NCBI RefSeq assembly: GCF_019551435.1 | Contig: NZ_CP080544.1 | Location: 310,001-374,000 of the forward strand | Length of the DNA stretch: 64,000 nucleotides | Direction: 5' to 3' | Source: Lysobacter soyae | Lineage (GTDB): Bacteria > Pseudomonadota > Gammaproteobacteria > Xanthomonadales > Xanthomonadaceae | Shown here: piece after piece, positions 1-64,000 of the stretch | How the letters are laid out: every line of letters begins with the position of its first letter | How positions within the stretch are numbered: the stretch's first letter is position 1 | Notes under the pieces: model-generated | The model's input: only the letters and a program-made list of their open reading frames with translations | Databases searched by the model: none | What the model was told of the DNA's origin: nothing | Made by a program: the position numbers and the translations under genes

Positions 1-579
1 CGACGGATCCGACAAGCCTTGGCTGACGAACACGCCGAACAGGTGTTCGGTGTGGTAGTTGGTGGCGTTCAAGGGATCGACATCGGCGCGCAGGGTTTCA
101 CCCAAGGCACGGGAGAGATCGGTCTTGTCTTTGAGCGCGGCGATGCCGTCCAGCGTCGGCTGCAAAGCGGCGATGCCGCGCTGTTCGATGCCTGCCTCGT
201 CCATGTATGCCGCGTAGTAGTCCGCGATGCGACGGGCGTCGGTGCCCGGCGCGGCCTTCGATGCCGCCAGACCTTGGACGAGATCTTTGGTGCGTTGCTC
301 AGCTTTTTCAAATACCTTCAAGAAAATACCGGTGCTGGAGCGATCGTCCGGAATTTGTGCGGTCTTCAGCCAGCCGCCATTCGCATAGGCATCGAAATCG
401 TCGCCGGCGGCGATGCTGGTATCCATGCCGGCCGTGTCGATGCCGATGGTGTTTTTCGCGGGCGCGGCGGCTTGGGCCGGCGGTGCTTCGGCGGCGGGCG
501 GCGGCGTTTGCGGGCACGCGGTCAAGGCGCAGGCGACGGCCACTGCCAGCGCGCCGCGTTGAAGGTAAGGCAGGTTCAC
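1..579 (-). CDS. M13 family zinc metallopeptidase lipoprotein, N-terminal part (cut by window edge)
   Basis: The reading frame is open from a GTG at 579 to the window edge, 193 codons. AAAGGA lies eight bases upstream of the GTG. The product begins with a lipoprotein signal whose lipobox L-T-A-C puts the lipidated cysteine at residue 22, followed by a Pro/Ala-rich spacer. From about residue 47 it has the conserved M13 (neprilysin/PepO) N-terminal pattern GDDFDAYANGGWL, then IPDDRSS and a Gly-Ile-Phe. The zinc-binding HExxH would lie in the missing C-terminal part. Members of this family cleave oligopeptides; the signal suggests a periplasm-facing, membrane-anchored enzyme. It is transcribed divergently from acs. 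Family assignment rests on the N-terminal domain only. Confidence 0.82.
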   Translation of the reverse strand, partial: MNLPYLQRGALAVAVACALTACPQTPPPAAEAPPAQAAAPAKNTIGIDTAGMDTSIAAGDDFDAYANGGWLKTAQIPDDRSSTGIFLKVFEKAEQRTKDLVQGLAASKAAPGTDARRIADYYAAYMDEAGIEQRGIAALQPTLDGIAALKDKTDLSRALGETLRADVDPLNATNYHTEHLFGVFVSQGLSDPS

Positions 580-698
580 AGGAAGTATCCTTTGGGGAGT
601 GAATCTTCCATGCTGCGCCTCTCACCGGTAAGAGCATGTGCAAGAAGTCACTGGCTGCGCATGGCAGTCAGAGTCCATTGTTTCTTCGGAGAGTCCGC

Positions 699-2651
699 AT
701 GTCCGAGCTGAAATCCTTGTATGAAGTTGCCGACGCGTTTGCACGAGATGCCAACGTTTCGAAGGCAGAGAGTGAAGTCCGCTATCGCCGCTCGGTTCTA
801 GATCCGGAAGCATTCTGGCGCGAAGTGGCACAGGATTTTGAATGGCTGCGTGCACCCACGCGCATCAAGAACACGTCATTCGATTTGAACGATTTCCGTA
901 TCCGTTGGTTCGAAGACGGCGAGATGAATGTCAGCGTCAATTGTTTGGACCGGCACTTAGCCGATAACGGCGACAAGACAGCGATCATATTCGAATCGGA
1001 TGATCCGAATGCACCGGCGCGAACGCTGACTTACAAGGAATTGCACGCGGAAGTCTGCAAGCTTGGCAACGCGCTAAGAAACTTGGGCGTGCAAAAAGGC
1101 GACCGGGTCAGTATCTATTTGCCGATGATTCCCGAAGCGGCGATTGCCATGCTGGCCTGCGCGCGTATCGGCGCCGTCCATTCGGTCATCTTCGGCGGCT
1201 TCTCCGCCAATTCGATTGCAGATCGCGTCGCAGACTGCGGCAGCAAACTCATCATCACGGCCAACGAAGGCGCGCGCGCCGGCAAGTACACGCCGCTGAA
1301 AAAGAATGTCGATGATGCGTTGAATTTGCCTGGCACCACTTCAGTGCAAACGGTCCTCGTGGTGCGACACGGCCCTTCGACGGTAGACATGCAAATGCCA
1401 CGTGACCGGTGGTATGACGCGGTGATGGACGGGCAACCGGAAACCTGTGCACCCGAACCCATGAATGCAGAAGATCCGCTGTTCATCCTGTACACCTCGG
1501 GCAGCACGGGCAAACCCAAAGGCGTGTTGCACACGACTGCCGGCTATTTGATTTACGCCGCCTATACGTTCAAAACCGTTTTTGATCAAAAGCCCGACGA
1601 CATTTTCTGGTGCACCGCGGATGTCGGTTGGATTACCGGACATTCCTATGTGGTGTACGGACCCATGGCGAATGCGGCGACGGTTCTGATGTTCGAAGGT
1701 GTGCCGAGCTGGCCGAATGCTTCGCGTTTTTGGGAGGTGGTCGATAAGCACAAGGTCACCATTTTCTACACCGCACCCACGGCGATTCGTGCCCTGATGC
1801 GCGAAGGCGATGCTCCGGTCAAACGCACCTCGCGGAAATCGCTACGTCTTTTGGGCAGTGTCGGTGAACCGATCAATCCGGAAGCATGGCGTTGGTATTA
1901 CGACGTGGTCGGCGATGCGCGATGCCCGATCGTTGATACGTGGTGGCAGACCGAAACCGGCGGCATCCTGATTTCGCCCATAGCCGGCGCCACGGCGATG
2001 AAACCCGGCTCGGCGAGTTTGCCCCTGCCCGGCGTGCAGCCGGCGTTGGTGGACGCAGCAGGGACACTTTTGACCGGCGAGGCGGAAGGCAATCTCGTGA
2101 TACTGGATGCGTGGCCGGGCATCATGCGCACGGTCTACGGCGACCACCAACGATTCATCGAAACCTATTTCAAGACCTATCCGGGCATGTATTTCACCAG
2201 TGACGGTTGTCGCCGCGATGCCGACGGCTACTACTGGATCACCGGGCGCGTGGATGATGTGATCAATGTCAGTGGTCACCGTTTGGGCACGGCGGAACTC
2301 GAGAGCGCTATCGTCTTGCATCCGTCGGTCAGCGAAGCGGCCGTCGTCGGCTATCCGCATGATTTGAAGGGGCAGGGTGTCTACGCCTATGTCACGTTGA
2401 AAGAAGGCGTCGAGGCCGACGATGCCTTGGCGAAGGAAATCGTGGCCTTGGTGCGCAAGGAAATCGGCCCGATTGCCCTGTTGGATCAGCTGCAGTGGGC
2501 GCCGGCTTTGCCGAAAACGCGCAGCGGAAAAATCATGCGGCGTATTTTGCGGAAAATCGCCGAGAACGCGACCGACCAACTGGGCGACACCAGTACGCTG
2601 GCCGATCCGGCGGTGGTGGATCAGTTGGTGGCTGATCGCAAAAATCACTGA
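699..2651 (+). CDS. acs: acetyl-CoA synthetase
   Basis: AMP-forming acetate:CoA ligase of 650 residues, close to the family length. It converts acetate, ATP and CoA to acetyl-CoA in the cytoplasm. The start at 699 is preferred over an upstream in-frame codon because CGGAGAG precedes it at good spacing and MSELKS matches family N-termini. Motifs seen are the adenylation P-loop [11 protein letters not shown] near residue 265, TWWQTETGG near 415 (the Trp that limits the acyl pocket to acetate in known Acs), and [11 protein letters not shown] with the catalytic, typically acetylation-controlled lysine at 611. Propionyl-CoA synthetase is the main alternative, but these motifs favour acetate. A strong terminator follows at once. 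Confidence 0.95.
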
Positions 2652-2663
2652 AAGTCGCGCAAC

Positions 2664-2692
2664 AAAAAACCCGCCGGAAAGGCGGGTTTTTT
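2664..2692. terminator. bidirectional intrinsic terminator between acs and rpmG
   Basis: The arms ACCCGCC and GGCGGGT around a GGAAA loop are flanked by an A-run and a T-run, so the hairpin carries a U-tract in both directions. It can end acs from the left and rpmG/rpmB from the right. Confidence 0.92.
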
Positions 2693-2712
2693 GTGGACGC
2701 TGCAATCAAGGA

Positions 2713-2877
2713 TTACTTGATCTTGCCTTCCTTGTAGATGACGTGCTTGCGCACGACCGGGTCGTATTTCTTGATTTCCATCTTGCCCGGGGTGTTCTTC
2801 TTGTTCTTGTCGGTCGTGTAGAAATGACCGGTGCCTTCAGAAGAAATCAGGCGGATCTTGTCGCGCTTCGATGCCAT
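2713..2877 (-). CDS. rpmG: 50S ribosomal protein L33
   Basis: A 54-residue basic protein beginning [20 protein letters not shown], with the L33 core [10 protein letters not shown] and [11 protein letters not shown]. It is a component of the large ribosomal subunit. It lacks the CxxC pairs of zinc-binding L33 paralogues, so it is the zinc-independent form. The start is set by AAGGAGA just upstream of the ATG. The gene follows rpmB with a 12-base gap, the usual rpmB-rpmG order, and shares the terminator at 2664-2692 with acs. Confidence 0.97.
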
Positions 2878-2889
2878 GGTCTCTTCTCC

Positions 2890-3126
2890 TTAGATCTTTT
2901 CGCCACGTGCACGCAGGTCGGCGAGCACGGCGTCGATGCCGTTCTTGTCGATGGTGCGCAAGGCCGCGGTGGAAAGACGCAACTTCACCCAACGGTTTTC
3001 AGAAGCGACCCAGAAACGGCGTTCGTGAAGGTTGGGAAGAAAGCGACGGCGGGTTTTGTTCATTGCGTGCGAGACGTTGTTACCCGTCACGGTACGCTTG
3101 CCGGTTACTTGGCATACGCGGGACAT
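2890..3126 (-). CDS. rpmB: 50S ribosomal protein L28
   Basis: A 78-residue protein starting [21 protein letters not shown], with the conserved [17 protein letters not shown] segment and a C-terminal [15 protein letters not shown], all typical of bacterial L28. It belongs to the large ribosomal subunit and forms a two-gene operon with rpmG. GAGGTG lies six bases upstream of the ATG. Length matches the family. Confidence 0.97.
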
Positions 3127-3313
3127 TGTGCACCTCTATCAAAAACGGTTGTCGCCCGTAGCCCGGGTGACGGCGGCCCCGGCAATCCTGAAATTGCCAC
3201 ACGATACGGGGAAAATGCGCCGGGGAAGATCGTGTTCCCGCCCCAGACCACCAAACGGTAGGGCGCAGTGAGCCCGACATTGTGCCAGAAAGCGCCTCGA
3301 CGGGCAAATCGGC

Positions 3314-4579
3314 TCAGCGCGCGCCCGGTTCGATGCGCCAATACTGGCCGAAGCGGGTCTTGATCGCCCGCAGGGAGGAGCGTTGCGCGGCCGCCAGGCG
3401 CATTCTGAACATCGAGGCGATGTCCTTGATGACCGATACCGACTCCACGAAATAGGAGTGCGCCAGCATGCTGTCGTCAACGCGGGAGGCATCGACCGTA
3501 TCGATGCCCCTGACGATCAGGATGCCGGACTCCGCATCGCCGGCCCGGGGATAGCCGTGCACTTTTTTGGAGGCGCGCAGGGCCATGTCTTTGGAAGAGG
3601 CATACAAGGTCACCCGGCGACCGGCTTTGGCGAGTGCCGGTGCGAGGTCGTTCCGGAACACGTCGGCATCGATGTCCGGCGCCGCGAGGATGATTTCCCG
3701 GAATCGACCGCGCAAATCGGGACGCTCCGCCACCAGTTCCTTCAGGGCGCGGGTCAAGCCACGGGTGCCCATGCTGTGCCCGATCAAGTAGATGTTCGGC
3801 GATCCGGATTGGTCGGCCATGTCGGCGATGAACTGCTTGATGTGCCGTGTCGACCATTCAATGTTCGCCTCATCCACGGTGTAGCCGGAGAGACTGGCTT
3901 GCGAGGGCCAGCTGAAAAACATCGGAGCGCCATCGAACGACAAGTCATAGGATAGTTGGGCTGTGCGACGGGCGGCGTCAGCAAACGACACGTTGTAGCC
4001 GTGCACGAATAAGAACAAGTTGCGACCTTTCGAGGCCGCGACGCGTGCTTTGAGATCTCGCAGGAACAGGTTTTTGGCTTGCGGCACCGTGTCGAGCAAG
4101 ACCACATGCTTTTTCGGATCTTCGCGGAATTCCAAGCGAAAAATGGACGGCGCTTCGAGTTCACCCGGCACGTGGCCGCGCGGAATGCTGACAAAGGCTT
4201 GACCGTACGCCATCGGGCCGCGGGTGCCGGTGTACTTCTTGTCTTGGTCAACGCTGGCGAAGCCCCGTGCGGGGGCACGGTCGGTGGCATAAAAAACCCG
4301 CATGCGCGCGTAATTGCTCGGGCCGGGCGCGCGCGCACGAGCGGGGCCGCGGCGATTCTTGACCGGCATGGCGATCGCATCGAGTGCGCCGTTATTGGGG
4401 GCTGCCGGAGGCGGGGGCGGTGGCGGGGGAGGCGGCGGCGGAGGGGGCGGTAAGTCAGCATTGGCAGTCGCCGCCACCGGCGTCGGCACCGTACAACACG
4501 GGGGTGATCCGCGATGCGCGCTACTTGCGCACCCGGTCAACAGACCCAGCCCGATCAACCAAGCCCAAATGATTTTCAT
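3314..4579 (-). CDS. DUF900-type alpha/beta hydrolase lipoprotein with a poly-proline spacer
   Basis: A 421-residue predicted lipoprotein. The lipobox L-T-G-C puts the lipidated Cys at residue 17. A tract of 15 consecutive prolines follows at about residues 44-58, then a basic linker, then a DUF900-like alpha/beta hydrolase domain beginning near VFYATDR. Hydrolase signatures are FVHGYN near residue 190 and the nucleophile elbow GHSMG near 267. An Asp in the AAPDIDADVF segment and a late His in AHSYF are candidate triad partners. The substrate is unknown. The proline run would hold the enzyme off the membrane and is encoded by a G/C-only tract that could slip. It sits alone between rpmB and the LAB_N gene. 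Confidence 0.78.
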   Translation of the reverse strand: MKIIWAWLIGLGLLTGCASSAHRGSPPCCTVPTPVAATANADLPPPPPPPPPPPPPPPAAPNNGALDAIAMPVKNRRGPARARAPGPSNYARMRVFYATDRAPARGFASVDQDKKYTGTRGPMAYGQAFVSIPRGHVPGELEAPSIFRLEFREDPKKHVVLLDTVPQAKNLFLRDLKARVAASKGRNLFLFVHGYNVSFADAARRTAQLSYDLSFDGAPMFFSWPSQASLSGYTVDEANIEWSTRHIKQFIADMADQSGSPNIYLIGHSMGTRGLTRALKELVAERPDLRGRFREIILAAPDIDADVFRNDLAPALAKAGRRVTLYASSKDMALRASKKVHGYPRAGDAESGILIVRGIDTVDASRVDDSMLAHSYFVESVSVIKDIASMFRMRLAAAQRSSLRAIKTRFGQYWRIEPGAR

Positions 4580-4621
4580 GCAGCCGCCCCTGACCCCGGA
4601 TGCATCACACTTTACGCCGGA

Positions 4622-4996
4622 TCAGTGTTCGGCGCGATCGCGATGCCAACCGCGATGGCGGATGTCGGCATAGAGGCTGTAAATGGCGGTGAACGACGGG
4701 AACAGATTTTGCAAAATCCCGACCGAATCATTCTTGCCGAAGATGAAGTAGGCCAAGGTCATCAGGCTTCCGGCAATGCTCATGTACCAGAAGGCGCGAG
4801 GGATAACCGGCTTGCGCGCGCGTTTGGTGGCAATGAACTGCACCAACCAGCGACCGCCGAACATGAGGGCACCGACCCAGCCGATGACCTTCCACGCCGA
4901 CATGTGCACGCCGGTCCATTCCAGCCAGGCAATCGGTGCGTGCATGGCGCTCGGCGGCGCGGCGGCCGCCAGGTCTTGCGCAAGTTGCAGCAGCAT
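4622..4996 (-). CDS. lipid A biosynthesis N-terminal (LAB_N) domain membrane protein
   Basis: A 124-residue protein with about three hydrophobic segments. It contains the LAB_N pattern: a tryptophan-rich first helix (AWKVIGWVGALMFGGRWLVQF), a basic loop KRARKPVIPRAFWYMS, then SLMTLAYFIFGKNDSVGILQN and a YSLYADI ending. LAB_N proteins sit next to polyprenyl-phosphate glycosyltransferases and are thought to help sugar transfer in the membrane. I chose the ATG at 4996 because it forms a TGATG overlap with the stop of the upstream glycosyltransferase, giving translational coupling. It is the last gene of the rsmG-parAB-epimerase-glycosyltransferase run. Confidence 0.82.
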   Translation of the reverse strand: MLLQLAQDLAAAAPPSAMHAPIAWLEWTGVHMSAWKVIGWVGALMFGGRWLVQFIATKRARKPVIPRAFWYMSIAGSLMTLAYFIFGKNDSVGILQNLFPSFTAIYSLYADIRHRGWHRDRAEH

Positions 4997-5721
4997 CAGA
5001 GCTCTTCCACCGGTGTGCGGCGGCTGCGAGTGATGAGCCAAGCAACGCCACGCAAATCACGCACGCCGACCAATGCACGATTCAAGTTGTTGTACTTCGA
5101 CACACCGCTGGTGCGGTGACGGTGGTTGACCGGCACGCTCACCGTTTTCCAACCGGCACGCTGCATCAGCGCAGGCAGATACCGGTGCATGTGATCGAAG
5201 TAGGGCAGGTCGAGAAAGGCATCCCGCTCGAACAATTTGATGCCGCAGCCGGTGTCAGGCGTGTCGTCTTTCAACATGTTCGAACGGATTTTGTTGGCCC
5301 ACTTCGACGCCCAACGTTTCGAACCGGAATCTTGACGATTGACGCGCCATCCGGCGAACAGCTTGGTTTGCGCGTCGCCTTTGGCGCGCTCGGCGAGGAG
5401 GTTCGGGATGTCGGCCGGATCGTTTTGGCCGTCACCATCCAGCGTCGCGATCCAAGGCGCGCGCGCGGCTTTCACGCCGTTGCGAACCGCCGTACTCTGG
5501 CCGCTGTTCTTGACGTGACGAATCACGCGAAGCTCGGGTGTCGTGGCTTTCAAATCGCGCAAGACCTGCAAGCTGTTGTCATTGGACAAGTCGTCCACAT
5601 AGACGATTTCAAACGGAATCAAGCCGCGCAACGCTTGCGTGATCTCGCCGACCAGCGGTGCAATGTTGTCTTGCTCGTTATGGACCGGCACCACGACAGA
5701 AAGTTGCGGGGCTTCGTTCAT
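4996..5721 (-). CDS. family 2 glycosyltransferase, dolichyl/polyprenyl-phosphate sugar synthase type
   Basis: A 241-residue GT2 enzyme starting MNEAPQLSVVVPVHNEQDN. It shows the DDLSND motif near residue 50, DGDGQNDP near 98 as the metal-binding region, and a C-terminal HRHRTSGVSKYNN that resembles the acceptor-binding segment of DPM1/ArnC-like enzymes. No long C-terminal transmembrane pair is present; the neighbouring LAB_N protein may supply the membrane part. The start at 5721 gives an ATGA overlap with the epimerase stop. Likely role: loading a nucleotide sugar, perhaps the epimerase product, onto polyprenyl phosphate for envelope modification. The substrate is not readable from sequence. 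Confidence 0.85.
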   Translation of the reverse strand: MNEAPQLSVVVPVHNEQDNIAPLVGEITQALRGLIPFEIVYVDDLSNDNSLQVLRDLKATTPELRVIRHVKNSGQSTAVRNGVKAARAPWIATLDGDGQNDPADIPNLLAERAKGDAQTKLFAGWRVNRQDSGSKRWASKWANKIRSNMLKDDTPDTGCGIKLFERDAFLDLPYFDHMHRYLPALMQRAGWKTVSVPVNHRHRTSGVSKYNNLNRALVGVRDLRGVAWLITRSRRTPVEEL

Positions 5722-6695
5722 GCCTTCTCTCCGTAATACATCTCGCACCAAGCCACGACCGGCGGCAACCCCTGCTCGAGCGGCGTGATCGGATCGAATC
5801 CGAACGCGGCGTGTGCGCGAGTGGTGTCTGCCATGGTTTCCAGCATATCGCCCGGCTGCATCGGTTTGTAATTTTTCACCGCGGGCCGGCCCGCCGCCGT
5901 CTCAATGACGTTGATGAAGTGCTCAAGCGCCACCGGCGTGTGATTGCCGAGATTGAACACTTGATGCGGTACCGCTTCGGTCGAGGGTGTATGCAACGCA
6001 CCGAGAATGCCCGCCACGATATCGCTCACGTGGGTGAAATCGCGACGCATCTGCCCATGGTTGTAGACATCGATGGCGCGACCGGCGATGACCGCGCGCG
6101 AGAACAGGATCGGCGCCATGTCAGGACGGCCCCACGGACCATAGACGGTGAAGAAGCGCAGTCCGGTGGCTTTGAGGCCGTACAGTTGCGAGAACGTATA
6201 CGCCATCAATTCGTTTGCGGCCTTCGTCGCCGCATAGAAAGAGCGCGGCTTGTCGATGCGCTGGTCTTCCGAAAACGGCGTGACTGCGGAGTCGCCATAG
6301 ACGGACGACGAACTGGCGTAGAGCAAATGCGCTACCGAGTGCGCATGGCAAAGCTCGAGGATGTGGGTGAACCCGACGATATTGCTGTCGACGTAGGCGC
6401 GTGGATTTTCCAACGAATAACGCACGCCCGCCTGCGCACCCAAGTGGATGACGCGAGTGGGCCGCACTTCATCGAACAGCGCCGTCAAACCTTCCTTGTC
6501 GGTGAGATCCAAGCTGCGGATGTCGGCGTCCGGACACAGTGCCGCGACCCGATCGCGTTTGAGTTGCGGGTTGTAGTAGTCGTTGTAATTGTCGAGCCCG
6601 ACCGCGGGGATGCCGCGTTCGGCCAAGGCGCGCATGACATAGGCACCGATGAAGCCGGCGGCACCGGTCACCAGCACGGGACGCGGCTCGGTCAT
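5718..6695 (-). CDS. NAD-dependent epimerase, UDP-glucuronate 4-epimerase-like
   Basis: A 325-residue extended SDR. The NAD-binding motif GAAGFIG is at residues 11-17, LGAQAGVRYSLENP is typical of UDP-glucuronate 4-epimerases, SSSSVYG holds the catalytic Ser region, and FYAATK supplies the YxxxK pair near residue 153. RFFTVYGPWGRPDMA is a further family signature. It probably makes UDP-galacturonate, or a related sugar, for surface polysaccharide or lipid modification. Its start overlaps the parB stop (ATGA), and its stop overlaps the glycosyltransferase start, so it is translationally coupled on both sides. A UDP-glucose 4-epimerase activity is the alternative. Confidence 0.87.
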   Translation of the reverse strand: MTEPRPVLVTGAAGFIGAYVMRALAERGIPAVGLDNYNDYYNPQLKRDRVAALCPDADIRSLDLTDKEGLTALFDEVRPTRVIHLGAQAGVRYSLENPRAYVDSNIVGFTHILELCHAHSVAHLLYASSSSVYGDSAVTPFSEDQRIDKPRSFYAATKAANELMAYTFSQLYGLKATGLRFFTVYGPWGRPDMAPILFSRAVIAGRAIDVYNHGQMRRDFTHVSDIVAGILGALHTPSTEAVPHQVFNLGNHTPVALEHFINVIETAAGRPAVKNYKPMQPGDMLETMADTTRAHAAFGFDPITPLEQGLPPVVAWCEMYYGEKA

Positions 6696-7582
6696 TTACG
6701 CAGACGTTCCAGCAGGCCATCGAGGGCATCGTGGCTGCCGTAATGGATCACCAGCTTGCCCGTGCCTTTCCGACCTTGTTGGATTTGTACGCGTGCACCG
6801 ACGGTGTCGCCCAGCTCGCGTTCAAGTGCGGCGACATCGGCATCGTTCACCGGCAAGGGCTTTTTCGCCGCACGTGCGTCGGGCACTTTGCCGGCGGCAA
6901 ACGCTTGTGCGCGGCGCTCGACCTCGCGAACCGACCAGCCTTCTTTGGCCGCTTCACCCGCCAGTTTTGCAGCGAGTTCCGGCGCCAATGTCAGCAATGC
7001 GCGCGCGTGACCCATTTCCAACTGACGACTGTTGATGAGTTCGCGGATGGCGACCGGCAGTTCGAGCAGACGCAGCAGGTTGGTGACTGTGGTGCGCGAC
7101 TTGCCGACGGCTTGCGCCGCTTCGGCGTGGGTCAAACCGAATTCCGAAATCAATTGCTGTAAGGCGTTGGCTTCTTCCAGCGGGTTGAGGTCTTCGCGTT
7201 GGATGTTTTCGATCAGCGCCATGGCAACGACACTACGGTCGTCCAACGCGCGGATGACCACCGGCACTTCGGTCAAGCCCGCGCGCTGCGACGCACGCCA
7301 GCGACGTTCACCGGCCACGATTTCATAGCTGCCCTTGGCAAGCGCACGCACGACAATCGGTTGGATGACGCCCTGCGCCTTGATGGAGTCGGCCAATTCG
7401 TCGAGCTGTGCTTCCGGAAATTGTTTGCGCGGCTGGTATTTGCCCGCTTGCAGTTGGTCGATCGGCAAGGTGGCCAAGCTGTCACCAGGCTGCGGCGTTT
7501 CGGCCTTGGGAATGACGACATCATTCCCGAGCAACGCGGTCAATCCACGGCCGAGGCCCTTTTTCTTCGTTGGCGTACTCAT
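6692..7582 (-). CDS. parB: chromosome partitioning protein ParB
   Basis: A 296-residue ParB/Spo0J CTPase and centromere-binding protein. It begins with the basic KKKGLGRGLTALLG leader, then has the N-terminal CTP-binding region with GERRWRA near residue 92 and NIQREDLNPLEEA near 126. A central helix-turn-helix follows (LTHAEAAQAVGKSRTTVTNLL), then a C-terminal dimerisation region. It binds parS and with ParA segregates the origin. It follows parA by 12 bases. No obvious parS site was found in the window. Unusually, three envelope-sugar genes follow with overlapping codons. Confidence 0.96.
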   Translation of the reverse strand: MSTPTKKKGLGRGLTALLGNDVVIPKAETPQPGDSLATLPIDQLQAGKYQPRKQFPEAQLDELADSIKAQGVIQPIVVRALAKGSYEIVAGERRWRASQRAGLTEVPVVIRALDDRSVVAMALIENIQREDLNPLEEANALQQLISEFGLTHAEAAQAVGKSRTTVTNLLRLLELPVAIRELINSRQLEMGHARALLTLAPELAAKLAGEAAKEGWSVREVERRAQAFAAGKVPDARAAKKPLPVNDADVAALERELGDTVGARVQIQQGRKGTGKLVIHYGSHDALDGLLERLRK

Positions 7583-7594
7583 GCTTTTCCTTGC

Positions 7595-8377
7595 TTAACG
7601 TGCCGGAGTTGCGCGTTCGCGCTGACGACGAACAAGTTCACCGGCAAGGCCCAAGTAGGCCACGGCACCGCGCGATGAACGGTCGTATTTGATGATGCTT
7701 TGACCATGGCTCGGGGCTTCGGCCAATCGGACATTCCGTGGCACGACGGTCTGCAACAGCGCATCGCCGAAATGGCTTTGCAATTCCGCCGACACCGAGT
7801 TGGCCAGGTTGTTGCGGACGTCGTACATGGTGCGCAGGATGCCGTCGATGGCGAGTGTCGGATTCAACTTGCCTTTCAAAGCATTGATGGTTTCGACGAG
7901 TGAGGTGATGCCTTCCAACGCGTAGTACTCGCATTGCATGGGAACCAATACGCCATCCGCGGCGGTCAATGCGTTCAAAGTCAGCAGCGACAAGGACGGC
8001 GGGCAATCGACAATGATGAAATCGTACTCGTCGCGCAGCGGATCCAACGCGCGCTTCAAGCGCTGTTCGCGTCCGGCTTCGTCCATGAGGGCGATTTCGG
8101 CGGCGGTCAAATCGGTATTTGCCGGCATCAGGTCATAGCCTTCAGGCGATTTGACGATGCCGTCGGCGACATTCACTTCTTCCAGCAAGATGTCGCAGGT
8201 GCCGGCTTCGAATTCGCGCTTGTCGATGCCGCTGCCCATGGTGGCGTTACCTTGCGCATCCAAGTCGACCAACAGCACGCGTTGCGCGGTCTCTGCCAGC
8301 GCCGCAGCGAGGTTGACGGACGTCGTGGTCTTGCCAACGCCACCTTTCTGGTTTGCCACAGCGATGATCCGCGCCAT
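7595..8377 (-). CDS. parA: chromosome partitioning ATPase ParA
   Basis: A 260-residue Soj-type ParA. The deviant Walker A KGGVGKTT lies at residues 11-18, Walker A' DLDAQGNAT near 40 and Walker B VDCPPSLSLL near 123. The N-terminus is short (MARIIAVANQ), as in chromosomal ParAs, with no extra helix-turn-helix. It drives origin segregation with ParB by dynamic binding to nucleoid DNA. It sits between rsmG and parB in the order common in many bacteria. Confidence 0.96.
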   Translation of the reverse strand: MARIIAVANQKGGVGKTTTSVNLAAALAETAQRVLLVDLDAQGNATMGSGIDKREFEAGTCDILLEEVNVADGIVKSPEGYDLMPANTDLTAAEIALMDEAGREQRLKRALDPLRDEYDFIIVDCPPSLSLLTLNALTAADGVLVPMQCEYYALEGITSLVETINALKGKLNPTLAIDGILRTMYDVRNNLANSVSAELQSHFGDALLQTVVPRNVRLAEAPSHGQSIIKYDRSSRGAVAYLGLAGELVRRQRERATPAR

Positions 8378-8442
8378 TGTCTGCCTGGTGAACGGTCGCT
8401 CATGCGACCCGGTCGTCCATTATGCCAGCCCCTTGCGGCGCT

Positions 8443-9087
8443 TCATGCCCCGCGACGAACGACCACCAACTCCCGATCGGCGGCAAGGCCAGGGACCGCC
8501 AGCACGTGCCTCGCCTCCACGACCCAGCCGGCGGGCAGCGCTTCGGCTTCCACCTCGGTGGTGCGTGCTTTCATGGCCAACAGACGGCCCTCGGGTGCCA
8601 GCAAGTGACCGCCGAAGGCGAGAATCTCGGACAAGGTGGCCAAAGCGCGCGCGGTGATTTGGGTGTAGGCGCCCGGTTCGTCCACGGCTTCGATACGCGC
8701 CTCGACGACACGGGCGTTGCGGAGCTTGAGCACGCGAATCGCTTCGCGCATGAAGCGCGCCTTCTTGCCGTTACTTTCCACCAAGCTGACTTGGATGTCG
8801 GGCCGGGCCAATGCCACCGGGATGCCGGGCAAGCCCGGGCCAGTGCCAAGATCTGCCAAGGCGCCGCTTTGCATGTGCGGGAGAATGCTCAGCGAGTCGA
8901 GCAAATGCTTGGGAATCATGTCCGCGGGATCGCGTATCGCGGTCAGGTTGTAAGTGCCATTCCATTTGTGCAGCAGCGCGAGATACTGCATCAGCGGTGG
9001 CGTCAATGTCCCGGCATCCAGACCCAACGCCGCGATGCCGCGGGCGAGGTCGGGGGACAAGTGATCGAGTGCTGTGCCGGAATTCAT
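8443..9087 (-). CDS. rsmG: 16S rRNA (guanine527-N7)-methyltransferase RsmG
   Basis: A 214-residue methyltransferase that modifies G527 of 16S rRNA using SAM. The YNLTAIRDP segment near residue 46 and the SAM-binding loop [14 protein letters not shown] near 80 are diagnostic, followed by [14 protein letters not shown] and an ITARALATL segment. It heads the rsmG-parA-parB group. No clear Shine-Dalgarno precedes the ATG; a CATACT box ends eight bases upstream, so the transcript may be almost leaderless. mnmG, a frequent neighbour elsewhere, is not here; a phosphopantetheinyl transferase gene lies upstream instead. Confidence 0.95.
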
Positions 9088-9094
9088 GCCGACA

Positions 9095-9122
9095 AGTATG
9101 AATCAGGCGCGTTTGACTGCAA
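9095..9122 (-). promoter_or_regulatory. candidate rsmG promoter
   Basis: On the minus strand TTGCAG (9122-9117), a 16-base spacer and CATACT (9100-9095) match sigma-70 elements at four to five of six positions each. Transcription would start at about 9088, one base before the rsmG ATG. The -35 box lies inside the 3' end of the phosphopantetheinyl transferase gene. Confidence 0.4.
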
Positions 9123-9687
9123 GCGCTGCAACGTAGCCTGCCGCGGGAATCCATTCTTCGAGCTGCCATGCATATGGCGATCCGAGCTCGGCATCCATGG
9201 CCTGCAATTGCATCCGACGCTTGGTATCCGGCAAGAGCTCGAGGCGATCCAGACCGAACGACAGCCCGCGACCGTGCGCTTTTAATATGGCCTCCTTGCA
9301 ACACCACAGCCGGTGGAATGCGCGCACCTTGTTGCGGCCGTTCAAACGTCCGAGCCAGGCCTGCTCTGCCGGCGTGAAATATCGCTCGGCGATGTCGTCG
9401 ATGCGGCGTCGCGGCTGGATGAGCTCGATGTCGACCCCGACGCGGGCGTGCGTCACCACACTTGCCAACAAGAAACCGCCGCTGTGGCTCCAATTGCAAT
9501 CCATATGCGCCAGCGGGGCTTGGAGGCGCGGGCGACCTTGCGCATCGCGTTCAAAGCGGATGTCGTTTTTGGCGATCCCCAACTGATCCGACAGCCACTC
9601 GCGCACCAGTCCTTCCGCCGGTTCCATATCCGGCAGACGCAGCCAAACGGTGGCAGGTGTGCGTGCGCGATCGTTCAACCGGGACAT
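9103..9687 (-). CDS. 4'-phosphopantetheinyl transferase superfamily protein
   Basis: A 194-residue Sfp/AcpT-like enzyme that transfers phosphopantetheine from CoA to a carrier-protein serine. Motifs seen are WSHSGGFLLASV near residue 66, VGVDIE near 83 (metal-binding Asp and Glu) and RLWCCKEAILKAHG near 127, the W..KEA signature. It is divergent from the AMP ligase and lies at the edge of the pigment locus, so it probably activates the aryl polyene ACP encoded at 18242. A general ACP-priming role cannot be excluded. The length is usual for compact bacterial members. Confidence 0.88.
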   Translation of the reverse strand: MSRLNDRARTPATVWLRLPDMEPAEGLVREWLSDQLGIAKNDIRFERDAQGRPRLQAPLAHMDCNWSHSGGFLLASVVTHARVGVDIELIQPRRRIDDIAERYFTPAEQAWLGRLNGRNKVRAFHRLWCCKEAILKAHGRGLSFGLDRLELLPDTKRRMQLQAMDAELGSPYAWQLEEWIPAAGYVAALAVKRA

Positions 9688-9741
9688 CGTGTGCGTTTAA
9701 GCTATGGGCTGCATAGGGTGACATATTGATTCGCAAAAACC

Positions 9742-11067
9742 ATGACCAACGCAAGCGTGCCGCTCTTCCGGGGTGATCCCGCTTCCGCCCTCCTGTTGCG
9801 CGCCGACGGCAGCGTTGTCGATCGGGCGCGGTTCTTGCGTCAAGTCACCGCACTGGCCGCGCAGCTGCCGGAAGCGCCGACCGTCATCAATGTCTGCGAA
9901 TCGCGACACCACTTCTTGGTGGCGCTGTGCGCGGCAGCGATGCGCGGCCAAATCAGTTTGATGCCGCCTTCGCGTGCGCCGGAAGTGATTGCCGATATCG
10001 CCGCGCGCTATCCGGGCAGCATCATCATCGGCGACACCGGCTCGGTACCGGGGGCGACCTTGGTGATGCCGAAGGTTTTGGGCGAGGTCGAATCGCGAGC
10101 AGTGCCGAGCATCGCGGCCGATCAGACGGCGGTGATCGTGTTCACGTCGGGGAGTACCGGGGCGCCTTCTGCGAATCCGAAGTCCTGGGGATCGATGCAA
10201 CAAACCACGCGCGACAATGCGACCTGCTTGAAAAATTTGGTGTCCGGCGAAGAAACAATGCCGATTGTCGCCACTGTGCCGCCACAACATATGTACGGCA
10301 TGGAGACCAGCGTGTTATTGCCGCTGTTCGAGAACTTCGCGGTGCATGAGGGTCGCCCGTTCTTTCCCGGTGATTTGGCCGAGGTATTGGCCCACTGCGC
10401 ACGGTCGCCCCTGTTGGTGTCGACGCCCGTGCACTTGCGGGCGTTGGTGAACGCGGACGTTGCCTTTCCAAAAGCGGCGGGCATCTTGAGTGCGACCGCG
10501 CCACTGGCGGCTGACTTGGCGGCGGCTGCGGAAGCGACATTCGGATGCGAAGTACAAGAGCTGTTCGGCTCGACGGAAACCTGCGTCATCGCGCATCGGC
10601 AAACCGCGCGCACCACGGATTGGACGTTGTATGAAAACGTAACGTTGACGCCGGAGGAAGCGGGTACTTGGGTCACGCGCGATGCCTACCCGGCGCGGAT
10701 ACGCATTTCGGACATCGTTTCGTTGTCGTCGGACGGGACGCAATTCGCACTGGTAGGCCGTCATGCGGACTTGTTGGAGATCGCGGGCAAGCGCGCCTCG
10801 CTCGCCGACCTGAACCGTTTGTTATTGCAGGTGCCCGGGGTGCAGGACGGCGCAATGCTGCAAACACACCTAACAAGTGGTTCGGGGACACAGCGCATGC
10901 AGGCGGTGGTGGTCGGAGCCGTGAATGACGCGCAAATCCTTGATTACTTACGGGATTTTGTTGACCCGGTATTTTTGCCGAGGCGCATTCATCATGTTGC
11001 TGCATTGCCGCGAAATGAAACGGGCAAGCTCAGTCGTGCTGCCTTGCTCGCGTTGACGCAAGTTTGA
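9742..11067 (+). CDS. AMP-dependent acyl ligase of the aryl polyene (xanthomonadin) locus, XanA2-like
   Basis: A 441-residue adenylating enzyme, shorter than normal acyl-CoA synthetases, as expected for aryl polyene loci. The P-loop-like FTSGSTGAPSANPKSW begins near residue 133, and QELFGSTETCVIAHR is the A5 motif near 273. VGRHADLLEIAGKRASLADLN is the A8 hinge, and LPRNETGKLSR carries the C-terminal catalytic lysine. In xanthomonadin pathways this family activates hydroxybenzoate and loads it on the ACP; that role fits the XanB2-like chorismatase nearby. Substrate specificity is inferred from context. Divergent from the phosphopantetheinyl transferase across 54 bases. Confidence 0.82.
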   Translation: MTNASVPLFRGDPASALLLRADGSVVDRARFLRQVTALAAQLPEAPTVINVCESRHHFLVALCAAAMRGQISLMPPSRAPEVIADIAARYPGSIIIGDTGSVPGATLVMPKVLGEVESRAVPSIAADQTAVIVFTSGSTGAPSANPKSWGSMQQTTRDNATCLKNLVSGEETMPIVATVPPQHMYGMETSVLLPLFENFAVHEGRPFFPGDLAEVLAHCARSPLLVSTPVHLRALVNADVAFPKAAGILSATAPLAADLAAAAEATFGCEVQELFGSTETCVIAHRQTARTTDWTLYENVTLTPEEAGTWVTRDAYPARIRISDIVSLSSDGTQFALVGRHADLLEIAGKRASLADLNRLLLQVPGVQDGAMLQTHLTSGSGTQRMQAVVVGAVNDAQILDYLRDFVDPVFLPRRIHHVAALPRNETGKLSRAALLALTQV

Positions 11068-11200
11068 CAATGGTGAATTGAGGCTTGATTCGCGGCGTTT
11101 TAAGCCCCACTTCGTGACGCGTTCATCACAAGGGCGACAAGAGACTGTGTGCAAGCCTTCCACGAAGGCGAACTTCAAAACTACACAGGAAGGAACGTTT

Positions 11201-11458
11201 ATGAATTTTATCGTCATGTTGATCGTGGGTGGTATTGCAGGTTGGCTTGCCAGCATCATGATGCGCCGCGACGGCAATCAAGGTGTCCTGCTCAATATCA
11301 TTGTCGGCATCATCGGTGGTTTCCTCGGCGGTTTCTTGTTGCCGATGGTCGGCTTGAATCTTGGTGCGGGTTGGGTCGGTTATCTGATCACCGCTTTGAT
11401 CGGCGCCGTAGTGTTGCTGTTGATCGTCAACTTGATCACGCGTGGCCGCGCCCGCTGA
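11201..11458 (+). CDS. GlsB/YeaQ/YmgE family small membrane protein
   Basis: An 85-residue, very hydrophobic protein with three predicted membrane segments and many glycines: MNFIVMLIVGGIAGWLAS, then NIIVGIIGGFLGGFLL, then YLITALIGAVVLLLIVNL. This is the transglycosylase-associated/GlsB family pattern, commonly stress induced and of unknown biochemical function. The start is fixed by AGGAAGGA a few bases upstream. A longer in-frame reading from 11078 is not supported because its extra residues are hydrophilic and precede the ribosome-binding site. A strong terminator follows. Confidence 0.87.
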   Translation: MNFIVMLIVGGIAGWLASIMMRRDGNQGVLLNIIVGIIGGFLGGFLLPMVGLNLGAGWVGYLITALIGAVVLLLIVNLITRGRAR

Positions 11459-11510
11459 ACCCGGCCGGTCAAGCACTGCTTTGACATTGCCAATGTATTT
11501 GGCGACCCGG

Positions 11511-11541
11511 AGGCCCTGCATGGACGCAGGGCCTTCTTTTT
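11511..11541. terminator. intrinsic terminator of the GlsB-like gene
   Basis: The arms AGGCCCTGC (11511-11519) and GCAGGGCCT (11526-11534) with a six-base loop are followed by a T-rich tail that runs into the xthA stop codon. It ends the plus-strand transcript; xthA converges on it. Confidence 0.88.
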
Positions 11542-12310
11542 AGGCGATTTCCACCCAGACCGGCGTGTGATCACTGGGGCGTTCCCAAGTGCGCGGAACG
11601 ACATCGATATCCGCATCTACCACGCCGTCTTTGAGTGCGTCCGACACGAGGGTGAGATCGATGCGCAGGCCCCAACCGCGATTGAACGCGGCCAAGCGGT
11701 AATCCCACCAACTGAAGCGGCCTTCGTCCTCATGCTTCAAGCGGAAGGCGTCATGCAGACCCAGGGATTGCAAGGCGGCGAGGCCCTCACGTTCCGGCAC
11801 TGAACACAGCACTTTGTCTTTCCAGCGTTTGGGGTCATGTACATCGCGGTCTTCCGGTGCGATGTTGAAATCGCCCATCACCACCAGTTTCGGATAGCGC
11901 GTGAGCTCGGAAGCAATCCATGCACGCATCGCTTCGAACCACCGCATCTTGTAGTCGAATTTCTCGCTGCCCACGGCTTCGCCGTTGACCACATACAAGT
12001 TCACGATGCGCACACCGTTCACGGTGCCGGCGATTGCGCGTTGTTGGACATCTTCGAAGTTCAGGATGCCGCGGTGAACGTCTTCGGGCGGTGCGTCGCC
12101 ACGCACCAACAAGGCCACGCCGTTATAAGTTTTTTGTCCTGAGAACACCACGCGATAGCCGGCCGCTTCAATGGCCGCCACAGGGAACTTGGCATCTTCC
12201 ATCTTGGTCTCTTGCAGTCCCAAGACATCGGGTTTGGCCATGTCGAGCCAGTCGAGGACGTGTTGCAGGCGCACGTTGAGCGAGTTGACATTCCAGCTGG
12301 CGATTTTCAC
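11540..12310 (-). CDS. xthA: exodeoxyribonuclease III / AP endonuclease
   Basis: A 256-residue EEP-fold nuclease, normal for XthA. MKIASWNVNSLNVRL carries the first catalytic Asn. LQETKMED supplies the metal-binding Glu near 34, GDFNIAPEDRDVHDP the catalytic Asp-Asn pair near 150, and RIDLTLVS and SDHTPV (near 248) the final Asp-His. It cuts DNA at abasic sites and degrades 3' ends. The start is the GTG at 12310: earlier in-frame codons would add about 36 residues outside the fold, and AAAAGG lies 11 bases upstream of the GTG. Divergent from ltaE. Confidence 0.92.
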   Translation of the reverse strand: MKIASWNVNSLNVRLQHVLDWLDMAKPDVLGLQETKMEDAKFPVAAIEAAGYRVVFSGQKTYNGVALLVRGDAPPEDVHRGILNFEDVQQRAIAGTVNGVRIVNLYVVNGEAVGSEKFDYKMRWFEAMRAWIASELTRYPKLVVMGDFNIAPEDRDVHDPKRWKDKVLCSVPEREGLAALQSLGLHDAFRLKHEDEGRFSWWDYRLAAFNRGWGLRIDLTLVSDALKDGVVDADIDVVPRTWERPSDHTPVWVEIA

Positions 12311-12338
12311 GTTGACGGCAACCTTTTGATCATTTCGA

Positions 12339-12344
12339 AGTATA
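12339..12344 (-). promoter_or_regulatory. candidate -10 box for xthA
   Basis: TATACT on the minus strand, about 28 bases before the GTG start, leaves a leader of about 22 bases that contains AAAAGG. No convincing -35 box was found. The intergenic region is shared with ltaE. Confidence 0.4.
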
Positions 12345-12408
12345 TGTCGCGTGTCGCGATCGCACATCGCCTCGGCCGATGCATGCGCCAAAGTGGCATC
12401 ATCAGAAT

Positions 12409-13422
12409 ATGAATCCAATCGATCTCCGCAGCGACACCGTCACCCGACCCACCGCCGCCATGCGCGAGGCCATGTTGCTCGCGGAAGTGGGCGATGACGT
12501 TTATGGCGAGGATCCCACGGTCAATGCGCTGCAAGCACGCATTGCCGCAGACCTCGGTTTCGAGGCCGCGCTCTTCTTGCCGAGCGGCACGCAATCCAAT
12601 CTATGCGCGTTGCTTGCCCACTGCGAGCGCGGTGACGAATACATCGTCGGTATGGAAGCGCACACCTACAGGTACGAAGGCGGTGGCGCGGCGGTATTGG
12701 GTTCGATCCAACCGCAGCCACTTCCGCAGTCACCCGATGGAACACTGCCGCTGGCGCAAGTGGAGGCAGCGATCAAGCCGGTCGATCCGCATTTCGCACG
12801 CACGACATTGCTGTGTCTGGAAAACACCTGGATGGGCCGGGCGTTACCGATGGATTATTTCGCGCAGGCACGCGACTTGTGCAACCGCCGCGGCCTGAGT
12901 TTGCATTTGGATGGCGCGCGTCTCTACAACGCGGCGGTAGCGACGGGCGTTGCCGCAGGAGACATTACGCGCCACTTTGACAGCGTGTCGGTCTGTTTTT
13001 CCAAAGGGCTGGGTGCGCCGGTCGGCTCTGTGCTTGCCGGTTCCAATGACCTCATCGCACGCGCGCGTCGCTGGCGGAAAGTCTGTGGCGGCGGTATGCG
13101 TCAATCCGGCATGCTCGCGGCCGCCTGCTTGCACGCCTTGGATCACCACGTCGAACGGTTGGCGGACGATCATGCGCGGGCTGCGCGTTTGGCCGAAGGC
13201 TTGCGCGCAGCTTCCGGCATTTCAGTTCTCGGCCAGCACACCAACATGGTGTTTTTCGAAACACCGGCGCAACATTTGCCGGCCTTGCGCCGGCATTTGG
13301 AGGTGCATGGCATCCTTGCGTCCATCGGCTATCTTCCCTCGGTGCGCCTCGTGACCCATCTCGAAATCGACGATGCGGCCATCGCGCGCACGATCACCGC
13401 TTTTCAAGAGTTCAATCCATGA
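12409..13422 (+). CDS. ltaE: low-specificity L-threonine aldolase
   Basis: A 337-residue PLP-dependent fold-type I enzyme that splits L-threonine and L-allo-threonine to glycine and acetaldehyde. [15 protein letters not shown] is the family N-terminus, [12 protein letters not shown] follows near residue 29, and [14 protein letters not shown] places the PLP lysine at 199. [14 protein letters not shown] contains the cofactor-contacting Asp and Arg. The ATG at 12409 is preferred over an upstream codon because it begins the conserved N-terminus. Its stop overlaps the start of the gamma carbonic anhydrase gene (ATGA). Confidence 0.94.
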
Positions 13423-13973
13423 ATGACCGCACTGTCAGACCGTATTTGAATCATCAGCCCACGCTCGGCGAACGCGTCTATATCGACGAGGCGGCGCGCG
13501 TCATTGGCGATGTGGTGCTGGGAAATGATGTTTCCGTTTGGCCCTTTACCGTGATTCGCGGAGACGTCAATTTCGTGCGGATCGGCGATCGCACCAACGT
13601 CCAAGACGGCACCGTCGTGCATGTCAGCCACGATGGTCCGCATGCGAAGCTGGGCGGTTTTGCCACCGTCATCGGTGCCGACGTCACCATCGGCCATAAA
13701 GCCATTGTGCACGCCTGCCGCATTGAAGACGCGTGTCTCGTCGGCATGGGTTCGACGGTTCTGGACGGGGCGGTGATCGAGAAACACGGTTTTCTCGGGG
13801 CGAATGCCCTGCTGTCACCGGGCAAAGTCATCGGCAGCGGCGAGATGTGGTTGGGTGCGCCGGCGAAATTCGTGCGCAAGCTGTCCGATGCCGAGATCGA
13901 AGCGTTGTACTACTCGTCCGGACACTATGTGAAGTTGAAAGATGAGTATTTGACTGGGAAGCGACGCGAGTAA
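13419..13973 (+). CDS. gamma-class carbonic anhydrase family protein, YrdA-like
   Basis: A 184-residue left-handed beta-helix protein with hexapeptide repeats from about residue 25 to 140 ([61 protein letters not shown]). The histidines in [13 protein letters not shown] and IVHAC match the trimeric zinc site of gamma carbonic anhydrases and YrdA/CaiE-like proteins. Activity in this subfamily is often unproven. It is translationally coupled to ltaE and convergent with aroE; a GC-rich hairpin spans its stop codon. Confidence 0.88.
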
Positions 13974-13980
13974 GCGTCGC
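13961..13980. terminator. GC hairpin between convergent yrdA-like gene and aroE
   Basis: GCGACGC (13961-13967) and GCGTCGC (13974-13980) pair across a six-base loop that contains the yrdA-like stop. There is no T-run on either side, so it is at best a weak terminator or an end-stabilising structure. Confidence 0.35.
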
Positions 13981-13983
13981 CCC

Positions 13984-14796
13984 CTAGCGCAACGCGCTGT
14001 AGACCTCTGTCGTCTGCGGGCGAACCCCGTGCCAGATCTCGAAACTGTCCGCGGCTTGTTCGATCAGCATGCCAAGACCGTCCGAAAGATTTGTCACGCC
14101 GGCTTGCGCCGCCCAGGTCAGGGTGGCGAGTGCACGCGCACCATAATTCAAGTCAATGAATGTCGACGTATCACTGACGATGCCGGTGGGCCATGTCGCA
14201 CATTGCGCCGCATCCGCGGGTGTAGCCGCATACACCACCAGATCAAATCGACCCTGTGCGGCGAGCTCGTCCAGCGTGCAGGCGCGAGTGCGGTCGTCAT
14301 CACCCAAACGGTCTATCAAATCGTAGGCACGGGTGCGCGTGCGGTTCGCGACCACCAATTGCGCGATGCCCGCATCCAGCAACGCCGGTGCCACCGCCGA
14401 CGCGGCACCGCCGGCGCCGATCAGCAGAACGCGCAGGTCATGCAAATCGACGTCGAGGCGGTCGCGCAAGTCGCGCAACAAGCCGGAGCCGTCGGTGCTC
14501 TCACCGAACCATTCGCCACTGCGCTGCACCAGCGTGTTAACGCTTTTTGCGCGCATCGCACGATTCGAATGCCGTGCGCAAAAATCAAAGGCCGCCGATT
14601 TGTCCGGCGCGGTAACGTTCGCACCGGTTCCGCCTAGCGCTACAAAAGTTTCAAAGCTGTCTTTGAAGCCACGCGCGGCCGTATCGGTGATGCTGTATGC
14701 CAATGAGATGCCGCATTGTTTGCCGAACAATTCGTGGATTTGCGGCGACAGGGAATGCGCCACGGGGTGGCCGAAGACGGCGAAATGCAGGGTCAT
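13984..14796 (-). CDS. aroE: shikimate dehydrogenase
   Basis: A 270-residue NADP-dependent dehydrogenase reducing 3-dehydroshikimate to shikimate. The N-terminus AVFGHPVAHSLSPQIHELF is the shikimate-binding signature. NVTAPDKSAAFDF holds the catalytic Lys, ESTDGSGLLRDL the Asp, and LLIGAGGAASAVAPAL near 123 the nucleotide-binding turn, followed by VANRTRTRAYDL. It lies nine bases behind hemB in the run halogenase-xanB2-hemB-aroE, so a chorismate-supplying gene sits in one probable transcript with the chorismate-consuming pigment enzyme. From general knowledge, aroE mutants of Xanthomonas lose pigment. Confidence 0.94.
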   Translation of the reverse strand: MTLHFAVFGHPVAHSLSPQIHELFGKQCGISLAYSITDTAARGFKDSFETFVALGGTGANVTAPDKSAAFDFCARHSNRAMRAKSVNTLVQRSGEWFGESTDGSGLLRDLRDRLDVDLHDLRVLLIGAGGAASAVAPALLDAGIAQLVVANRTRTRAYDLIDRLGDDDRTRACTLDELAAQGRFDLVVYAATPADAAQCATWPTGIVSDTSTFIDLNYGARALATLTWAAQAGVTNLSDGLGMLIEQAADSFEIWHGVRPQTTEVYSALR

Positions 14797-14805
14797 AGTC
14801 TGAAA

Positions 14806-15810
<1,005 letters not shown>

Positions 15811-15813
15811 TTA

Positions 15814-16812
15814 TCAGGCGTGGACGCCGTCGATCTCGATGGCGAGCTCGCTGCGACAAATGGCCGCATGCAGGATGATTCGCTGCGTTTCCGGCGGTAA
15901 CAGGCGTTCCAGCGCATCTGCAACGACTTCAAGATCCTGACGATCGCGGACATAGGCCTTGAGGTAAGCGCCGGAACCAAACCGTTCAGGAAGATCCGGG
16001 CGATGTACGCGCGCCGCGCCGATCAGGGCATCGAAATTGCGGAAGGTTTCTTCAATCTGCGCAATCAACATGCCATGGTGTACAGAGGCATGACCAACGA
16101 CGGCGGCCGTGCCCGAGATCAGCAGCGGTAAGTCCTGACCGGTTGCCGGCAGCATCGCGCGGGCGAAACTCGGCGGCTGCGGGCCGTATTGGCGGGGATA
16201 ATGATAGGCGCTGATTTGGCGCGGATTTTCAACCGGCTGGCCCTCTGCGTTGGCACTCAACCAGTACACCTGCAGGACCGCATCGTCATCACAGCGACCG
16301 ATGGCGGTGGCAGCGGGCAGGCGCGAGGCGTCCATGTCTTGCAAGACGCGACCACGGCCGACGCAGAATTGCCGGTAACGCTCGAGGTCGCCATCTCCTT
16401 GGGTGATGGCGTCCAGATAGTTCCAAACGCGCAGCAAATGCGGCGTTTCACTACTTTGAACATGTGCCCACAAATCGCGATAAATGCGCTCTGCCGTAGC
16501 AGCCACGCCTTCCTCGAGCTCCGCTTGTTCAATCGCACCGAAGCTCAAACGGCCATCGGTGGCCCAGGCCACGCCGCCGCTGCGACCCGCGCGCACCGGT
16601 GAATCAGACAGCCACACTTCATACGGCGCATTTCCCAACGGACGCAACGGCACGCGCAGGTAGCGCGGGTCGGTGTTGCGGGTCGACGGCGGGTGATTGG
16701 CGAAACCGATGACCGCCAACACGTTGGGATTCGCCAAGAGGATGTCCGGTGAGGGCGCGTCGTCGTAGTACACCTTGAGTAACGCGGCCGGAATGTTTAA
16801 CGCTGCGGTCAT
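15814..16812 (-). CDS. xanB2: chorismatase (hydroxybenzoate synthase), XanB2-like
   Basis: A 332-residue protein of the FkbO/Hyg5/XanB2 chorismatase family. In Xanthomonas XanB2 converts chorismate to 3- and 4-hydroxybenzoate, feeding xanthomonadin and ubiquinone. The length equals known XanB2, and family-like segments are seen: RYLRVPLRPLGNAPYEVWLS, WNYLDAITQGDGDLERYRQFCVGR near residue 135, NPRQISAYHYPRQYGPQPPSFARAM near 205 and LISGTAAVVGHASVHHG near 240. Its start overlaps the halogenase stop (TAATG), and hemB and aroE follow, so precursor supply and use are co-expressed. Gene name is by similarity and context. Confidence 0.85.
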   Translation of the reverse strand: MTAALNIPAALLKVYYDDAPSPDILLANPNVLAVIGFANHPPSTRNTDPRYLRVPLRPLGNAPYEVWLSDSPVRAGRSGGVAWATDGRLSFGAIEQAELEEGVAATAERIYRDLWAHVQSSETPHLLRVWNYLDAITQGDGDLERYRQFCVGRGRVLQDMDASRLPAATAIGRCDDDAVLQVYWLSANAEGQPVENPRQISAYHYPRQYGPQPPSFARAMLPATGQDLPLLISGTAAVVGHASVHHGMLIAQIEETFRNFDALIGAARVHRPDLPERFGSGAYLKAYVRDRQDLEVVADALERLLPPETQRIILHAAICRSELAIEIDGVHA

Positions 16813-18149
16813 TACTTGCCTGTATCCAAAGTTTCTTCCAGTGTCTCGATCGCGACCTGACGGCGGCGTGTGCGCCAGTTACGCCAAGACTTGCCTGCCA
16901 TGCCCACCGACGTGAGGGCATAGATCAAACGGAAAATCCGCAGGCGGCGACGGACACTCGCTGCGTTGTCAAATACATCCCCCGACAACATGGACACCAC
17001 CGCGCGCTCCACACCCAACACATCACGGCGATTGGCAAACAGGTGTTTCATCGTCGGCGAGGTGAAACGGTAGATGAACCACTTGAACTCGTCGAGGCCG
17101 GTCTCAAAGTGCTTCTCAAATTTTTGCTGCAGACGCTTCTCTTTTGCCGGTTCGCGCAAGATGCCATCGACTGTCTCGGCGCATTTTTCCGCGCCATGCA
17201 AGGCAAGGAACACGCCCGAAGAGAACATCGGGTCGACGAAGGAGTACGCGTCACCCAGCAATGTCCAACGCGGACCATTCATGCGCGTGCATTCATAGGC
17301 GTAATTCCCGGTGGCGTGAACATCGGCCACTCGGGTCGCACCGGCCATCCGCTCTTTCAATTCAGGCGCCTTTTCGCAGGTTTGCAGCAAAAACTCTTCC
17401 AGGCTGCCGGTACGCTGTTTCAAATATTCGGGATAGCAGACGGCGCCGATACTGGTCACGCCTTCCGACAGCGGGATCAGCCACAGCCAGCCATGATCGT
17501 GACGGTAAATGCTGACGTTGCCGGCATCGCGACCCTCTCGCATCCTTACGCCTTCGTAATGACTGAACACGGCCGCCGACGCATGTTTGTCGTTCTTTTG
17601 CTTGAGTTTCAGTTTGTTGGCAAGAAACGTGTCACGTCCGCTGGCATCAATCAAATAGCGCGGCGTCCAGCGTCGATCGCCGGCCTGCACCGTAATGGCA
17701 TCATCGTCTGCGAAATCCACCGCCGTGACCCGTGTGTTTTCGTAGGTTTCAACGCCCGCCGCGCTCGCGTTGTCGAACAGGATTTGATCGAAATCCGCGC
17801 GCTTGACCTGAAAAGCGAAGTTCGGCTGCGCGCGCAAGCTGTTGCCGAAGTCGAACACCGAATAGCTGCCATCGTCGTTCGGGAAGTCGGCGCCCAGCTT
17901 CAAGACGCTGCATGCGCGCACCTGATCAAGCACGCCCAGACGCTCAAGTACCGGGATGCCCTGCGGCAACAAAGACTCGCCGATATGGAAACGCGGGTGT
18001 TCGGCCTTCTCAAGCAACACGACCTTCCAGCCCTTGCGTGCGAGCAGTGTGGAGACGGCGCTTCCGGCCGGTCCGCCACCAATCACCAGAACATCTGGTG
18101 ACGACACCCCCGCTTGCGGGAGGGCTTCGGATTCATTCATAACTGGCAA
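16812..18149 (-). CDS. FAD-dependent halogenase-like oxidoreductase (pigment locus, first copy)
   Basis: A 445-residue flavoprotein of the tryptophan-halogenase/geranylgeranyl-reductase fold. The FAD-binding GGGPAGS is near residue 24 and IGESLLPQG near 58. VLKLGADF contains the lysine in a KxGxxF context that matches the catalytic lysine of flavin halogenases. GWLWLIPLS gives the WxWxIP motif near 223, and GDAYSFVDPMFSSGV is the second FAD contact. Xanthomonadins are brominated aryl polyenes, so ring or chain halogenation is the natural inference; a plain oxidoreductase role is possible. It leads the run to xanB2, hemB and aroE and is divergent from the ACP operon. Confidence 0.8.
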   Translation of the reverse strand: MPVMNESEALPQAGVSSPDVLVIGGGPAGSAVSTLLARKGWKVVLLEKAEHPRFHIGESLLPQGIPVLERLGVLDQVRACSVLKLGADFPNDDGSYSVFDFGNSLRAQPNFAFQVKRADFDQILFDNASAAGVETYENTRVTAVDFADDDAITVQAGDRRWTPRYLIDASGRDTFLANKLKLKQKNDKHASAAVFSHYEGVRMREGRDAGNVSIYRHDHGWLWLIPLSEGVTSIGAVCYPEYLKQRTGSLEEFLLQTCEKAPELKERMAGATRVADVHATGNYAYECTRMNGPRWTLLGDAYSFVDPMFSSGVFLALHGAEKCAETVDGILREPAKEKRLQQKFEKHFETGLDEFKWFIYRFTSPTMKHLFANRRDVLGVERAVVSMLSGDVFDNAASVRRRLRIFRLIYALTSVGMAGKSWRNWRTRRRQVAIETLEETLDTGK

Positions 18150-18241
18150 CAGAGTTTCCCAAGCCGTGCATAATAACGCCTTGGGTCACATTTCAGTGAT
18201 CACGTACTGCTGCGCACGCAGCCTAATGGAACCGTAAAAAG
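18150..18241. promoter_or_regulatory. divergent control region between halogenase/xanB2 run and ACP operon
   Basis: This 92-base gap must hold both promoters. CATAAT (18169-18174, plus) overlaps TATTAT (18175-18170, minus), so the two -10 boxes may compete. A small palindrome GCTGCG-CA-CGCAGC lies at 18209-18222, just before the ACP start, and could be an operator. No clear -35 boxes are seen. Confidence 0.35.
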
Positions 18242-18511
18242 ATGTCGAACCAAACAGCCGAAGAACGTGAATTGGCCGAATTGCTTGTCGAAAGCCTGAA
18301 TCTGGATGGCGTGGCGCCCGAAAGCATCGACGCCGAGGCGCCATTGTTCAATGCCGGTTTGGGGCTCGACTCCATCGACGCACTCGAGTTGTCCCTCGCC
18401 ATCTCCAAAAAGTATGGCGTGCAGTTGAAGTCGGACAACGAAGACAATCGCCGCGTTTTCGCCTCGCTGCGCTCGCTGTCCGAATTCGTACAAGCCAACA
18501 AGGCGGCTTAA
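18242..18511 (+). CDS. acyl carrier protein of the aryl polyene locus (XanC-like)
   Basis: An 89-residue acidic ACP. GLGLDSIDALEL places the phosphopantetheine-accepting serine at residue 44, followed by a typical helix II and a basic-acidic C-terminal helix. It would carry the hydroxybenzoyl starter and the growing polyene. It is the first gene of a nine-gene operon and the only ACP visible in this window. The weak GGAA upstream suggests modest initiation. The next start overlaps its stop (TAATG). Confidence 0.9.
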   Translation: MSNQTAEERELAELLVESLNLDGVAPESIDAEAPLFNAGLGLDSIDALELSLAISKKYGVQLKSDNEDNRRVFASLRSLSEFVQANKAA

Positions 18512-19206
18512 TGCCCATGGCGCCGCTGCTGCGCCTGATCGGTGTCATCGCCTATTTCTGGATGGCGCATCGCGCAATCGAAAGCGGAAGTGAGCTGTTC
18601 GCCGGTGTTGCCTTGGGCTTGTTGGTCTTCATCGTTTTTGTGGGTCGCCTATTGTTGGCGGAGCGCAAAGCCATCTTGATCAGCGGCGCATTGATTGCCC
18701 TGATTGTCGTGCTCGTTGCCACCCGTTATGCACTGACGAGTTTGTTGTTCGTGCCGACCATTTTCCTGGCATTGGCCGCAAGCTTGTTCGGCCGCACCTT
18801 GATCAAGGGCCGCACGCCCTTGTTGGTGACCGCGGCGAGTTTGGTCGAGGCAGTCAGGCCCGGCGATCTCGAAGCTGACGTTCGCACTTACACGAGGCGT
18901 CAAACCTGCGCATGGGCGGTGTTGTTGTCAGTACTTGCGGTGTTCAATCTGTTTTTGGCGTTGGTGGCAACGCCTGATGGTGTGCTTGCACGCATCGGTC
19001 ATCCGGTGGGGGGACTGGTCAGCTCTGAAGCCGCAACCCGGCTGATGCCCTGGGTGATCTATCTTTCGGTGGCGGGTTTTCTGGTTGGTGAATTCATCTA
19101 CCGGCAGAGGCGATTTCCGGGGCGCTACAAGAGTGCGTGGGATTACGTGCAAAAATTGGCGAAAGTGCCCATGAAGTCGTGGCAAACGGCGTTCGAGCAA
19201 CCATGA
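18511..19206 (+). CDS. COG4648-like membrane protein of aryl polyene loci
   Basis: A 231-residue protein with about six hydrophobic segments: near 4-20, 28-48, 52-70, 76-90, 132-152 and 178-196. It ends in a basic amphipathic tail (RRFPGRYKSAWDYVQKLAKVP). Conserved aryl polyene clusters carry a similar membrane protein, whose role is unknown; it may recruit the soluble machinery to the inner membrane. Start and stop both overlap neighbouring genes, showing translational coupling. Assignment rests on topology and position more than on a motif. Confidence 0.68.
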   Translation: MPMAPLLRLIGVIAYFWMAHRAIESGSELFAGVALGLLVFIVFVGRLLLAERKAILISGALIALIVVLVATRYALTSLLFVPTIFLALAASLFGRTLIKGRTPLLVTAASLVEAVRPGDLEADVRTYTRRQTCAWAVLLSVLAVFNLFLALVATPDGVLARIGHPVGGLVSSEAATRLMPWVIYLSVAGFLVGEFIYRQRRFPGRYKSAWDYVQKLAKVPMKSWQTAFEQP

Positions 19207-19961
19207 GCGCCACCCTTACAAGCGGCGGTTTGCCCAAGCGCATTTGGAATACTGCGCAGTTTGCCTTCACGTTGTTGTTCACCTTCGTGTCGATTGCGTC
19301 GGTGCTCGCGTATCACGCCGTCACCCGTAACACTGACGCCATCCTGCGTGCCGCCTCATTCTGGTGGTCGAAAGTTCTTTTCATCGGTGCGCGCGCTACT
19401 TTGGTTGTCGAAGGGGCGGATGTCATTGATTGGTCGACGCCCTACTTGATTGTTTGCAATCACGCTTCGGTCATCGACATCCCCACCATGTTCCAAGCGG
19501 TGCCTGTGCCCCTGCGATTCCTGCTGAAAGAGGAAATGAATCGCATGCCGATGGTCGGGCTGTATGCGCGCCGGACCGGCATGTTGTTCATTGACCGTGA
19601 CAACCCGCGGGCGGCGCCCAAAATGTTGCGCGACGCGGCGACGATGCTCTCCGAAGGCAAGTGCCTGTGCGTCTTTCCGGAAGGCACACGCAGTCGCAGC
19701 GGCGACATCGGCGAGTTCAAGTCGGGGCCTTTCGAGGCCGCCATCAAAGCCGGCGTGCAAGTGCTGCCCGTGTACTTGAGCGGTACCGGTCACGTTCTGC
19801 CGAGTGATGGATTCGCGGTCAATCGCGGCACGATTCGCGTGCATTTCGGTACCCCGCTGGCCACCCGAAACGCGGAAGGCGGCAAGGTGGATCGAAACAC
19901 TTTGGCGCAAGCGGCGCAGCAGCAAGTGACCGCGATGCGTTCACAACGTGGCGGCCAATGA
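19203..19961 (+). CDS. 1-acyl-glycerol-3-phosphate acyltransferase family (PlsC-like) protein
   Basis: A 252-residue acyltransferase with an N-terminal hydrophobic anchor (about residues 18-38). The catalytic box NHASVIDIP (HxxxxD) is near residue 86, followed by FLLKEEMNRMPMVG and FPEGTRSRSGD near 158, the glycerophosphate or acceptor-binding motif. In aryl polyene loci such enzymes are thought to transfer the polyene, or an accompanying acyl chain, onto a lipid or sugar-lipid carrier. The start at 19203 is chosen from the ATGA overlap; an upstream in-frame codon would run into the previous gene. Confidence 0.87.
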   Translation: MSATLTSGGLPKRIWNTAQFAFTLLFTFVSIASVLAYHAVTRNTDAILRAASFWWSKVLFIGARATLVVEGADVIDWSTPYLIVCNHASVIDIPTMFQAVPVPLRFLLKEEMNRMPMVGLYARRTGMLFIDRDNPRAAPKMLRDAATMLSEGKCLCVFPEGTRSRSGDIGEFKSGPFEAAIKAGVQVLPVYLSGTGHVLPSDGFAVNRGTIRVHFGTPLATRNAEGGKVDRNTLAQAAQQQVTAMRSQRGGQ

Positions 19962-20236
19962 AGTTTCGTATCGGCGCAGACCATCCGGCTCTCCCTGGCC
20001 ATTTCCCGGGGCAACCGATTGTGCCGGGCGTCGTGATTCTCGACCAGGTGCAACGCGCGATCGAGCACGAAGCCGGTGCGGCATCGCGATTGAAATTGTC
20101 GCAGGTCAAATTCCTGAATCCGCTGTTACCGGAGGAAGAGGCCGAGCTGACTTTTCAGGCGCAGGGTGACGGGTTCACATTCGTGGTATCGCGAGACGCC
20201 ACAATGCTCGTGACAGGGCAGATGATTTTGTTATGA
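19958..20236 (+). CDS. short hotdog-fold 3-hydroxyacyl-ACP dehydratase (FabZ/ApeI-like)
   Basis: A 92-residue single hotdog domain. HPALPGHFPGQPIVPGVVILDQ contains the catalytic HFPGxPxxPG signature of FabA/FabZ dehydratases, with the His near residue 15. It is shorter than FabZ (about 150), as seen for compact aryl polyene dehydratases. It would dehydrate hydroxyacyl-ACP during chain growth, alongside the second dehydratase at 24117. Both ends overlap neighbours by four bases. Confidence 0.82.
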   Translation: MKFRIGADHPALPGHFPGQPIVPGVVILDQVQRAIEHEAGAASRLKLSQVKFLNPLLPEEEAELTFQAQGDGFTFVVSRDATMLVTGQMILL

Positions 20237-21231
20237 CGGAAACTTGGACCGACCGCCCGGAAGGAGGCGGACATTTTGCGTTGTGGCTGATCCGTACCAT
20301 CGCGCGCAAGTTGGGCCGTCGCATTGCACGTCTGCATCTGTATCCGATCACCGCCTATTTTTTGGTGAAGCGTGCACCCGAGCGGCGGGCGTCCATGGCC
20401 TATTTGGAGCGCGCACTCGGACGTAAAACCAGTTGGTTGGATGGCGCAAAGCACGTTCACACCTTCGCCTCGACGATTCTCGATCGCGTCTTCCTTCTCG
20501 GTGGCCCGCTGGACCGTTTCACTATCGAAGTGGAAGGCGTGGACGAGCTGCATGAGAAGCTCGACGAGGGCCGCGGCTTGCTGCTGTTCGGCTCGCACCT
20601 TGGCAGTTTCGAAGTGCTACGCGTCATTGCACAGCGTCGCCCTGACTACACCATCAAAATTGTGCTGGACAAAGCACAAAATCCGGCATTGACCCGATTG
20701 TTAGACGCGCTGAATCCAACGCTGGCGCGCAACATCATCGATGCGTCGCAAGACGGACCGACCATCGTTACTGAAATTCAACACGCGGCCAGCCAAGGCG
20801 CCTTGGTCGCGTTGTTAGTGGATCGTGTGCGCCCGGGTGAGCCAGCGCTGCCTGCGCAGTTTCTGGGTGCAACCGCGCGCTTTCCGACCTCGCCGTGGCT
20901 GATTGCCGCTGCCTTGAAAATACCGGTGACCTTGGGCTTCGGTTTATATCAGGGTGGCAATCGCTACAAGCTGGTTTTTGAACTGTTCGACAACGCTGTT
21001 GAAATCCCGCGTAACGCGCGCGCGCAAAGTTTGCAGGCGCTCATCCAGCGTTTTGCATCGAGGTTGGAACATTACGTAAAGCTTGAACCGTACAACTGGT
21101 TCAATTTCTACGATTTTTGGGAGTCTGAAGATGAACTTGTCTCACGTCACGCGTTGGATGACGCTGCTGTGCAGCGCCGCACTGCTTGCCGCGCTCGCCC
21201 TGCCGACAGCGCAAGCCAGCACCCCGGTTGA
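20233..21231 (+). CDS. lysophospholipid/lipid A acyltransferase family (HtrB/LpxL-like) protein
   Basis: A 332-residue LpxL-superfamily acyltransferase. The N-terminus RTIARKLGRRIARLHLYPIT is typical of aryl polyene family members. GSHLGSFEVLR near residue 118 supplies the H(x4)E catalytic pair, followed by LVDRVRPGEPALPAQFLG near 193. The fold probably ends at NWFNFYDFW near residue 296. The last 36 or so residues (rich in Arg and Ala) overlap the next gene by 101 bases and look non-native, as if an original stop were lost. Probable role: attaching the polyene acyl chain to a lipid carrier. Confidence 0.83.
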   Translation: MTETWTDRPEGGGHFALWLIRTIARKLGRRIARLHLYPITAYFLVKRAPERRASMAYLERALGRKTSWLDGAKHVHTFASTILDRVFLLGGPLDRFTIEVEGVDELHEKLDEGRGLLLFGSHLGSFEVLRVIAQRRPDYTIKIVLDKAQNPALTRLLDALNPTLARNIIDASQDGPTIVTEIQHAASQGALVALLVDRVRPGEPALPAQFLGATARFPTSPWLIAAALKIPVTLGFGLYQGGNRYKLVFELFDNAVEIPRNARAQSLQALIQRFASRLEHYVKLEPYNWFNFYDFWESEDELVSRHALDDAAVQRRTACRARPADSASQHPG

Positions 21232-21787
21232 CGCCGGCTGGGTATTGACCAAAATGGCGCGCCCGGCGCCGATGCGTACGCAATTCGTGGAAGTGCGCAG
21301 CTCGCGCTATTTGAAAACGCCGCTTCGCATCTACGGTGAATACAGTCGTCCCGACAACATCTCGATGGTGCGCACGGTCGTGGCGCCGTATTCGGAAGTG
21401 ACCAAACTTCAGGGCAGCACCGCCACCATTACGCGGGGCAGCAGTGTACGGACGTTTTCCTTGAGTCGTGTGCCGGAATTGGCAGGCATGCAGGCCAGTT
21501 TCGGCGCTTTGCTGAGCGGTGATCAGTCGGCATTGAAGAAGGATTTTTCGGTCACCTCCACAGGCACCCGTGAACAATGGACCTTGCTGATGACGCCGAA
21601 AAACGCAGCCCTGGCGAAACAGATTCAAGACATCACCCTGTACGGCAGGGGCGCCGAGCTTCGCTGCATTGAAACGCGCGGCAAAGCACAAGGGCAAATG
21701 CAGCGGACCTTGCTGGCTTCGGCGGCCGCTGCGATCAAAGGGCAAACGTCGGACTCGGTGTTGGTGGCCACTTGTCACGGACAATGA
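21131..21787 (+). CDS. LolA-related outer-membrane lipoprotein carrier-like protein
   Basis: A 218-residue exported protein with a Sec signal peptide: a basic start, a hydrophobic core LLCSAALLAALALP and a likely cleavage after TAQA near residue 29. The mature part is a single LolA-like half-barrel (RSSRYLKTPLRIYGEYSRPDNISM, LQGSTATITRGSSVRTFSL). Such proteins in aryl polyene loci probably ferry the lipidic pigment across the periplasm, fed by the MMPL protein encoded next. The ATG at 21131 is chosen because it starts the signal peptide. The overlap of 101 bases with the upstream gene is unusual. Confidence 0.82.
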   Translation: MNLSHVTRWMTLLCSAALLAALALPTAQASTPVDAGWVLTKMARPAPMRTQFVEVRSSRYLKTPLRIYGEYSRPDNISMVRTVVAPYSEVTKLQGSTATITRGSSVRTFSLSRVPELAGMQASFGALLSGDQSALKKDFSVTSTGTREQWTLLMTPKNAALAKQIQDITLYGRGAELRCIETRGKAQGQMQRTLLASAAAAIKGQTSDSVLVATCHGQ

Positions 21788-24120
21788 GGCCGCTATCGGC
21801 GACATGGCGGGTGTCGCTGGCCCTGCTGTGGTTGGCTGTCTTGGTCGCCATCGGTGTGTGGCAGAGCCGCCACCTGCAAATGAGCGGCGATCTGCGCAAG
21901 TTCATGCCTTCCGCTGAAACGCCTGCACAAAGATTTCTTATGGACGAACTCGGCGAAGGGCCGGGTTCGCGTTTGTTGTTGATGTCTGTGGAGGGCGCAC
22001 CGGCGGATGCCTTGGCGGCGCAATCGCGCCTCATGCAAGTGAAGCTGGCGGGCAACGCGGATTTCGTCTTGGTCTCGAACGGCGGCATGAGAGGTCTCGA
22101 TGCCATTCCGGCGCGTTTGCGCAGCTACCGATATTTACTCAGTAACTCGGGTGTCCATCTGGATCGCGATGCTTTGTCATCTGCATTGCAGGAACGCTTG
22201 GCGGATTTGGGCTCGCCGGCTGCGGCGATGATCGAACCGCTATTGGGTGCCGACCCCACGCTGGAAACGCTCGCGCTTGCCCAACAATGGCAGCCCGCCA
22301 ACGGGCCGCAAACCATTGACGGTGTTTGGTTTGATGCCGCCGGAAAGAAAAGCCTGTTGCTCGCGCAAACACGCGCGGCGGGATTTGATCCGACCGGTCA
22401 AGAACGCGCCGTTGCCGCCATCCGCACGGCCTTTGAAGCGAGCCGCCGCGAGGTGCCCGCCGCTTCCGGTGCGAAGTTGACCTTGACCGGCCCGGGTGCC
22501 TTCGCGGTGGAGATCGGCGGGCGGACTTCAAAAGAAGCATCAATGATCGGCACCATCGACGGCATCGCGCTGTTCATCCTGCTGATCCTGGCTTATCGCA
22601 GCTGGCGTACGCCGATTTTCGGAGCGCTGCCGTTGGCGACCGCCGGTGTTGCAGGTTTGGCTGCGGTCGCCCTATGTTTTGACGGCGTGCACGGCATCAC
22701 GGTGGCCTTCGGTTTCACCTTGATCGGTGTGGTCCAAGATTACCCGATCCATTTGTTATCCCATCAACGCGCGGGCATTTCGCCTTGGGATAACGCCAGA
22801 AAAATTTGGCCGACATTGGCCACGGGTGTCGCCTCGACCTGCATCGCGTATTTCACATTCCTTGCGTCGGGCGTGGACGGTCTGAAGCAACTGGCGGTGT
22901 TCACGGTGGTTGGCTTGGTCAGTGCTGCGCTCACCACGCGATGCTTGCTGCCGGCGCTGATTGATCCTGCGCCGCGAGATCCGGCCGATTCACGCGCGTT
23001 GTCGCGTCTTTGGTTTCAGGTCGAGCGCATTCCACGCGCGCCCAGATGGGTGCTGGCCGGTATCGCGGCGGCGTCCCTGGCGGTGATTGTCTTGTCGCCT
23101 GCGGGGTTTTGGGAAAACGATCTGTCGAAGCTGACGCCGGTCCCGACAGCGGCCCTGAAGCAGGATGAGCAATTGCGCAGTGCGCTTGGCGCACCCGATG
23201 TGCGCTACGTGATCGCATTGCAAGCCAATACGGCGGATGCGGCCCTGCGCCGGTCGGAGCAACTCCAACCGAAGTTGGATGCCCTGATGGCTGACGGCGC
23301 CATCCAAAACTACGACATGGCTTCGCGTTATTTGCCGAGTGCGGAGAAACAGCGTACCCGGCAAGCGGCATTGCCGGATCCGGCGACCTTGCAACAGGCA
23401 CTTGACGCCGCATTGGTCGACACCGATTTCCGTGCGGATGTCTTTGGCGATTTCCTGCGTGATGTGGAAACTGCACGCACGGCGCCGCCCCTTCGATTCA
23501 ACGATTTGAAGGGCACACCGCTCGAATCCTCCTTGGGCGGCCTTCTGTTGCAACGCGAAGGGCATGCGACGGCATTGGTCTCGCTATCGGGCATTCGCGA
23601 TGCGAGTGAAGTTCAAAGGGTGTTGTCGACTGACGGCGTGCAACTGTTGGACTTGAAGGCCGCATCCGAATCTTTGGTCATCGCTTATCGTCAGCGCGTT
23701 TTGTGGTCGTTGCTGGTGGCCTCCGTCCTGTTGGTGATGACGGTCTGGTTCGCCCTCAAACAACGTCACCGCGTGGTGCGCGTGTTGCTTCCCATGAGCT
23801 TGAGTCTTCTGTTGATCTTGGCGGTCTTGCGGGGGCTCGGCATCGAGCTGAACTTGTTTCATTTGGTTGCCTTCATTCTGGCGGCGGGCCTCGGACTCGA
23901 TTACGCCCTGTTCTTTGAGCACGCCGGTGATGATCGTCCCGACCAGTTGCGCACTTTCCACGCCTTGATCGTCTGCAGTCTGACCACGGTGCTGGTGTTC
24001 TTCCTGCTGGCACTCTCGAGCATTCCGGTACTGCGCGCGATCGGGTTGACCGTCACCTTGGGCGTGATTTTCAATTTTGTTTTGGCGCTATGGATTGCAC
24101 GGGCACCGACACGGGCATGA
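21784..24120 (+). CDS. MMPL/RND-type exporter of the pigment locus
   Basis: A 778-residue inner-membrane protein in the MMPL branch of the RND superfamily. It has one N-terminal helix (about 8-26), a large periplasmic domain, a five- to six-helix block (about 250-400) with HGITVAFGFTLIGVVQDYPIHLLSH, a second periplasmic domain, and a C-terminal block from about 640 including FILAAGLGLDYALFFEH. The Asp residues in these helices fit proton-driven transport. It probably extracts the finished polyene lipid and hands it to the LolA-like protein. The start overlaps the previous stop (ATGA). Confidence 0.88.
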   Translation: MRPLSATWRVSLALLWLAVLVAIGVWQSRHLQMSGDLRKFMPSAETPAQRFLMDELGEGPGSRLLLMSVEGAPADALAAQSRLMQVKLAGNADFVLVSNGGMRGLDAIPARLRSYRYLLSNSGVHLDRDALSSALQERLADLGSPAAAMIEPLLGADPTLETLALAQQWQPANGPQTIDGVWFDAAGKKSLLLAQTRAAGFDPTGQERAVAAIRTAFEASRREVPAASGAKLTLTGPGAFAVEIGGRTSKEASMIGTIDGIALFILLILAYRSWRTPIFGALPLATAGVAGLAAVALCFDGVHGITVAFGFTLIGVVQDYPIHLLSHQRAGISPWDNARKIWPTLATGVASTCIAYFTFLASGVDGLKQLAVFTVVGLVSAALTTRCLLPALIDPAPRDPADSRALSRLWFQVERIPRAPRWVLAGIAAASLAVIVLSPAGFWENDLSKLTPVPTAALKQDEQLRSALGAPDVRYVIALQANTADAALRRSEQLQPKLDALMADGAIQNYDMASRYLPSAEKQRTRQAALPDPATLQQALDAALVDTDFRADVFGDFLRDVETARTAPPLRFNDLKGTPLESSLGGLLLQREGHATALVSLSGIRDASEVQRVLSTDGVQLLDLKAASESLVIAYRQRVLWSLLVASVLLVMTVWFALKQRHRVVRVLLPMSLSLLLILAVLRGLGIELNLFHLVAFILAAGLGLDYALFFEHAGDDRPDQLRTFHALIVCSLTTVLVFFLLALSSIPVLRAIGLTVTLGVIFNFVLALWIARAPTRA

Positions 24121-24572
24121 AGGACGATTTCGCCGCAGTTCCGATCGAGGCACTGGTTCCGCACAAGGGCGCTATGTGCTTGTGGGAGCGCGTCGTCGCA
24201 TTCGATGCTGACTTCGTTGAATTGGAAACGCAAAGCCATCGGTCGCCGGACAATCCCTTGCGCTCTGAGGGTAGCTTGCGTGCCATCCACTTGTGCGAAT
24301 ACGGCGCACAAGCGATGGCCGTGCATGGCGGTTTGCTCGCGCAGCAAGGCGGCGAGGCGCGCAAAGGCTATTTGGTTGCGCTGCGCGGCGTAGACATCCG
24401 TTTGCCGCGAATCGACGACCTGACGTCGGCACTGCGCTGCCAAGCACGACTTTTGATGAACAGTGATGCGAGTCAGCAATACGAATTTCGATTGATGCAT
24501 GCAGGTGAATGCATTGCAGAGGGAAGGGCGGCAGTTATGCTCGCGCCGAAGGGAGATGCACGTGATGAATGA
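24117..24572 (+). CDS. hotdog-fold dehydratase (ApeP-like) of the pigment locus
   Basis: A 151-residue hotdog protein. IEALVPHKGAMCLWERVVAF matches the N-terminus of ApeP-like 3-hydroxyacyl-ACP dehydratases, with the catalytic His near residue 17. AIHLCEYGAQAMAVHGGL carries the acidic partner and central helix. In E. coli aryl polyene synthesis two dehydratases act together; the pair here (with 19958) agrees. The start at 24117 is the ATGA overlap with the exporter gene. Confidence 0.82.
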   Translation: MKDDFAAVPIEALVPHKGAMCLWERVVAFDADFVELETQSHRSPDNPLRSEGSLRAIHLCEYGAQAMAVHGGLLAQQGGEARKGYLVALRGVDIRLPRIDDLTSALRCQARLLMNSDASQQYEFRLMHAGECIAEGRAAVMLAPKGDARDE

Positions 24573-25299
24573 AGCAAAGAAGAAGCGCGCACTGGTGACC
24601 GGCGGTTCGGGGGATATCGGATCGGCGATCTGCGTCGCCCTTGCGGACCAAGGCGTCCAGGTCATCGTCCATGCGAATGGCAATGTGGCCAAGGCGCAAG
24701 CGGTGGTGGATGGCATCTGCAAAGCGGGCGGCACGGCAGTGGCCGTCGCCTTCGATGTGACCGATGCGTCGGCGACGGCGAATGGGCTCGAAGCGCTTTT
24801 GAAAGAAGGGCCGATCGACATTGTGGTGAACAACGCCGGCATTCACGACGATGCGCCGATGGCCGGCATGTCGCATGCGCAGTGGCAGCGCGTTATTGAT
24901 GTGTCTTTGAACGGTTTTTTCCATGTGACCCAACCGTTGTTGCTGCCGATGGCGCGGCAACGTTGGGGGCGCGTGGTGTGCGTGTCGAGCGTGGCCGCAA
25001 CCATGGGAAATCGCGGCCAGACCAACTACGCGGCAGCCAAAGGCGCGTTGCACGGCGCGGTCAAATCTTTGGCGCGCGAAATGGGCAGCCGCGGCATCAC
25101 GGCCAACGTGGTGGCGCCAGGCATCATCCGCGGCAGCATGACCGAGGGCGTGTTTGACGAAGCGCAAATCAAGGCCACGGTGCCCGCGGCGCGCGCAGGC
25201 ACGCCGCCAGAAGTTGCGGCGCTGGTAGCGTTCCTTTGCAGCGACTCGGCCGCTTACATCAACGGCCAAGTCATCGGCATCAACGGCGGAATGGCCTGA
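24565..25299 (+). CDS. 3-ketoacyl-ACP reductase, FabG-like SDR (ApeQ-like)
   Basis: A 244-residue classical SDR. TGGSGDIG near residue 12 binds NADPH, NNAG is near 88, the catalytic Ser lies in VSSVAATMG near 140 and the YxxxK pair in NYAAAKGALHG near 154. It reduces beta-ketoacyl-ACP in each extension cycle. The ATG at 24565 is preferred because GGGAG lies nine bases upstream; a nearby ATG at 24556 overlaps that site. It ends the plus-strand operon three bases before the convergent stop of the second halogenase. Confidence 0.9.
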   Translation: MNEAKKKRALVTGGSGDIGSAICVALADQGVQVIVHANGNVAKAQAVVDGICKAGGTAVAVAFDVTDASATANGLEALLKEGPIDIVVNNAGIHDDAPMAGMSHAQWQRVIDVSLNGFFHVTQPLLLPMARQRWGRVVCVSSVAATMGNRGQTNYAAAKGALHGAVKSLAREMGSRGITANVVAPGIIRGSMTEGVFDEAQIKATVPAARAGTPPEVAALVAFLCSDSAAYINGQVIGINGGMA

Positions 25300-25302
25300 G
25301 GC

Positions 25303-26919
25303 TTAAGCCGCGGCGTACCAAACCGGTTCGAGCAATGCGCTGGCGGGGCGTTGCAGATCTGTCGGCAGTTTTTCTTCGAGCGCGCTGAGATCAACGCCCG
25401 GGCAACGCGTCCGGATCACGTCGGCAATTTCAGCCGCCAAAGTCGCCAGTTGGCGCACATTGGCGTCGATCTTGCGAATGAATTCGGCGTCGGACAATTC
25501 GTCTCGCAGCGAGCGATTCAATTCTTTGAACCATTCGATTTTGTATTGGTCGAGCAGGCGACCGTCAGCCGGTTGGCCATGGCCGCTGGCTTCGTGCCAC
25601 GCGCGCAGCAAGGGCTGCATCACGGCATTCAATGCGCTGGCCAGCTCCATGGTGGGACGCAGCCTTGACAGCACGCTCAGGTTGGCGATGCGTCCGGACA
25701 TGTACAGGGGCGCCAGCAAGGCCCAGTAATAGGTGTAGTCCCAAACGACTTTGACCGGCATCACCAAGGCGTTGCCGAAGATCGGGTACTGATCTTGATA
25801 CAGCGTCATGGTGTTCTCGTGGAAACCGAACAGCAGTTGCTGATAGATCTCGGCGTGCATGTCGAACGCCTGACCCGCCAGATCCTTGCAGATCATGTCG
25901 CAGATATAGGTGTTCGAGATGGCGATGAAGTCGCTGCCCGGGGAGTAGAAGGGATCCGGGAACACACCGGCTTCGCCGGTCAGTGCCCAGCGATGCTTCG
26001 AGTACACCTGTTTGCAGTCGTGTGAGAAGTGGCGCAGGAACTTGAAGTCGATGAACGCATGTTCTGGCTTCAGCAAACTCTCGTGCACCTGAGGTTGATG
26101 CTTGGCCAACCAGTTCATGAATTTCTCATGGGTGTTCATCGTGTCGAGCGGATGAATCGCTTGATCGGCCACGATTCCCACCGAGTGCGCATTGGATGAC
26201 AGTGGAATCAACCAGATCCAATAGCCTTCGCCGCAGAGGTGGTTCGTTGCGCGCCAACGTTCGCGCGGTGTGCAACGGTCCAGCCATACTTCGTCGTTGG
26301 ACCACAGATTCGGATCCACGCAGCCTTCCACGCGCGCCCAAGCGGAATTGACATCGTGTGCGTTCGGTTTGGTCAAATCGAGTTTGCGTTTCAGCAGGCT
26401 GGCGCGTCCCGCCGCGTCCACCACCCATCGTGTATTGAGGTGTTTACGCTCACCGGCCTGATCGAACGCCACTCGGTGCAAGCCGCCGTTTTCATCAAGA
26501 TCGATTTGCTTGACCGCGGCATCCGTCAACACGGTCACGCCGGCGCGCAGTGCGTGATCCATCAGGAAGTTTTCAAAGCGACCGCGGTCCAACTGCCATG
26601 AGGGCGTCGGTAACAGCATGCTGACACCGATCTCGGCGCAATCTTCGATGCGTTGCGCGCAGTCGTTGAAATAGAAGCGAAAGCCGAACTTACGAATTTG
26701 ATCGCTGTTCAGATGCTCGGAAAGACCTAGGTCGACACTGTAATAATGCGCGCCGATTTCCACTGAAGATTCGCCGACTTTGAAACCGGCGTCAGGTGCC
26801 GGGCCGTTACGTCGTTCGAGTACGACGATGTCGGTTTCGGGGCGCGCTTGCTTCAGTTGCAAGGCCAGTGTCAGACCGGCCAGGCCACCACCCAGAATGC
26901 AAACCGAAGTGTTATTCAA
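25303..26919 (-). CDS. FAD-dependent halogenase-like protein (pigment locus, second copy)
   Basis: A 538-residue flavin-dependent halogenase-like protein. GGGLAGLTLALQL near residue 10 binds FAD, FKVGESSVEIGAHYY near 47 is the VGES segment, and IRKFGFRF near 76 carries lysine in the KxGxxF context of the catalytic halogenase lysine. GYWIWLIPLSSN near 228 gives WxWxIP. GEAGVFPDPFYSPGSDFIA follows near 312. The 100-residue C-terminal region is extra relative to the first copy. Last gene of the minus operon after the ketosynthase fusion and glycosyltransferase. A dehydrogenase or isomerase role is the alternative. Confidence 0.8.
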   Translation of the reverse strand: MNNTSVCILGGGLAGLTLALQLKQARPETDIVVLERRNGPAPDAGFKVGESSVEIGAHYYSVDLGLSEHLNSDQIRKFGFRFYFNDCAQRIEDCAEIGVSMLLPTPSWQLDRGRFENFLMDHALRAGVTVLTDAAVKQIDLDENGGLHRVAFDQAGERKHLNTRWVVDAAGRASLLKRKLDLTKPNAHDVNSAWARVEGCVDPNLWSNDEVWLDRCTPRERWRATNHLCGEGYWIWLIPLSSNAHSVGIVADQAIHPLDTMNTHEKFMNWLAKHQPQVHESLLKPEHAFIDFKFLRHFSHDCKQVYSKHRWALTGEAGVFPDPFYSPGSDFIAISNTYICDMICKDLAGQAFDMHAEIYQQLLFGFHENTMTLYQDQYPIFGNALVMPVKVVWDYTYYWALLAPLYMSGRIANLSVLSRLRPTMELASALNAVMQPLLRAWHEASGHGQPADGRLLDQYKIEWFKELNRSLRDELSDAEFIRKIDANVRQLATLAAEIADVIRTRCPGVDLSALEEKLPTDLQRPASALLEPVWYAAA

Positions 26920-26937
26920 CGCGAATTCCCCTGTGTT

Positions 26938-27702
26938 TCAAGATTTGAAAATACGAGCCGGATTGCGCCGGACATTCCGGTACTCGCGTACCACATGACC
27001 GTACGACAACACCTGCGCCACCACGTGTGAGGTGATGTTGTAGAGGTCACGGAAGAGTCGGAAATGACTCTTTCGAAACGCCTCGGCGGCGTCAGGCGAT
27101 GCGTAACGGGCTTCGATCGGCACACAGACAATGCCCGCGCCGGCTTCGCGTGCCGCTGAGATCAGCAGCTGGGCTTCAAAGACGAAACCTTCGCCGGCAA
27201 CCCCTTCCAATGCCATCACGTTTCGCGGATACAGTCGCTGGCCACTCTGCGTATCGACCACGCCGTAGCCGCAACCCCAGCTGATGCCCCAGTCGCCGAA
27301 GTCGTTGCCAAGACGCCGATACCAAGGTTGCGATGCGCGCTTTTTCATCCGTGCGCCGATGATGACATCGCCGGGATGGGCGTTGGCGGCTTCGATCAGC
27401 CGTGGAATGTCTTTGGCCAAATGCTGTCCGTCGCCATCCATGGTGGTCACCGCGAGCGCCCCCATCGCCAGTGCTTGTTTGAAACCGTCGCGCAATGATT
27501 GGCCTTTGCCCATGCGCTGCGGGTGTCGAATCAGCGTAATGGCTTGGTCTTTGACCAAATCTCCGGTGCCGTCATCAGAGCCATCATCAATGACGATGAC
27601 CATGTCGGCATAGTTCAAGGCATCTTGAACGACTTCGCGAATACGCAGGCGCTCGTTCAAAGCGGGAATGACCACCGCAACGTTGTGGCGATCAAGCATC
27701 AT
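26938..27702 (-). CDS. family 2 glycosyltransferase of the pigment locus
   Basis: A 254-residue GT2 enzyme of the polyprenyl-phosphate sugar synthase type. NVAVVIPALNERLRI is the N-terminus, IDDGSDDGTGDL is near residue 38, TTMDGDGQHLAKDIP near 91 is the metal site, and SGQRLYPRNVM is near 150. There is no C-terminal membrane pair. In aryl polyene loci such transferases may build the sugar or lipid anchor that receives the pigment. Start and ketosynthase stop overlap (ATGA); the halogenase follows 18 bases later. Confidence 0.86.
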   Translation of the reverse strand: MMLDRHNVAVVIPALNERLRIREVVQDALNYADMVIVIDDGSDDGTGDLVKDQAITLIRHPQRMGKGQSLRDGFKQALAMGALAVTTMDGDGQHLAKDIPRLIEAANAHPGDVIIGARMKKRASQPWYRRLGNDFGDWGISWGCGYGVVDTQSGQRLYPRNVMALEGVAGEGFVFEAQLLISAAREAGAGIVCVPIEARYASPDAAEAFRKSHFRLFRDLYNITSHVVAQVLSYGHVVREYRNVRRNPARIFKS

Positions 27703-29864
27703 GCCGGTTGTCTCAACTCCACGCGCAATACGCGGCCATTGCCGGCGTCCAAATCGACTTCGCCATCCGCGTTTCTGGCCATCAGGTCGAACAAGGGCAA
27801 CATGCGCGACATGCGGTTGTCTTGCAATAGTGATGCCAGCGCATTGTCATTAGCATCGGCGACCCCTTCCAAGAACCGGGCGCGCAGACGGCAACCGCCG
27901 GGCTGACGCGACAAGACCAAGCCGCCGCCGAGCAAGCCCCGCCCGGTGCTGACGCTGGCAAGCGGTCCGACGGCAGCGGTATCAAAGGCGGAAAGCAGCA
28001 CAGCCTCCTCACCCGATGCGATTTGAACCAGTGCTTCCATCAAACCTTGCGCAAACGTCGCGTAATAGGCGCTCACCGCGCTCGACGCTGCCATGCAGCC
28101 TTGTCCGATGGTCCAGTAACCGGCGGCCGCGTTGTGCACCGAGTTGTGGAACTTGGTCGGTGAAATCGACTCAGGTGCATCACGCAACGTTGCGCAGACA
28201 TAGTCGGTGATGCCGAGATCGCCGTCGGTGCTGGCGAAAATTGATGCCAAGGTTTTCGGATCGCGACCCGACATCGTCACCGCCGACTGCGCCACTTCAA
28301 GGGCCACAGCGACGGAGTCCGGTGCGCGTCGACGCTCATTCGCCGGCAGCATTTGCGGCGAAGGTTTGGCCGGCGCGCTTTCCGGCAGTGCGCCGCTGGC
28401 AACGAATGCTTTCGCATCTTCCCAGCTGGGTAATCCGCTGCTCCAAAAACCGATGCCTTCCACTCGGGCTTCTAGGGGGGTGTTTGAGGAGCGCCTCATC
28501 TGCCCCTTCGGGGCATCTTCTCCACGGCGTGGAGAAGAGGGGGATTCTCCCTTCTCCACACCGTGGAGAAGGTGGCGCGCAGCGCCGGATGAGGCGCCTT
28601 TTTCCTTCTCCACGCCGTGGAGAAGGTGGCGCGCAGCGCCGGATGAGGCGCCTTCCCCACCCCACCCAAAAACCAAAGAACAATTGTTCCCACCAAACCC
28701 AAACGAATTATTCATCGCCACCCGAACCGGCATTTGCGCCGGCGCAAAGCGGATTTGCGGACCGCACACCGGGTCAGGCGTTTGACTGTTCAACGTGCCA
28801 GGAACGAAACCTTCTTCGAGCGCGATCAATGCGAACACCGATTCGACAATGCCGGCGGCGCCCAAGGTGTGACCCGTCCAACCTTTGGTGGAGGCAGCAT
28901 GCAGCGTGGCCGGAAACATCGCCTTGATGGCGATGGCTTCCACTTGGTCGTTCGCGGGTGTCGAGGTGCCGTGCAGATTCAAGTAATCCACCGCTCCAGC
29001 GCCGAGGCCCGCGCGATCCAATGCCGCTTGCATGGCCATCCGCGCACCCAGGCCTTCCGGATGCGGCGTGCTCATGTGATGCGCATCGCTAGATTCGCCG
29101 TAGCCGAGTAACAGCAAACCGTCTTCCTGCGCGCCGGCCCGCTCAAGCACGGCAAATCCACCGGCCTCGCCGAGAGAAATTCCGTTGCGATGCTGATCAA
29201 ACGGCTTGCAAGGTTCGGCAGACACCAAGCCCAAGGAATTGAATCCGAACAGCACACTGCCGCACAACGTATCAACGCCGCCGACCAAAGCGGCATCCGC
29301 TTCACCGGTTGCAATCAAGCGCGCTGCCTGGGCAAAGACCTTGGCACTGGAAGAGCACGCGGTGGCAACCGTGATGCAGGGACCGCGCACACCCGTGGCG
29401 TGTTGCAGGAAGTTGCCCAAGGAGTGGGGCGTGTGCACGATGGCGCGGTCGTATTTTTCAGAGAAACGCCCGTCGTCTGTCAGTTGAGTGTAGGCGTCCT
29501 CGCTCTCGCCGATGCTGGCGGTGGAGGTACCCACAACTAACGCGACGCGCTCCGCGCCATAGCGGTCCTTCATTTGATCCACGCATTCAAGCACGGCGTC
29601 TTGCTGCAAGCTGAGCCAGGCCAAACGATTGTTGCGGCACTCCCATTGCGACCACTCCGCCGGGAGCGCTGCGTCTTCCACGCCATCCACGCGACCGATG
29701 TGGCAAGCGAGTGGTGCGGTGCTGAAATCATTCGCCCGCAAGCCGCTGCGCTCGTCGCGCAATGCTGCCATCTGGGCTTGGCGTCCGTGTCCTAATGCCG
29801 TGGTGGCCGTATAGGCGCGCACTGCCAAGGGCGCCATGGGGGTCAGGGTCTTCGCTGGTGTCAC
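27699..29864 (-). CDS. ketosynthase fused to a chain-length-factor-like domain through a repeat-encoded linker
   Basis: One uninterrupted frame of 721 codons. Residues 1-400 form a FabF-type ketosynthase with TVATACSSSAK (Cys170), NLHGTSTPAND (His298) and KGWTGHTLGAAG (His332), the complete Cys-His-His triad, ending in the usual NNSFGFGGNN. Residues about 404-457 are a low-complexity linker with two near-identical 18-residue units, encoded by palindromic repeats also found outside genes. From about 458 a second domain, EARVEGIGFWSSGLPSW to FLEG, resembles the ApeC-like chain-length-factor partner that other aryl polyene loci encode separately; its catalytic context is degenerate. The start may be GTG 29864 (after a TATAAT box and AAGAAG) or ATG 29837. 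It heads the minus operon. Confidence 0.82.
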   Translation of the reverse strand: MTPAKTLTPMAPLAVRAYTATTALGHGRQAQMAALRDERSGLRANDFSTAPLACHIGRVDGVEDAALPAEWSQWECRNNRLAWLSLQQDAVLECVDQMKDRYGAERVALVVGTSTASIGESEDAYTQLTDDGRFSEKYDRAIVHTPHSLGNFLQHATGVRGPCITVATACSSSAKVFAQAARLIATGEADAALVGGVDTLCGSVLFGFNSLGLVSAEPCKPFDQHRNGISLGEAGGFAVLERAGAQEDGLLLLGYGESSDAHHMSTPHPEGLGARMAMQAALDRAGLGAGAVDYLNLHGTSTPANDQVEAIAIKAMFPATLHAASTKGWTGHTLGAAGIVESVFALIALEEGFVPGTLNSQTPDPVCGPQIRFAPAQMPVRVAMNNSFGFGGNNCSLVFGWGGEGASSGAARHLLHGVEKEKGASSGAARHLLHGVEKGESPSSPRRGEDAPKGQMRRSSNTPLEARVEGIGFWSSGLPSWEDAKAFVASGALPESAPAKPSPQMLPANERRRAPDSVAVALEVAQSAVTMSGRDPKTLASIFASTDGDLGITDYVCATLRDAPESISPTKFHNSVHNAAAGYWTIGQGCMAASSAVSAYYATFAQGLMEALVQIASGEEAVLLSAFDTAAVGPLASVSTGRGLLGGGLVLSRQPGGCRLRARFLEGVADANDNALASLLQDNRMSRMLPLFDLMARNADGEVDLDAGNGRVLRVELRQPA
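28487..28654. repeat. dispersed palindromic repeat array inside the ketosynthase fusion
   Basis: Three hairpins with arms of CTTCTCCAC and its complement around three-base loops lie at 28517-28537, 28550-28572 and 28604-28626. Two of them are part of a 54-base direct repeat (28550 and 28604) that also contains TGGCGCGCAGCGCCGG and ATGAGGCGCC. The first is in the opposite order, preceded by GCGCCTCATC and a CCCC-TTC-GGGG hairpin. The same modules occur at 33072-33248 and 34404-34577 outside genes. The unit length is a multiple of three, so the frame stays open. Confidence 0.9.
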
Positions 29865-29891
29865 AAATGTCTTCTTGGCAAGTTCGTCTCA

Positions 29892-29897
29892 ATTATA
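29892..29897 (-). promoter_or_regulatory. candidate -10 box for the ketosynthase operon
   Basis: A perfect TATAAT on the minus strand would start transcription near 29885, leaving a 21-base leader before the GTG at 29864. No good -35 match is visible at 16-18 bases. Confidence 0.5.
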
Positions 29898-29946
29898 GAG
29901 GTCGGTCACGTTTGCACGGTGGATCCCCCAACGGCCAATGAACGAT

Positions 29947-29952
29947 TAAAAT
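29947..29952 (+). promoter_or_regulatory. candidate -10 box for the ydcF-like gene
   Basis: TAAAAT ends six bases before the ATG at 29959, so the expected transcription start coincides with the A of the start codon. This suggests a leaderless transcript. It shares the 94-base gap with the ketosynthase promoter. Confidence 0.45.
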
Positions 29953-29958
29953 TGGTTC

Positions 29959-30645
29959 ATGCGCAGCCGACGCGACCATAAACGCAGCTTGTTGAAAGAT
30001 ACCGATGTCCTTCAAGTGCTCGGCGTCTCCGCATTGGCCTGTGTGGGTTCGGCCGGTTTGCTCTATCTCTACTATTTCACCCGTGTCTGGCGGACTGCCG
30101 TGACGGCCCCTGTCGCTTCGGGAAATAGCGGTTGCCTTTTGGTGTTCGGCAAACATGCGCCGGGAGGCAGAACCGATCCGGATTTCAATGATCGCCTCGA
30201 CCGCGCTGCCGCGTTGCTGAAAGCGGATGCCGGTCGAGAAGTGCTGCTGCTCGGCGGCGGGCCGGCCGGTGTGCCGACGGAAGCGGAAGTGGCGCTGAAA
30301 GGTTTGTTTGCCCGCGGTGTCGCCAGAGATGGCCATTTCCATCTCGAGCACGAGTCGCGCGATACCTTGCAGAATCTCCGCAATGCACGCGAATTGATGC
30401 AAAGCAGGGGCTTTGCGACCTCGGTCACTTTGCTCAGCAGCCGATATCACCTGGCGCGATGCCAGCAGTTCGCCCGACAACTCGGTCTTTCCGCCGAGCT
30501 GTGCGCGGCGGAAGGCCGTTTCCGTTGGAGCTGGTCGAGCGCCCGAAAGCTGGCTTCCGAAGCCTTTTACGTCTGTCTGACCGATGTGGGTACGCGTTGG
30601 GCGCGCCTGATCCGATCGGAGCGCATGTTGTTGCGCGTGACCTGA
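29959..30645 (+). CDS. YdcF/ElyC-like DUF218 membrane protein
   Basis: A 228-residue protein with one N-terminal membrane segment (about 17-37) and a DUF218 domain. GCLLVFGKHAP starts the domain, FNDRLDRAAALL and EVLLLGGGPAGVPTEAEVALKGL (near 100) follow, then HLEHESRDTLQNLRNARELM and LLSSRYHLARC (near 160), which are the family's SRYH signatures. Members act in envelope and peptidoglycan or lipid-carrier metabolism, with chemistry mostly unknown. No Shine-Dalgarno precedes the ATG; see the leaderless promoter. Confidence 0.85.
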   Translation: MRSRRDHKRSLLKDTDVLQVLGVSALACVGSAGLLYLYYFTRVWRTAVTAPVASGNSGCLLVFGKHAPGGRTDPDFNDRLDRAAALLKADAGREVLLLGGGPAGVPTEAEVALKGLFARGVARDGHFHLEHESRDTLQNLRNARELMQSRGFATSVTLLSSRYHLARCQQFARQLGLSAELCAAEGRFRWSWSSARKLASEAFYVCLTDVGTRWARLIRSERMLLRVT

Positions 30646-30733
30646 GGCAAGTTTCGTCAACTAATGGCACATGGAAGCCCGGTGCCCGTTTGCTACGTTC
30701 AGAGTCTATGTCTCCCGATCAAGGATTGACCTC

Positions 30734-33058
30734 ATGGGCATTTCGATTCGCGCGCTTCCGTTGGCGGTGGCGCTGGTAATGGCAGGACCCGCTTTGGCGC
30801 AAAACACGACGGTCACGGAGGCCGATTATGCCCGTGCCGAAAAAATGCTGGCGCCGGCCACGTCGAAATTGATTGACGACGCGGTGTCCAATGTGAAGTG
30901 GTTGGACGGCGACCGCGTGTTGTTCGTGGAGCGTAACAACGGCAAGTCCGAATACAAGGTTTGGGACGCGGCATCAAAGAAGGCTTCGCGCGCGCTGGAT
31001 GTGGACCGTCTGGCGAGCGAGCTTGCCACGGCATCCAAGGCAAAGGTCGATGCCGCGATGCTGCCGATGATGATGAGCGCGATGGTGCTCGAGAAAGACG
31101 GCAGTGTCAGCTTCGGCTATGCAAAGAAGCGTTGGACTTGTGACGCGAACTATAGCTGCAAGGAAGTCGAAGGCTTCGCCAAGAGCGCGCCCGGTGCCGC
31201 GCCTTCCGTGCCGTCGCCCAACGGCAAATACGAAGTTTTCATCCGCAACTGGAACTTGGTGCTGCGCGACAAGGCCAGCGGCAAGGAAACTCAGATCACC
31301 AAGGATGGCGTGACCGATTACGGCTATGCGACCGACAACGCCGGCTGGACGCACAGCGATCGTCCTGTGGTGGTGTGGTCGCCGGATTCGACGCGCATCG
31401 CGACTTTCCAACAAGACCAGCGCAAGACTTCGTCAATGACCCTGGTGTCGACGCGCGCCGGCGCGCCGGAAGTGCAAACCTGGAAATATCCGTTTGTCGG
31501 TGACAAAGACGTCACGATGATCGAACGCGTGATCATTGATGTCAGCAACCCGGCCGCAGCGAAGATGGTTCGTCTGAAGATGCCGGCCGATCAACACCGT
31601 TCGACCTTCTGCGACGACGTCAGCTGCAACGGCGGTTGGGAAGACGTGCAATGGGCGGATGACGGCAAATCCCTGGCCTTCGTAAGCACCGATCGCGGCC
31701 ACAAGAGCGCCCAACTGCGCGTTGCCGACATCAATACCGGTGCGGTCCGCGACGTCTACAAGGAAACCGTCGCAACGCAATATGAAAGCGGCAATGGTGA
31801 TCCGAACTGGCGCTACATGCCGGAAACCAACGAATTCATCTGGTTCTCGGAAAAGAGTGATTGGGGCCATCTCTACCTGCATGACCTCACCACCGGCAAA
31901 GTGAAAAAACAACTCACTTCGGGCAACTGGAATGTTTGGAAGATCGAGCGTTTCGACAAGCCGGGCCGCAACCTGTGGGTGCAAGCCGTCGGCAAAGAGA
32001 AGGGTGAAGATCCGTATTACAAGCACTTCTACAAAGTGAACATGGATTCTGGCGAGATCGTGTCTTTGACGCCGGAATCAGGTGACCACATCGTCACCGT
32101 GCCGGATGAAGGCATGCACTTCGTCGATCAAGTCTCGACCATCAACACCGCGCCAGTCTGGACGGTGCGCGACATGAACACCGGTGCGGTGGTGTCGGAA
32201 ATCGCCAAAGCCGATCTTGCGCGACTGAAAGCATCGGGTTGGGTCGCACCGGAACCGTTTGTGGTGAAGGGGCGTGATGGCAAGACCGATATTTACGGCC
32301 AAATGTTCAAGCCATCGAATTTCGACGCGAAGAAGAAATACCCGATCATCACCTACATCTACCCGGGTCCGCAGGTTGGCTCGGTGCGTTCGCGCAGCTT
32401 CCAGCCGGCGCACGGTGACCACCAGGCATTGGCCGAACTCGGCTTCATTGTCGTGGCGATGGACGGTATGGGCACGCCGTGGCGTAGCAAGTCTTTCCAC
32501 GATGCCTATTACGGCAACATGGTCGACAACACCTTGCCGGATCAGGTGGCGGGAATCAAAGCCTTGGCCGCGAAATACCCGTGGATTGATCTGGCGCGTG
32601 CCGGCATGTGGGGGCACTCCGGCGGCGGCAACGCCACCGCAACCGCCATGTTCATGTACCCGGATGTTTACAAGGTCGGCATTTCGGAAAGCGGTAACCA
32701 CGACAACCGCATGTACGAAGACGATTGGGGTGAGCGCTATCACGGGCTGATGGTGGACGCCGGCGACGGCAAGACCAATTACACCGGTCAAGACAACGCC
32801 GCCCATGCCAAGAATCTCAAGGGCAAACTGTTCCTGATTCACGGCATGATGGATGACAACGTCCCGCCGCAAAACACCTTGTTGGTGGTGGATGCGCTGA
32901 TGAAGGCGAACAAGGATTTCGACTTGTTGATGCTCCCGCATGCGCGTCACGGCTACGGAATCGACAGCAACTATGTGATGCGTCGTCGCTGGGATTACTT
33001 CGTCAAGAACTTGCTGGGCGCGGAACCGCCGAAGCAATACGAAATCGGCAAGAAGTAA
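30734..33058 (+). CDS. S9 family prolyl oligopeptidase, dipeptidyl peptidase IV type
   Basis: A 774-residue secreted serine peptidase with a Sec signal (hydrophobic core LPLAVALVMAGPA, cleavage after ALA near residue 22). A DPP IV beta-propeller spans about 40-540, and the catalytic alpha/beta hydrolase follows. MWGHSGGGNA has the nucleophile Ser629, HGMMDDNVPPQ the Asp707, and HARHGYG the His739. The Ser elbow reads GHSGG rather than the common GWSYGG. The start at 30734 begins the signal peptide and follows AAGGA. It likely removes X-Pro dipeptides in the periplasm. A hairpin-rich repeat follows the stop. Confidence 0.92.
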   Translation: MGISIRALPLAVALVMAGPALAQNTTVTEADYARAEKMLAPATSKLIDDAVSNVKWLDGDRVLFVERNNGKSEYKVWDAASKKASRALDVDRLASELATASKAKVDAAMLPMMMSAMVLEKDGSVSFGYAKKRWTCDANYSCKEVEGFAKSAPGAAPSVPSPNGKYEVFIRNWNLVLRDKASGKETQITKDGVTDYGYATDNAGWTHSDRPVVVWSPDSTRIATFQQDQRKTSSMTLVSTRAGAPEVQTWKYPFVGDKDVTMIERVIIDVSNPAAAKMVRLKMPADQHRSTFCDDVSCNGGWEDVQWADDGKSLAFVSTDRGHKSAQLRVADINTGAVRDVYKETVATQYESGNGDPNWRYMPETNEFIWFSEKSDWGHLYLHDLTTGKVKKQLTSGNWNVWKIERFDKPGRNLWVQAVGKEKGEDPYYKHFYKVNMDSGEIVSLTPESGDHIVTVPDEGMHFVDQVSTINTAPVWTVRDMNTGAVVSEIAKADLARLKASGWVAPEPFVVKGRDGKTDIYGQMFKPSNFDAKKKYPIITYIYPGPQVGSVRSRSFQPAHGDHQALAELGFIVVAMDGMGTPWRSKSFHDAYYGNMVDNTLPDQVAGIKALAAKYPWIDLARAGMWGHSGGGNATATAMFMYPDVYKVGISESGNHDNRMYEDDWGERYHGLMVDAGDGKTNYTGQDNAAHAKNLKGKLFLIHGMMDDNVPPQNTLLVVDALMKANKDFDLLMLPHARHGYGIDSNYVMRRRWDYFVKNLLGAEPPKQYEIGKK

Positions 33059-33071
33059 CGCGCGCACTCTC

Positions 33072-33248
33072 CCTTCTCCACTTCGTGGAGAAGGACAGCT
33101 TTGCCCCTCTCCATCTTTGATGGAGAGGGTGGCGCGAATGCGCCGGGTGAGGTGCTTTTCTTAAGTGCGCCTCATCCGCCCCTCCGGGGCACCTTCTCCA
33201 CTCCGTGGAGAAGGACAGCTCATCCTCTCTCCAACTTTGATGGAGAGG
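33072..33248. repeat. palindromic repeat array upstream of frmA
   Basis: Four hairpins occur in order: CCTTCTCCAC-TTC-GTGGAGAAGG (33072-33094), CCCTCTCCAT-CTTTG-ATGGAGAGGG (33105-33129), a second of the first type (33192-33214) and a second of the other type (33224-33248, imperfect). Between them lie TGGCGCGAATGCGCCGGGTGA and GCGCCTCATCC. The region can act as a terminator-like or mRNA-end structure for the peptidase gene. It is the inverted counterpart of 34404-34577. Confidence 0.9.
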
Positions 33249-33265
33249 CGCAAAACTGTACATAG

Positions 33266-34396
<1,131 letters not shown>

Positions 34397-34403
34397 TGCC
34401 CCC

Positions 34404-34577
34404 CACCTTCTCTACAAAGTGGAGAAGGTGTTCCGGATGGGTGGATGAGGCGCTGCTCGAAAAAGCGCCTCACCCGGCGCATTCGCGCCACCCTCTCCAT
34501 CAAAGATGGAGAGGGGCTAAGCTGTCCTTCTCCACAACGTGGAGAAGGTGCCCGGAAGCGGGCGGATGAGGCGCTCT
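34404..34577. repeat. palindromic repeat array between frmA and frmB
   Basis: Hairpins lie at 34404-34430, CCCTCTCCAT-CAAAG-ATGGAGAGGG at 34491-34515, and CCTTCTCCAC-AAC-GTGGAGAAGG at 34526-34548, with GGATGAGGCGCT and AAGCGCCTCACCCGGCGC modules. Read on the other strand, the central 130 bases follow the same order as 33072-33214. The array separates frmA from frmB and may set their relative expression. Confidence 0.9.
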
Positions 34578-34592
34578 TAAGCGAGTCCTACA

Positions 34593-35426
34593 ATGACCCA
34601 AAGAATCGAACATCACGCTTGTTTCGGTGGCTGGCAAGACGTTTACCAGCACCGCTCCGAAGTACTCGACTGCGACATGCGTGTGGGCGTCTACTATCCG
34701 CCGCAAGTCGCGCATGGCCCGTGCCCGGTGTTGTATTGGCTGTCGGGATTGACCTGCACCGAACAAAATTTCATCACCAAAGCGGGCGCGCAACGCTATG
34801 CCGCCGAGCACGGCATCATCCTGGTGGCACCGGATACCAGCCCGCGCGGCGAGGGTGTGCCGGATGCCGACGGTTATGACTTGGGACAGGGCGCGGGCTT
34901 CTACGTCAATGCGACGCAAGCACCTTGGTCACGGAACTTCCGGATGTACGACTACATCGTCGACGAATTGCCCGCATGGGTGGAATCCGATCCGGCGGCA
35001 AGTAGCGTGCGTGCCATCAGCGGACACTCGATGGGTGGACACGGGGCGTTGATGATTGCCTTACGCAATCCCGGCCGATATCGCAGCGTGTCGGCTTTTT
35101 CGCCGATTGTTGCGCCTTCGCAGGTGCCTTGGGGGGAGAAGGCGTTTTCGGCCTATCTCGGAGAACGATCCGAGGCGTGGAAAACCTACGACACGGTCGA
35201 ATTGATCGCCGGAGATCTGTCCGAACGATTGCCGTTGAAAATCGATCAGGGCGAGGCGGACGAATTTCTGGATGCGCAATTACAACCGCAGCGATTGGCG
35301 GAAAGCTGCGCAGCCCGAAACCATCCTTTGGACTTGAAGCTTCGCAGTGGCTATGACCACAGCTATTACTTCATCCAGTCGTTCATCGGCGAGCACGTGG
35401 CCTATCACGCGAAGGCGATGGCCTGA
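34593..35426 (+). CDS. frmB: S-formylglutathione hydrolase
   Basis: A 277-residue esterase-D family hydrolase that splits S-formylglutathione to formate and glutathione. HACFGGWQDVYQHRSEVLDCDM is the N-terminus, LSGLTCTEQNFITKAGAQR forms the oxyanion region near 55, and SGHSMGGHGAL carries the nucleophile Ser146. YDHSYYFIQSFIGEH holds the catalytic His near 255. It completes formaldehyde detoxification with frmA. The ATG lies just after the repeat array; no strong Shine-Dalgarno is visible. Confidence 0.95.
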   Translation: MTQRIEHHACFGGWQDVYQHRSEVLDCDMRVGVYYPPQVAHGPCPVLYWLSGLTCTEQNFITKAGAQRYAAEHGIILVAPDTSPRGEGVPDADGYDLGQGAGFYVNATQAPWSRNFRMYDYIVDELPAWVESDPAASSVRAISGHSMGGHGALMIALRNPGRYRSVSAFSPIVAPSQVPWGEKAFSAYLGERSEAWKTYDTVELIAGDLSERLPLKIDQGEADEFLDAQLQPQRLAESCAARNHPLDLKLRSGYDHSYYFIQSFIGEHVAYHAKAMA

Positions 35427-35449
35427 GTCACCTCTGCATGCGGCGGTTT

Positions 35450-36154
35450 TCAGGCAAAGTTCGCGCTTGACGGCGGGGAAAGCGTGAAGTCGGTGTAGGC
35501 GAAACGCGCGTCTCGAACCACGGTTTCACCTTGAGTCAGCGCTATCGGCCGATTGAACATCGGACCGTCGTAAACGCAGGTGTGAAATTCGCCGTTTTCG
35601 CCGCAATGATCGATGCCCGGCGGCAATTCCGAAAGCAATTCAAGATCGAAAGGGCGTCCTGCAAAGCTTGCCGGAAGTTGTGTCGTGTCGACACAGCACA
35701 GGGAAGCGCGCAAACCGCTTGCAATCATTTCCCGAGCGAGGAGCGCGGTGTCCGATCCGAAAATGGGCGTCAGGATATTCCAGCCCTGACCGGCAAGTTG
35801 GGTCGCGCGATAGGCGCGGATGTCTTCCAGATGCAAATCACCGAATGCCATGGTTTGCAGGTCCGGCCAACGCTGCGCTACGCGACGGAGTCCGTCATGT
35901 AGCGCTGCTTCGTAGTCGGCATTGCTGCATTTTGCCGGGATCGAGACTTCCATTAACGGCAGACCGACAGCGTCGGCTTGGGCGTGCAGGACCTCACGCC
36001 GAATGCCCTGCATGGATGCTCGATCGTATTCGGCGGTGATCGTCGTCAACAGCCCAACGACTTGGAAATCAGCCTGTTCGCGCAGCGCATGAAGTGCCCA
36101 CGCCGCATCCTTGCCCCCACTCCACGAAAGCAAGACTGCCGTCGCGGCTGACAT
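35450..36154 (-). CDS. Dph6-related ATP pyrophosphatase family protein
   Basis: A 234-residue protein of the adenine nucleotide alpha-hydrolase-like superfamily. The PP-loop LSWSGGKDAAWALHAL sits at residues 8-23. LLTTITAEYDRASMQGIRREVL, GDLHLEDIRAYR near 107 and GENGEFHTCVYDGP near 190 are segments typical of diphthine-ammonia ligase (Dph6/MJ0570) relatives. Bacteria lack diphthamide, so the true substrate is unknown; an ATP-dependent amidation is the likely chemistry. Its start overlaps the rfbD stop (TGATG), so the two are co-translated although no functional link is obvious. Confidence 0.8.
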   Translation of the reverse strand: MSAATAVLLSWSGGKDAAWALHALREQADFQVVGLLTTITAEYDRASMQGIRREVLHAQADAVGLPLMEVSIPAKCSNADYEAALHDGLRRVAQRWPDLQTMAFGDLHLEDIRAYRATQLAGQGWNILTPIFGSDTALLAREMIASGLRASLCCVDTTQLPASFAGRPFDLELLSELPPGIDHCGENGEFHTCVYDGPMFNRPIALTQGETVVRDARFAYTDFTLSPPSSANFA

Positions 36155-37044
36155 CAGGCCGACTGCAAGGTGCGTTTCAGCGCGTCACGCCAGTCAGGAA
36201 GATCTAATTGGTAAGTGTCACGCAACGAGGTCGTATCGAGCACGGACCACTGCGGACGTGCGGCCGGTGTCGGATATTCCGATGACGGAATCGACTCCAC
36301 CTTGGGCGCGTTCGCGATGAGGCCATTTGCGGCCGCTTCTTCAAAGATTGCCTCGGCAAAACCGTGCCAGCTGGTTTGACCGCTTGCCACCAAATGATGG
36401 GTGCCGCCTTCACCCAATCCTTGGGCAAGGATGTTGGCGGTGATATCGGCGATCAACCAGGCGGGTGTCGGCGAGCCGATCTGGTCGCCGACTACACGCA
36501 GCGAGTCGCGTTCGGCACCCAAGCGCAACATGGTGCGCAGGAAATTGTGGCCGTGGGTGGCATAGACCCATGCGGTGCGCAGAATCAAATGTCGCACACC
36601 GGAGGCGCGAATCGCCTCCTCGCCGTCCAGTTTGGTTTGACCGTAAACGCCGAGCGGGGCGGTGGGCGCGTCGACGGGATAAGACGTCGTGGCTTGCCCG
36701 TCGAAGACGTAATCGGTGGAGTAGTGGACAAGCGGAATCCCAAGTGCTTTGCAAGCGAGTGCGATTTCTTCCACAGCCGCAGCATTGATCCGTCGCGCTG
36801 TGTCTTCGTCGGATTCCGCTTTGTCCACAGCCGTGTACGCCGTGGCGTTGATCACGACATCAGGAATCACATGTTGAATGACAAGTGCGACAGCATCCTT
36901 CTTGGAAAGATCGCAAGACAAAGTTGCCTGACCGTCCAGCGCAATGCCGTCCCGAGTTGTCACGACAACTTCGCCCAGCGGTAGCAGTGCCCGTCGCAGC
37001 TCGGTACCCACTTGGCCGTTACCGCCGATCAGCAGTAGTTTCAT
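36154..37044 (-). CDS. rfbD: dTDP-4-dehydrorhamnose reductase
   Basis: A 296-residue SDR. LLIGGNGQVGTELRRAL near residue 4 binds NADPH, DVVINATAYTAVDKAESD near 60 is a hallmark of RmlD, HYSTDYVFDG near 104 holds the catalytic Ser/Thr, and YGQTKLDGE near 129 the YxxxK pair. It makes dTDP-L-rhamnose for surface glycans. rfbA, rfbB and rfbC are not in the window, so the gene is separated from its usual operon. It is coupled to the Dph6-like gene. Confidence 0.92.
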   Translation of the reverse strand: MKLLLIGGNGQVGTELRRALLPLGEVVVTTRDGIALDGQATLSCDLSKKDAVALVIQHVIPDVVINATAYTAVDKAESDEDTARRINAAAVEEIALACKALGIPLVHYSTDYVFDGQATTSYPVDAPTAPLGVYGQTKLDGEEAIRASGVRHLILRTAWVYATHGHNFLRTMLRLGAERDSLRVVGDQIGSPTPAWLIADITANILAQGLGEGGTHHLVASGQTSWHGFAEAIFEEAAANGLIANAPKVESIPSSEYPTPAARPQWSVLDTTSLRDTYQLDLPDWRDALKRTLQSA

Positions 37045-37083
37045 ATTTCGTCGTGTGCGGGTGGCATCAGTATTCCGGGTGAT

Positions 37084-37425
37084 TTACGCGTGCGTGACGT
37101 CTTTAAGCTGCCAAACATGGCCTGCCAAAAGTCTCAGCCTGTGGCGAATGGCATCGCCCGTCAAACTCGTAGTCGCGATCAAATCCACGTGCAGGTCGTG
37201 TTGTTCGCCCGTGACGGTGGCAGAAGGATCCGTGCCGCTCAAGTTCGAATCGATGTCTTCGGGATCGTCTTGCGTCGCTGCCCAGCGTTTGAACAAAACG
37301 TCCGTACGCAGCGCGGCTTCAAGCTCTTCGGCCAGACCTTGGGCGCCCCTTGAACGAAATGCCAATGGACCGGCCTCAGCGAGTTTTTTCGTGTCCGGAA
37401 TGGTCAAATAAAAACGGGAAGCCAT
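37084..37425 (-). CDS. hypothetical protein
   Basis: A 113-residue protein of unknown function. It begins MASRFYLTIPDTKKLAEAGPLAF, has no signal peptide or membrane segment, and is mildly acidic. A region EELEAALRTDVLFKRWAATQDDPEDID suggests helical structure, and ATVTGEQHDLHVDLIATTSL looks like beta strand. No motif is recognised. Codon usage resembles its neighbours and the reading frame is intact, so I accept it as a real gene. It lies 39 bases before rfbD on the same strand. Confidence 0.65.
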   Translation of the reverse strand: MASRFYLTIPDTKKLAEAGPLAFRSRGAQGLAEELEAALRTDVLFKRWAATQDDPEDIDSNLSGTDPSATVTGEQHDLHVDLIATTSLTGDAIRHRLRLLAGHVWQLKDVTHA

Positions 37426-37515
37426 GGCGCACCTCTTAGATTCGTAGACTGCATTCAGGTTACGCCGCCGCCCCGTCAGCGCATGTGAAATGGCGTCGTG
37501 CAGCGGCGTTGATAT

Positions 37516-38430
37516 CTAGTAACTGGGAATCGATGCATCGATCCCGCGCCAAGCTTCGGTTCCACCTTCAATGTTGTAAATCTCGGTAAACCCCCGCTCC
37601 ACAAACAGCTGCGCCATATTGGCACTACGGCCACCCACACGGCACAGGAAAGCCAATGGGGTGTTTTTCGGCAGCGCGAGCAGGCCGTCCACGCCGTCAT
37701 CGATATTGCGGATGTCGATCTTCGGCGAGGCGATTGCACGTTCATCCGCGGGGCGAACGTCGACCACGGTCAGCGTGCCTGCATTCACACGATTGACGAC
37801 CTCAGCGGGCGAAATGTTGCGCACACCGCCGTCACGACCGATCACGAGACCACGACCGCGCGCATCATCGACAAAATCAATCTTCAGGCCTTCCGCGCGT
37901 CTGGCCGATGCCACATCAAACTGAAACACGACGCCTTCCACTTCCACGCGGATATCGCGATCGTTGAAGGGCGAAAGCTGCAATTGGGTCGCGCCTGCGC
38001 GATCCACCTGGATCTCGACTGCGGCTTGGCCACCGGCATCCTGCACGGCACCGCGCAGCATTTCAATGGCGGCGGGCGTGATGTGAATTGCCGGCGGCGT
38101 ACGGTCAACTTCGGGAAGGCCGAGCATCTTCTGCAATTCGCCGCTATCGACCAACTGCACGATGATGTCGCTGCCACCGACCAATTCGCCATCCACATAC
38201 AGCTGCGGAATCGTCGGCCAGTCACCGTAAACCTTGATGCCTTCGCGAATTTCAGGGTCGGACAGGACATCCACATGGGCGTAGTCCAGCCCCAAGCTGT
38301 CCAACATGCCGACCGCGCGAGCGGAGAAACCGCACTGCGGTGCTTCGGGGGCGCCTTTCATGAACAAAACCACGCGATTCTCGCGCAACAGGGACTCGAT
38401 GCGCTGACGCAACGCAGGTTCAAGACTCAT
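37516..38430 (-). CDS. Grx4-type monothiol glutaredoxin fused to an A-type-scaffold-like and a rhodanese domain
   Basis: A 304-residue, three-domain protein. Residues 1-108 are a monothiol glutaredoxin with PQCGFSARAV (Cys33) and WPTIPQLYVDGELVGGSDI. Residues about 116-200 resemble the HesB/IscA fold (AIHITPAAIEMLRGAVQ, GLKIDFVDDARG) but lack the three iron-binding cysteines. Residues about 215-300 are a rhodanese domain with active loop LCRVGGRS (Cys263) and VDVRPADE. Grx4 proteins carry [2Fe-2S] clusters; the fusion points to iron-sulphur and sulphur handling. The start at 38430 has GGAG upstream; a longer reading from 38466 lacks support. Confidence 0.85.
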   Translation of the reverse strand: MSLEPALRQRIESLLRENRVVLFMKGAPEAPQCGFSARAVGMLDSLGLDYAHVDVLSDPEIREGIKVYGDWPTIPQLYVDGELVGGSDIIVQLVDSGELQKMLGLPEVDRTPPAIHITPAAIEMLRGAVQDAGGQAAVEIQVDRAGATQLQLSPFNDRDIRVEVEGVVFQFDVASARRAEGLKIDFVDDARGRGLVIGRDGGVRNISPAEVVNRVNAGTLTVVDVRPADERAIASPKIDIRNIDDGVDGLLALPKNTPLAFLCRVGGRSANMAQLFVERGFTEIYNIEGGTEAWRGIDASIPSY

Positions 38431-38540
38431 TACCGCTTCGCTCCACAGCCGAACAAATGCAAACAAAGCGCGATTTTACGCCACTTTGCGCAAGAACCCT
38501 GCGAAACCGGCGAAAACCGGGCGAAAAGCGCCACCTCGCT

Positions 38541-38546
38541 TAGAAT
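38541..38546 (+). promoter_or_regulatory. candidate -10 box for the polysaccharide deacetylase gene
   Basis: TAGAAT ends nine bases before the ATG at 38556, predicting a start of transcription near 38553 and a leader of about three bases. No Shine-Dalgarno is present. Confidence 0.4.
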
Positions 38547-38555
38547 GCCGAAGCT

Positions 38556-39335
38556 ATGACTCAACCCGTTTTCCACACACCGCCCCGGCACCCGCATGTT
38601 TGGTGGTTCGCGCTGCTCGCCTCCCAATTGTTCGTGGTTTGGCTTTGGATCGCCTGGGGATGGAAGATCGGACTGCCGGCGATGCTGCTCAGTCATGCCG
38701 TCCTGCTCTGGGGCGTGTTGTATCCGGGCGCCTCGCTCTATTCGCCCGTCTTGAGAAGACTTCCGACGCAGGAAAAATCGGTCTGGCTCACCATCGATGA
38801 CGGCCCTTCCGAAGAAACGCCGCAAATTCTCGATGTGCTTGAGCAATACAACGCGCGCGCGACATTTTTCCTGGTAGGCGATCGCGCAGAGGCGCGGCCG
38901 GCATTGGCGCGTGAGATCGTCCAGCGCGGACACGGCATCGGCAACCACAGTCAGTCGCATCCGCAAGCATGGTTTTGGGCGCTGGGACCGAGGCAGATGC
39001 GGCAACAGATCGAGCAAGCGCAAAAACAGCTGGAAGTCGCCACCGGCGTGCGCCCGCATTGGTTTCGTGCCGTGGTCGGCATGGCCAATCCGTTTGTGTC
39101 GGCACCACTCAAAGAGTTGAATCTTGCACGCGTGGGCTGGAGCGCACGCGGATTTGACGCGGTGAACGCAGATGACAACGATGTGATCCGGCGCGTTGAA
39201 AAAAATATCGCACCGGGCGCGATCATTCTGATGCACGAAGGTGCACCGCATGGTCGCAACGTACCGCAACTGCGCTTGTTGTTGGCGCGATTGGACGCGC
39301 TCGGCTACAAGACCGTGTTGCCTGAAGAACTCTAA
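38556..39335 (+). CDS. polysaccharide deacetylase family (NodB domain) protein
   Basis: A 259-residue protein with two N-terminal hydrophobic segments (about 14-32 and 35-60) and a NodB domain. WLTIDDGPSEETPQIL near residue 77 supplies the catalytic and metal Asp pair; GNHSQSHPQ near 130 gives the two metal His residues. FRAVVGMANPFVS is the Arg-containing motif 3 region, and ILMHEGAP near 230 is the late His motif. It probably deacetylates a cell-envelope or capsular sugar facing the periplasm. The stop codon overlaps that of the convergent methyltransferase. Confidence 0.87.
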   Translation: MTQPVFHTPPRHPHVWWFALLASQLFVVWLWIAWGWKIGLPAMLLSHAVLLWGVLYPGASLYSPVLRRLPTQEKSVWLTIDDGPSEETPQILDVLEQYNARATFFLVGDRAEARPALAREIVQRGHGIGNHSQSHPQAWFWALGPRQMRQQIEQAQKQLEVATGVRPHWFRAVVGMANPFVSAPLKELNLARVGWSARGFDAVNADDNDVIRRVEKNIAPGAIILMHEGAPHGRNVPQLRLLLARLDALGYKTVLPEEL

Positions 39336-40006
39336 ACGCGCCTTGCCACCAACAACCAGTTGTTGAATGGCGTGTTCTCTTTCAGCGGTGAGGTCTGCAC
39401 GTCGAATCCGCCCTCAGCTAAGAACGCCTGCAAAACGTCCAGTTTCGGATAGCGGCTGGCACCCGTCCGCATCCAACCCCAATGCTTGGACAAGTTGTCG
39501 ACCCAGCCGGTGAACGCGGAAGTTACGTTGGCTTCCTCGATGCCGGTGCGAATCACAAACAGCCCGTCGTCGGAGACACATTGCATGGCGTCGCGCAGCA
39601 ATTGCCAGCGCGCCGCATCATCTGGCAGGAACTGCAGCACATCCAGCAAGGTGACACTGCCCCAGTGCGTGGGCAGGCCACGGGTCACGTCGCGCTGCTT
39701 GAATAAGACCTCATACAACGCGCGTTTTTTTGCGCCAAGCTTGGCCATCTGAATCTTCCGCGCATCGAAGTCGACGCCGGTATAAGGCGTCGCGACGCCG
39801 TTATCGCGCAACAACTGCGCCAATAATCCGATGCCGCACCCGATGTCCAACAAAGGCGCTTGGTTGCCCGACAGCGCTTTCAGCACGCCCGGATACAAAG
39901 GATCGGTTTTCAACTTGATGCGGGCGTAATGGTAGTGCCAGCGCGCGAAGCTGAAACCTTCGGGAAAATAAGCGCGCGCGACGCGTTCGATCTGTTCCGG
40001 AGTCAC
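39332..40006 (-). CDS. class I SAM-dependent methyltransferase
   Basis: A 224-residue methyltransferase. PLLDIGCGIGLLAQLLRDNG near residue 51 is motif I, TGVDFDARKIQMAKLG near 76 is motif II with the ribose-binding Asp, and VTLLDVLQFLPDDAARWQLL near 118 is motif IV. The acceptor is unknown. It is the last gene of alaA-SGNH-methyltransferase, with a GTG start overlapping the SGNH stop. Its stop codon (TAG) shares two bases with the TAA of the convergent deacetylase gene. Confidence 0.85.
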   Translation of the reverse strand: MTPEQIERVARAYFPEGFSFARWHYHYARIKLKTDPLYPGVLKALSGNQAPLLDIGCGIGLLAQLLRDNGVATPYTGVDFDARKIQMAKLGAKKRALYEVLFKQRDVTRGLPTHWGSVTLLDVLQFLPDDAARWQLLRDAMQCVSDDGLFVIRTGIEEANVTSAFTGWVDNLSKHWGWMRTGASRYPKLDVLQAFLAEGGFDVQTSPLKENTPFNNWLLVARRV

Positions 40007-40626
40007 GCGACCGAATCAACCCAAGGCATCTGGCGCACCACCGGCAGCGCTTGCGCGGCCCACAGGCCGTACATCGCCGCAGACGGGTGCAAGGCATCGG
40101 CCACCAACATCTCGACCTCGCCACCATAGCGCCGCGAAACCGGCGTGATATCGACATACCGCACGGCGAGCGATTCGCATCGTTCACGCGCGATCGCATT
40201 GTAGGCATCGATGTCGCGGGCAACCTCCGCTTCAACGCGTCCTTGGCTGCGCGCAAATGGTGTCACGCCCCAGTCGGGAATCGACATGACCAATACGCGA
40301 TCGGCGTCGCCTTGCGCAAAGGCGACGGCGCGATCCAGCAAAATGTCGAATTCGTTTGCATACGTTTCAACCGGCAATCCGCGGTATTGATTGTTCACGC
40401 CAATCAAAAGGCTGACCAAACCCCAGGCATTTCCCAAGGGTTCCAGCGCATCCAAGCGTGCGATCAATTCGCCCGACGTCCAACCGGTCGTCGCCACGAA
40501 ATGCGGGTCGGTGATGGCGACGCCTTCTTTGCGCAAGGCGTGCGCCAATTGATTGCCCCAACGCCCGGCGTCGTCGACGCCTTCGCCGATGGTGTAACTG
40601 TCACCCAATTGCAGAAATGTATTCAT
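40003..40626 (-). CDS. SGNH/GDSL hydrolase family protein
   Basis: A 207-residue esterase-like protein. Block I GDSYTIGEG at residues 8-16 gives the nucleophile Ser; the Gly block is in TGWTSGELIARL, the Asn block in IGVNNQYRG near 75, and block V DALHPS near 180 gives the Asp-His pair. No signal peptide is seen, so it is cytoplasmic. The substrate is unknown (deacylation of a lipid or acetyl sugar is possible). Four-base overlaps couple it to alaA and to the methyltransferase gene. Confidence 0.87.
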   Translation of the reverse strand: MNTFLQLGDSYTIGEGVDDAGRWGNQLAHALRKEGVAITDPHFVATTGWTSGELIARLDALEPLGNAWGLVSLLIGVNNQYRGLPVETYANEFDILLDRAVAFAQGDADRVLVMSIPDWGVTPFARSQGRVEAEVARDIDAYNAIARERCESLAVRYVDITPVSRRYGGEVEMLVADALHPSAAMYGLWAAQALPVVRQMPWVDSVA

Positions 40627-41852
40627 GCCGCCAGCGCAGCGCGCTTCTCCAGAACCCGGTCGATCCGCGCGAAGACATCGCGCAGGACTTCAGGTTGCGG
40701 GAGCAATGTGACACGGAAATGATTGCGATAGGGCACGTTGAAACTGGATCCCGGCACGATCAGCACGTCTTCGGTTTCCAAGAGCTCCAAAGCAAATGCG
40801 TGATCGTCAAACGCATGCGCCGCCGGACCGGTCACCGCAGGAAAGCCGTAAAGCGCACCGGCCGGTGCCACCAAATCCAAATGCGCACTGGCTTCACAGG
40901 CCTCAATCAGGGCGCGTCGTGTTTCGAAAAGTCGACCCTCGGGGCTGCAAAGCGGCGTGATCGTATCCAAGCCGTTCAGTGCGGCTTCAATGGCCACTTG
41001 TCCCGGCACGTTGGCGCACAAGCGCAATGCGCCCAACAAGTCCATCGCCTGGGTATAGGCCTGCATCGCGGAACGATCGCCGGACAACACTGCCCAGCCA
41101 ACGCGCCAGCCGCAAGCGCGATGCACTTTCGACAATCCGCCAAACGAGATGCAGGGCAAATCGCCGGCCAGCGGCGCCAGCGGTTGGAAGGTCGCGTCGT
41201 CGTAGAGGATGTGGTCGTAAATCTCATCCGCCATCAGCAGCACACCGTGTTTGCGTGCAATAGCGACGATGGCTTCGAGGGTTTCGCGCGGATAACTCGC
41301 GCCGGTCGGGTTGTTTGGATTGATCAACACGATCGCGCGCGTGCGCGACGAGATCAGCGATTCGATTTCCGCAGGATCGGGCTGGAAGCCATTCTCGGGC
41401 AGGCACTGGTAGTAGACGGGCCGACCATCATTCAGGATCGTCGCCGCACTCCACAGCGGATAGTCGGGTGACGGCAGCAACACTTCATCGCCCGGGTTCA
41501 GCAGGGCACGCAGTGAGATATCAATCAGTTCGCTCACCCCGTTGCCGACAAAAATGCGATCAGCCGACACCTCGAATCCACCCCGGGCTGCGTGATGCGC
41601 GGCAATGGCTTCGCGCGCCTGCGGCAAACCCTGTTGATGGGTGTAGGGATCGGTGTCGGCAATGTGCTGCACAATCGCTTGCTGCAAATGCTCGGGCGCG
41701 CGGAAGCCGAAATTGCCGGGATTGCCGATGTTGAGTTTCACCAAGGTCCGGCCTTGGGTTTCCAGTTCACGTGCCCGCCGGGCCAGTGCGCCACGGATTT
41801 CATAACGGACTTCGGTCAAACGTTCGCGCGTGGGGAGGGCGTGCAGGGGCAT
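40623..41852 (-). CDS. alaA: alanine transaminase-like class I/II aminotransferase
   Basis: A 408-residue fold-type I PLP enzyme. MPLHALPTRERLTEVRYEIRGAL is the AlaA N-terminus; LNIGNPGNFGF, DPYTHQQGLPQAREAIA and VGNGVSELIDI follow. NPNNPTGASYPRE near 185 contacts the cofactor and SFGGLSKVHRACGWRVGW places the PLP lysine at 242. It interconverts pyruvate/glutamate and alanine/2-oxoglutarate. The ATG at 41852 is chosen because the longer reading adds 71 low-complexity residues. It is the first gene of its operon and divergent from rsgA. Confidence 0.9.
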   Translation of the reverse strand: MPLHALPTRERLTEVRYEIRGALARRARELETQGRTLVKLNIGNPGNFGFRAPEHLQQAIVQHIADTDPYTHQQGLPQAREAIAAHHAARGGFEVSADRIFVGNGVSELIDISLRALLNPGDEVLLPSPDYPLWSAATILNDGRPVYYQCLPENGFQPDPAEIESLISSRTRAIVLINPNNPTGASYPRETLEAIVAIARKHGVLLMADEIYDHILYDDATFQPLAPLAGDLPCISFGGLSKVHRACGWRVGWAVLSGDRSAMQAYTQAMDLLGALRLCANVPGQVAIEAALNGLDTITPLCSPEGRLFETRRALIEACEASAHLDLVAPAGALYGFPAVTGPAAHAFDDHAFALELLETEDVLIVPGSSFNVPYRNHFRVTLLPQPEVLRDVFARIDRVLEKRAALAA

Positions 41853-41927
41853 GGTGCGGTCAAAGGGCGTGAAACGCTCAAGATTACGGGAAAAGCAGGC
41901 ATTCTGCGACGGCCGCCACACACCCGC

Positions 41928-41933
41928 TAGAAT
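41928..41933 (+). promoter_or_regulatory. candidate -10 box for rsgA
   Basis: TAGAAT ends six bases before an ATG at 41940, so the expected transcription start equals that A. The ATG is out of frame with the rsgA coding sequence by one base and its own frame stops after 10 codons. Confidence 0.45.
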
Positions 41934-41962
41934 GCCCCGATGACACCGACCTGTGGCCGCAC

Positions 41963-42997
41963 GTGGAATTGAGCCCCGCCTCTCTGGCGGCCATCGGCTG
42001 GCCCACCGATTTGCCTGCCGGTTGGCAGGATCTGTTGAATGCGCACCCGGGCACCCGCGTTGCACGGGTTGTGGAGCAGCATCGTGCGGGCTATCGCGTC
42101 AGCCAAGACGGTATTGAGGCGTTCAAAGTGGAATCGCCGCCGGAGTGGACGCGGCCGCGCGTCAGTCCCGATATCCGCGCCGGGGTCGGGGACTGGGTGA
42201 TCCTTGATGGCCTGCGCATCGTTGCGTTGTTGCCGCGTTTCAGCGCCATGAAGCGTGCCGCCGCAGGCGACCATTACAAGCAACAGCTCATTGCCGCCAA
42301 CATCGATACCGCTTTCGTAGTCTGCGGGCTCGACGATGATTTCAATCCCCGCCGCATCGAGCGTTACCTGATGTTGGTGCGCGCCGGCGGCGTCAATCCG
42401 GTGGTGGTTCTGACGAAAGCGGATATCGGCGAACGCTTGGACGAAGCGCGCGTCATGCTCGATGCGTTACCGGATGAGGATGTGGCGGTCATTGCATTGA
42501 ACGCATTGGATGCCGGCGCGGTCACGGCGCTCAAGCCTTGGCTTGGCGAAGGCGAGACGGTTGTCTTGGTCGGTTCGAGCGGTGCCGGCAAATCCACGCT
42601 CACCAATACCTTGCTGGGTGAATCGCGCATGCGCACGGGCGCGGTCCGCGCCCACGATTCGCGCGGCCGCCACACCACGACGCATCGCGCGCTGATGCGT
42701 TTGCCGTCCGGTGCGTGCTTGATCGATACGCCCGGCATGCGCGAGCTCAAGCCTACCGGTGAAGAAGCGCAGGCGGCCGTCACCTTCAACGATGTCGACG
42801 CACTCGCCGCGCAATGCAAATTCCGCGACTGCAAGCACCTGAAAGAGCCGGGCTGCGCGGTGACGGCGGCCATTGCCGACGGATCGTTGGATCCGGCGCG
42901 TCTGCAGAATTGGCGCAAGTTGCATGAGGAAGTCGCCTCTGCCGCCTTGGCCAAGGTCGAAAGCCAGAAAATACGGGGTCGCAGACCCAACACGTGA
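41963..42997 (+). CDS. rsgA: ribosome small-subunit-dependent GTPase RsgA
   Basis: A circularly permuted GTPase that aids 30S maturation, 344 residues from the GTG at 41963. An OB-fold N-terminus is followed by VVLTKAD (G4) near 149, GSSGAGKSTL (G1) near 207, DTPGMRELK (G3) near 250, and the zinc knuckle CKFRDCKHLKEPGC near 285. The codons just upstream of the GTG (Asp-Leu-Trp-Pro-His) continue the same frame without an in-frame start, while an ATG at 41940 is one base out of frame. A one-base deletion near 41943, real or from sequencing, is likely. Confidence 0.88.
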   Translation: MELSPASLAAIGWPTDLPAGWQDLLNAHPGTRVARVVEQHRAGYRVSQDGIEAFKVESPPEWTRPRVSPDIRAGVGDWVILDGLRIVALLPRFSAMKRAAAGDHYKQQLIAANIDTAFVVCGLDDDFNPRRIERYLMLVRAGGVNPVVVLTKADIGERLDEARVMLDALPDEDVAVIALNALDAGAVTALKPWLGEGETVVLVGSSGAGKSTLTNTLLGESRMRTGAVRAHDSRGRHTTTHRALMRLPSGACLIDTPGMRELKPTGEEAQAAVTFNDVDALAAQCKFRDCKHLKEPGCAVTAAIADGSLDPARLQNWRKLHEEVASAALAKVESQKIRGRRPNT

Positions 42998-43016
42998 CAT
43001 TGCATAAGATGTCCGG

Positions 43017-44333
43017 ATGAGCGAAGCACAGCCGAATTGGACGCCGGACGTCGCACACCATGCCGCGTTGGATGCACGGATGGTCGAAGCCGCACGCGGA
43101 ATGCGCTTGTTGAGTTTGGTGAGTTGGCCCGCGCAACTGCAGCAACCCTTCCTGGATTCCTGGCAGGCCGGCCATCCGGTGCTGCCGATGGTTGAATATC
43201 CGAAGCATGACTTTTCCGAAGCGCGACGCGAATTGCAGGCGATCATGCAGGCGGCGGAAGAAGGTCATCCGCTCGGTGACTACTTGATCGAAAGCGCACG
43301 CAGTTGGGATCATGCCGCGGAATTGCTGGAAAACCTCGGCACGGCCCGCGTCACCGAACTCTCCAAGATTCTCTACGGCACACCGGATGAACAATTGCCG
43401 GGCAACGGTCCCACCGCGCGTGAGGCGGCAGCACACTTCATCAACATCGCCTGCGAACTCGACCACGAGTTGATTTCACCGATGGAAACCGTGCCGGTGT
43501 CGGCCACGGCCTTGGCCTTGCAACTGCAGAACGACCTTGACGATTTTTTTGATGCGCGCGTCATCAACGTTGAATTGGATCCCGATCTGATCGCGAAGGC
43601 CGCCGCTGCCGCGACGCGCATCCGCCTGCGCACTTCGGCGATCTTCACCGACTACGACCGCGCCCAACTGCTGCAACACGAAGCCCTGGTGCACTCGCTC
43701 ACTGCGTTGAACGGTCGCTTGCAGCCGGTGCTGAAAAGTCTGGAGTTGTCGTCGCCGCGCACAACCACGACGCAGGAAGGTTTGGCGACCTTTGCGGAAC
43801 AAATCACCGGCAGCACCGATATCCAGCGCATGAAGCGCGTGAGCCTGCGGATTGAAGCGGTGGCCAAAGCGCTCGATGGCGCCGATTTCATCGAGGTATT
43901 CAAATATTTCCTGTCGCAAGGTCAAAGCGAACAGGAAAGCTTCGCCTCCGCGCAGCGGATTTTCCGCGGCGTCCCCGCCACCGGAGGTTTGGCCTTCACC
44001 AAGGACACGGTGTATTTGCGCGGATTGGTCAGCGTGCATACCTTCTTCCGCTGGTCCTTGCGTCAAGACCGTTTGCGGCTGGGCCGGCAACTCTTCGCCG
44101 GCAAGATGACCTTGGACGATGTGATCCGTCTGGAGCCGATGTACGCCGCCGGCGTGATCGAACCGCCGCGTTGGCTGCCGCATTGGGTGCAGCGCGCCAA
44201 CGGTCTGGCGGGTGTCTTGGCCTTTTCCCTGTTTGCCAACAAGATCCGTCTGGATCAAATCACCGATACCCTGTTTCCGCATCATGCCGATCCGGAAGCC
44301 GAACACAGCGAGACCGGTCAAACGCCGGCATGA
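43017..44333 (+). CDS. DUF1704 / QEGLA-motif protein, putative metallopeptidase
   Basis: A 438-residue protein of the family long labelled flavohemoglobin expression-modulating QEGLA motif protein. It contains HEALVH (His221, Glu222, His226), an HExxxH zinc-binding pattern, and TTQEGLATFAEQ with Glu254 as third ligand. Eukaryotic relatives (MATCAP tyrosine carboxypeptidases) use the same layout, so a zinc carboxypeptidase activity is plausible here; the bacterial substrate is unknown. The first 130 residues are helical and lack motifs. It follows rsgA by 19 bases on the same strand and no signal peptide is seen. Confidence 0.8.
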   Translation: MSEAQPNWTPDVAHHAALDARMVEAARGMRLLSLVSWPAQLQQPFLDSWQAGHPVLPMVEYPKHDFSEARRELQAIMQAAEEGHPLGDYLIESARSWDHAAELLENLGTARVTELSKILYGTPDEQLPGNGPTAREAAAHFINIACELDHELISPMETVPVSATALALQLQNDLDDFFDARVINVELDPDLIAKAAAAATRIRLRTSAIFTDYDRAQLLQHEALVHSLTALNGRLQPVLKSLELSSPRTTTTQEGLATFAEQITGSTDIQRMKRVSLRIEAVAKALDGADFIEVFKYFLSQGQSEQESFASAQRIFRGVPATGGLAFTKDTVYLRGLVSVHTFFRWSLRQDRLRLGRQLFAGKMTLDDVIRLEPMYAAGVIEPPRWLPHWVQRANGLAGVLAFSLFANKIRLDQITDTLFPHHADPEAEHSETGQTPA

Positions 44334-44357
44334 ACGCTGGCTCGCCGTGACGCCGCG

Positions 44358-44363
44358 TTAGAA
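44358..44363 (+). promoter_or_regulatory. candidate -10 box for maeB
   Basis: TAGAAT lies 27 bases before the ATG at 44391, giving a leader of about 21 bases. A TGACGC about 10 bases upstream is too close to be its -35 box. Confidence 0.35.
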
Positions 44364-44390
44364 TCATGGTTCGCCCCAGAGTTTCGCACC

Positions 44391-46694
44391 ATGTCCGATC
44401 AGGAAAACTTCAAACAGGCCGCCATCGACTACCACCGCTTGGCACCGGCCGGCAAAATCCAGATCTCGGCGACCAAGCCGATGGTGACCCAGCGCGATTT
44501 GTCGTTGGCCTATTCACCGGGCGTTGCCTATGCCTGCGAAGCGATCGTTGACGATCCGAACACGGCCAGCGAACTGACGGCGCGCGCGAATCTCGTCGCC
44601 GTCGTCACCAACGGCACCGCCGTGCTCGGGCTTGGCGATATCGGGCCCTTGGCCGGCAAGCCGGTGATGGAAGGCAAGGGTGTCTTGTTCAAGAAGTTCG
44701 CCAACATCGACGTGTTCGATATTGAACTGGCCGAGCGCGACCCCGACAAACTGGTCGACATCATCGCCGCGATGGAGCCGACCTTCGGTGGCATCAACCT
44801 CGAAGACATCAAGGCGCCGGAGTGCTTCTATATCGAGCGCAAACTGCGCGAGCGGATGAACATCCCGGTCTTCCACGACGATCAACACGGCACGGCCATC
44901 ATCGTGGGCGCCGCGGTGTTGAATGCCTTGGAAGTTGCCGGCAAAGACATCGCCACCGTCAAGCTCGCAACCTCGGGCGCGGGTGCCGCCGGTATTGCTT
45001 GTCTCGACATGTTGGTCGCGTTGGGCATGAAACCGGAAAACATTCTGGCCTTTGATCGCGACGGCGTGATCTACAGCGGTCGCCCGAATCTTGATCCGGA
45101 CAAGGCGCGCTATGCGCGCGACACCGACAAGCGCTCTTTGGCGGAAATCGTCGACGGCGCGGACGTCTTCTTGGGTCTGTCGGCCGGCGGTATTTTGAAG
45201 GCTGAGATGGTTGCCACCATGGCCGAACGTCCGATCATTCTGGCGCTGGCCAATCCGTATCCGGAAATCATGCCGGAAGAGGCCAAGGCGGTACGCCCCG
45301 ACGCCATCATCGCTACCGGCCGCAGCGATTATCCGAACCAAGTCAATAACGCCTTGTGTTTCCCCTACATTTTCCGCGGCGCCCTAGATGTCGGCGCGCG
45401 TGAAATCAACGAAGAAATGAAGTTGGCCTGCGTACGCGCCATTGCCAAGCTCGCCCGGATGGAAGCGAGCGACCTCGGCAGTGCTTACGGTGGCGAGATA
45501 CCGAAGTTCGGCGATGAATATTTGATTCCGCGTCCGTTCGATCCGCGCTTGATCGAAGTCATCGCGCCCGCGGTCGCGAAAGCTGCCATGGATTCCGGCG
45601 TCGCTTCGCGTCCGCTGGCGAATGTCGCCGAATACGAAGAAAAATTGGCGCAGTTCATCCATCGCACCAAGCTGATGATGCGTCCGGTGTATGAGCAGGC
45701 GACGCAGGACTTGCAACGCGTGGTTTATGCCGAAGGCGAGGAATACACCGTCTTGCGCGCCGTGCAGGTCGTGATCGATGAAAAGCTCGCGCGGCCGATT
45801 CTGGTCGGTCGCCCGGAAGTGATCGCCAACCGCATCGACAAGCTGTCCTTGCGCATGCGCGAAGGCGTGGACTTCGACCTCGTGAACATCAATGACGATC
45901 CGCGCTTCAACGATTATTGGCAGCAATACCACGCGCGCAACGAGCGCAACGGCGTCACCCAGGATGCGGCCAAGAATTTGGTGCGCTCGCGTCCCACATT
46001 GGTCGCGGCATTGATGGTGGAGCGCGGCGAAGCCGATGCGATGATTTGCGGTTTGGTGGGTCGTTATCACAAGAAATTGGGCTATCTGCGCAGCGTCTTC
46101 GATCTCGAGCCGGGCGCGACCGGTACCGCCGCCATGACCGGCGTGTTGAACGACAAGGGCGCTTGGTTCTTCACCGATACCCACGTGCAATACGACCCCT
46201 GCGCGGAACGCATCGCAGAGATGACCTTGCAGGCCACCTACCGCATGAAGTTGTTCGGCATCCAACCGAATGTCGCTTTGCTCTCGCACGGCAATTTCGG
46301 CAGCCATGCCGATCCTTCCACGTCGAAAATGCAGGCAGCGCTCAAGATGATTCGCAGCCGTGTGCCGAATCTGGCGATCGACGGCGAGATGATGGCGGAT
46401 ACCGCATGGGACGAAGCGCTGCGCAAGCGCATTTTCCCCAACACGACCTTGGAAGGTGTGGCGAACCTGTTGGTGATGCCGAACCTCGATGCCGCGAACA
46501 TCGGATACAACCTGGTGCGCGTGGCGACCAATGGCGTGGCGATCGGCCCGATCTTGATGGGGCTCGACAAACCGGCGCATATTCTCACCCCGGCATCGAG
46601 TGCACGACGTGTTGTCAACATGACCGCAATCGCGGCGGTGGATGCACAAATTCGCAAAACCCGTGCGCAAGGTCGCACAGCGAGCGGAAAATAA
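44391..46694 (+). CDS. maeB: NADP-dependent malic enzyme with phosphotransacetylase-like domain
   Basis: A 767-residue MaeB-type fusion. Residues 1-430 are the malic enzyme: [15 protein letters not shown] (catalytic Tyr), [43 protein letters not shown] (metal and active site) and [13 protein letters not shown] (NADP). Residues about 440-760 resemble phosphate acetyltransferase ([36 protein letters not shown]) and usually act in regulation by acetyl-CoA. It decarboxylates malate to pyruvate, feeding NADPH and acetyl units. Four bases separate its stop from the glycosyltransferase gene. Confidence 0.95.
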
Positions 46695-46698
46695 GTCG

Positions 46699-47748
46699 AT
46701 GTCCGGCCAGGCGCCCGTTGCGGACCGGCCGGTTCCGGTGACGGGTCAAGCGACCGAACACGGTGCACGCGTCGCGCCGCCCGGAGGTTGGCGGGCGACG
46801 TTCCTGGTGGTCTGCTACCGCATGAAAGACACCGTTCTCGAGGCGGTTGAAGGGGCGTTGGCGCAAACCGTTGCCTGCGAAATCATCGTTTCTGACGACA
46901 GTTCGTGTGCCGAAACGCTGCCGTTGGTGCGTGATCGTTTGCGCGACTACGCAGGCCCGCATCGGGTGATCGTGCGAAGCACAGCCAGCAATATCGGACT
47001 GTGCGCGCATCTCAACGAGCTGGCCGCGATCGCCACCGCGCCCGTCCTGTTCAATTCCGCGGGCGATGACGTGTCGTTGCCAGAGCGCGTTGACACACTG
47101 TTGCGCGTGTTTGACGCGGAGCCCGATGCGCAGATCGTCGGTTCCCGCGTTGATGACGTCGACGCCCAAGGCCGGCTGATAGAAGCGGGTGTCCGCGGGT
47201 TGCCGGCGCGTGTCGATCAACGTTGGCTGATCAATCGCGGCAAGCTGGCCACGATACTCGGCGCCAGCATGGCGTTCAGAACCACGCTGTTGACGGATTT
47301 GCCACCGCTCGAAGGACGCGTCGAAGACAACATGTTGATGTTGCGCGGCGCCCTCATCGGGGTCTGCCGTTGCTTGCCGGTGTCACTCATCCGCTACCGG
47401 CGGCACGATCACAATCTCGGCGACTGGGTGTTTGATCGCAGCGAACGCGGCTACGAAGGTTGGAAGCGGCGACAGCTGCGAGTCGCAGAGATGTATGTCG
47501 AAATCGCTGACGACCAATTACGTTGCATCGAGGCGCTACCGGATCTGCCATCGCATCGACGCCAGGCCGGTCAAGCCTTGCAAGCGCTGTACCGTTTGGA
47601 GGCACTGCAGCGCGTCACCATGATCGAGCAGCCGCGCAGCCGATGGATTGCGCCGCTGATGCAAGGACTGAAAACGCGCGGGCTGCGACGCAAGAGCGCC
47701 GAACGCGCCTTAAAGCTGCTTTTGCCGCGTAAACAATTCGGGCGCTGA
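46699..47748 (+). CDS. family 2 glycosyltransferase (rhamnosyl/galactosyltransferase-like)
   Basis: A 349-residue GT2 enzyme. After a 30-residue Ala/Pro-rich lead it has ATFLVVCYRMKDTVLEAVEGALAQT, IIVSDDSS near residue 72, NIGLCAHLNELAA near 108, SAGDDVSLPERVD near 128 (the metal-binding Asp pair) and EDNMLMLRGALIG near 213. The C-terminal third is helical and basic. Likely role is side-chain assembly of a surface glycan. The ATG at 46699 comes four bases after maeB, with GGAAAA upstream, so it may be read through from maeB. Confidence 0.82.
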   Translation: MSGQAPVADRPVPVTGQATEHGARVAPPGGWRATFLVVCYRMKDTVLEAVEGALAQTVACEIIVSDDSSCAETLPLVRDRLRDYAGPHRVIVRSTASNIGLCAHLNELAAIATAPVLFNSAGDDVSLPERVDTLLRVFDAEPDAQIVGSRVDDVDAQGRLIEAGVRGLPARVDQRWLINRGKLATILGASMAFRTTLLTDLPPLEGRVEDNMLMLRGALIGVCRCLPVSLIRYRRHDHNLGDWVFDRSERGYEGWKRRQLRVAEMYVEIADDQLRCIEALPDLPSHRRQAGQALQALYRLEALQRVTMIEQPRSRWIAPLMQGLKTRGLRRKSAERALKLLLPRKQFGR

Positions 47749-47764
47749 GCACGCGCCGCAAGAT

Positions 47765-48733
47765 TCACGCGCTCGCGGGCTCGCGCTGGGCGCGCTTGGA
47801 CTTACGCCGGATTCGGCTCCAGAGTTTGATGGCTTTCAACCAACCCGGTGCGTCTTCCGGCGGCAGTGCTGCGCGATGTGCCCACGCCAAATGCAGCGCG
47901 GGCGTGCTGTGTCCGGCAAGCGCAGATTGCAAAGCCTGTGCGAACTGCCCGGCGAAGGCCGACGCGCGCAGCGAGGTGGTCGAATAGGCGCGACCGACGG
48001 CGGCAAGGTCTTCCAGCCACTTGCGATTGCGACACGCAACTTTCCGGTCGCCGTCGCCACGTCCGATGTTGGTACAGGCATTCGCATGTCGTCTGAATTG
48101 CACCAAGGGTTCGTCCAGGTACACGACGCCGTGTCGGCCGGCGGCGCATAGCGCCAACCACCAGTCATGAAAAAAACCGTCTGGCGCAGGTCCGGCAACC
48201 GCCAACAAGTCTTTGCGGAACAGACAGGCATGGCCGGAGACCGTGTTTTGGAAGAACAGCGGCACGGGATTGGTGCCACTGAACATCTCAAAGTCCCCCG
48301 ATACGGCCCCGCCGGTCAATGCGCCTTTGGCGTCCATATAAACCGAGTCGCAGTAGGCGAGGTCGGCCGTGCCGATGGCGGCGTGCAATTTCGACAGCTT
48401 GTCGAGGGCCCAAATGTCGTCCTGGTCGGCCGGGGCGATCCATTCACTTGTGGCCAAGCCCATGCATTTTTCGAAACTGCGCAAATGGCCAAGGTTGGTG
48501 TCATTGCGGAACAGACGGATGCGCGGATCCGCCGCGGCCCGGTCTTCGAGTTTCGGCCAGGTCACGCCATCGGTGGAGGCGTCATCCAAGATGAGCACCT
48601 CAAGCCGCACGTCGCGCTGCGCAAGGATGGAGTCCAGCTGCGAATCAATGTGCGCCGCACCATTCCAAGTGCACATTGCAACGCTGACCAAAGGGGGGAT
48701 GTCGCTGCCGATGGCAGAGCTTGGCGTTGTCAT
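47765..48733 (-). CDS. family 2 glycosyltransferase (rhamnan/EPS type)
   Basis: A 322-residue GT2 enzyme starting MTTPSSAIGSDIPPLVSVAMCTWNGAAHI. Motifs are LDDASTDGV near residue 52, NDTNLGHLRSFEKCM near 78, PADQDDIWALDKL near 103 (metal-binding Asp) and FFHDWWLALCAAGRHG near 189, typical of rhamnosyl-type transferases. The ATG at 48733 is used because the longer reading from a TTG at 48781 adds only a poorly supported leader. It converges with the preceding glycosyltransferase across 16 bases, so the two form a small glycan island. Confidence 0.83.
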   Translation of the reverse strand: MTTPSSAIGSDIPPLVSVAMCTWNGAAHIDSQLDSILAQRDVRLEVLILDDASTDGVTWPKLEDRAAADPRIRLFRNDTNLGHLRSFEKCMGLATSEWIAPADQDDIWALDKLSKLHAAIGTADLAYCDSVYMDAKGALTGGAVSGDFEMFSGTNPVPLFFQNTVSGHACLFRKDLLAVAGPAPDGFFHDWWLALCAAGRHGVVYLDEPLVQFRRHANACTNIGRGDGDRKVACRNRKWLEDLAAVGRAYSTTSLRASAFAGQFAQALQSALAGHSTPALHLAWAHRAALPPEDAPGWLKAIKLWSRIRRKSKRAQREPASA

Positions 48734-48826
48734 GCATGGAGCGTAGGCAGGTTGGCGATCCTGCGCAATGCTTTCCCTCAAAAAAATTTACACGGGTAAA
48801 AATAGCGGCAACCCCATTTGACGCTC

Positions 48827-48836
48827 ACCAATTGGT
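48827..48836. promoter_or_regulatory. perfect 10-base palindrome upstream of aceE
   Basis: ACCAATTGGT lies 35 bases before the aceE ATG. It is a symmetric operator-like site next to a TTGACG (48818-48823). It shares the ATTGGT half-site of enterobacterial PdhR operators but lacks their spacing, so any regulator is unknown. Confidence 0.3.
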
Positions 48837-48870
48837 AAACTCGATTCAATCCGATAGACGAGCATGCCGA

Positions 48871-51576
<2,706 letters not shown>

Positions 51577-51585
51577 TCGGTAACC

Positions 51586-51644
51586 AAAAAGGGGGTCAGA
51601 GTGAGTCTTTCATTTTGAAAAACTCACTCTGACCCCCCTTTTTT
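51586..51644. terminator. long bidirectional hairpin after aceE, REP-like
   Basis: AAAAAGGGGGTCAGAGTGAGT (51586-51606) pairs with ACTCACTCTGACCCCCCTTTTTT (51622-51644), a stem of about 21 base pairs with one bulged C, a 15-base loop and A/T tracts on both sides. It can terminate aceE and the convergent tex. Its GGGGTCAGAGTGA arm is a sequence often seen in REP-type elements linked to RAYT transposases (from memory), so it may be mobile in origin. Confidence 0.85.
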
Positions 51645-51647
51645 AAT

Positions 51648-51672
51648 AGGAAAATTTCTTCCGACCCCTTTT
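51648..51672. repeat. second REP-like half element next to the tex stop
   Basis: AGGAAAATTTCTTCCGACCCC followed by a T-run abuts the tex stop codon. In reverse it reads GGGGTCGGAAGAAATTTTCC, a variant of the GGGGTC-type arm in the neighbouring hairpin, but no matching inverted arm is present. Confidence 0.5.
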
Positions 51673-54003
51673 TTAGGTTTTCTTTTGGGCGCGGGCAAAC
51701 GCGTCTGCGAAGGCCGAGTTGATGGGGGCGGCGGCTTGTTTTACGGGCGGCTTCGGTCCGCGGTCTGGGCGGGCATCGCGATGCTGCGACGGGTGCGCGG
51801 GGTTTTTGGCAGGCGTGTCGTCCAGGCGCCGGGTCAATGCGATGCGCTTGCGTGCCACATCGACTTCCACCACTTTCACTTTGACGATATCCCCGGCTTT
51901 GACCACTTCGCGCGGGTCTTTGACGAAACGGTCGGATAGGGCGGAGATGTGGACCAAGCCGTCTTGATGGACACCGATGTCGACAAACGCACCGAACGCC
52001 GCCACGTTGCTGACCACGCCTTCAAGCACCATGCCGACTTGCAGATCTTTGATGTCGTGCACGCCCTCGGCGAAACGCACCGCTTGGAACGCCGGGCGTG
52101 GATCGCGGCCCGGCTTCTCCAGCTCAAGCAGGATGTCGCGCACTGTCGGTTCACCGAAACGATCGTCGACGAAGTGGCCGGGCTTGAGGCTGCGAAGTGT
52201 GGCGGTATCACCGATCAGCGCGTCGGCACGTTTGCCGGTCGCGGCGAGAATGCGTTCAACCACAGGATAGGCTTCCGGATGCACCGAGGAGGCGTCGAGC
52301 GGCTGATCGCCATTGCGAATGCGCAGGAATCCGGCGCACTGTTCGAAGGTCTTCTCGCCCAACCGCGGTACGTCCAACAGTTGCTTGCGCGAGCGGAACG
52401 CGCCCTTCGCATCACGATGCAAGACGATGTTCTCAGCCACGCTTGACGACAAACCCGAAACCCGTGACAGCAAGGCGGCAGACGCGGTGTTGACGTCCAC
52501 CCCCACGGCGTTGACGCAGTCCTCGACCGTGGCATCCAACGTACGCGCCAAACGATATTGATCGACGTCGTGCTGGTACTGGCCAACACCGATCGCTTTC
52601 GGTTCGATCTTCACCAACTCCGCGAGCGGATCTTGCAGACGACGCGCAATTGACACCGCCCCGCGCAGGGAGACATCGAGGCTCGGAAACTCGCGCGCGG
52701 CGAGTTCGGAGGCCGAATACACCGACGCGCCGGCTTCACTGACCACCACTTTGGCCGGCGCCTTGTCTTTCAACTGTTTCAACAGATCAGCCGCCAACGC
52801 ATCGGTTTCGCGGCTGGCAGTGCCATTGCCTATCGCAATCAACTGCACGCCGTGTCGTTCGCACAATGTGCGCAGTGACGCCAATGACGCATCCCATTGC
52901 CGCTTGGGCTCATGCGGATAGATGGTGTCGGTGGCGACCAGTTTGCCTGTTGCATCCACAACCGCGACCTTGACACCGGTGCGAATGCCCGGATCCAAAC
53001 CCATCACGGCTTTGGGACCGGCCGGCGCTGCCAACAGCAGATCTTTCAAGTTGCTGCCGAACACGGCGATGGCTTCAGCGTCTGCGCGTTCGCGCGCCTG
53101 CTGCATCAAATCGATCATCAAATGCAAATGCAGTTTGGCTTTCCAGGTCAAGCGGCAGGCGGTCATCAACCAAGTGTCGGCGGGCCGATTGGCCGCGCGA
53201 ATCCCCGCGTGCATCGCCACCTGCGCTTCGGCATAGGCATGACCTGACTCGGCGTCTGCGCCCGGTTCAAGATCCAAGGTGATGAATTCTTCGCGACGTG
53301 CCCGCAGCAACGCCAACAGTCGATGCGAAGGAATCTTTGCGAGCGGTTCGGCATGATCGAAATAGTCGCGGAATTTCGCGCCTTCCTGCTCTTTGCCGGA
53401 CACTACCTTGGCGCGCAGGACACCATTGCCCTGGAGCCAGTCGCGCAGTGCACCGATCAGCGTCGCGTCCTCGCCCCAACGTTCCATCAATATGGCGCGT
53501 GCGCCGTCCAGTGCCGCCTTGTTGTCAGCAACGCCTTTCTCGGCATCGACAAATCCGGTGGCAAAAGTATCGGGGTCCTGTGTGGGATCTGCCAAGAGGC
53601 CGTCCGCCAAGGGTTCCAGTCCCGCTTCACGCGCAATCTGTGCGCGGGTCCGGCGCTTGGGCTTGAACGGCAGATACAGATCCTCCAATCGCGATTTGCT
53701 GTCGGCCGCCTCGATTTCGCCGCGCAGGGCATCAGAGAGATGGCCCTGCTCATCAATGCTCGCAAGGATGGCCGCGCGCCGGTCCTCCATCTCGCGCAGA
53801 TACAGCAGTCTCGATTCCAACAGGCGCAATTGCGTGTCATCCAACCCTTCGGTCGCTTCTTTCCGATAGCGGGCGATGAACGGCACCGTGGCGCCCCCGT
53901 CCAGCAAGTCGACTGCAGCTTTGACCTGCGGAAGGCGTGCCGCAGTTTCAGCGGCAAGGGTTTCGAAAATGCGGTGTTGTGCAGCGGGGGACAGGTCGGG
54001 CAT
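51673..54003 (-). CDS. tex: RNA-binding transcriptional accessory protein Tex
   Basis: A 776-residue Tex protein. The N-terminal helical part includes [17 protein letters not shown] near 55; a YqgF-like domain runs from about 325 with [17 protein letters not shown] near 335; helix-hairpin-helix motifs are at [23 protein letters not shown] and [20 protein letters not shown] (about 510-555); the C-terminal S1 domain [30 protein letters not shown] is near 650-690. It binds nucleic acid and affects transcription and decay. The last 50 residues are Lys/Pro-rich. It is divergent from the UPF0114 gene. Confidence 0.94.
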
Positions 54004-54087
54004 TCGAGCGAAGAAAAGGTCAGAGGGGCTGCCATTATGACGGTCGCCGCGATCACGGGTAGCGTCTCAAAATGGGCAAAATCTGTG

Positions 54088-54096
54088 TGGGATAAT
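54088..54096 (+). promoter_or_regulatory. extended -10 promoter for the UPF0114 gene
   Basis: TGGGATAAT is an extended -10 element (TG at 54088, GATAAT at 54091-54096), 27 bases before the ATG. No matching -35 box is seen, as is common with extended -10 promoters. Confidence 0.45.
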
Positions 54097-54123
54097 GACG
54101 CCTCAATTCCAAGGCGTCCCCGC

Positions 54124-54717
54124 ATGTCGAATCCGACACCCAACCGGTTGAACCCGCTTCAAACCCTGATCTTTTCCTCGCGCTGGCTGCAGCTGCCGCT
54201 CTATCTCGGCCTCATCGTCGCCCAGGCGATTTACGTCTGGCAGTTCGGTGTCGAGCTCATCCACTTGATCCAACAAGTGTTTGGTGGCCACCACACGCCA
54301 GTGGAAGAAGGCGGGAAATCAGCGGAAGTTATCATCATGCTCATCGTGCTTGGGCTGATCGATGTCGTCATGATTTCAAACCTGTTGGTGATGGTGATTG
54401 TCGGCGGCTATGAGACCTTCGTGTCGCGACTGAATCTCGAAGGACATCCGGATCAGCCGGAGTGGCTCAGTCACGTGAACGCCAGTGTGCTCAAAGTGAA
54501 GCTGGCAATGGCCATCATCGGGATCTCTTCGATTCACCTGTTGAAAACCTTCATCGAAGTCGGTGATCTCGGTTCGCCGACGAGCGAGTTCACGCAACAG
54601 GGCGTGATGTGGCAAACCATCATCCATGTCGTCTTCATCCTGTCGGCGATCGGCATCGCTTGGACCGACCGCCTAATGACCTCTGCGGCAAGTACGCGAG
54701 AGCACACCCACCACTGA
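54124..54717 (+). CDS. UPF0114 (YqhA-like) membrane protein
   Basis: A 197-residue membrane protein with four hydrophobic segments: about 20-45, 68-92, 124-140 and 161-180. Family signatures are SSRWLQLPLYLGLIVAQAIY, ADVVMISNLLVMVIVGGYETFVSRL-like sequence near 82 and VKLAMAIIGISSIHLLKTFI near 125. The function is unknown. The ATG at 54124 starts the conserved N-terminus; a much longer in-frame reading overlaps tex on the other strand and is rejected. Its stop overlaps the uvrD start (TGATG). Confidence 0.87.
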   Translation: MSNPTPNRLNPLQTLIFSSRWLQLPLYLGLIVAQAIYVWQFGVELIHLIQQVFGGHHTPVEEGGKSAEVIIMLIVLGLIDVVMISNLLVMVIVGGYETFVSRLNLEGHPDQPEWLSHVNASVLKVKLAMAIIGISSIHLLKTFIEVGDLGSPTSEFTQQGVMWQTIIHVVFILSAIGIAWTDRLMTSAASTREHTHH

Positions 54718-56888
54718 TGGATGTATCGGCGCTTCTTGACGGGTTGAATGCGGCGCAACGTGAGGCGGTATCTGCACCGCCTGGCCACTACTTGGTGTTG
54801 GCGGGTGCGGGATCGGGCAAAACGCGTGTCCTGACCCATCGCATGGGATGGCTGAACCAAGTGCACGGCGTACCGCCCCATGGCATTTTCGCGGTGACAT
54901 TTACCAACAAAGCTGCGGCGGAAATGCGTCATCGGGTGCAAACCTTGATGCCGGGCAGTCGTGGCATGTGGGTCGGCACGTTCCACGGGCTTGCGCATCG
55001 CTTGCTGCGTCTGCATTGGCAAGACGCGAAGTTGCCGGAAGGCTTCCAAATTCTGGATAGCGATGACCAATTGCGCATGGTCAAACGCGTGTTGCAACAG
55101 CTTGAGCTCGACGACCCGCGATTCCCGCCGCGACAAATCGCCTGGTGGATCAATCAGCAAAAAGACGAAGGCCGCCGCCCGCAACACATCCAACCGGGCA
55201 AGGACGATCTGTCCGATGTGATGTTGAAGGCCTATACGCTGTATCAAACCCGCTGTGACAATGCCGGGCTGGTGGACTTCGCAGAAATCCTGCTGCGCGC
55301 GCACGAATTGCTGCGCGACACGCCGGCCTTGCTGGAGCATTACCGCAATCGATTCCAAGACATCCTGATCGACGAGTTCCAGGACACCAACGCCATCCAG
55401 TACGGATTCATTCGTTTGTTGGCGGGTAATACCGGGCGCGTGTTCGTGGTCGGTGACGACGATCAGGCGATCTACGGTTGGCGCGGCGCCAAAGTGGAAA
55501 ACGTGCAGCGTTTTCTGCGTGATTTCGAAGGCGCGAAGACGATTCGCCTTGAACAGAACTATCGCTCCACCGCGAATATCCTGAGTGCGGCCAATGCCGT
55601 GATCGCGCACAATCCCGAGCGGCTAGGCAAACAGCTGTGGACGGACTCGGGCGAAGGCGAGCCCATTGATCTGTATGCCGCCTATTCCGAAATCGATGAG
55701 GCGAACTATGTCGTCGGGCGCGTCAAACAGTGGGTGCATGCCGGCGGCGCGCATCGCGATTGCGCGATTTTGTATCGAAGCAATGCGCAGTCACGCGCAT
55801 TTGAAGAAGCGTTGATCGTCGCGCAAATGCCCTATCGGGTTTACGGCGGCCTGCGATTCTTCGAGCGCGCGGAAGTCAAGGACGCGTTGGCCTATCTGCG
55901 ATTGACCGCATCGCGGGTGGATGATGCCGCCTTCGAACGTGCCGTGAATATGCCCACACGCGGCATCGGCGATCGCACCATGGATGAAGTGCGGCGACTG
56001 GCGCGCGGTGCCGGGATGAGCTTGTGGCACGGGGCGCGCGAAGTGGCCCACGGCGACGCGGTGCCAGCCCGATCACGCAATGCATTGGCGGGCTTTATGG
56101 CCATGATCGATCAATTCGCCGATGACATCAGCTCGCTGCCCTTGCAGGACAAGATCGATCATGTGCTTGTGCACAGCGGTCTGCGCGCGCATTACAAGAA
56201 AGAAGGCCGCCATAGTGTCGATTCCCGTGTCGACAACTTGGATGAGTTGATCACCGTTGCCTCACGTTTCACCCGCGCGGACGACGAAGAATCGGCGCAA
56301 CTGAGCGAGCTCATCGAGTTCTTGGCTTATGCGGCCTTGGAGGCCGGCGAAGGTCAGGCGCAGGAAGGCGAGGACGGCGTGCAATTGATGACCTTGCACA
56401 GCGCCAAAGGGCTGGAGTTTCCGGTGGTGTTTCTGGGCGGGATGGAAGAGGGCATCTTTCCCAACCAACGCAGTGTGCAGGAGAGCGGGCGCCTCGAAGA
56501 GGAGCGGCGCCTCGCCTATGTCGGTATCACCCGTGCGCGTGAGAAGCTGGTTTTGAGTTTTGCCGAAACGCGACGTTTGCATGGCACCGACATGCCGGGT
56601 ATTCCCTCGCGATTTCTGCGCGAGATCCCCACCCAGCTGATCAATGAAATCCGTCCGCGGGCCGCTGCAAACCGCGTTTTTCAATCGCCGGCGCGTCGTC
56701 ATGCCGGTCATGCACCGATCGCCGGGCCCGGTGTCAATCTCGGCGCCTTGGTTGAACACGCAACATTCGGCACCGGCACGGTGACTGATATCGAGGGTGC
56801 CGGCGCACATGCCCGTGTCCAGGTGAATTTCGACGGTGCTGGCAGCAAGTGGTTGGTGATGGCCTACGCCAACTTGAAAGTGCTGTAA
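54717..56888 (+). CDS. uvrD: DNA helicase II (UvrD/Rep family)
   Basis: A 723-residue superfamily 1 helicase. LNAAQREAVSAPPGHYLVLAGAGSGKTRVL gives the Q motif and Walker A near 30; FTNKAAAEMRHRV is Ia; LIDEFQDTNAIQY near 220 is motif II; GDDDQAIYGWRGA near 246 is III; LEQNYRST IV; LMTLHSAKGLEF near 556 V; YVGITRAREKL near 602 VI. The C-terminal ASNRVF-type tail ends in a Tudor-like segment (ATFGTGTVTDIEGAGAHARVQVNFDG) that contacts RNA polymerase in UvrD. It unwinds DNA in repair. It is co-translated with the UPF0114 gene. Confidence 0.94.
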   Translation: MDVSALLDGLNAAQREAVSAPPGHYLVLAGAGSGKTRVLTHRMGWLNQVHGVPPHGIFAVTFTNKAAAEMRHRVQTLMPGSRGMWVGTFHGLAHRLLRLHWQDAKLPEGFQILDSDDQLRMVKRVLQQLELDDPRFPPRQIAWWINQQKDEGRRPQHIQPGKDDLSDVMLKAYTLYQTRCDNAGLVDFAEILLRAHELLRDTPALLEHYRNRFQDILIDEFQDTNAIQYGFIRLLAGNTGRVFVVGDDDQAIYGWRGAKVENVQRFLRDFEGAKTIRLEQNYRSTANILSAANAVIAHNPERLGKQLWTDSGEGEPIDLYAAYSEIDEANYVVGRVKQWVHAGGAHRDCAILYRSNAQSRAFEEALIVAQMPYRVYGGLRFFERAEVKDALAYLRLTASRVDDAAFERAVNMPTRGIGDRTMDEVRRLARGAGMSLWHGAREVAHGDAVPARSRNALAGFMAMIDQFADDISSLPLQDKIDHVLVHSGLRAHYKKEGRHSVDSRVDNLDELITVASRFTRADDEESAQLSELIEFLAYAALEAGEGQAQEGEDGVQLMTLHSAKGLEFPVVFLGGMEEGIFPNQRSVQESGRLEEERRLAYVGITRAREKLVLSFAETRRLHGTDMPGIPSRFLREIPTQLINEIRPRAAANRVFQSPARRHAGHAPIAGPGVNLGALVEHATFGTGTVTDIEGAGAHARVQVNFDGAGSKWLVMAYANLKVL

Positions 56889-56913
56889 AAAAGACCCGGC
56901 CGAAGCCGGGTCT
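56887..56913 (-). terminator. intrinsic terminator for the glycine-zipper gene
   Basis: AGACCCGGC and GCCGGGTCT flank a CGAA loop. The A-run at 56887-56892 becomes a U-tract on the minus strand, so it ends the glycine-zipper transcript; toward uvrD it lacks a good U-tract. Confidence 0.85.
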
Positions 56914-56956
56914 CCTCCTCCACACGCCTGATGAATGTGCGGCTGTAACGGACGAA

Positions 56957-57736
56957 TTAGCGACCGTCGTTATCCGCATCACCCGGCAGTGCGCGTTCCA
57001 CGCCATGCCATGCGTCTTTCACTGCACCCTTGGCGTCTTGCCAAGCAAGTCGCGAGGCACCCTTGGTTCGGTTCCAGCCTTGCTCGAGATTGGCTTCAAG
57101 CTTGTCATCCCATTTCGCGTCGGTATTCATCGAGCGCGCTTGGGTGCCATAGCGATAGGCCGGACGATAGTCGTTCTCGTAGCTGTAGTCGCCCTTGGCA
57201 TAATCCGAGTTCGCATACTCGTTCTTGTAATAGCGATCCGTGGCTTCATAGGTGCGATAGGTGCGATCGGAACGGTCAAAGGCATCGCGCACCGCATCCT
57301 TGGCTTCTTCCCAAGTCAATCGCGATTTCGCCTTGGCTTTTTCCCAGCCTTGCTTGATATCGGATTCCAAGCTGCTGTCCCATTTGCGATTGGCGTATTC
57401 ACTACGTACTTGGTTGCCGTAGGCATAGGCCGGGGAATAGTCGCTTTCGTAGTCATACTGCTTGTTGAAGTAGGGACGCGATTGATATTCGCTTTTCCAA
57501 TATTCGGCTTCGCCGGTCGGGTCGATGGATTCAGCCACGTTGTGACCTGCGGCACCGCCACCGGCCGCGCCGATGGCACCACCGATCAAGGTGCCAATCG
57601 GTCCGAAGATCGAGCCCACCACCGCACCTGCCGCAGCGCCGCCCAGCGCGCCGACACCGGTGCCGACCGGATGCGAACCGGCTTCGCCGGTGATCGGATC
57701 ACGATTCATGTCACGGGATTCATTTGAGTTGCTCAT
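56957..57736 (-). CDS. glycine-zipper protein with a duplicated aromatic/acidic domain
   Basis: A 259-residue protein of unknown function. Residues 24-64 are a Gly/Ala-rich glycine zipper able to span or insert in a membrane. Two copies of a 61-residue unit follow at 94-154 and 184-244, an exact 90-residue period: YESDYSPAYAYG against YENDYRPAYRYG, KWDSSLESDIKQGW against KWDDKLEANLEQGW, and SRLTWEEAKDAVRDA against SRLAWQDAKGAVKDA. The spacers are Tyr/Asp/Arg-rich. No signal peptide is present. The start is fixed by AGGAAGGAA. It lies in its own unit with a terminator; a stress role is a guess from similar glycine-zipper proteins. Confidence 0.78.
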   Translation of the reverse strand: MSNSNESRDMNRDPITGEAGSHPVGTGVGALGGAAAGAVVGSIFGPIGTLIGGAIGAAGGGAAGHNVAESIDPTGEAEYWKSEYQSRPYFNKQYDYESDYSPAYAYGNQVRSEYANRKWDSSLESDIKQGWEKAKAKSRLTWEEAKDAVRDAFDRSDRTYRTYEATDRYYKNEYANSDYAKGDYSYENDYRPAYRYGTQARSMNTDAKWDDKLEANLEQGWNRTKGASRLAWQDAKGAVKDAWHGVERALPGDADNDGR

Positions 57737-57831
57737 AGTTCGATTCCTTCCTGTTGTGGGGGATGCACATCGTCTTGATGTGTGAACCACCATGGGACAT
57801 CGCTCGTGAGTTGTCCGTGGAAGAAATGTAT

Positions 57832-57845
57832 GTTTCCGGTGAAAC
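57832..57845. promoter_or_regulatory. inverted repeat upstream of the glycine-zipper gene
   Basis: GTTTC-CGGT-GAAAC is a 5-base inverted repeat about 95 bases before the ATG of the glycine-zipper gene, in the 270-base gap shared with polA. It may be an operator. The rest of the gap holds no open frame or strong hairpin that I can see. Confidence 0.3.
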
Positions 57846-57994
57846 GTTCATCGTCGTCAAGAGCGCGTAAAGCATTTAAAAAAAGGCTGAAAACGCGAAT
57901 TCGCGAAAAGACGGGTGAATGTCCGCATTCAAGTACGTGACACCTTCGCGGCATCGGCTTGAATGCTTCAGAAAACACTGCCAAGTGATACGGA

Positions 57995-58000
57995 TAGAAT
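57995..58000 (+). promoter_or_regulatory. candidate -10 box for polA
   Basis: TAGAAT ends six bases before the polA ATG at 58007, so the predicted transcription start is the A of the ATG and the mRNA would be leaderless. No Shine-Dalgarno is present. The -35 region is not obvious. Confidence 0.5.
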
Positions 58001-58006
58001 TCATCC

Positions 58007-60757
58007 ATGAGTCAGAAAATCATCTTGATCGACGGTTCGTCGTATCTGTTCCGCGCCTTTCATGCGCTGCCGCCTTTGAGCAACGCGCAAGGCGAACCGA
58101 CGGGCGCGTTGTTCGGTGTCGTCAACATGCTGCGGGCACATCTGAAAGAGCAGCCCGACTACATTGCTTTCGTTATGGATGCCTCCGGCGGCACCTTTCG
58201 CAATCAATTGGATCCCCAATACAAAGCGAATCGCCCGCCGATGCCAGACGAGCTGCGTGCGCAAATCGCACCGCTCAAGGAGATCGTGCAAGCCATGGGC
58301 TTGCCGCTGCTGTGTGTCGAAGGCGTCGAAGCGGATGATGTGATAGGCACCTTGGCCACACAAGCGGCCGAGGCCGGCGTGCAAGTCGAAGTCTCCACCG
58401 GCGACAAAGACATGGCGCAATTGGTGGGGCCGAACGTGATGTTGGTCAACACGATGACCGGCAGCAAATATGCCTCGGACGAAGACGTCTTCGCCAAATT
58501 CGGCGTGCGTGCCGACCAGATCATCGACTACCTCGCGTTGATGGGCGACAAAGTCGACAACATTCCCGGTGTGCCCAAATGCGGCGAGAAAACGGCTGCC
58601 AAATGGTTGGCGCAATACGACAGCCTCGACGGCGTCATGCAGCACGCCGACGAGATCGGCGGAAAAATCGGTGAGAACCTGCGTGAGACCTTGCATCGTC
58701 TGCCATTGAATCGCGATCTCACCCGGATCAAGACCGACGTCGCGCTGGAAGAGACGTATTCCGATTTGGCGTTGCGGGCACGCGACGTGGATCAACTGCG
58801 CGCGCTCTATGCACGCTACGGCATGAATCAAGCGCTGAAAGAATTGGACGGCGCGGGCGCTCCGGTCAATGCAGCGGGGTCGCCGCCATCCATGCCGCAA
58901 CGGGTGAGTGCGCCCGAGCTGCCTGCGGCAGTAGAACTGCCTGAAGGTTGGTCCGAACGCGGCGAGTACGTCACGGTGACGGACGAGACGGCGCTCAAGG
59001 CGTGGGTCGACGAACTGGCATCAGCGGATGCCTTCGCATTCGACACGGAAACCAGCGCATTGGATCCGATGCGTGCGGAGTTGGTCGGTCTCAGTTTTTG
59101 TATTCATGCCAAACGCGCCTGCTACATTCCGGTGGCGCACGAACAGGCGGCCGCGCAACTGCCCATGGCATTGGTACTCGATGCGGTGCGTCCTGTGTTG
59201 CAGAATCCGGCGATTGCAAAGGTGGGGCAGAACGCGAAGTACGACATTCACGTGCTGCGCCGTCATGGCATCGACGTACAAGGTCTGCGCGATGACAGCT
59301 TGTTGTCCAGCTTCGTGCTCGACAGTACGCGTCGGCATGACATGGATTCGCAAGCGCAACGTGCATTGGGGTTGACGACCATCAGTTACGAGGATGTGGC
59401 CGGCAAGGGCGCGAAGCAGATTCCGTTCGCACGGGTCGAACTGGATCGTGCCACCGAATACGCGGCGGAAGATGCCGATGTCACCCTGCGCTTGAATGCG
59501 CTGAACGTGGCCGAGCTGGAACAAACGCCCGCGCTGCTTTCCGTGTATCGCGACATCGAGATGCCTTTGGTGCCGGTGCTAGCGCGCATTGAGGCCAACG
59601 GTGTACTCATCGACGCGGAAGTGTTGAAGCATCAGTCCGCGGATTTAAGTCGCCGCATGCTCGCTGCGGTCCAACGGGCGACCGAGATTGCCGGTCGCGC
59701 CATCAATCTCGATTCACCGAAGCAGCTCGGTGCCTTGCTGTTCGACGAATTGGGATTGGAAGCCCAGGTGAAAACACCCTCCGGCGCACCCTCGACCAAC
59801 GAAGAGGCTTTGGAGGCCATCGCCGATCAGCACGAATTGCCGCGCGTCATTCTGGAATACCGCGGACTGGCCAAGCTGCGCAACACCTACACCGAGAAAC
59901 TGGGTGCAATGATCAACCCGGATACCGGACGCGTGCATACCTCGTTCAATCAGGCGGGTGCGCAAACCGGGCGGCTGTCGTCGAATGATCCGAACCTGCA
60001 AAACATCCCGATTCGCACCGAAGACGGCCGGCGTGTGCGCACCGCGTTCATTGCGCCGCCCGGCAGGGTCATCGCCGCCTGCGACTATTCACAAATCGAA
60101 TTACGAATCATGGCGCACCTTTCCGGTGACGAAGCGTTGTTGCGCGCATTCGAGAGCGGTGATGACGTCCACCGTGCCACGGCGGCCGAAGTGTTCGGCA
60201 AGACGGTGGATGCGGTCACCGGCAACGAACGCCGTGCTGCCAAGGCCATCAATTTCGGGTTGATGTATGGCATGAGTGCGTTCGGCCTGGCCAAACAGCT
60301 GGGCGTGGAGCGGCACGAGGCGGCCGAGTACATCGCGCTCTACTTCAGTCGCTACCCCGGCGTGCGCGCCTACATGGACGCGACGCGCGCGCAAGCGAAG
60401 GAACTCGGCTACGTCGAAACCGTGTTCGGGCGCCGTTTGTATTTGCCCTATATCCATTCGCGTAACCAAGGCCAGCGCGCCGGTGCCGAGCGGGCGGCGA
60501 TCAATGCGCCGATGCAAGGGACGGCTGCCGACATCATCAAGCGCGCCATGCTCGCCGTCGATGCCTGGATTGCGCCGCACGCATCACGCGCGCTAATGAT
60601 CATGCAAGTACACGATGAGTTGGTGTTCGAGTGTGATGCCGACTTCGCAGAAACCTTGGTGCAACAGGTTTCAAAACTGATGTCGGAAGCGGCGGATTTG
60701 CGCGTTCCGTTAGTGGTCGATTCAGGTATGGGCGAGAACTGGGAAGCCGCGCATTGA
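58007..60757 (+). CDS. polA: DNA polymerase I
   Basis: A 916-residue family A polymerase. The 5'-3' exonuclease domain (about 1-290) starts IILIDGSSYLFRAFHALPPL and has GVEADDVIGTLA and STGDKDMAQLV. The proofreading domain (about 320-510) keeps FDTETSALDP, so the DxE exonuclease site is intact. The polymerase domain has SNDPNLQNIPIRTEDGRRVR, CDYSQIELRIMAHLSGD (motif A), RRAAKAINFGLMYGMSAFGL (motif B) and VHDELVFE (motif C). It acts in repair and Okazaki-fragment processing. An sX13-like sRNA follows. Confidence 0.96.
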   Translation: MSQKIILIDGSSYLFRAFHALPPLSNAQGEPTGALFGVVNMLRAHLKEQPDYIAFVMDASGGTFRNQLDPQYKANRPPMPDELRAQIAPLKEIVQAMGLPLLCVEGVEADDVIGTLATQAAEAGVQVEVSTGDKDMAQLVGPNVMLVNTMTGSKYASDEDVFAKFGVRADQIIDYLALMGDKVDNIPGVPKCGEKTAAKWLAQYDSLDGVMQHADEIGGKIGENLRETLHRLPLNRDLTRIKTDVALEETYSDLALRARDVDQLRALYARYGMNQALKELDGAGAPVNAAGSPPSMPQRVSAPELPAAVELPEGWSERGEYVTVTDETALKAWVDELASADAFAFDTETSALDPMRAELVGLSFCIHAKRACYIPVAHEQAAAQLPMALVLDAVRPVLQNPAIAKVGQNAKYDIHVLRRHGIDVQGLRDDSLLSSFVLDSTRRHDMDSQAQRALGLTTISYEDVAGKGAKQIPFARVELDRATEYAAEDADVTLRLNALNVAELEQTPALLSVYRDIEMPLVPVLARIEANGVLIDAEVLKHQSADLSRRMLAAVQRATEIAGRAINLDSPKQLGALLFDELGLEAQVKTPSGAPSTNEEALEAIADQHELPRVILEYRGLAKLRNTYTEKLGAMINPDTGRVHTSFNQAGAQTGRLSSNDPNLQNIPIRTEDGRRVRTAFIAPPGRVIAACDYSQIELRIMAHLSGDEALLRAFESGDDVHRATAAEVFGKTVDAVTGNERRAAKAINFGLMYGMSAFGLAKQLGVERHEAAEYIALYFSRYPGVRAYMDATRAQAKELGYVETVFGRRLYLPYIHSRNQGQRAGAERAAINAPMQGTAADIIKRAMLAVDAWIAPHASRALMIMQVHDELVFECDADFAETLVQQVSKLMSEAADLRVPLVVDSGMGENWEAAH

Positions 60758-60844
60758 TCGTCTAAATCCTCCCTGAATATCGTTTGGAATCGCGCGACGA
60801 TTTTACGAATTTCCAACATCCAAAATGGTCTTATGCACGTGTCG

Positions 60845-60967
60845 GATGCAACGTTCGACACGGATCGAAAAACTCCCCTCCCCTGGAGCAGATCCAATCA
60901 GGAAGCCACTCTCCCCAAGACGGCTTCCGACCCACCCCGCCGGCTCCCCCTCCGGCGGGGTTTTTTT
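60845..60967 (+). ncRNA. sX13-like small RNA downstream of polA
   Basis: Three consecutive hairpins carry C-rich loops: GGATC...GATCC (60862-60895) with ACTCCCCTCCCC in the loop, GGAAGCC...GGCTTCC (60901-60928) with CTCTCCCC, and the terminator hairpin (60935-60967) with CTCCCCCT. From memory, Xanthomonas sX13 is a roughly 115-nt sRNA beside polA with three stem-loops and C-rich loops that pair with G-rich ribosome-binding regions; length, position and structure agree. The 5' end is uncertain (60840-60855). Upstream GTGTCG...CGACAC (60839-60861) is another hairpin. Confidence 0.65.
60935..60967 (+). terminator. intrinsic terminator of the polA-downstream sRNA
   Basis: CCCCGCCGG (60935-60943) and CCGGCGGGG (60952-60960) pair around CTCCCCCT and are followed by seven T residues. 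It is the third stem-loop of the sRNA. Confidence 0.93.
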
Positions 60968-61002
60968 ATGCGCGCACACGTTGCGCAAGATAGACTCCAT
61001 GT

Positions 61003-61506
61003 ATGCAGCACTTCCTGGAACTCAGCGCCCCCTGGTGGCAATTCGTGCTTCGCGCGGTGGTCATCTACATCTTGGTGATGGTGCTGCTCCGGGTGTCGGG
61101 CAAACGCTCCGTCGGGCAGTTCACGCCATTTGATCTCGTGCTGCTGATCTTGATCGGCAATGCCGTGCAAAACGGCTTGAACGGCGGCGACAATTCAGTG
61201 ACCGGTGCGGCCATTCTTGCCGGCACTTTGATCGCGCTGAACTATTTGGTGGCGTTCCTGACCGCGCGCCACAAGCGTTTCAGAAAGCTCGTCGAAGGCG
61301 TGCCCGTGGTCTTGGCACGCAATGGCGAGCTTTTCCACGACATTCTCAAACGCGAATTGGTGAGCGAGGCCGATTTTCGCGAAGTATTGCGAATGAACAA
61401 CATTGATTCCCTGTCCGACGTCCACATCGCGTGGCTCGAGACCAACGGTCACATCAGCATTGTGTCGACCAAGGCCCTGAAAGGCGCGGAATCAAAGCAG
61501 CCCTAG
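61003..61506 (+). CDS. DUF421 (YetF-like) membrane protein
   Basis: A 167-residue protein with three N-terminal membrane segments (about 12-32, 45-60, 65-85) and a cytoplasmic DUF421 domain. RVSGKRSVGQFTPFDLVLLILIGNAVQN near residue 30 is the family core; GVPVVLARNGELFHDILKRELVSEADFREVLR near 103 and LETNGHISIV near 146 form the soluble part. The function is unknown; relatives occur in spore and stress contexts. Its stop is three bases from the convergent stop of hemF. Confidence 0.88.
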   Translation: MQHFLELSAPWWQFVLRAVVIYILVMVLLRVSGKRSVGQFTPFDLVLLILIGNAVQNGLNGGDNSVTGAAILAGTLIALNYLVAFLTARHKRFRKLVEGVPVVLARNGELFHDILKRELVSEADFREVLRMNNIDSLSDVHIAWLETNGHISIVSTKALKGAESKQP

Positions 61507-61508
61507 CG

Positions 61509-62453
<945 letters not shown>

Positions 62454-62520
62454 TCAGGCATCACTTTGAATGAATGCCTTCCTTACAATTACAAGTTTGG
62501 ATGAGGCTATTCTGCTACGC

Positions 62521-62793
62521 ATGCAGGCATATATCTATCGAAGCAGGAAGAAAGAAGACACCTACGTGTTCCTCGCCAAGGAAGACGGGTTCGATGTCTT
62601 GCCTGCCGGGCTGGACGCCCAACTCGCGCCTTGGGACTCGGTGATGACGCTCGAGCTGCACCCTGAGCGCAAACTTGCGCGCGGCAATGCAGCCGCCGTC
62701 ATGGAAAATCTGAGCCAGCGCGGCTTTCATCTGCAATTTCCGCCGGCTTCCACCATCGATCCGATGAGCAGCGATTGGGGCACGGATGCTTGA
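62521..62793 (+). CDS. ycgL: YcgL domain-containing protein
   Basis: A 90-residue UPF0745/YcgL protein. MQAYIYRSRKKEDTYVFLAKEDGFDVLPAGL and MTLELHPERKLAR...LSQRGFHLQFPP match the single-domain family; its function is unknown. The start at 62521 begins the conserved region; the longer reading from 62470 adds an unrelated leader. No Shine-Dalgarno precedes it; a TATTCT box ends eight bases upstream. The next gene starts inside its last codons. Confidence 0.86.
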   Translation: MQAYIYRSRKKEDTYVFLAKEDGFDVLPAGLDAQLAPWDSVMTLELHPERKLARGNAAAVMENLSQRGFHLQFPPASTIDPMSSDWGTDA

Positions 62794-64000
62794 GGCGCTT
62801 CCCTCGCGTCTGCGACTTGCGCTGATCGCTGTTGCCGTACTGACGGCGTTGGCAATGGGCGTCAGCGGATGGCAAGCATTGGTGCTCGGCGCGCTGTCGA
62901 ATTTGACCGCAGGTCTGGCGTTTTCCGGGCGCGAATTGCTCGCGCAATGGAAGGCTGTCGCGTCGTGGGCACTCGCGTGGTTGCTTGCATTGGCGGGCAT
63001 CGGGTTGGTGGTCGCTTGGCCGATGCGCAGCTTGCTCGAAACCGGAGGGCTGCATGCCGCACTCGCATTGAGCGCCACGCTTGGCTTGGCACTGGTGGGC
63101 GTCTGGCGTTTTTCCGAGGCATGGCGCATGCCGCAGGTGTCCGCGACCAGTGCCTTCAAGGCATCCTCTGACGACTTAACACCGGCGCAGGCATGGTCAT
63201 GGCAGGGCTTGGCGTTTGCCGTCGCGACGCTCACTGCGCTGATTTGCGTGCTGGTATTTGCGTGGCCCGGCTTGTTGGAAGGTCGCAGCCGTTGGATTGC
63301 CGCAGCGCTTGCCGGTGCCTGGATTCCGGCCATGCACTTTTTCAAACGGCCCACCGGTTTGGTCCGCACGGAAGTGACCAAGACGCCGAAAGCGGAGAAA
63401 GCATCGATTCCCGCCAAGCGCGGCTTCGCCAACAATGCCGAGATGGTGCCGCTCGATCAATGGCCCACCGAGGTGTTGTCGCCGGTGGAAGATGTCGCCT
63501 CGATCCTGCCGCCGGCGAAAGTGCCCGTTCCCCGGCAAGCGGCAATCGATTCGGCGCCGGGCGAAGTCCTCACTCCGGATATCTCCGTGGTCGTCCCCGC
63601 ATCGACTGAAACGGAAACGGCAGCATTGGCATCGGTCGAAACGACTGAGCACGCGCCGGCACCATCCCGCACTGACGCCGAGCAAGTGGCGCTCGACCAA
63701 CAGTTGTACGCGGCCGCGCGTGCCGGCAAGGTGGATCTCGCATTGCAGTTGTTGAAGCAAGGGGCGTGCGCCACAGCGGTTCCGGATGGACAGGACAAAG
63801 ACCAACGTCGACTGGTCGTATTGGCAGCGGTGTTACCCGATCTGCGCTTGTTGCGCGTGCTGATCGAACAGGGTGCAGAATTGAATCCGGAAAATGCGGC
63901 GCAAGCACCGCTGGCGGTGGCAACGCGCGACAGCTGGCATGGCCGCCCTGAAGCGGTCGCGACGTTGCTTGCCAATGGCGCGGATGCGCGGCGCACCGAC
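62786..64000 (+). CDS. membrane protein with C-terminal ankyrin repeats, N-terminal part (cut by window edge)
   Basis: The frame is open from the ATG at 62786 to the window end, 405 codons. It begins with five or so hydrophobic segments (about 8-30, 48-72, 76-100, 128-155, 160-180). A Pro/Ala/Glu-rich linker follows (about 190-300), then ankyrin-like helical pairs from about 308: LYAAARAGKVDLALQLLKQGA, LLRVLIEQGAELN and ATLLANGADARR. The protein probably exposes an ankyrin scaffold from the inner membrane. The start overlaps the last eight bases of ycgL, so it is translationally coupled. The full length and number of repeats are unknown. Confidence 0.82.
   Translation, partial: MLEALPSRLRLALIAVAVLTALAMGVSGWQALVLGALSNLTAGLAFSGRELLAQWKAVASWALAWLLALAGIGLVVAWPMRSLLETGGLHAALALSATLGLALVGVWRFSEAWRMPQVSATSAFKASSDDLTPAQAWSWQGLAFAVATLTALICVLVFAWPGLLEGRSRWIAAALAGAWIPAMHFFKRPTGLVRTEVTKTPKAEKASIPAKRGFANNAEMVPLDQWPTEVLSPVEDVASILPPAKVPVPRQAAIDSAPGEVLTPDISVVVPASTETETAALASVETTEHAPAPSRTDAEQVALDQQLYAAARAGKVDLALQLLKQGACATAVPDGQDKDQRRLVVLAAVLPDLRLLRVLIEQGAELNPENAAQAPLAVATRDSWHGRPEAVATLLANGADARRTD

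Follow-up and report, generated by a model that had tools for sequence, protein, structure and literature searches.

The genome of Lysobacter soyae (G000) carries a single gene that, judged by its sequence, encodes an ApeO-type aryl polyene ketosynthase (KS) joined in one chain to an ApeC-type chain-length factor (CLF). The explanation preferred here, which is probably right, is that this is a fused ApeO-ApeC of a xanthomonadin-type cluster, in which the fusion is ancestral, a repeat entered later, the chain forms an internal pseudo-heterodimer and the linker is an idle tether. The gene lies in a window of 64,000 nucleotides, the whole stretch of DNA that was analysed, and is made up as follows.

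27699..29864, minus strand: KS-CLF fusion gene, 721 codons, GTG start, TGA stop
28656..29864, minus strand: ketosynthase half, ApeO/ORF17 type, residues 1-403, with C170/H298/H332
28494..28655, minus strand: linker, residues 404-457, encoded by the repeat array; residues 407-457 are predicted to be disordered
27702..28493, minus strand: chain-length-factor half, ApeC/ORF16 type, residues 458-721, PF13723, half-size (about 264 residues)

An open reading frame check of 27699-29864 on the minus strand showed no internal stop over the 721 codons. The first-pass annotation had described such a single frame, and its coordinates, GTG start and length were borne out, with the gene on the minus strand; the triad that it had named, Cys170, His298 and His332, is present in the KS half. 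The gene downstream begins with an ATG that overlaps this gene's TGA stop. The KS half is FabF-like and belongs to the PRK09185 subfamily (NCBIfam, 507.3 bits against a cut-off of 407), and its nearest solved chains, 7f28_B and 6qsp_A, were the best of 149 matched sequences. For the CLF half the nearest solved chains were 6qsp_B (E 8.1e-11) and 7f28_A (E 1e-5). The first half was classed as ApeO-type on its nearest solved relative, which is ApeO, together with its Cys-His-His triad; the second was classed as ApeC-type as a half-size KS-like domain, nearest to ApeC, that stands beside a KS in an aryl polyene (APE) cluster. The proposed identity of the KS and its ApeC-like partner is thus upheld, as PRK09185, PF13723 and the solved ApeO and ApeC chains match the respective halves. 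VIA-align returned 50 rows, all on the KS half (residues about 6-406), and was uninformative for the CLF half. Two glutamines of the CLF half, one in IGQG and one in FAQG, are candidates for the counterpart of Gln166 in ORF16 of L. enzymogenes.

The neighbouring genes are of the kinds listed below.

26938..27702, minus strand: family 2 glycosyltransferase gene, the next gene, in the same direction; NCBIfam matches below cut-offs
25303..26919, minus strand: FAD-dependent, halogenase-like gene; NCBIfam matches below cut-offs
19137..25299, plus strand: acyltransferases, FabA-like and weakly ApeP-like dehydratases, an MMPL exporter and a FabG-like reductase

One of the ten cluster proteins scanned had no match, and the ApeI-like and ApeP-like matches were below the Pfam cut-offs. 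By its gene content, under criteria that leave ACPs and XanB2 aside, the locus is identified as an aryl polyene/xanthomonadin-type gene cluster, its neighbours being like those in the available text of PMC3691225, and the two halves of the enzyme presumably make a yellow pigment. In L. enzymogenes, according to the available text of PMC3691225, deletion of ORF16, there a separate CLF, or its Q166A mutation abolished the pigment.

The claim that the two halves are separate genes at other loci was confirmed by comparison with homologues. Over all sources in which both halves were read, KS and CLF were separate in 93 of 95 and fused in the other 2; six of these records duplicate genomes already counted, leaving 87 separate and 2 fused among 89 distinct sources. 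On this count the fusion is taken to be the derived state. The only two fused sources are the L. soyae genome and that of its sister species, G011, and the case of one linker-free fusion in all relatives, which had also been envisaged, does not hold. Where KS and CLF are separate genes they mostly meet in an ATGA overlap, and a four-base overlap was present in 96 of 116 loci, a count in which a genome may recur. Of the first 30 KS loci, 27 had a separate adjacent CLF, mostly with ATGA, one (L030) had no CLF match, and two were the fusions (L001 from G000 and L002 from G011). Open frames of fewer than 600 codons were excluded as fusions by length, because a KS-CLF fusion needs about 650 codons, and the 34 longer ones were read individually. 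In the survey of the family, a CLF match at E 1e-40 was obtained in 104 of 159 genomes. No KS-CLF pair was matched at E 1e-60 in 2 of the 17 genomes of the genus (G001 and G012), suggesting that these two have lost the pigment cluster. Locus L030, from the same family, holds a fusion of another kind (L030:1042-2793:-, genome G021), in which a KS is joined to an ApeP-like dehydratase in 584 codons (PF00109, PF02801, PF22817) and a CLF match is absent from the locus.

The joint of the L. soyae gene is occupied by an array of three repeat units and contains an in-frame ATG.

28605..28626, unstranded: palindrome of repeat unit 1, CTTCTCCACGCCGTGGAGAAGG, with its tail at 28626-28651
28551..28572, unstranded: palindrome of repeat unit 2, with its tail at 28572-28597
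28491..28538, unstranded: repeat unit 3, inverted, with its palindrome at 28517-28538 and a different tail at 28491-28516
28497..28499, minus strand: in-frame ATG, Met456, a candidate internal start for a free CLF

Units 1 and 2 have the same orientation and identical tails, and unit 3 is inverted with another tail. In each of two sets of 100 shuffles of the window no match at three or fewer mismatches was obtained. The three palindromes and two exact tails therefore support the proposal that residues about 404-457 are repeat-encoded. That the repeats are non-coding elsewhere is true within the 64-kb window, in which the other palindrome copies (33073, 33193, 34407 and 34527) lie between long genes, but fails for the genome as a whole, as several housekeeping genes include coding copies. 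The array spans the joint, with five of six frames open. The codon-usage score of the fusion gene beside it is modest: both sides score 0.13, compared with 0.18-0.36 at the four other coding copies. This score, and the reliance on one genome per species (G000 and G011), would fit an assembly or base-calling error that merged two genes. Such an error is very improbable, as G000 is one contig and 99.91% complete, the coding frame that scores best does not change across the array and the second genome is also fused.

The stretches of G000 that were read contain at least 73 palindromes and at least two tail-only places, in at least 54 clusters. No frame was open through the array and its flanks in 45 of the 53 clusters scored, which is what copies outside genes or at their ends should show, and eight had one. 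Five of these eight gave their best coding signal in the open frame on both sides (KS-CLF, IcmF, PurL, ValRS and Nudix/ThiE); the other open clusters, L201, L202 and L115, were dropped for a weak or absent coding signal. One copy in IcmF, at the edge of its locus, went unscored in the test, which also did not flag an insert near the C-terminus of HemD. Besides KS-CLF, the proteins with repeats are as follows.

L205:45-2933:+, valyl-tRNA synthetase (ValRS) with an in-frame repeat, genome 1869827
L204:1-3864:-, PurL with an in-frame repeat, genome 1859315
L197:17-3697:-, IcmF with an in-frame repeat at two sites, the second degenerate, genome 1337047 and 1335183
L203:2085-3110:+, Nudix/ThiE protein with an in-frame repeat, genome 1818507
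L069:481-1596:+, HemD-like protein with a repeat near the C-terminus, genome 51586; HemD model match below the curated cut-off

Compared with G011, the inserts add 16 residues to PurL, 16 to ValRS, 10 at the first IcmF site and about 30 to Nudix/ThiE, and at the second IcmF site the repeat replaces a native stretch. The orthologues of ValRS, PurL, IcmF and Nudix/ThiE in G011, G013, G009 and G006 are without the repeat. In 60-base windows on 40 palindromes, 4.9 of six frames were open on average, compared with 3.4 for shuffles, and the element is thus easily translated. By its many short copies, its inverted arrays and its location mostly outside genes, the family is judged REP/BIME-like. Exact-stem palindromes number 46 on the forward strand of G000 (45 on the reverse, nearly all in the same places), one in G011 and none in the 15 other members of the genus. 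The sole G011 copy (L128:1502-1523, G011:C1:615274-615295) lacks a tail and could be a terminator-like element that seeded the family expanded in G000.

A single Y1_Tnp (RAYT-like) gene was found in G000 (G000:C1:1485827-1486150, L222). Its 3324-base locus contains no copy of the linker palindrome, and a RAYT-driven origin of the linker repeat was rejected on this ground; inverted copies of another short repeat occur there near 1230 and 2200. No consistent GTAG or CGTC tag was present within 30 bases of the 46 copies (GTAG/CTAC, 3 and 3; CGTC/GACG, 2 and 1). A search of Rfam gave five rows with E up to 0.1 (MIR1437 twice, RsmW, Mcr7 and RRE), which are far below the gathering scores and were taken as chance.

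The first-pass annotation had held that a repeat insertion removed a stop and a start and so tethered the pair. This is unsupported, since G011 is fused through a repeat-free joint of 60 nt; the repeat as cause is set back further by the expansion of the family only in G000. Nor was a convincing second copy of the G011 joint found in its own genome with a 115-base query. Apart from itself and, over query 2-39, the matching KS end in G006, this query had weak matches, the best at E 0.0097 (KS end) and 0.06 (within the joint). A repeat origin of the G011 joint was rejected on this basis. In the KS tree and the CLF tree alike, G000 and G011 pair as sister taxa with 100/99 support; their identities are 81% (KS) and 72% (CLF). 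The joint of G000 is 192 nt long, and that of L. silvestris, with its ATGA, about 20 nt; between VFG and the CLF core there are 64 residues in G000 and 20 in G011. Stop codons are absent from both fused joints. In-frame ATG, GTG and TTG are all absent from the joint of G011, so a free CLF is unlikely in that species.

These observations would be accounted for if the common ancestor of G000 and G011 had lost the stop/start overlap ATGA and its two frames had been brought into register, giving the fusion. A REP-like palindromic element, multiplied in G000, would later have entered the tolerant joint as an inverted array and lengthened it by 132 nt (44 residues) relative to that of G011. By eye, no similarity is evident between the two joints, and the non-repeat remainder of the G000 joint is about 31 nt by a rough cut, not a multiple of three; we therefore infer the order of events by parsimony. 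With this remainder, a clean insertion of the repeat into an in-frame linker is not shown.

It is unlikely, though the dissimilar joints would suit it, that the repeat itself abolished the KS stop and the CLF start in the G000 lineage and that G011 became fused independently. An array that spans the joint and is open in nearly every frame could act in this way, and at some sites (the second IcmF site, ValRS) the repeat does replace a native loop, but two events would be needed in sister species when none is seen in the 87 remaining distinct sources, and G011 demonstrates that fusion is possible without the repeat. A single event would suffice if the repeat had fused the common ancestor and G011 had afterwards lost or rewritten it, and one exact-stem palindrome does persist elsewhere in the G011 genome. 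That palindrome is tail-less, however, no relic is present in the G011 joint, and G011 lacks the element in ValRS, IcmF, PurL and Nudix/ThiE, which makes this second course less likely still. An ancestral fusion with later entry of the repeat is therefore preferred.

Synonymous differences between G000 and G011 are saturated (pS 0.75 for KS and 0.71 for CLF), with pN 0.13 and 0.18, respectively. The pN/pS values of 0.17 (KS) and 0.25 (CLF) indicate that both halves remain under constraint, with dN/dS values unreliable at this synonymous depth.

The structure of the fused chain was predicted with AlphaFold2 using 30 relatives. The best of five models, which was retained, had a mean pLDDT of 83.2 and a pTM of 0.87 (means of the others 82.6, 75.9, 74.8 and 69.9), with residues 407-457 below 50. 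Foldseek ranked 7f28_B and 6qsp_A first for this model; against 6riw (PfaC KS-CLF) it gave TMq 0.74 over 917 alignment columns, with rmsd 9.0 and 15% identity, the rmsd meaning that the domain arrangement is not closely matched. On this model an internal pseudo-heterodimer is the most likely fold of the chain, and the intramolecular heterodimer that had been suggested is plausible, its exact arrangement being left aside by the rmsd of 9.0. The KS half would carry out the condensation and the half-size CLF would help to shape the cavity, the repeat-encoded stretch probably being a flexible tether without a function in itself.

The fusion had also been expected to fix the ratio of the partners. 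This stands in a weak sense: there is no stop between the halves, so each ribosome that finishes the KS continues into its partner, but the ATGA overlap of most relatives probably coupled the two already. The halves could still be partly separate if a CLF were also started at Met456 or if the linker, predicted to be disordered, were cut by a protease. Met456 and two in-frame GTG codons lie within the array. The purine-rich stretch upstream of Met456, the candidate ribosome site, sits inside a predicted hairpin, however, and the RNA of the joint is predicted to fold strongly (-146.2 kcal/mol, z -9.2), so that ribosomes may slow or the start may be hidden. With no ATG, GTG or TTG in the G011 joint, and with free KS requiring cleavage or a broken mRNA in the absence of a stop, partial separation is doubtful, and a single chain is preferred.

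In type II polyketide synthesis it is the KS-CLF pair that determines chain length, and a pair that nature has put in one chain is a ready design for single-gene, fixed-stoichiometry use. G000 and G011 together form a natural experiment in which one fusion has linkers of 64 and 20 residues. The REP-like element is nearly absent in close relatives yet lies in frame in an enzyme such as valyl-tRNA synthetase, which makes the tolerance of proteins for exonised palindromes testable. A bolder reading, to which we give little credence, is that a translatable palindrome, with about five of its six frames open, has lately spread through a single Lysobacteraceae lineage and is now becoming protein in several core enzymes, and that in KS-CLF it lengthened the tether and re-creates a tunable free CLF through its hairpins and Met456. 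If that were true, the number of linker repeats would set the geometry or stoichiometry of the enzyme and could differ among strains.

The KS-CLF of PfaC is part of a larger enzyme and its CLF is full-size. By the title of entry 6RIW, PfaC of PUFA synthases has KS and CLF in one chain, as in L. soyae. It is a precedent of arrangement, its likeness to the L. soyae protein coming from the fold match alone (15% identity, rmsd 9.0). Closer in pathway are the ApeO-ApeC KS-CLF complexes of Xenorhabdus doucetiae (6QSP) and Acinetobacter baumannii (7F28), which have the half-size CLF and the same pathway type according to the available text of PMC8358021 but consist of two chains, whereas L. soyae has one. 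In the yellow pigment cluster of L. enzymogenes, as far as the available text of PMC3691225 goes, ORF17 and ORF16 are an adjacent KS and CLF like the L. soyae halves, with a dolichyl-phosphate mannose synthase homologue nearby and a halogenase in some relatives; the two are separate genes, unlike those of L. soyae, and the word "fused" is absent from the main text. No description of a fused aryl polyene KS-CLF was found in the accessible text of the open-licence literature.

Translated palindromes also have precedents. Intragenic REPs, including those in tRNA synthetase genes of Xanthomonas oryzae, occur in groups that encode 43-82 residues (available text of PMC3733652), and Rickettsia palindromic elements (RPE) are short palindromes translated inside genes (available text of PMC10969869). 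In the accessible parts of both papers such elements often stand in genes as dimers or groups, like the L. soyae array. The L. soyae repeat differs from them in sequence and genus, and its likeness to RPE, drawn from the papers, is in the mode of insertion. One-chain KS-CLF enzymes and translated REPs are each known; the novelty, a modest one, is their meeting in an aryl polyene enzyme.
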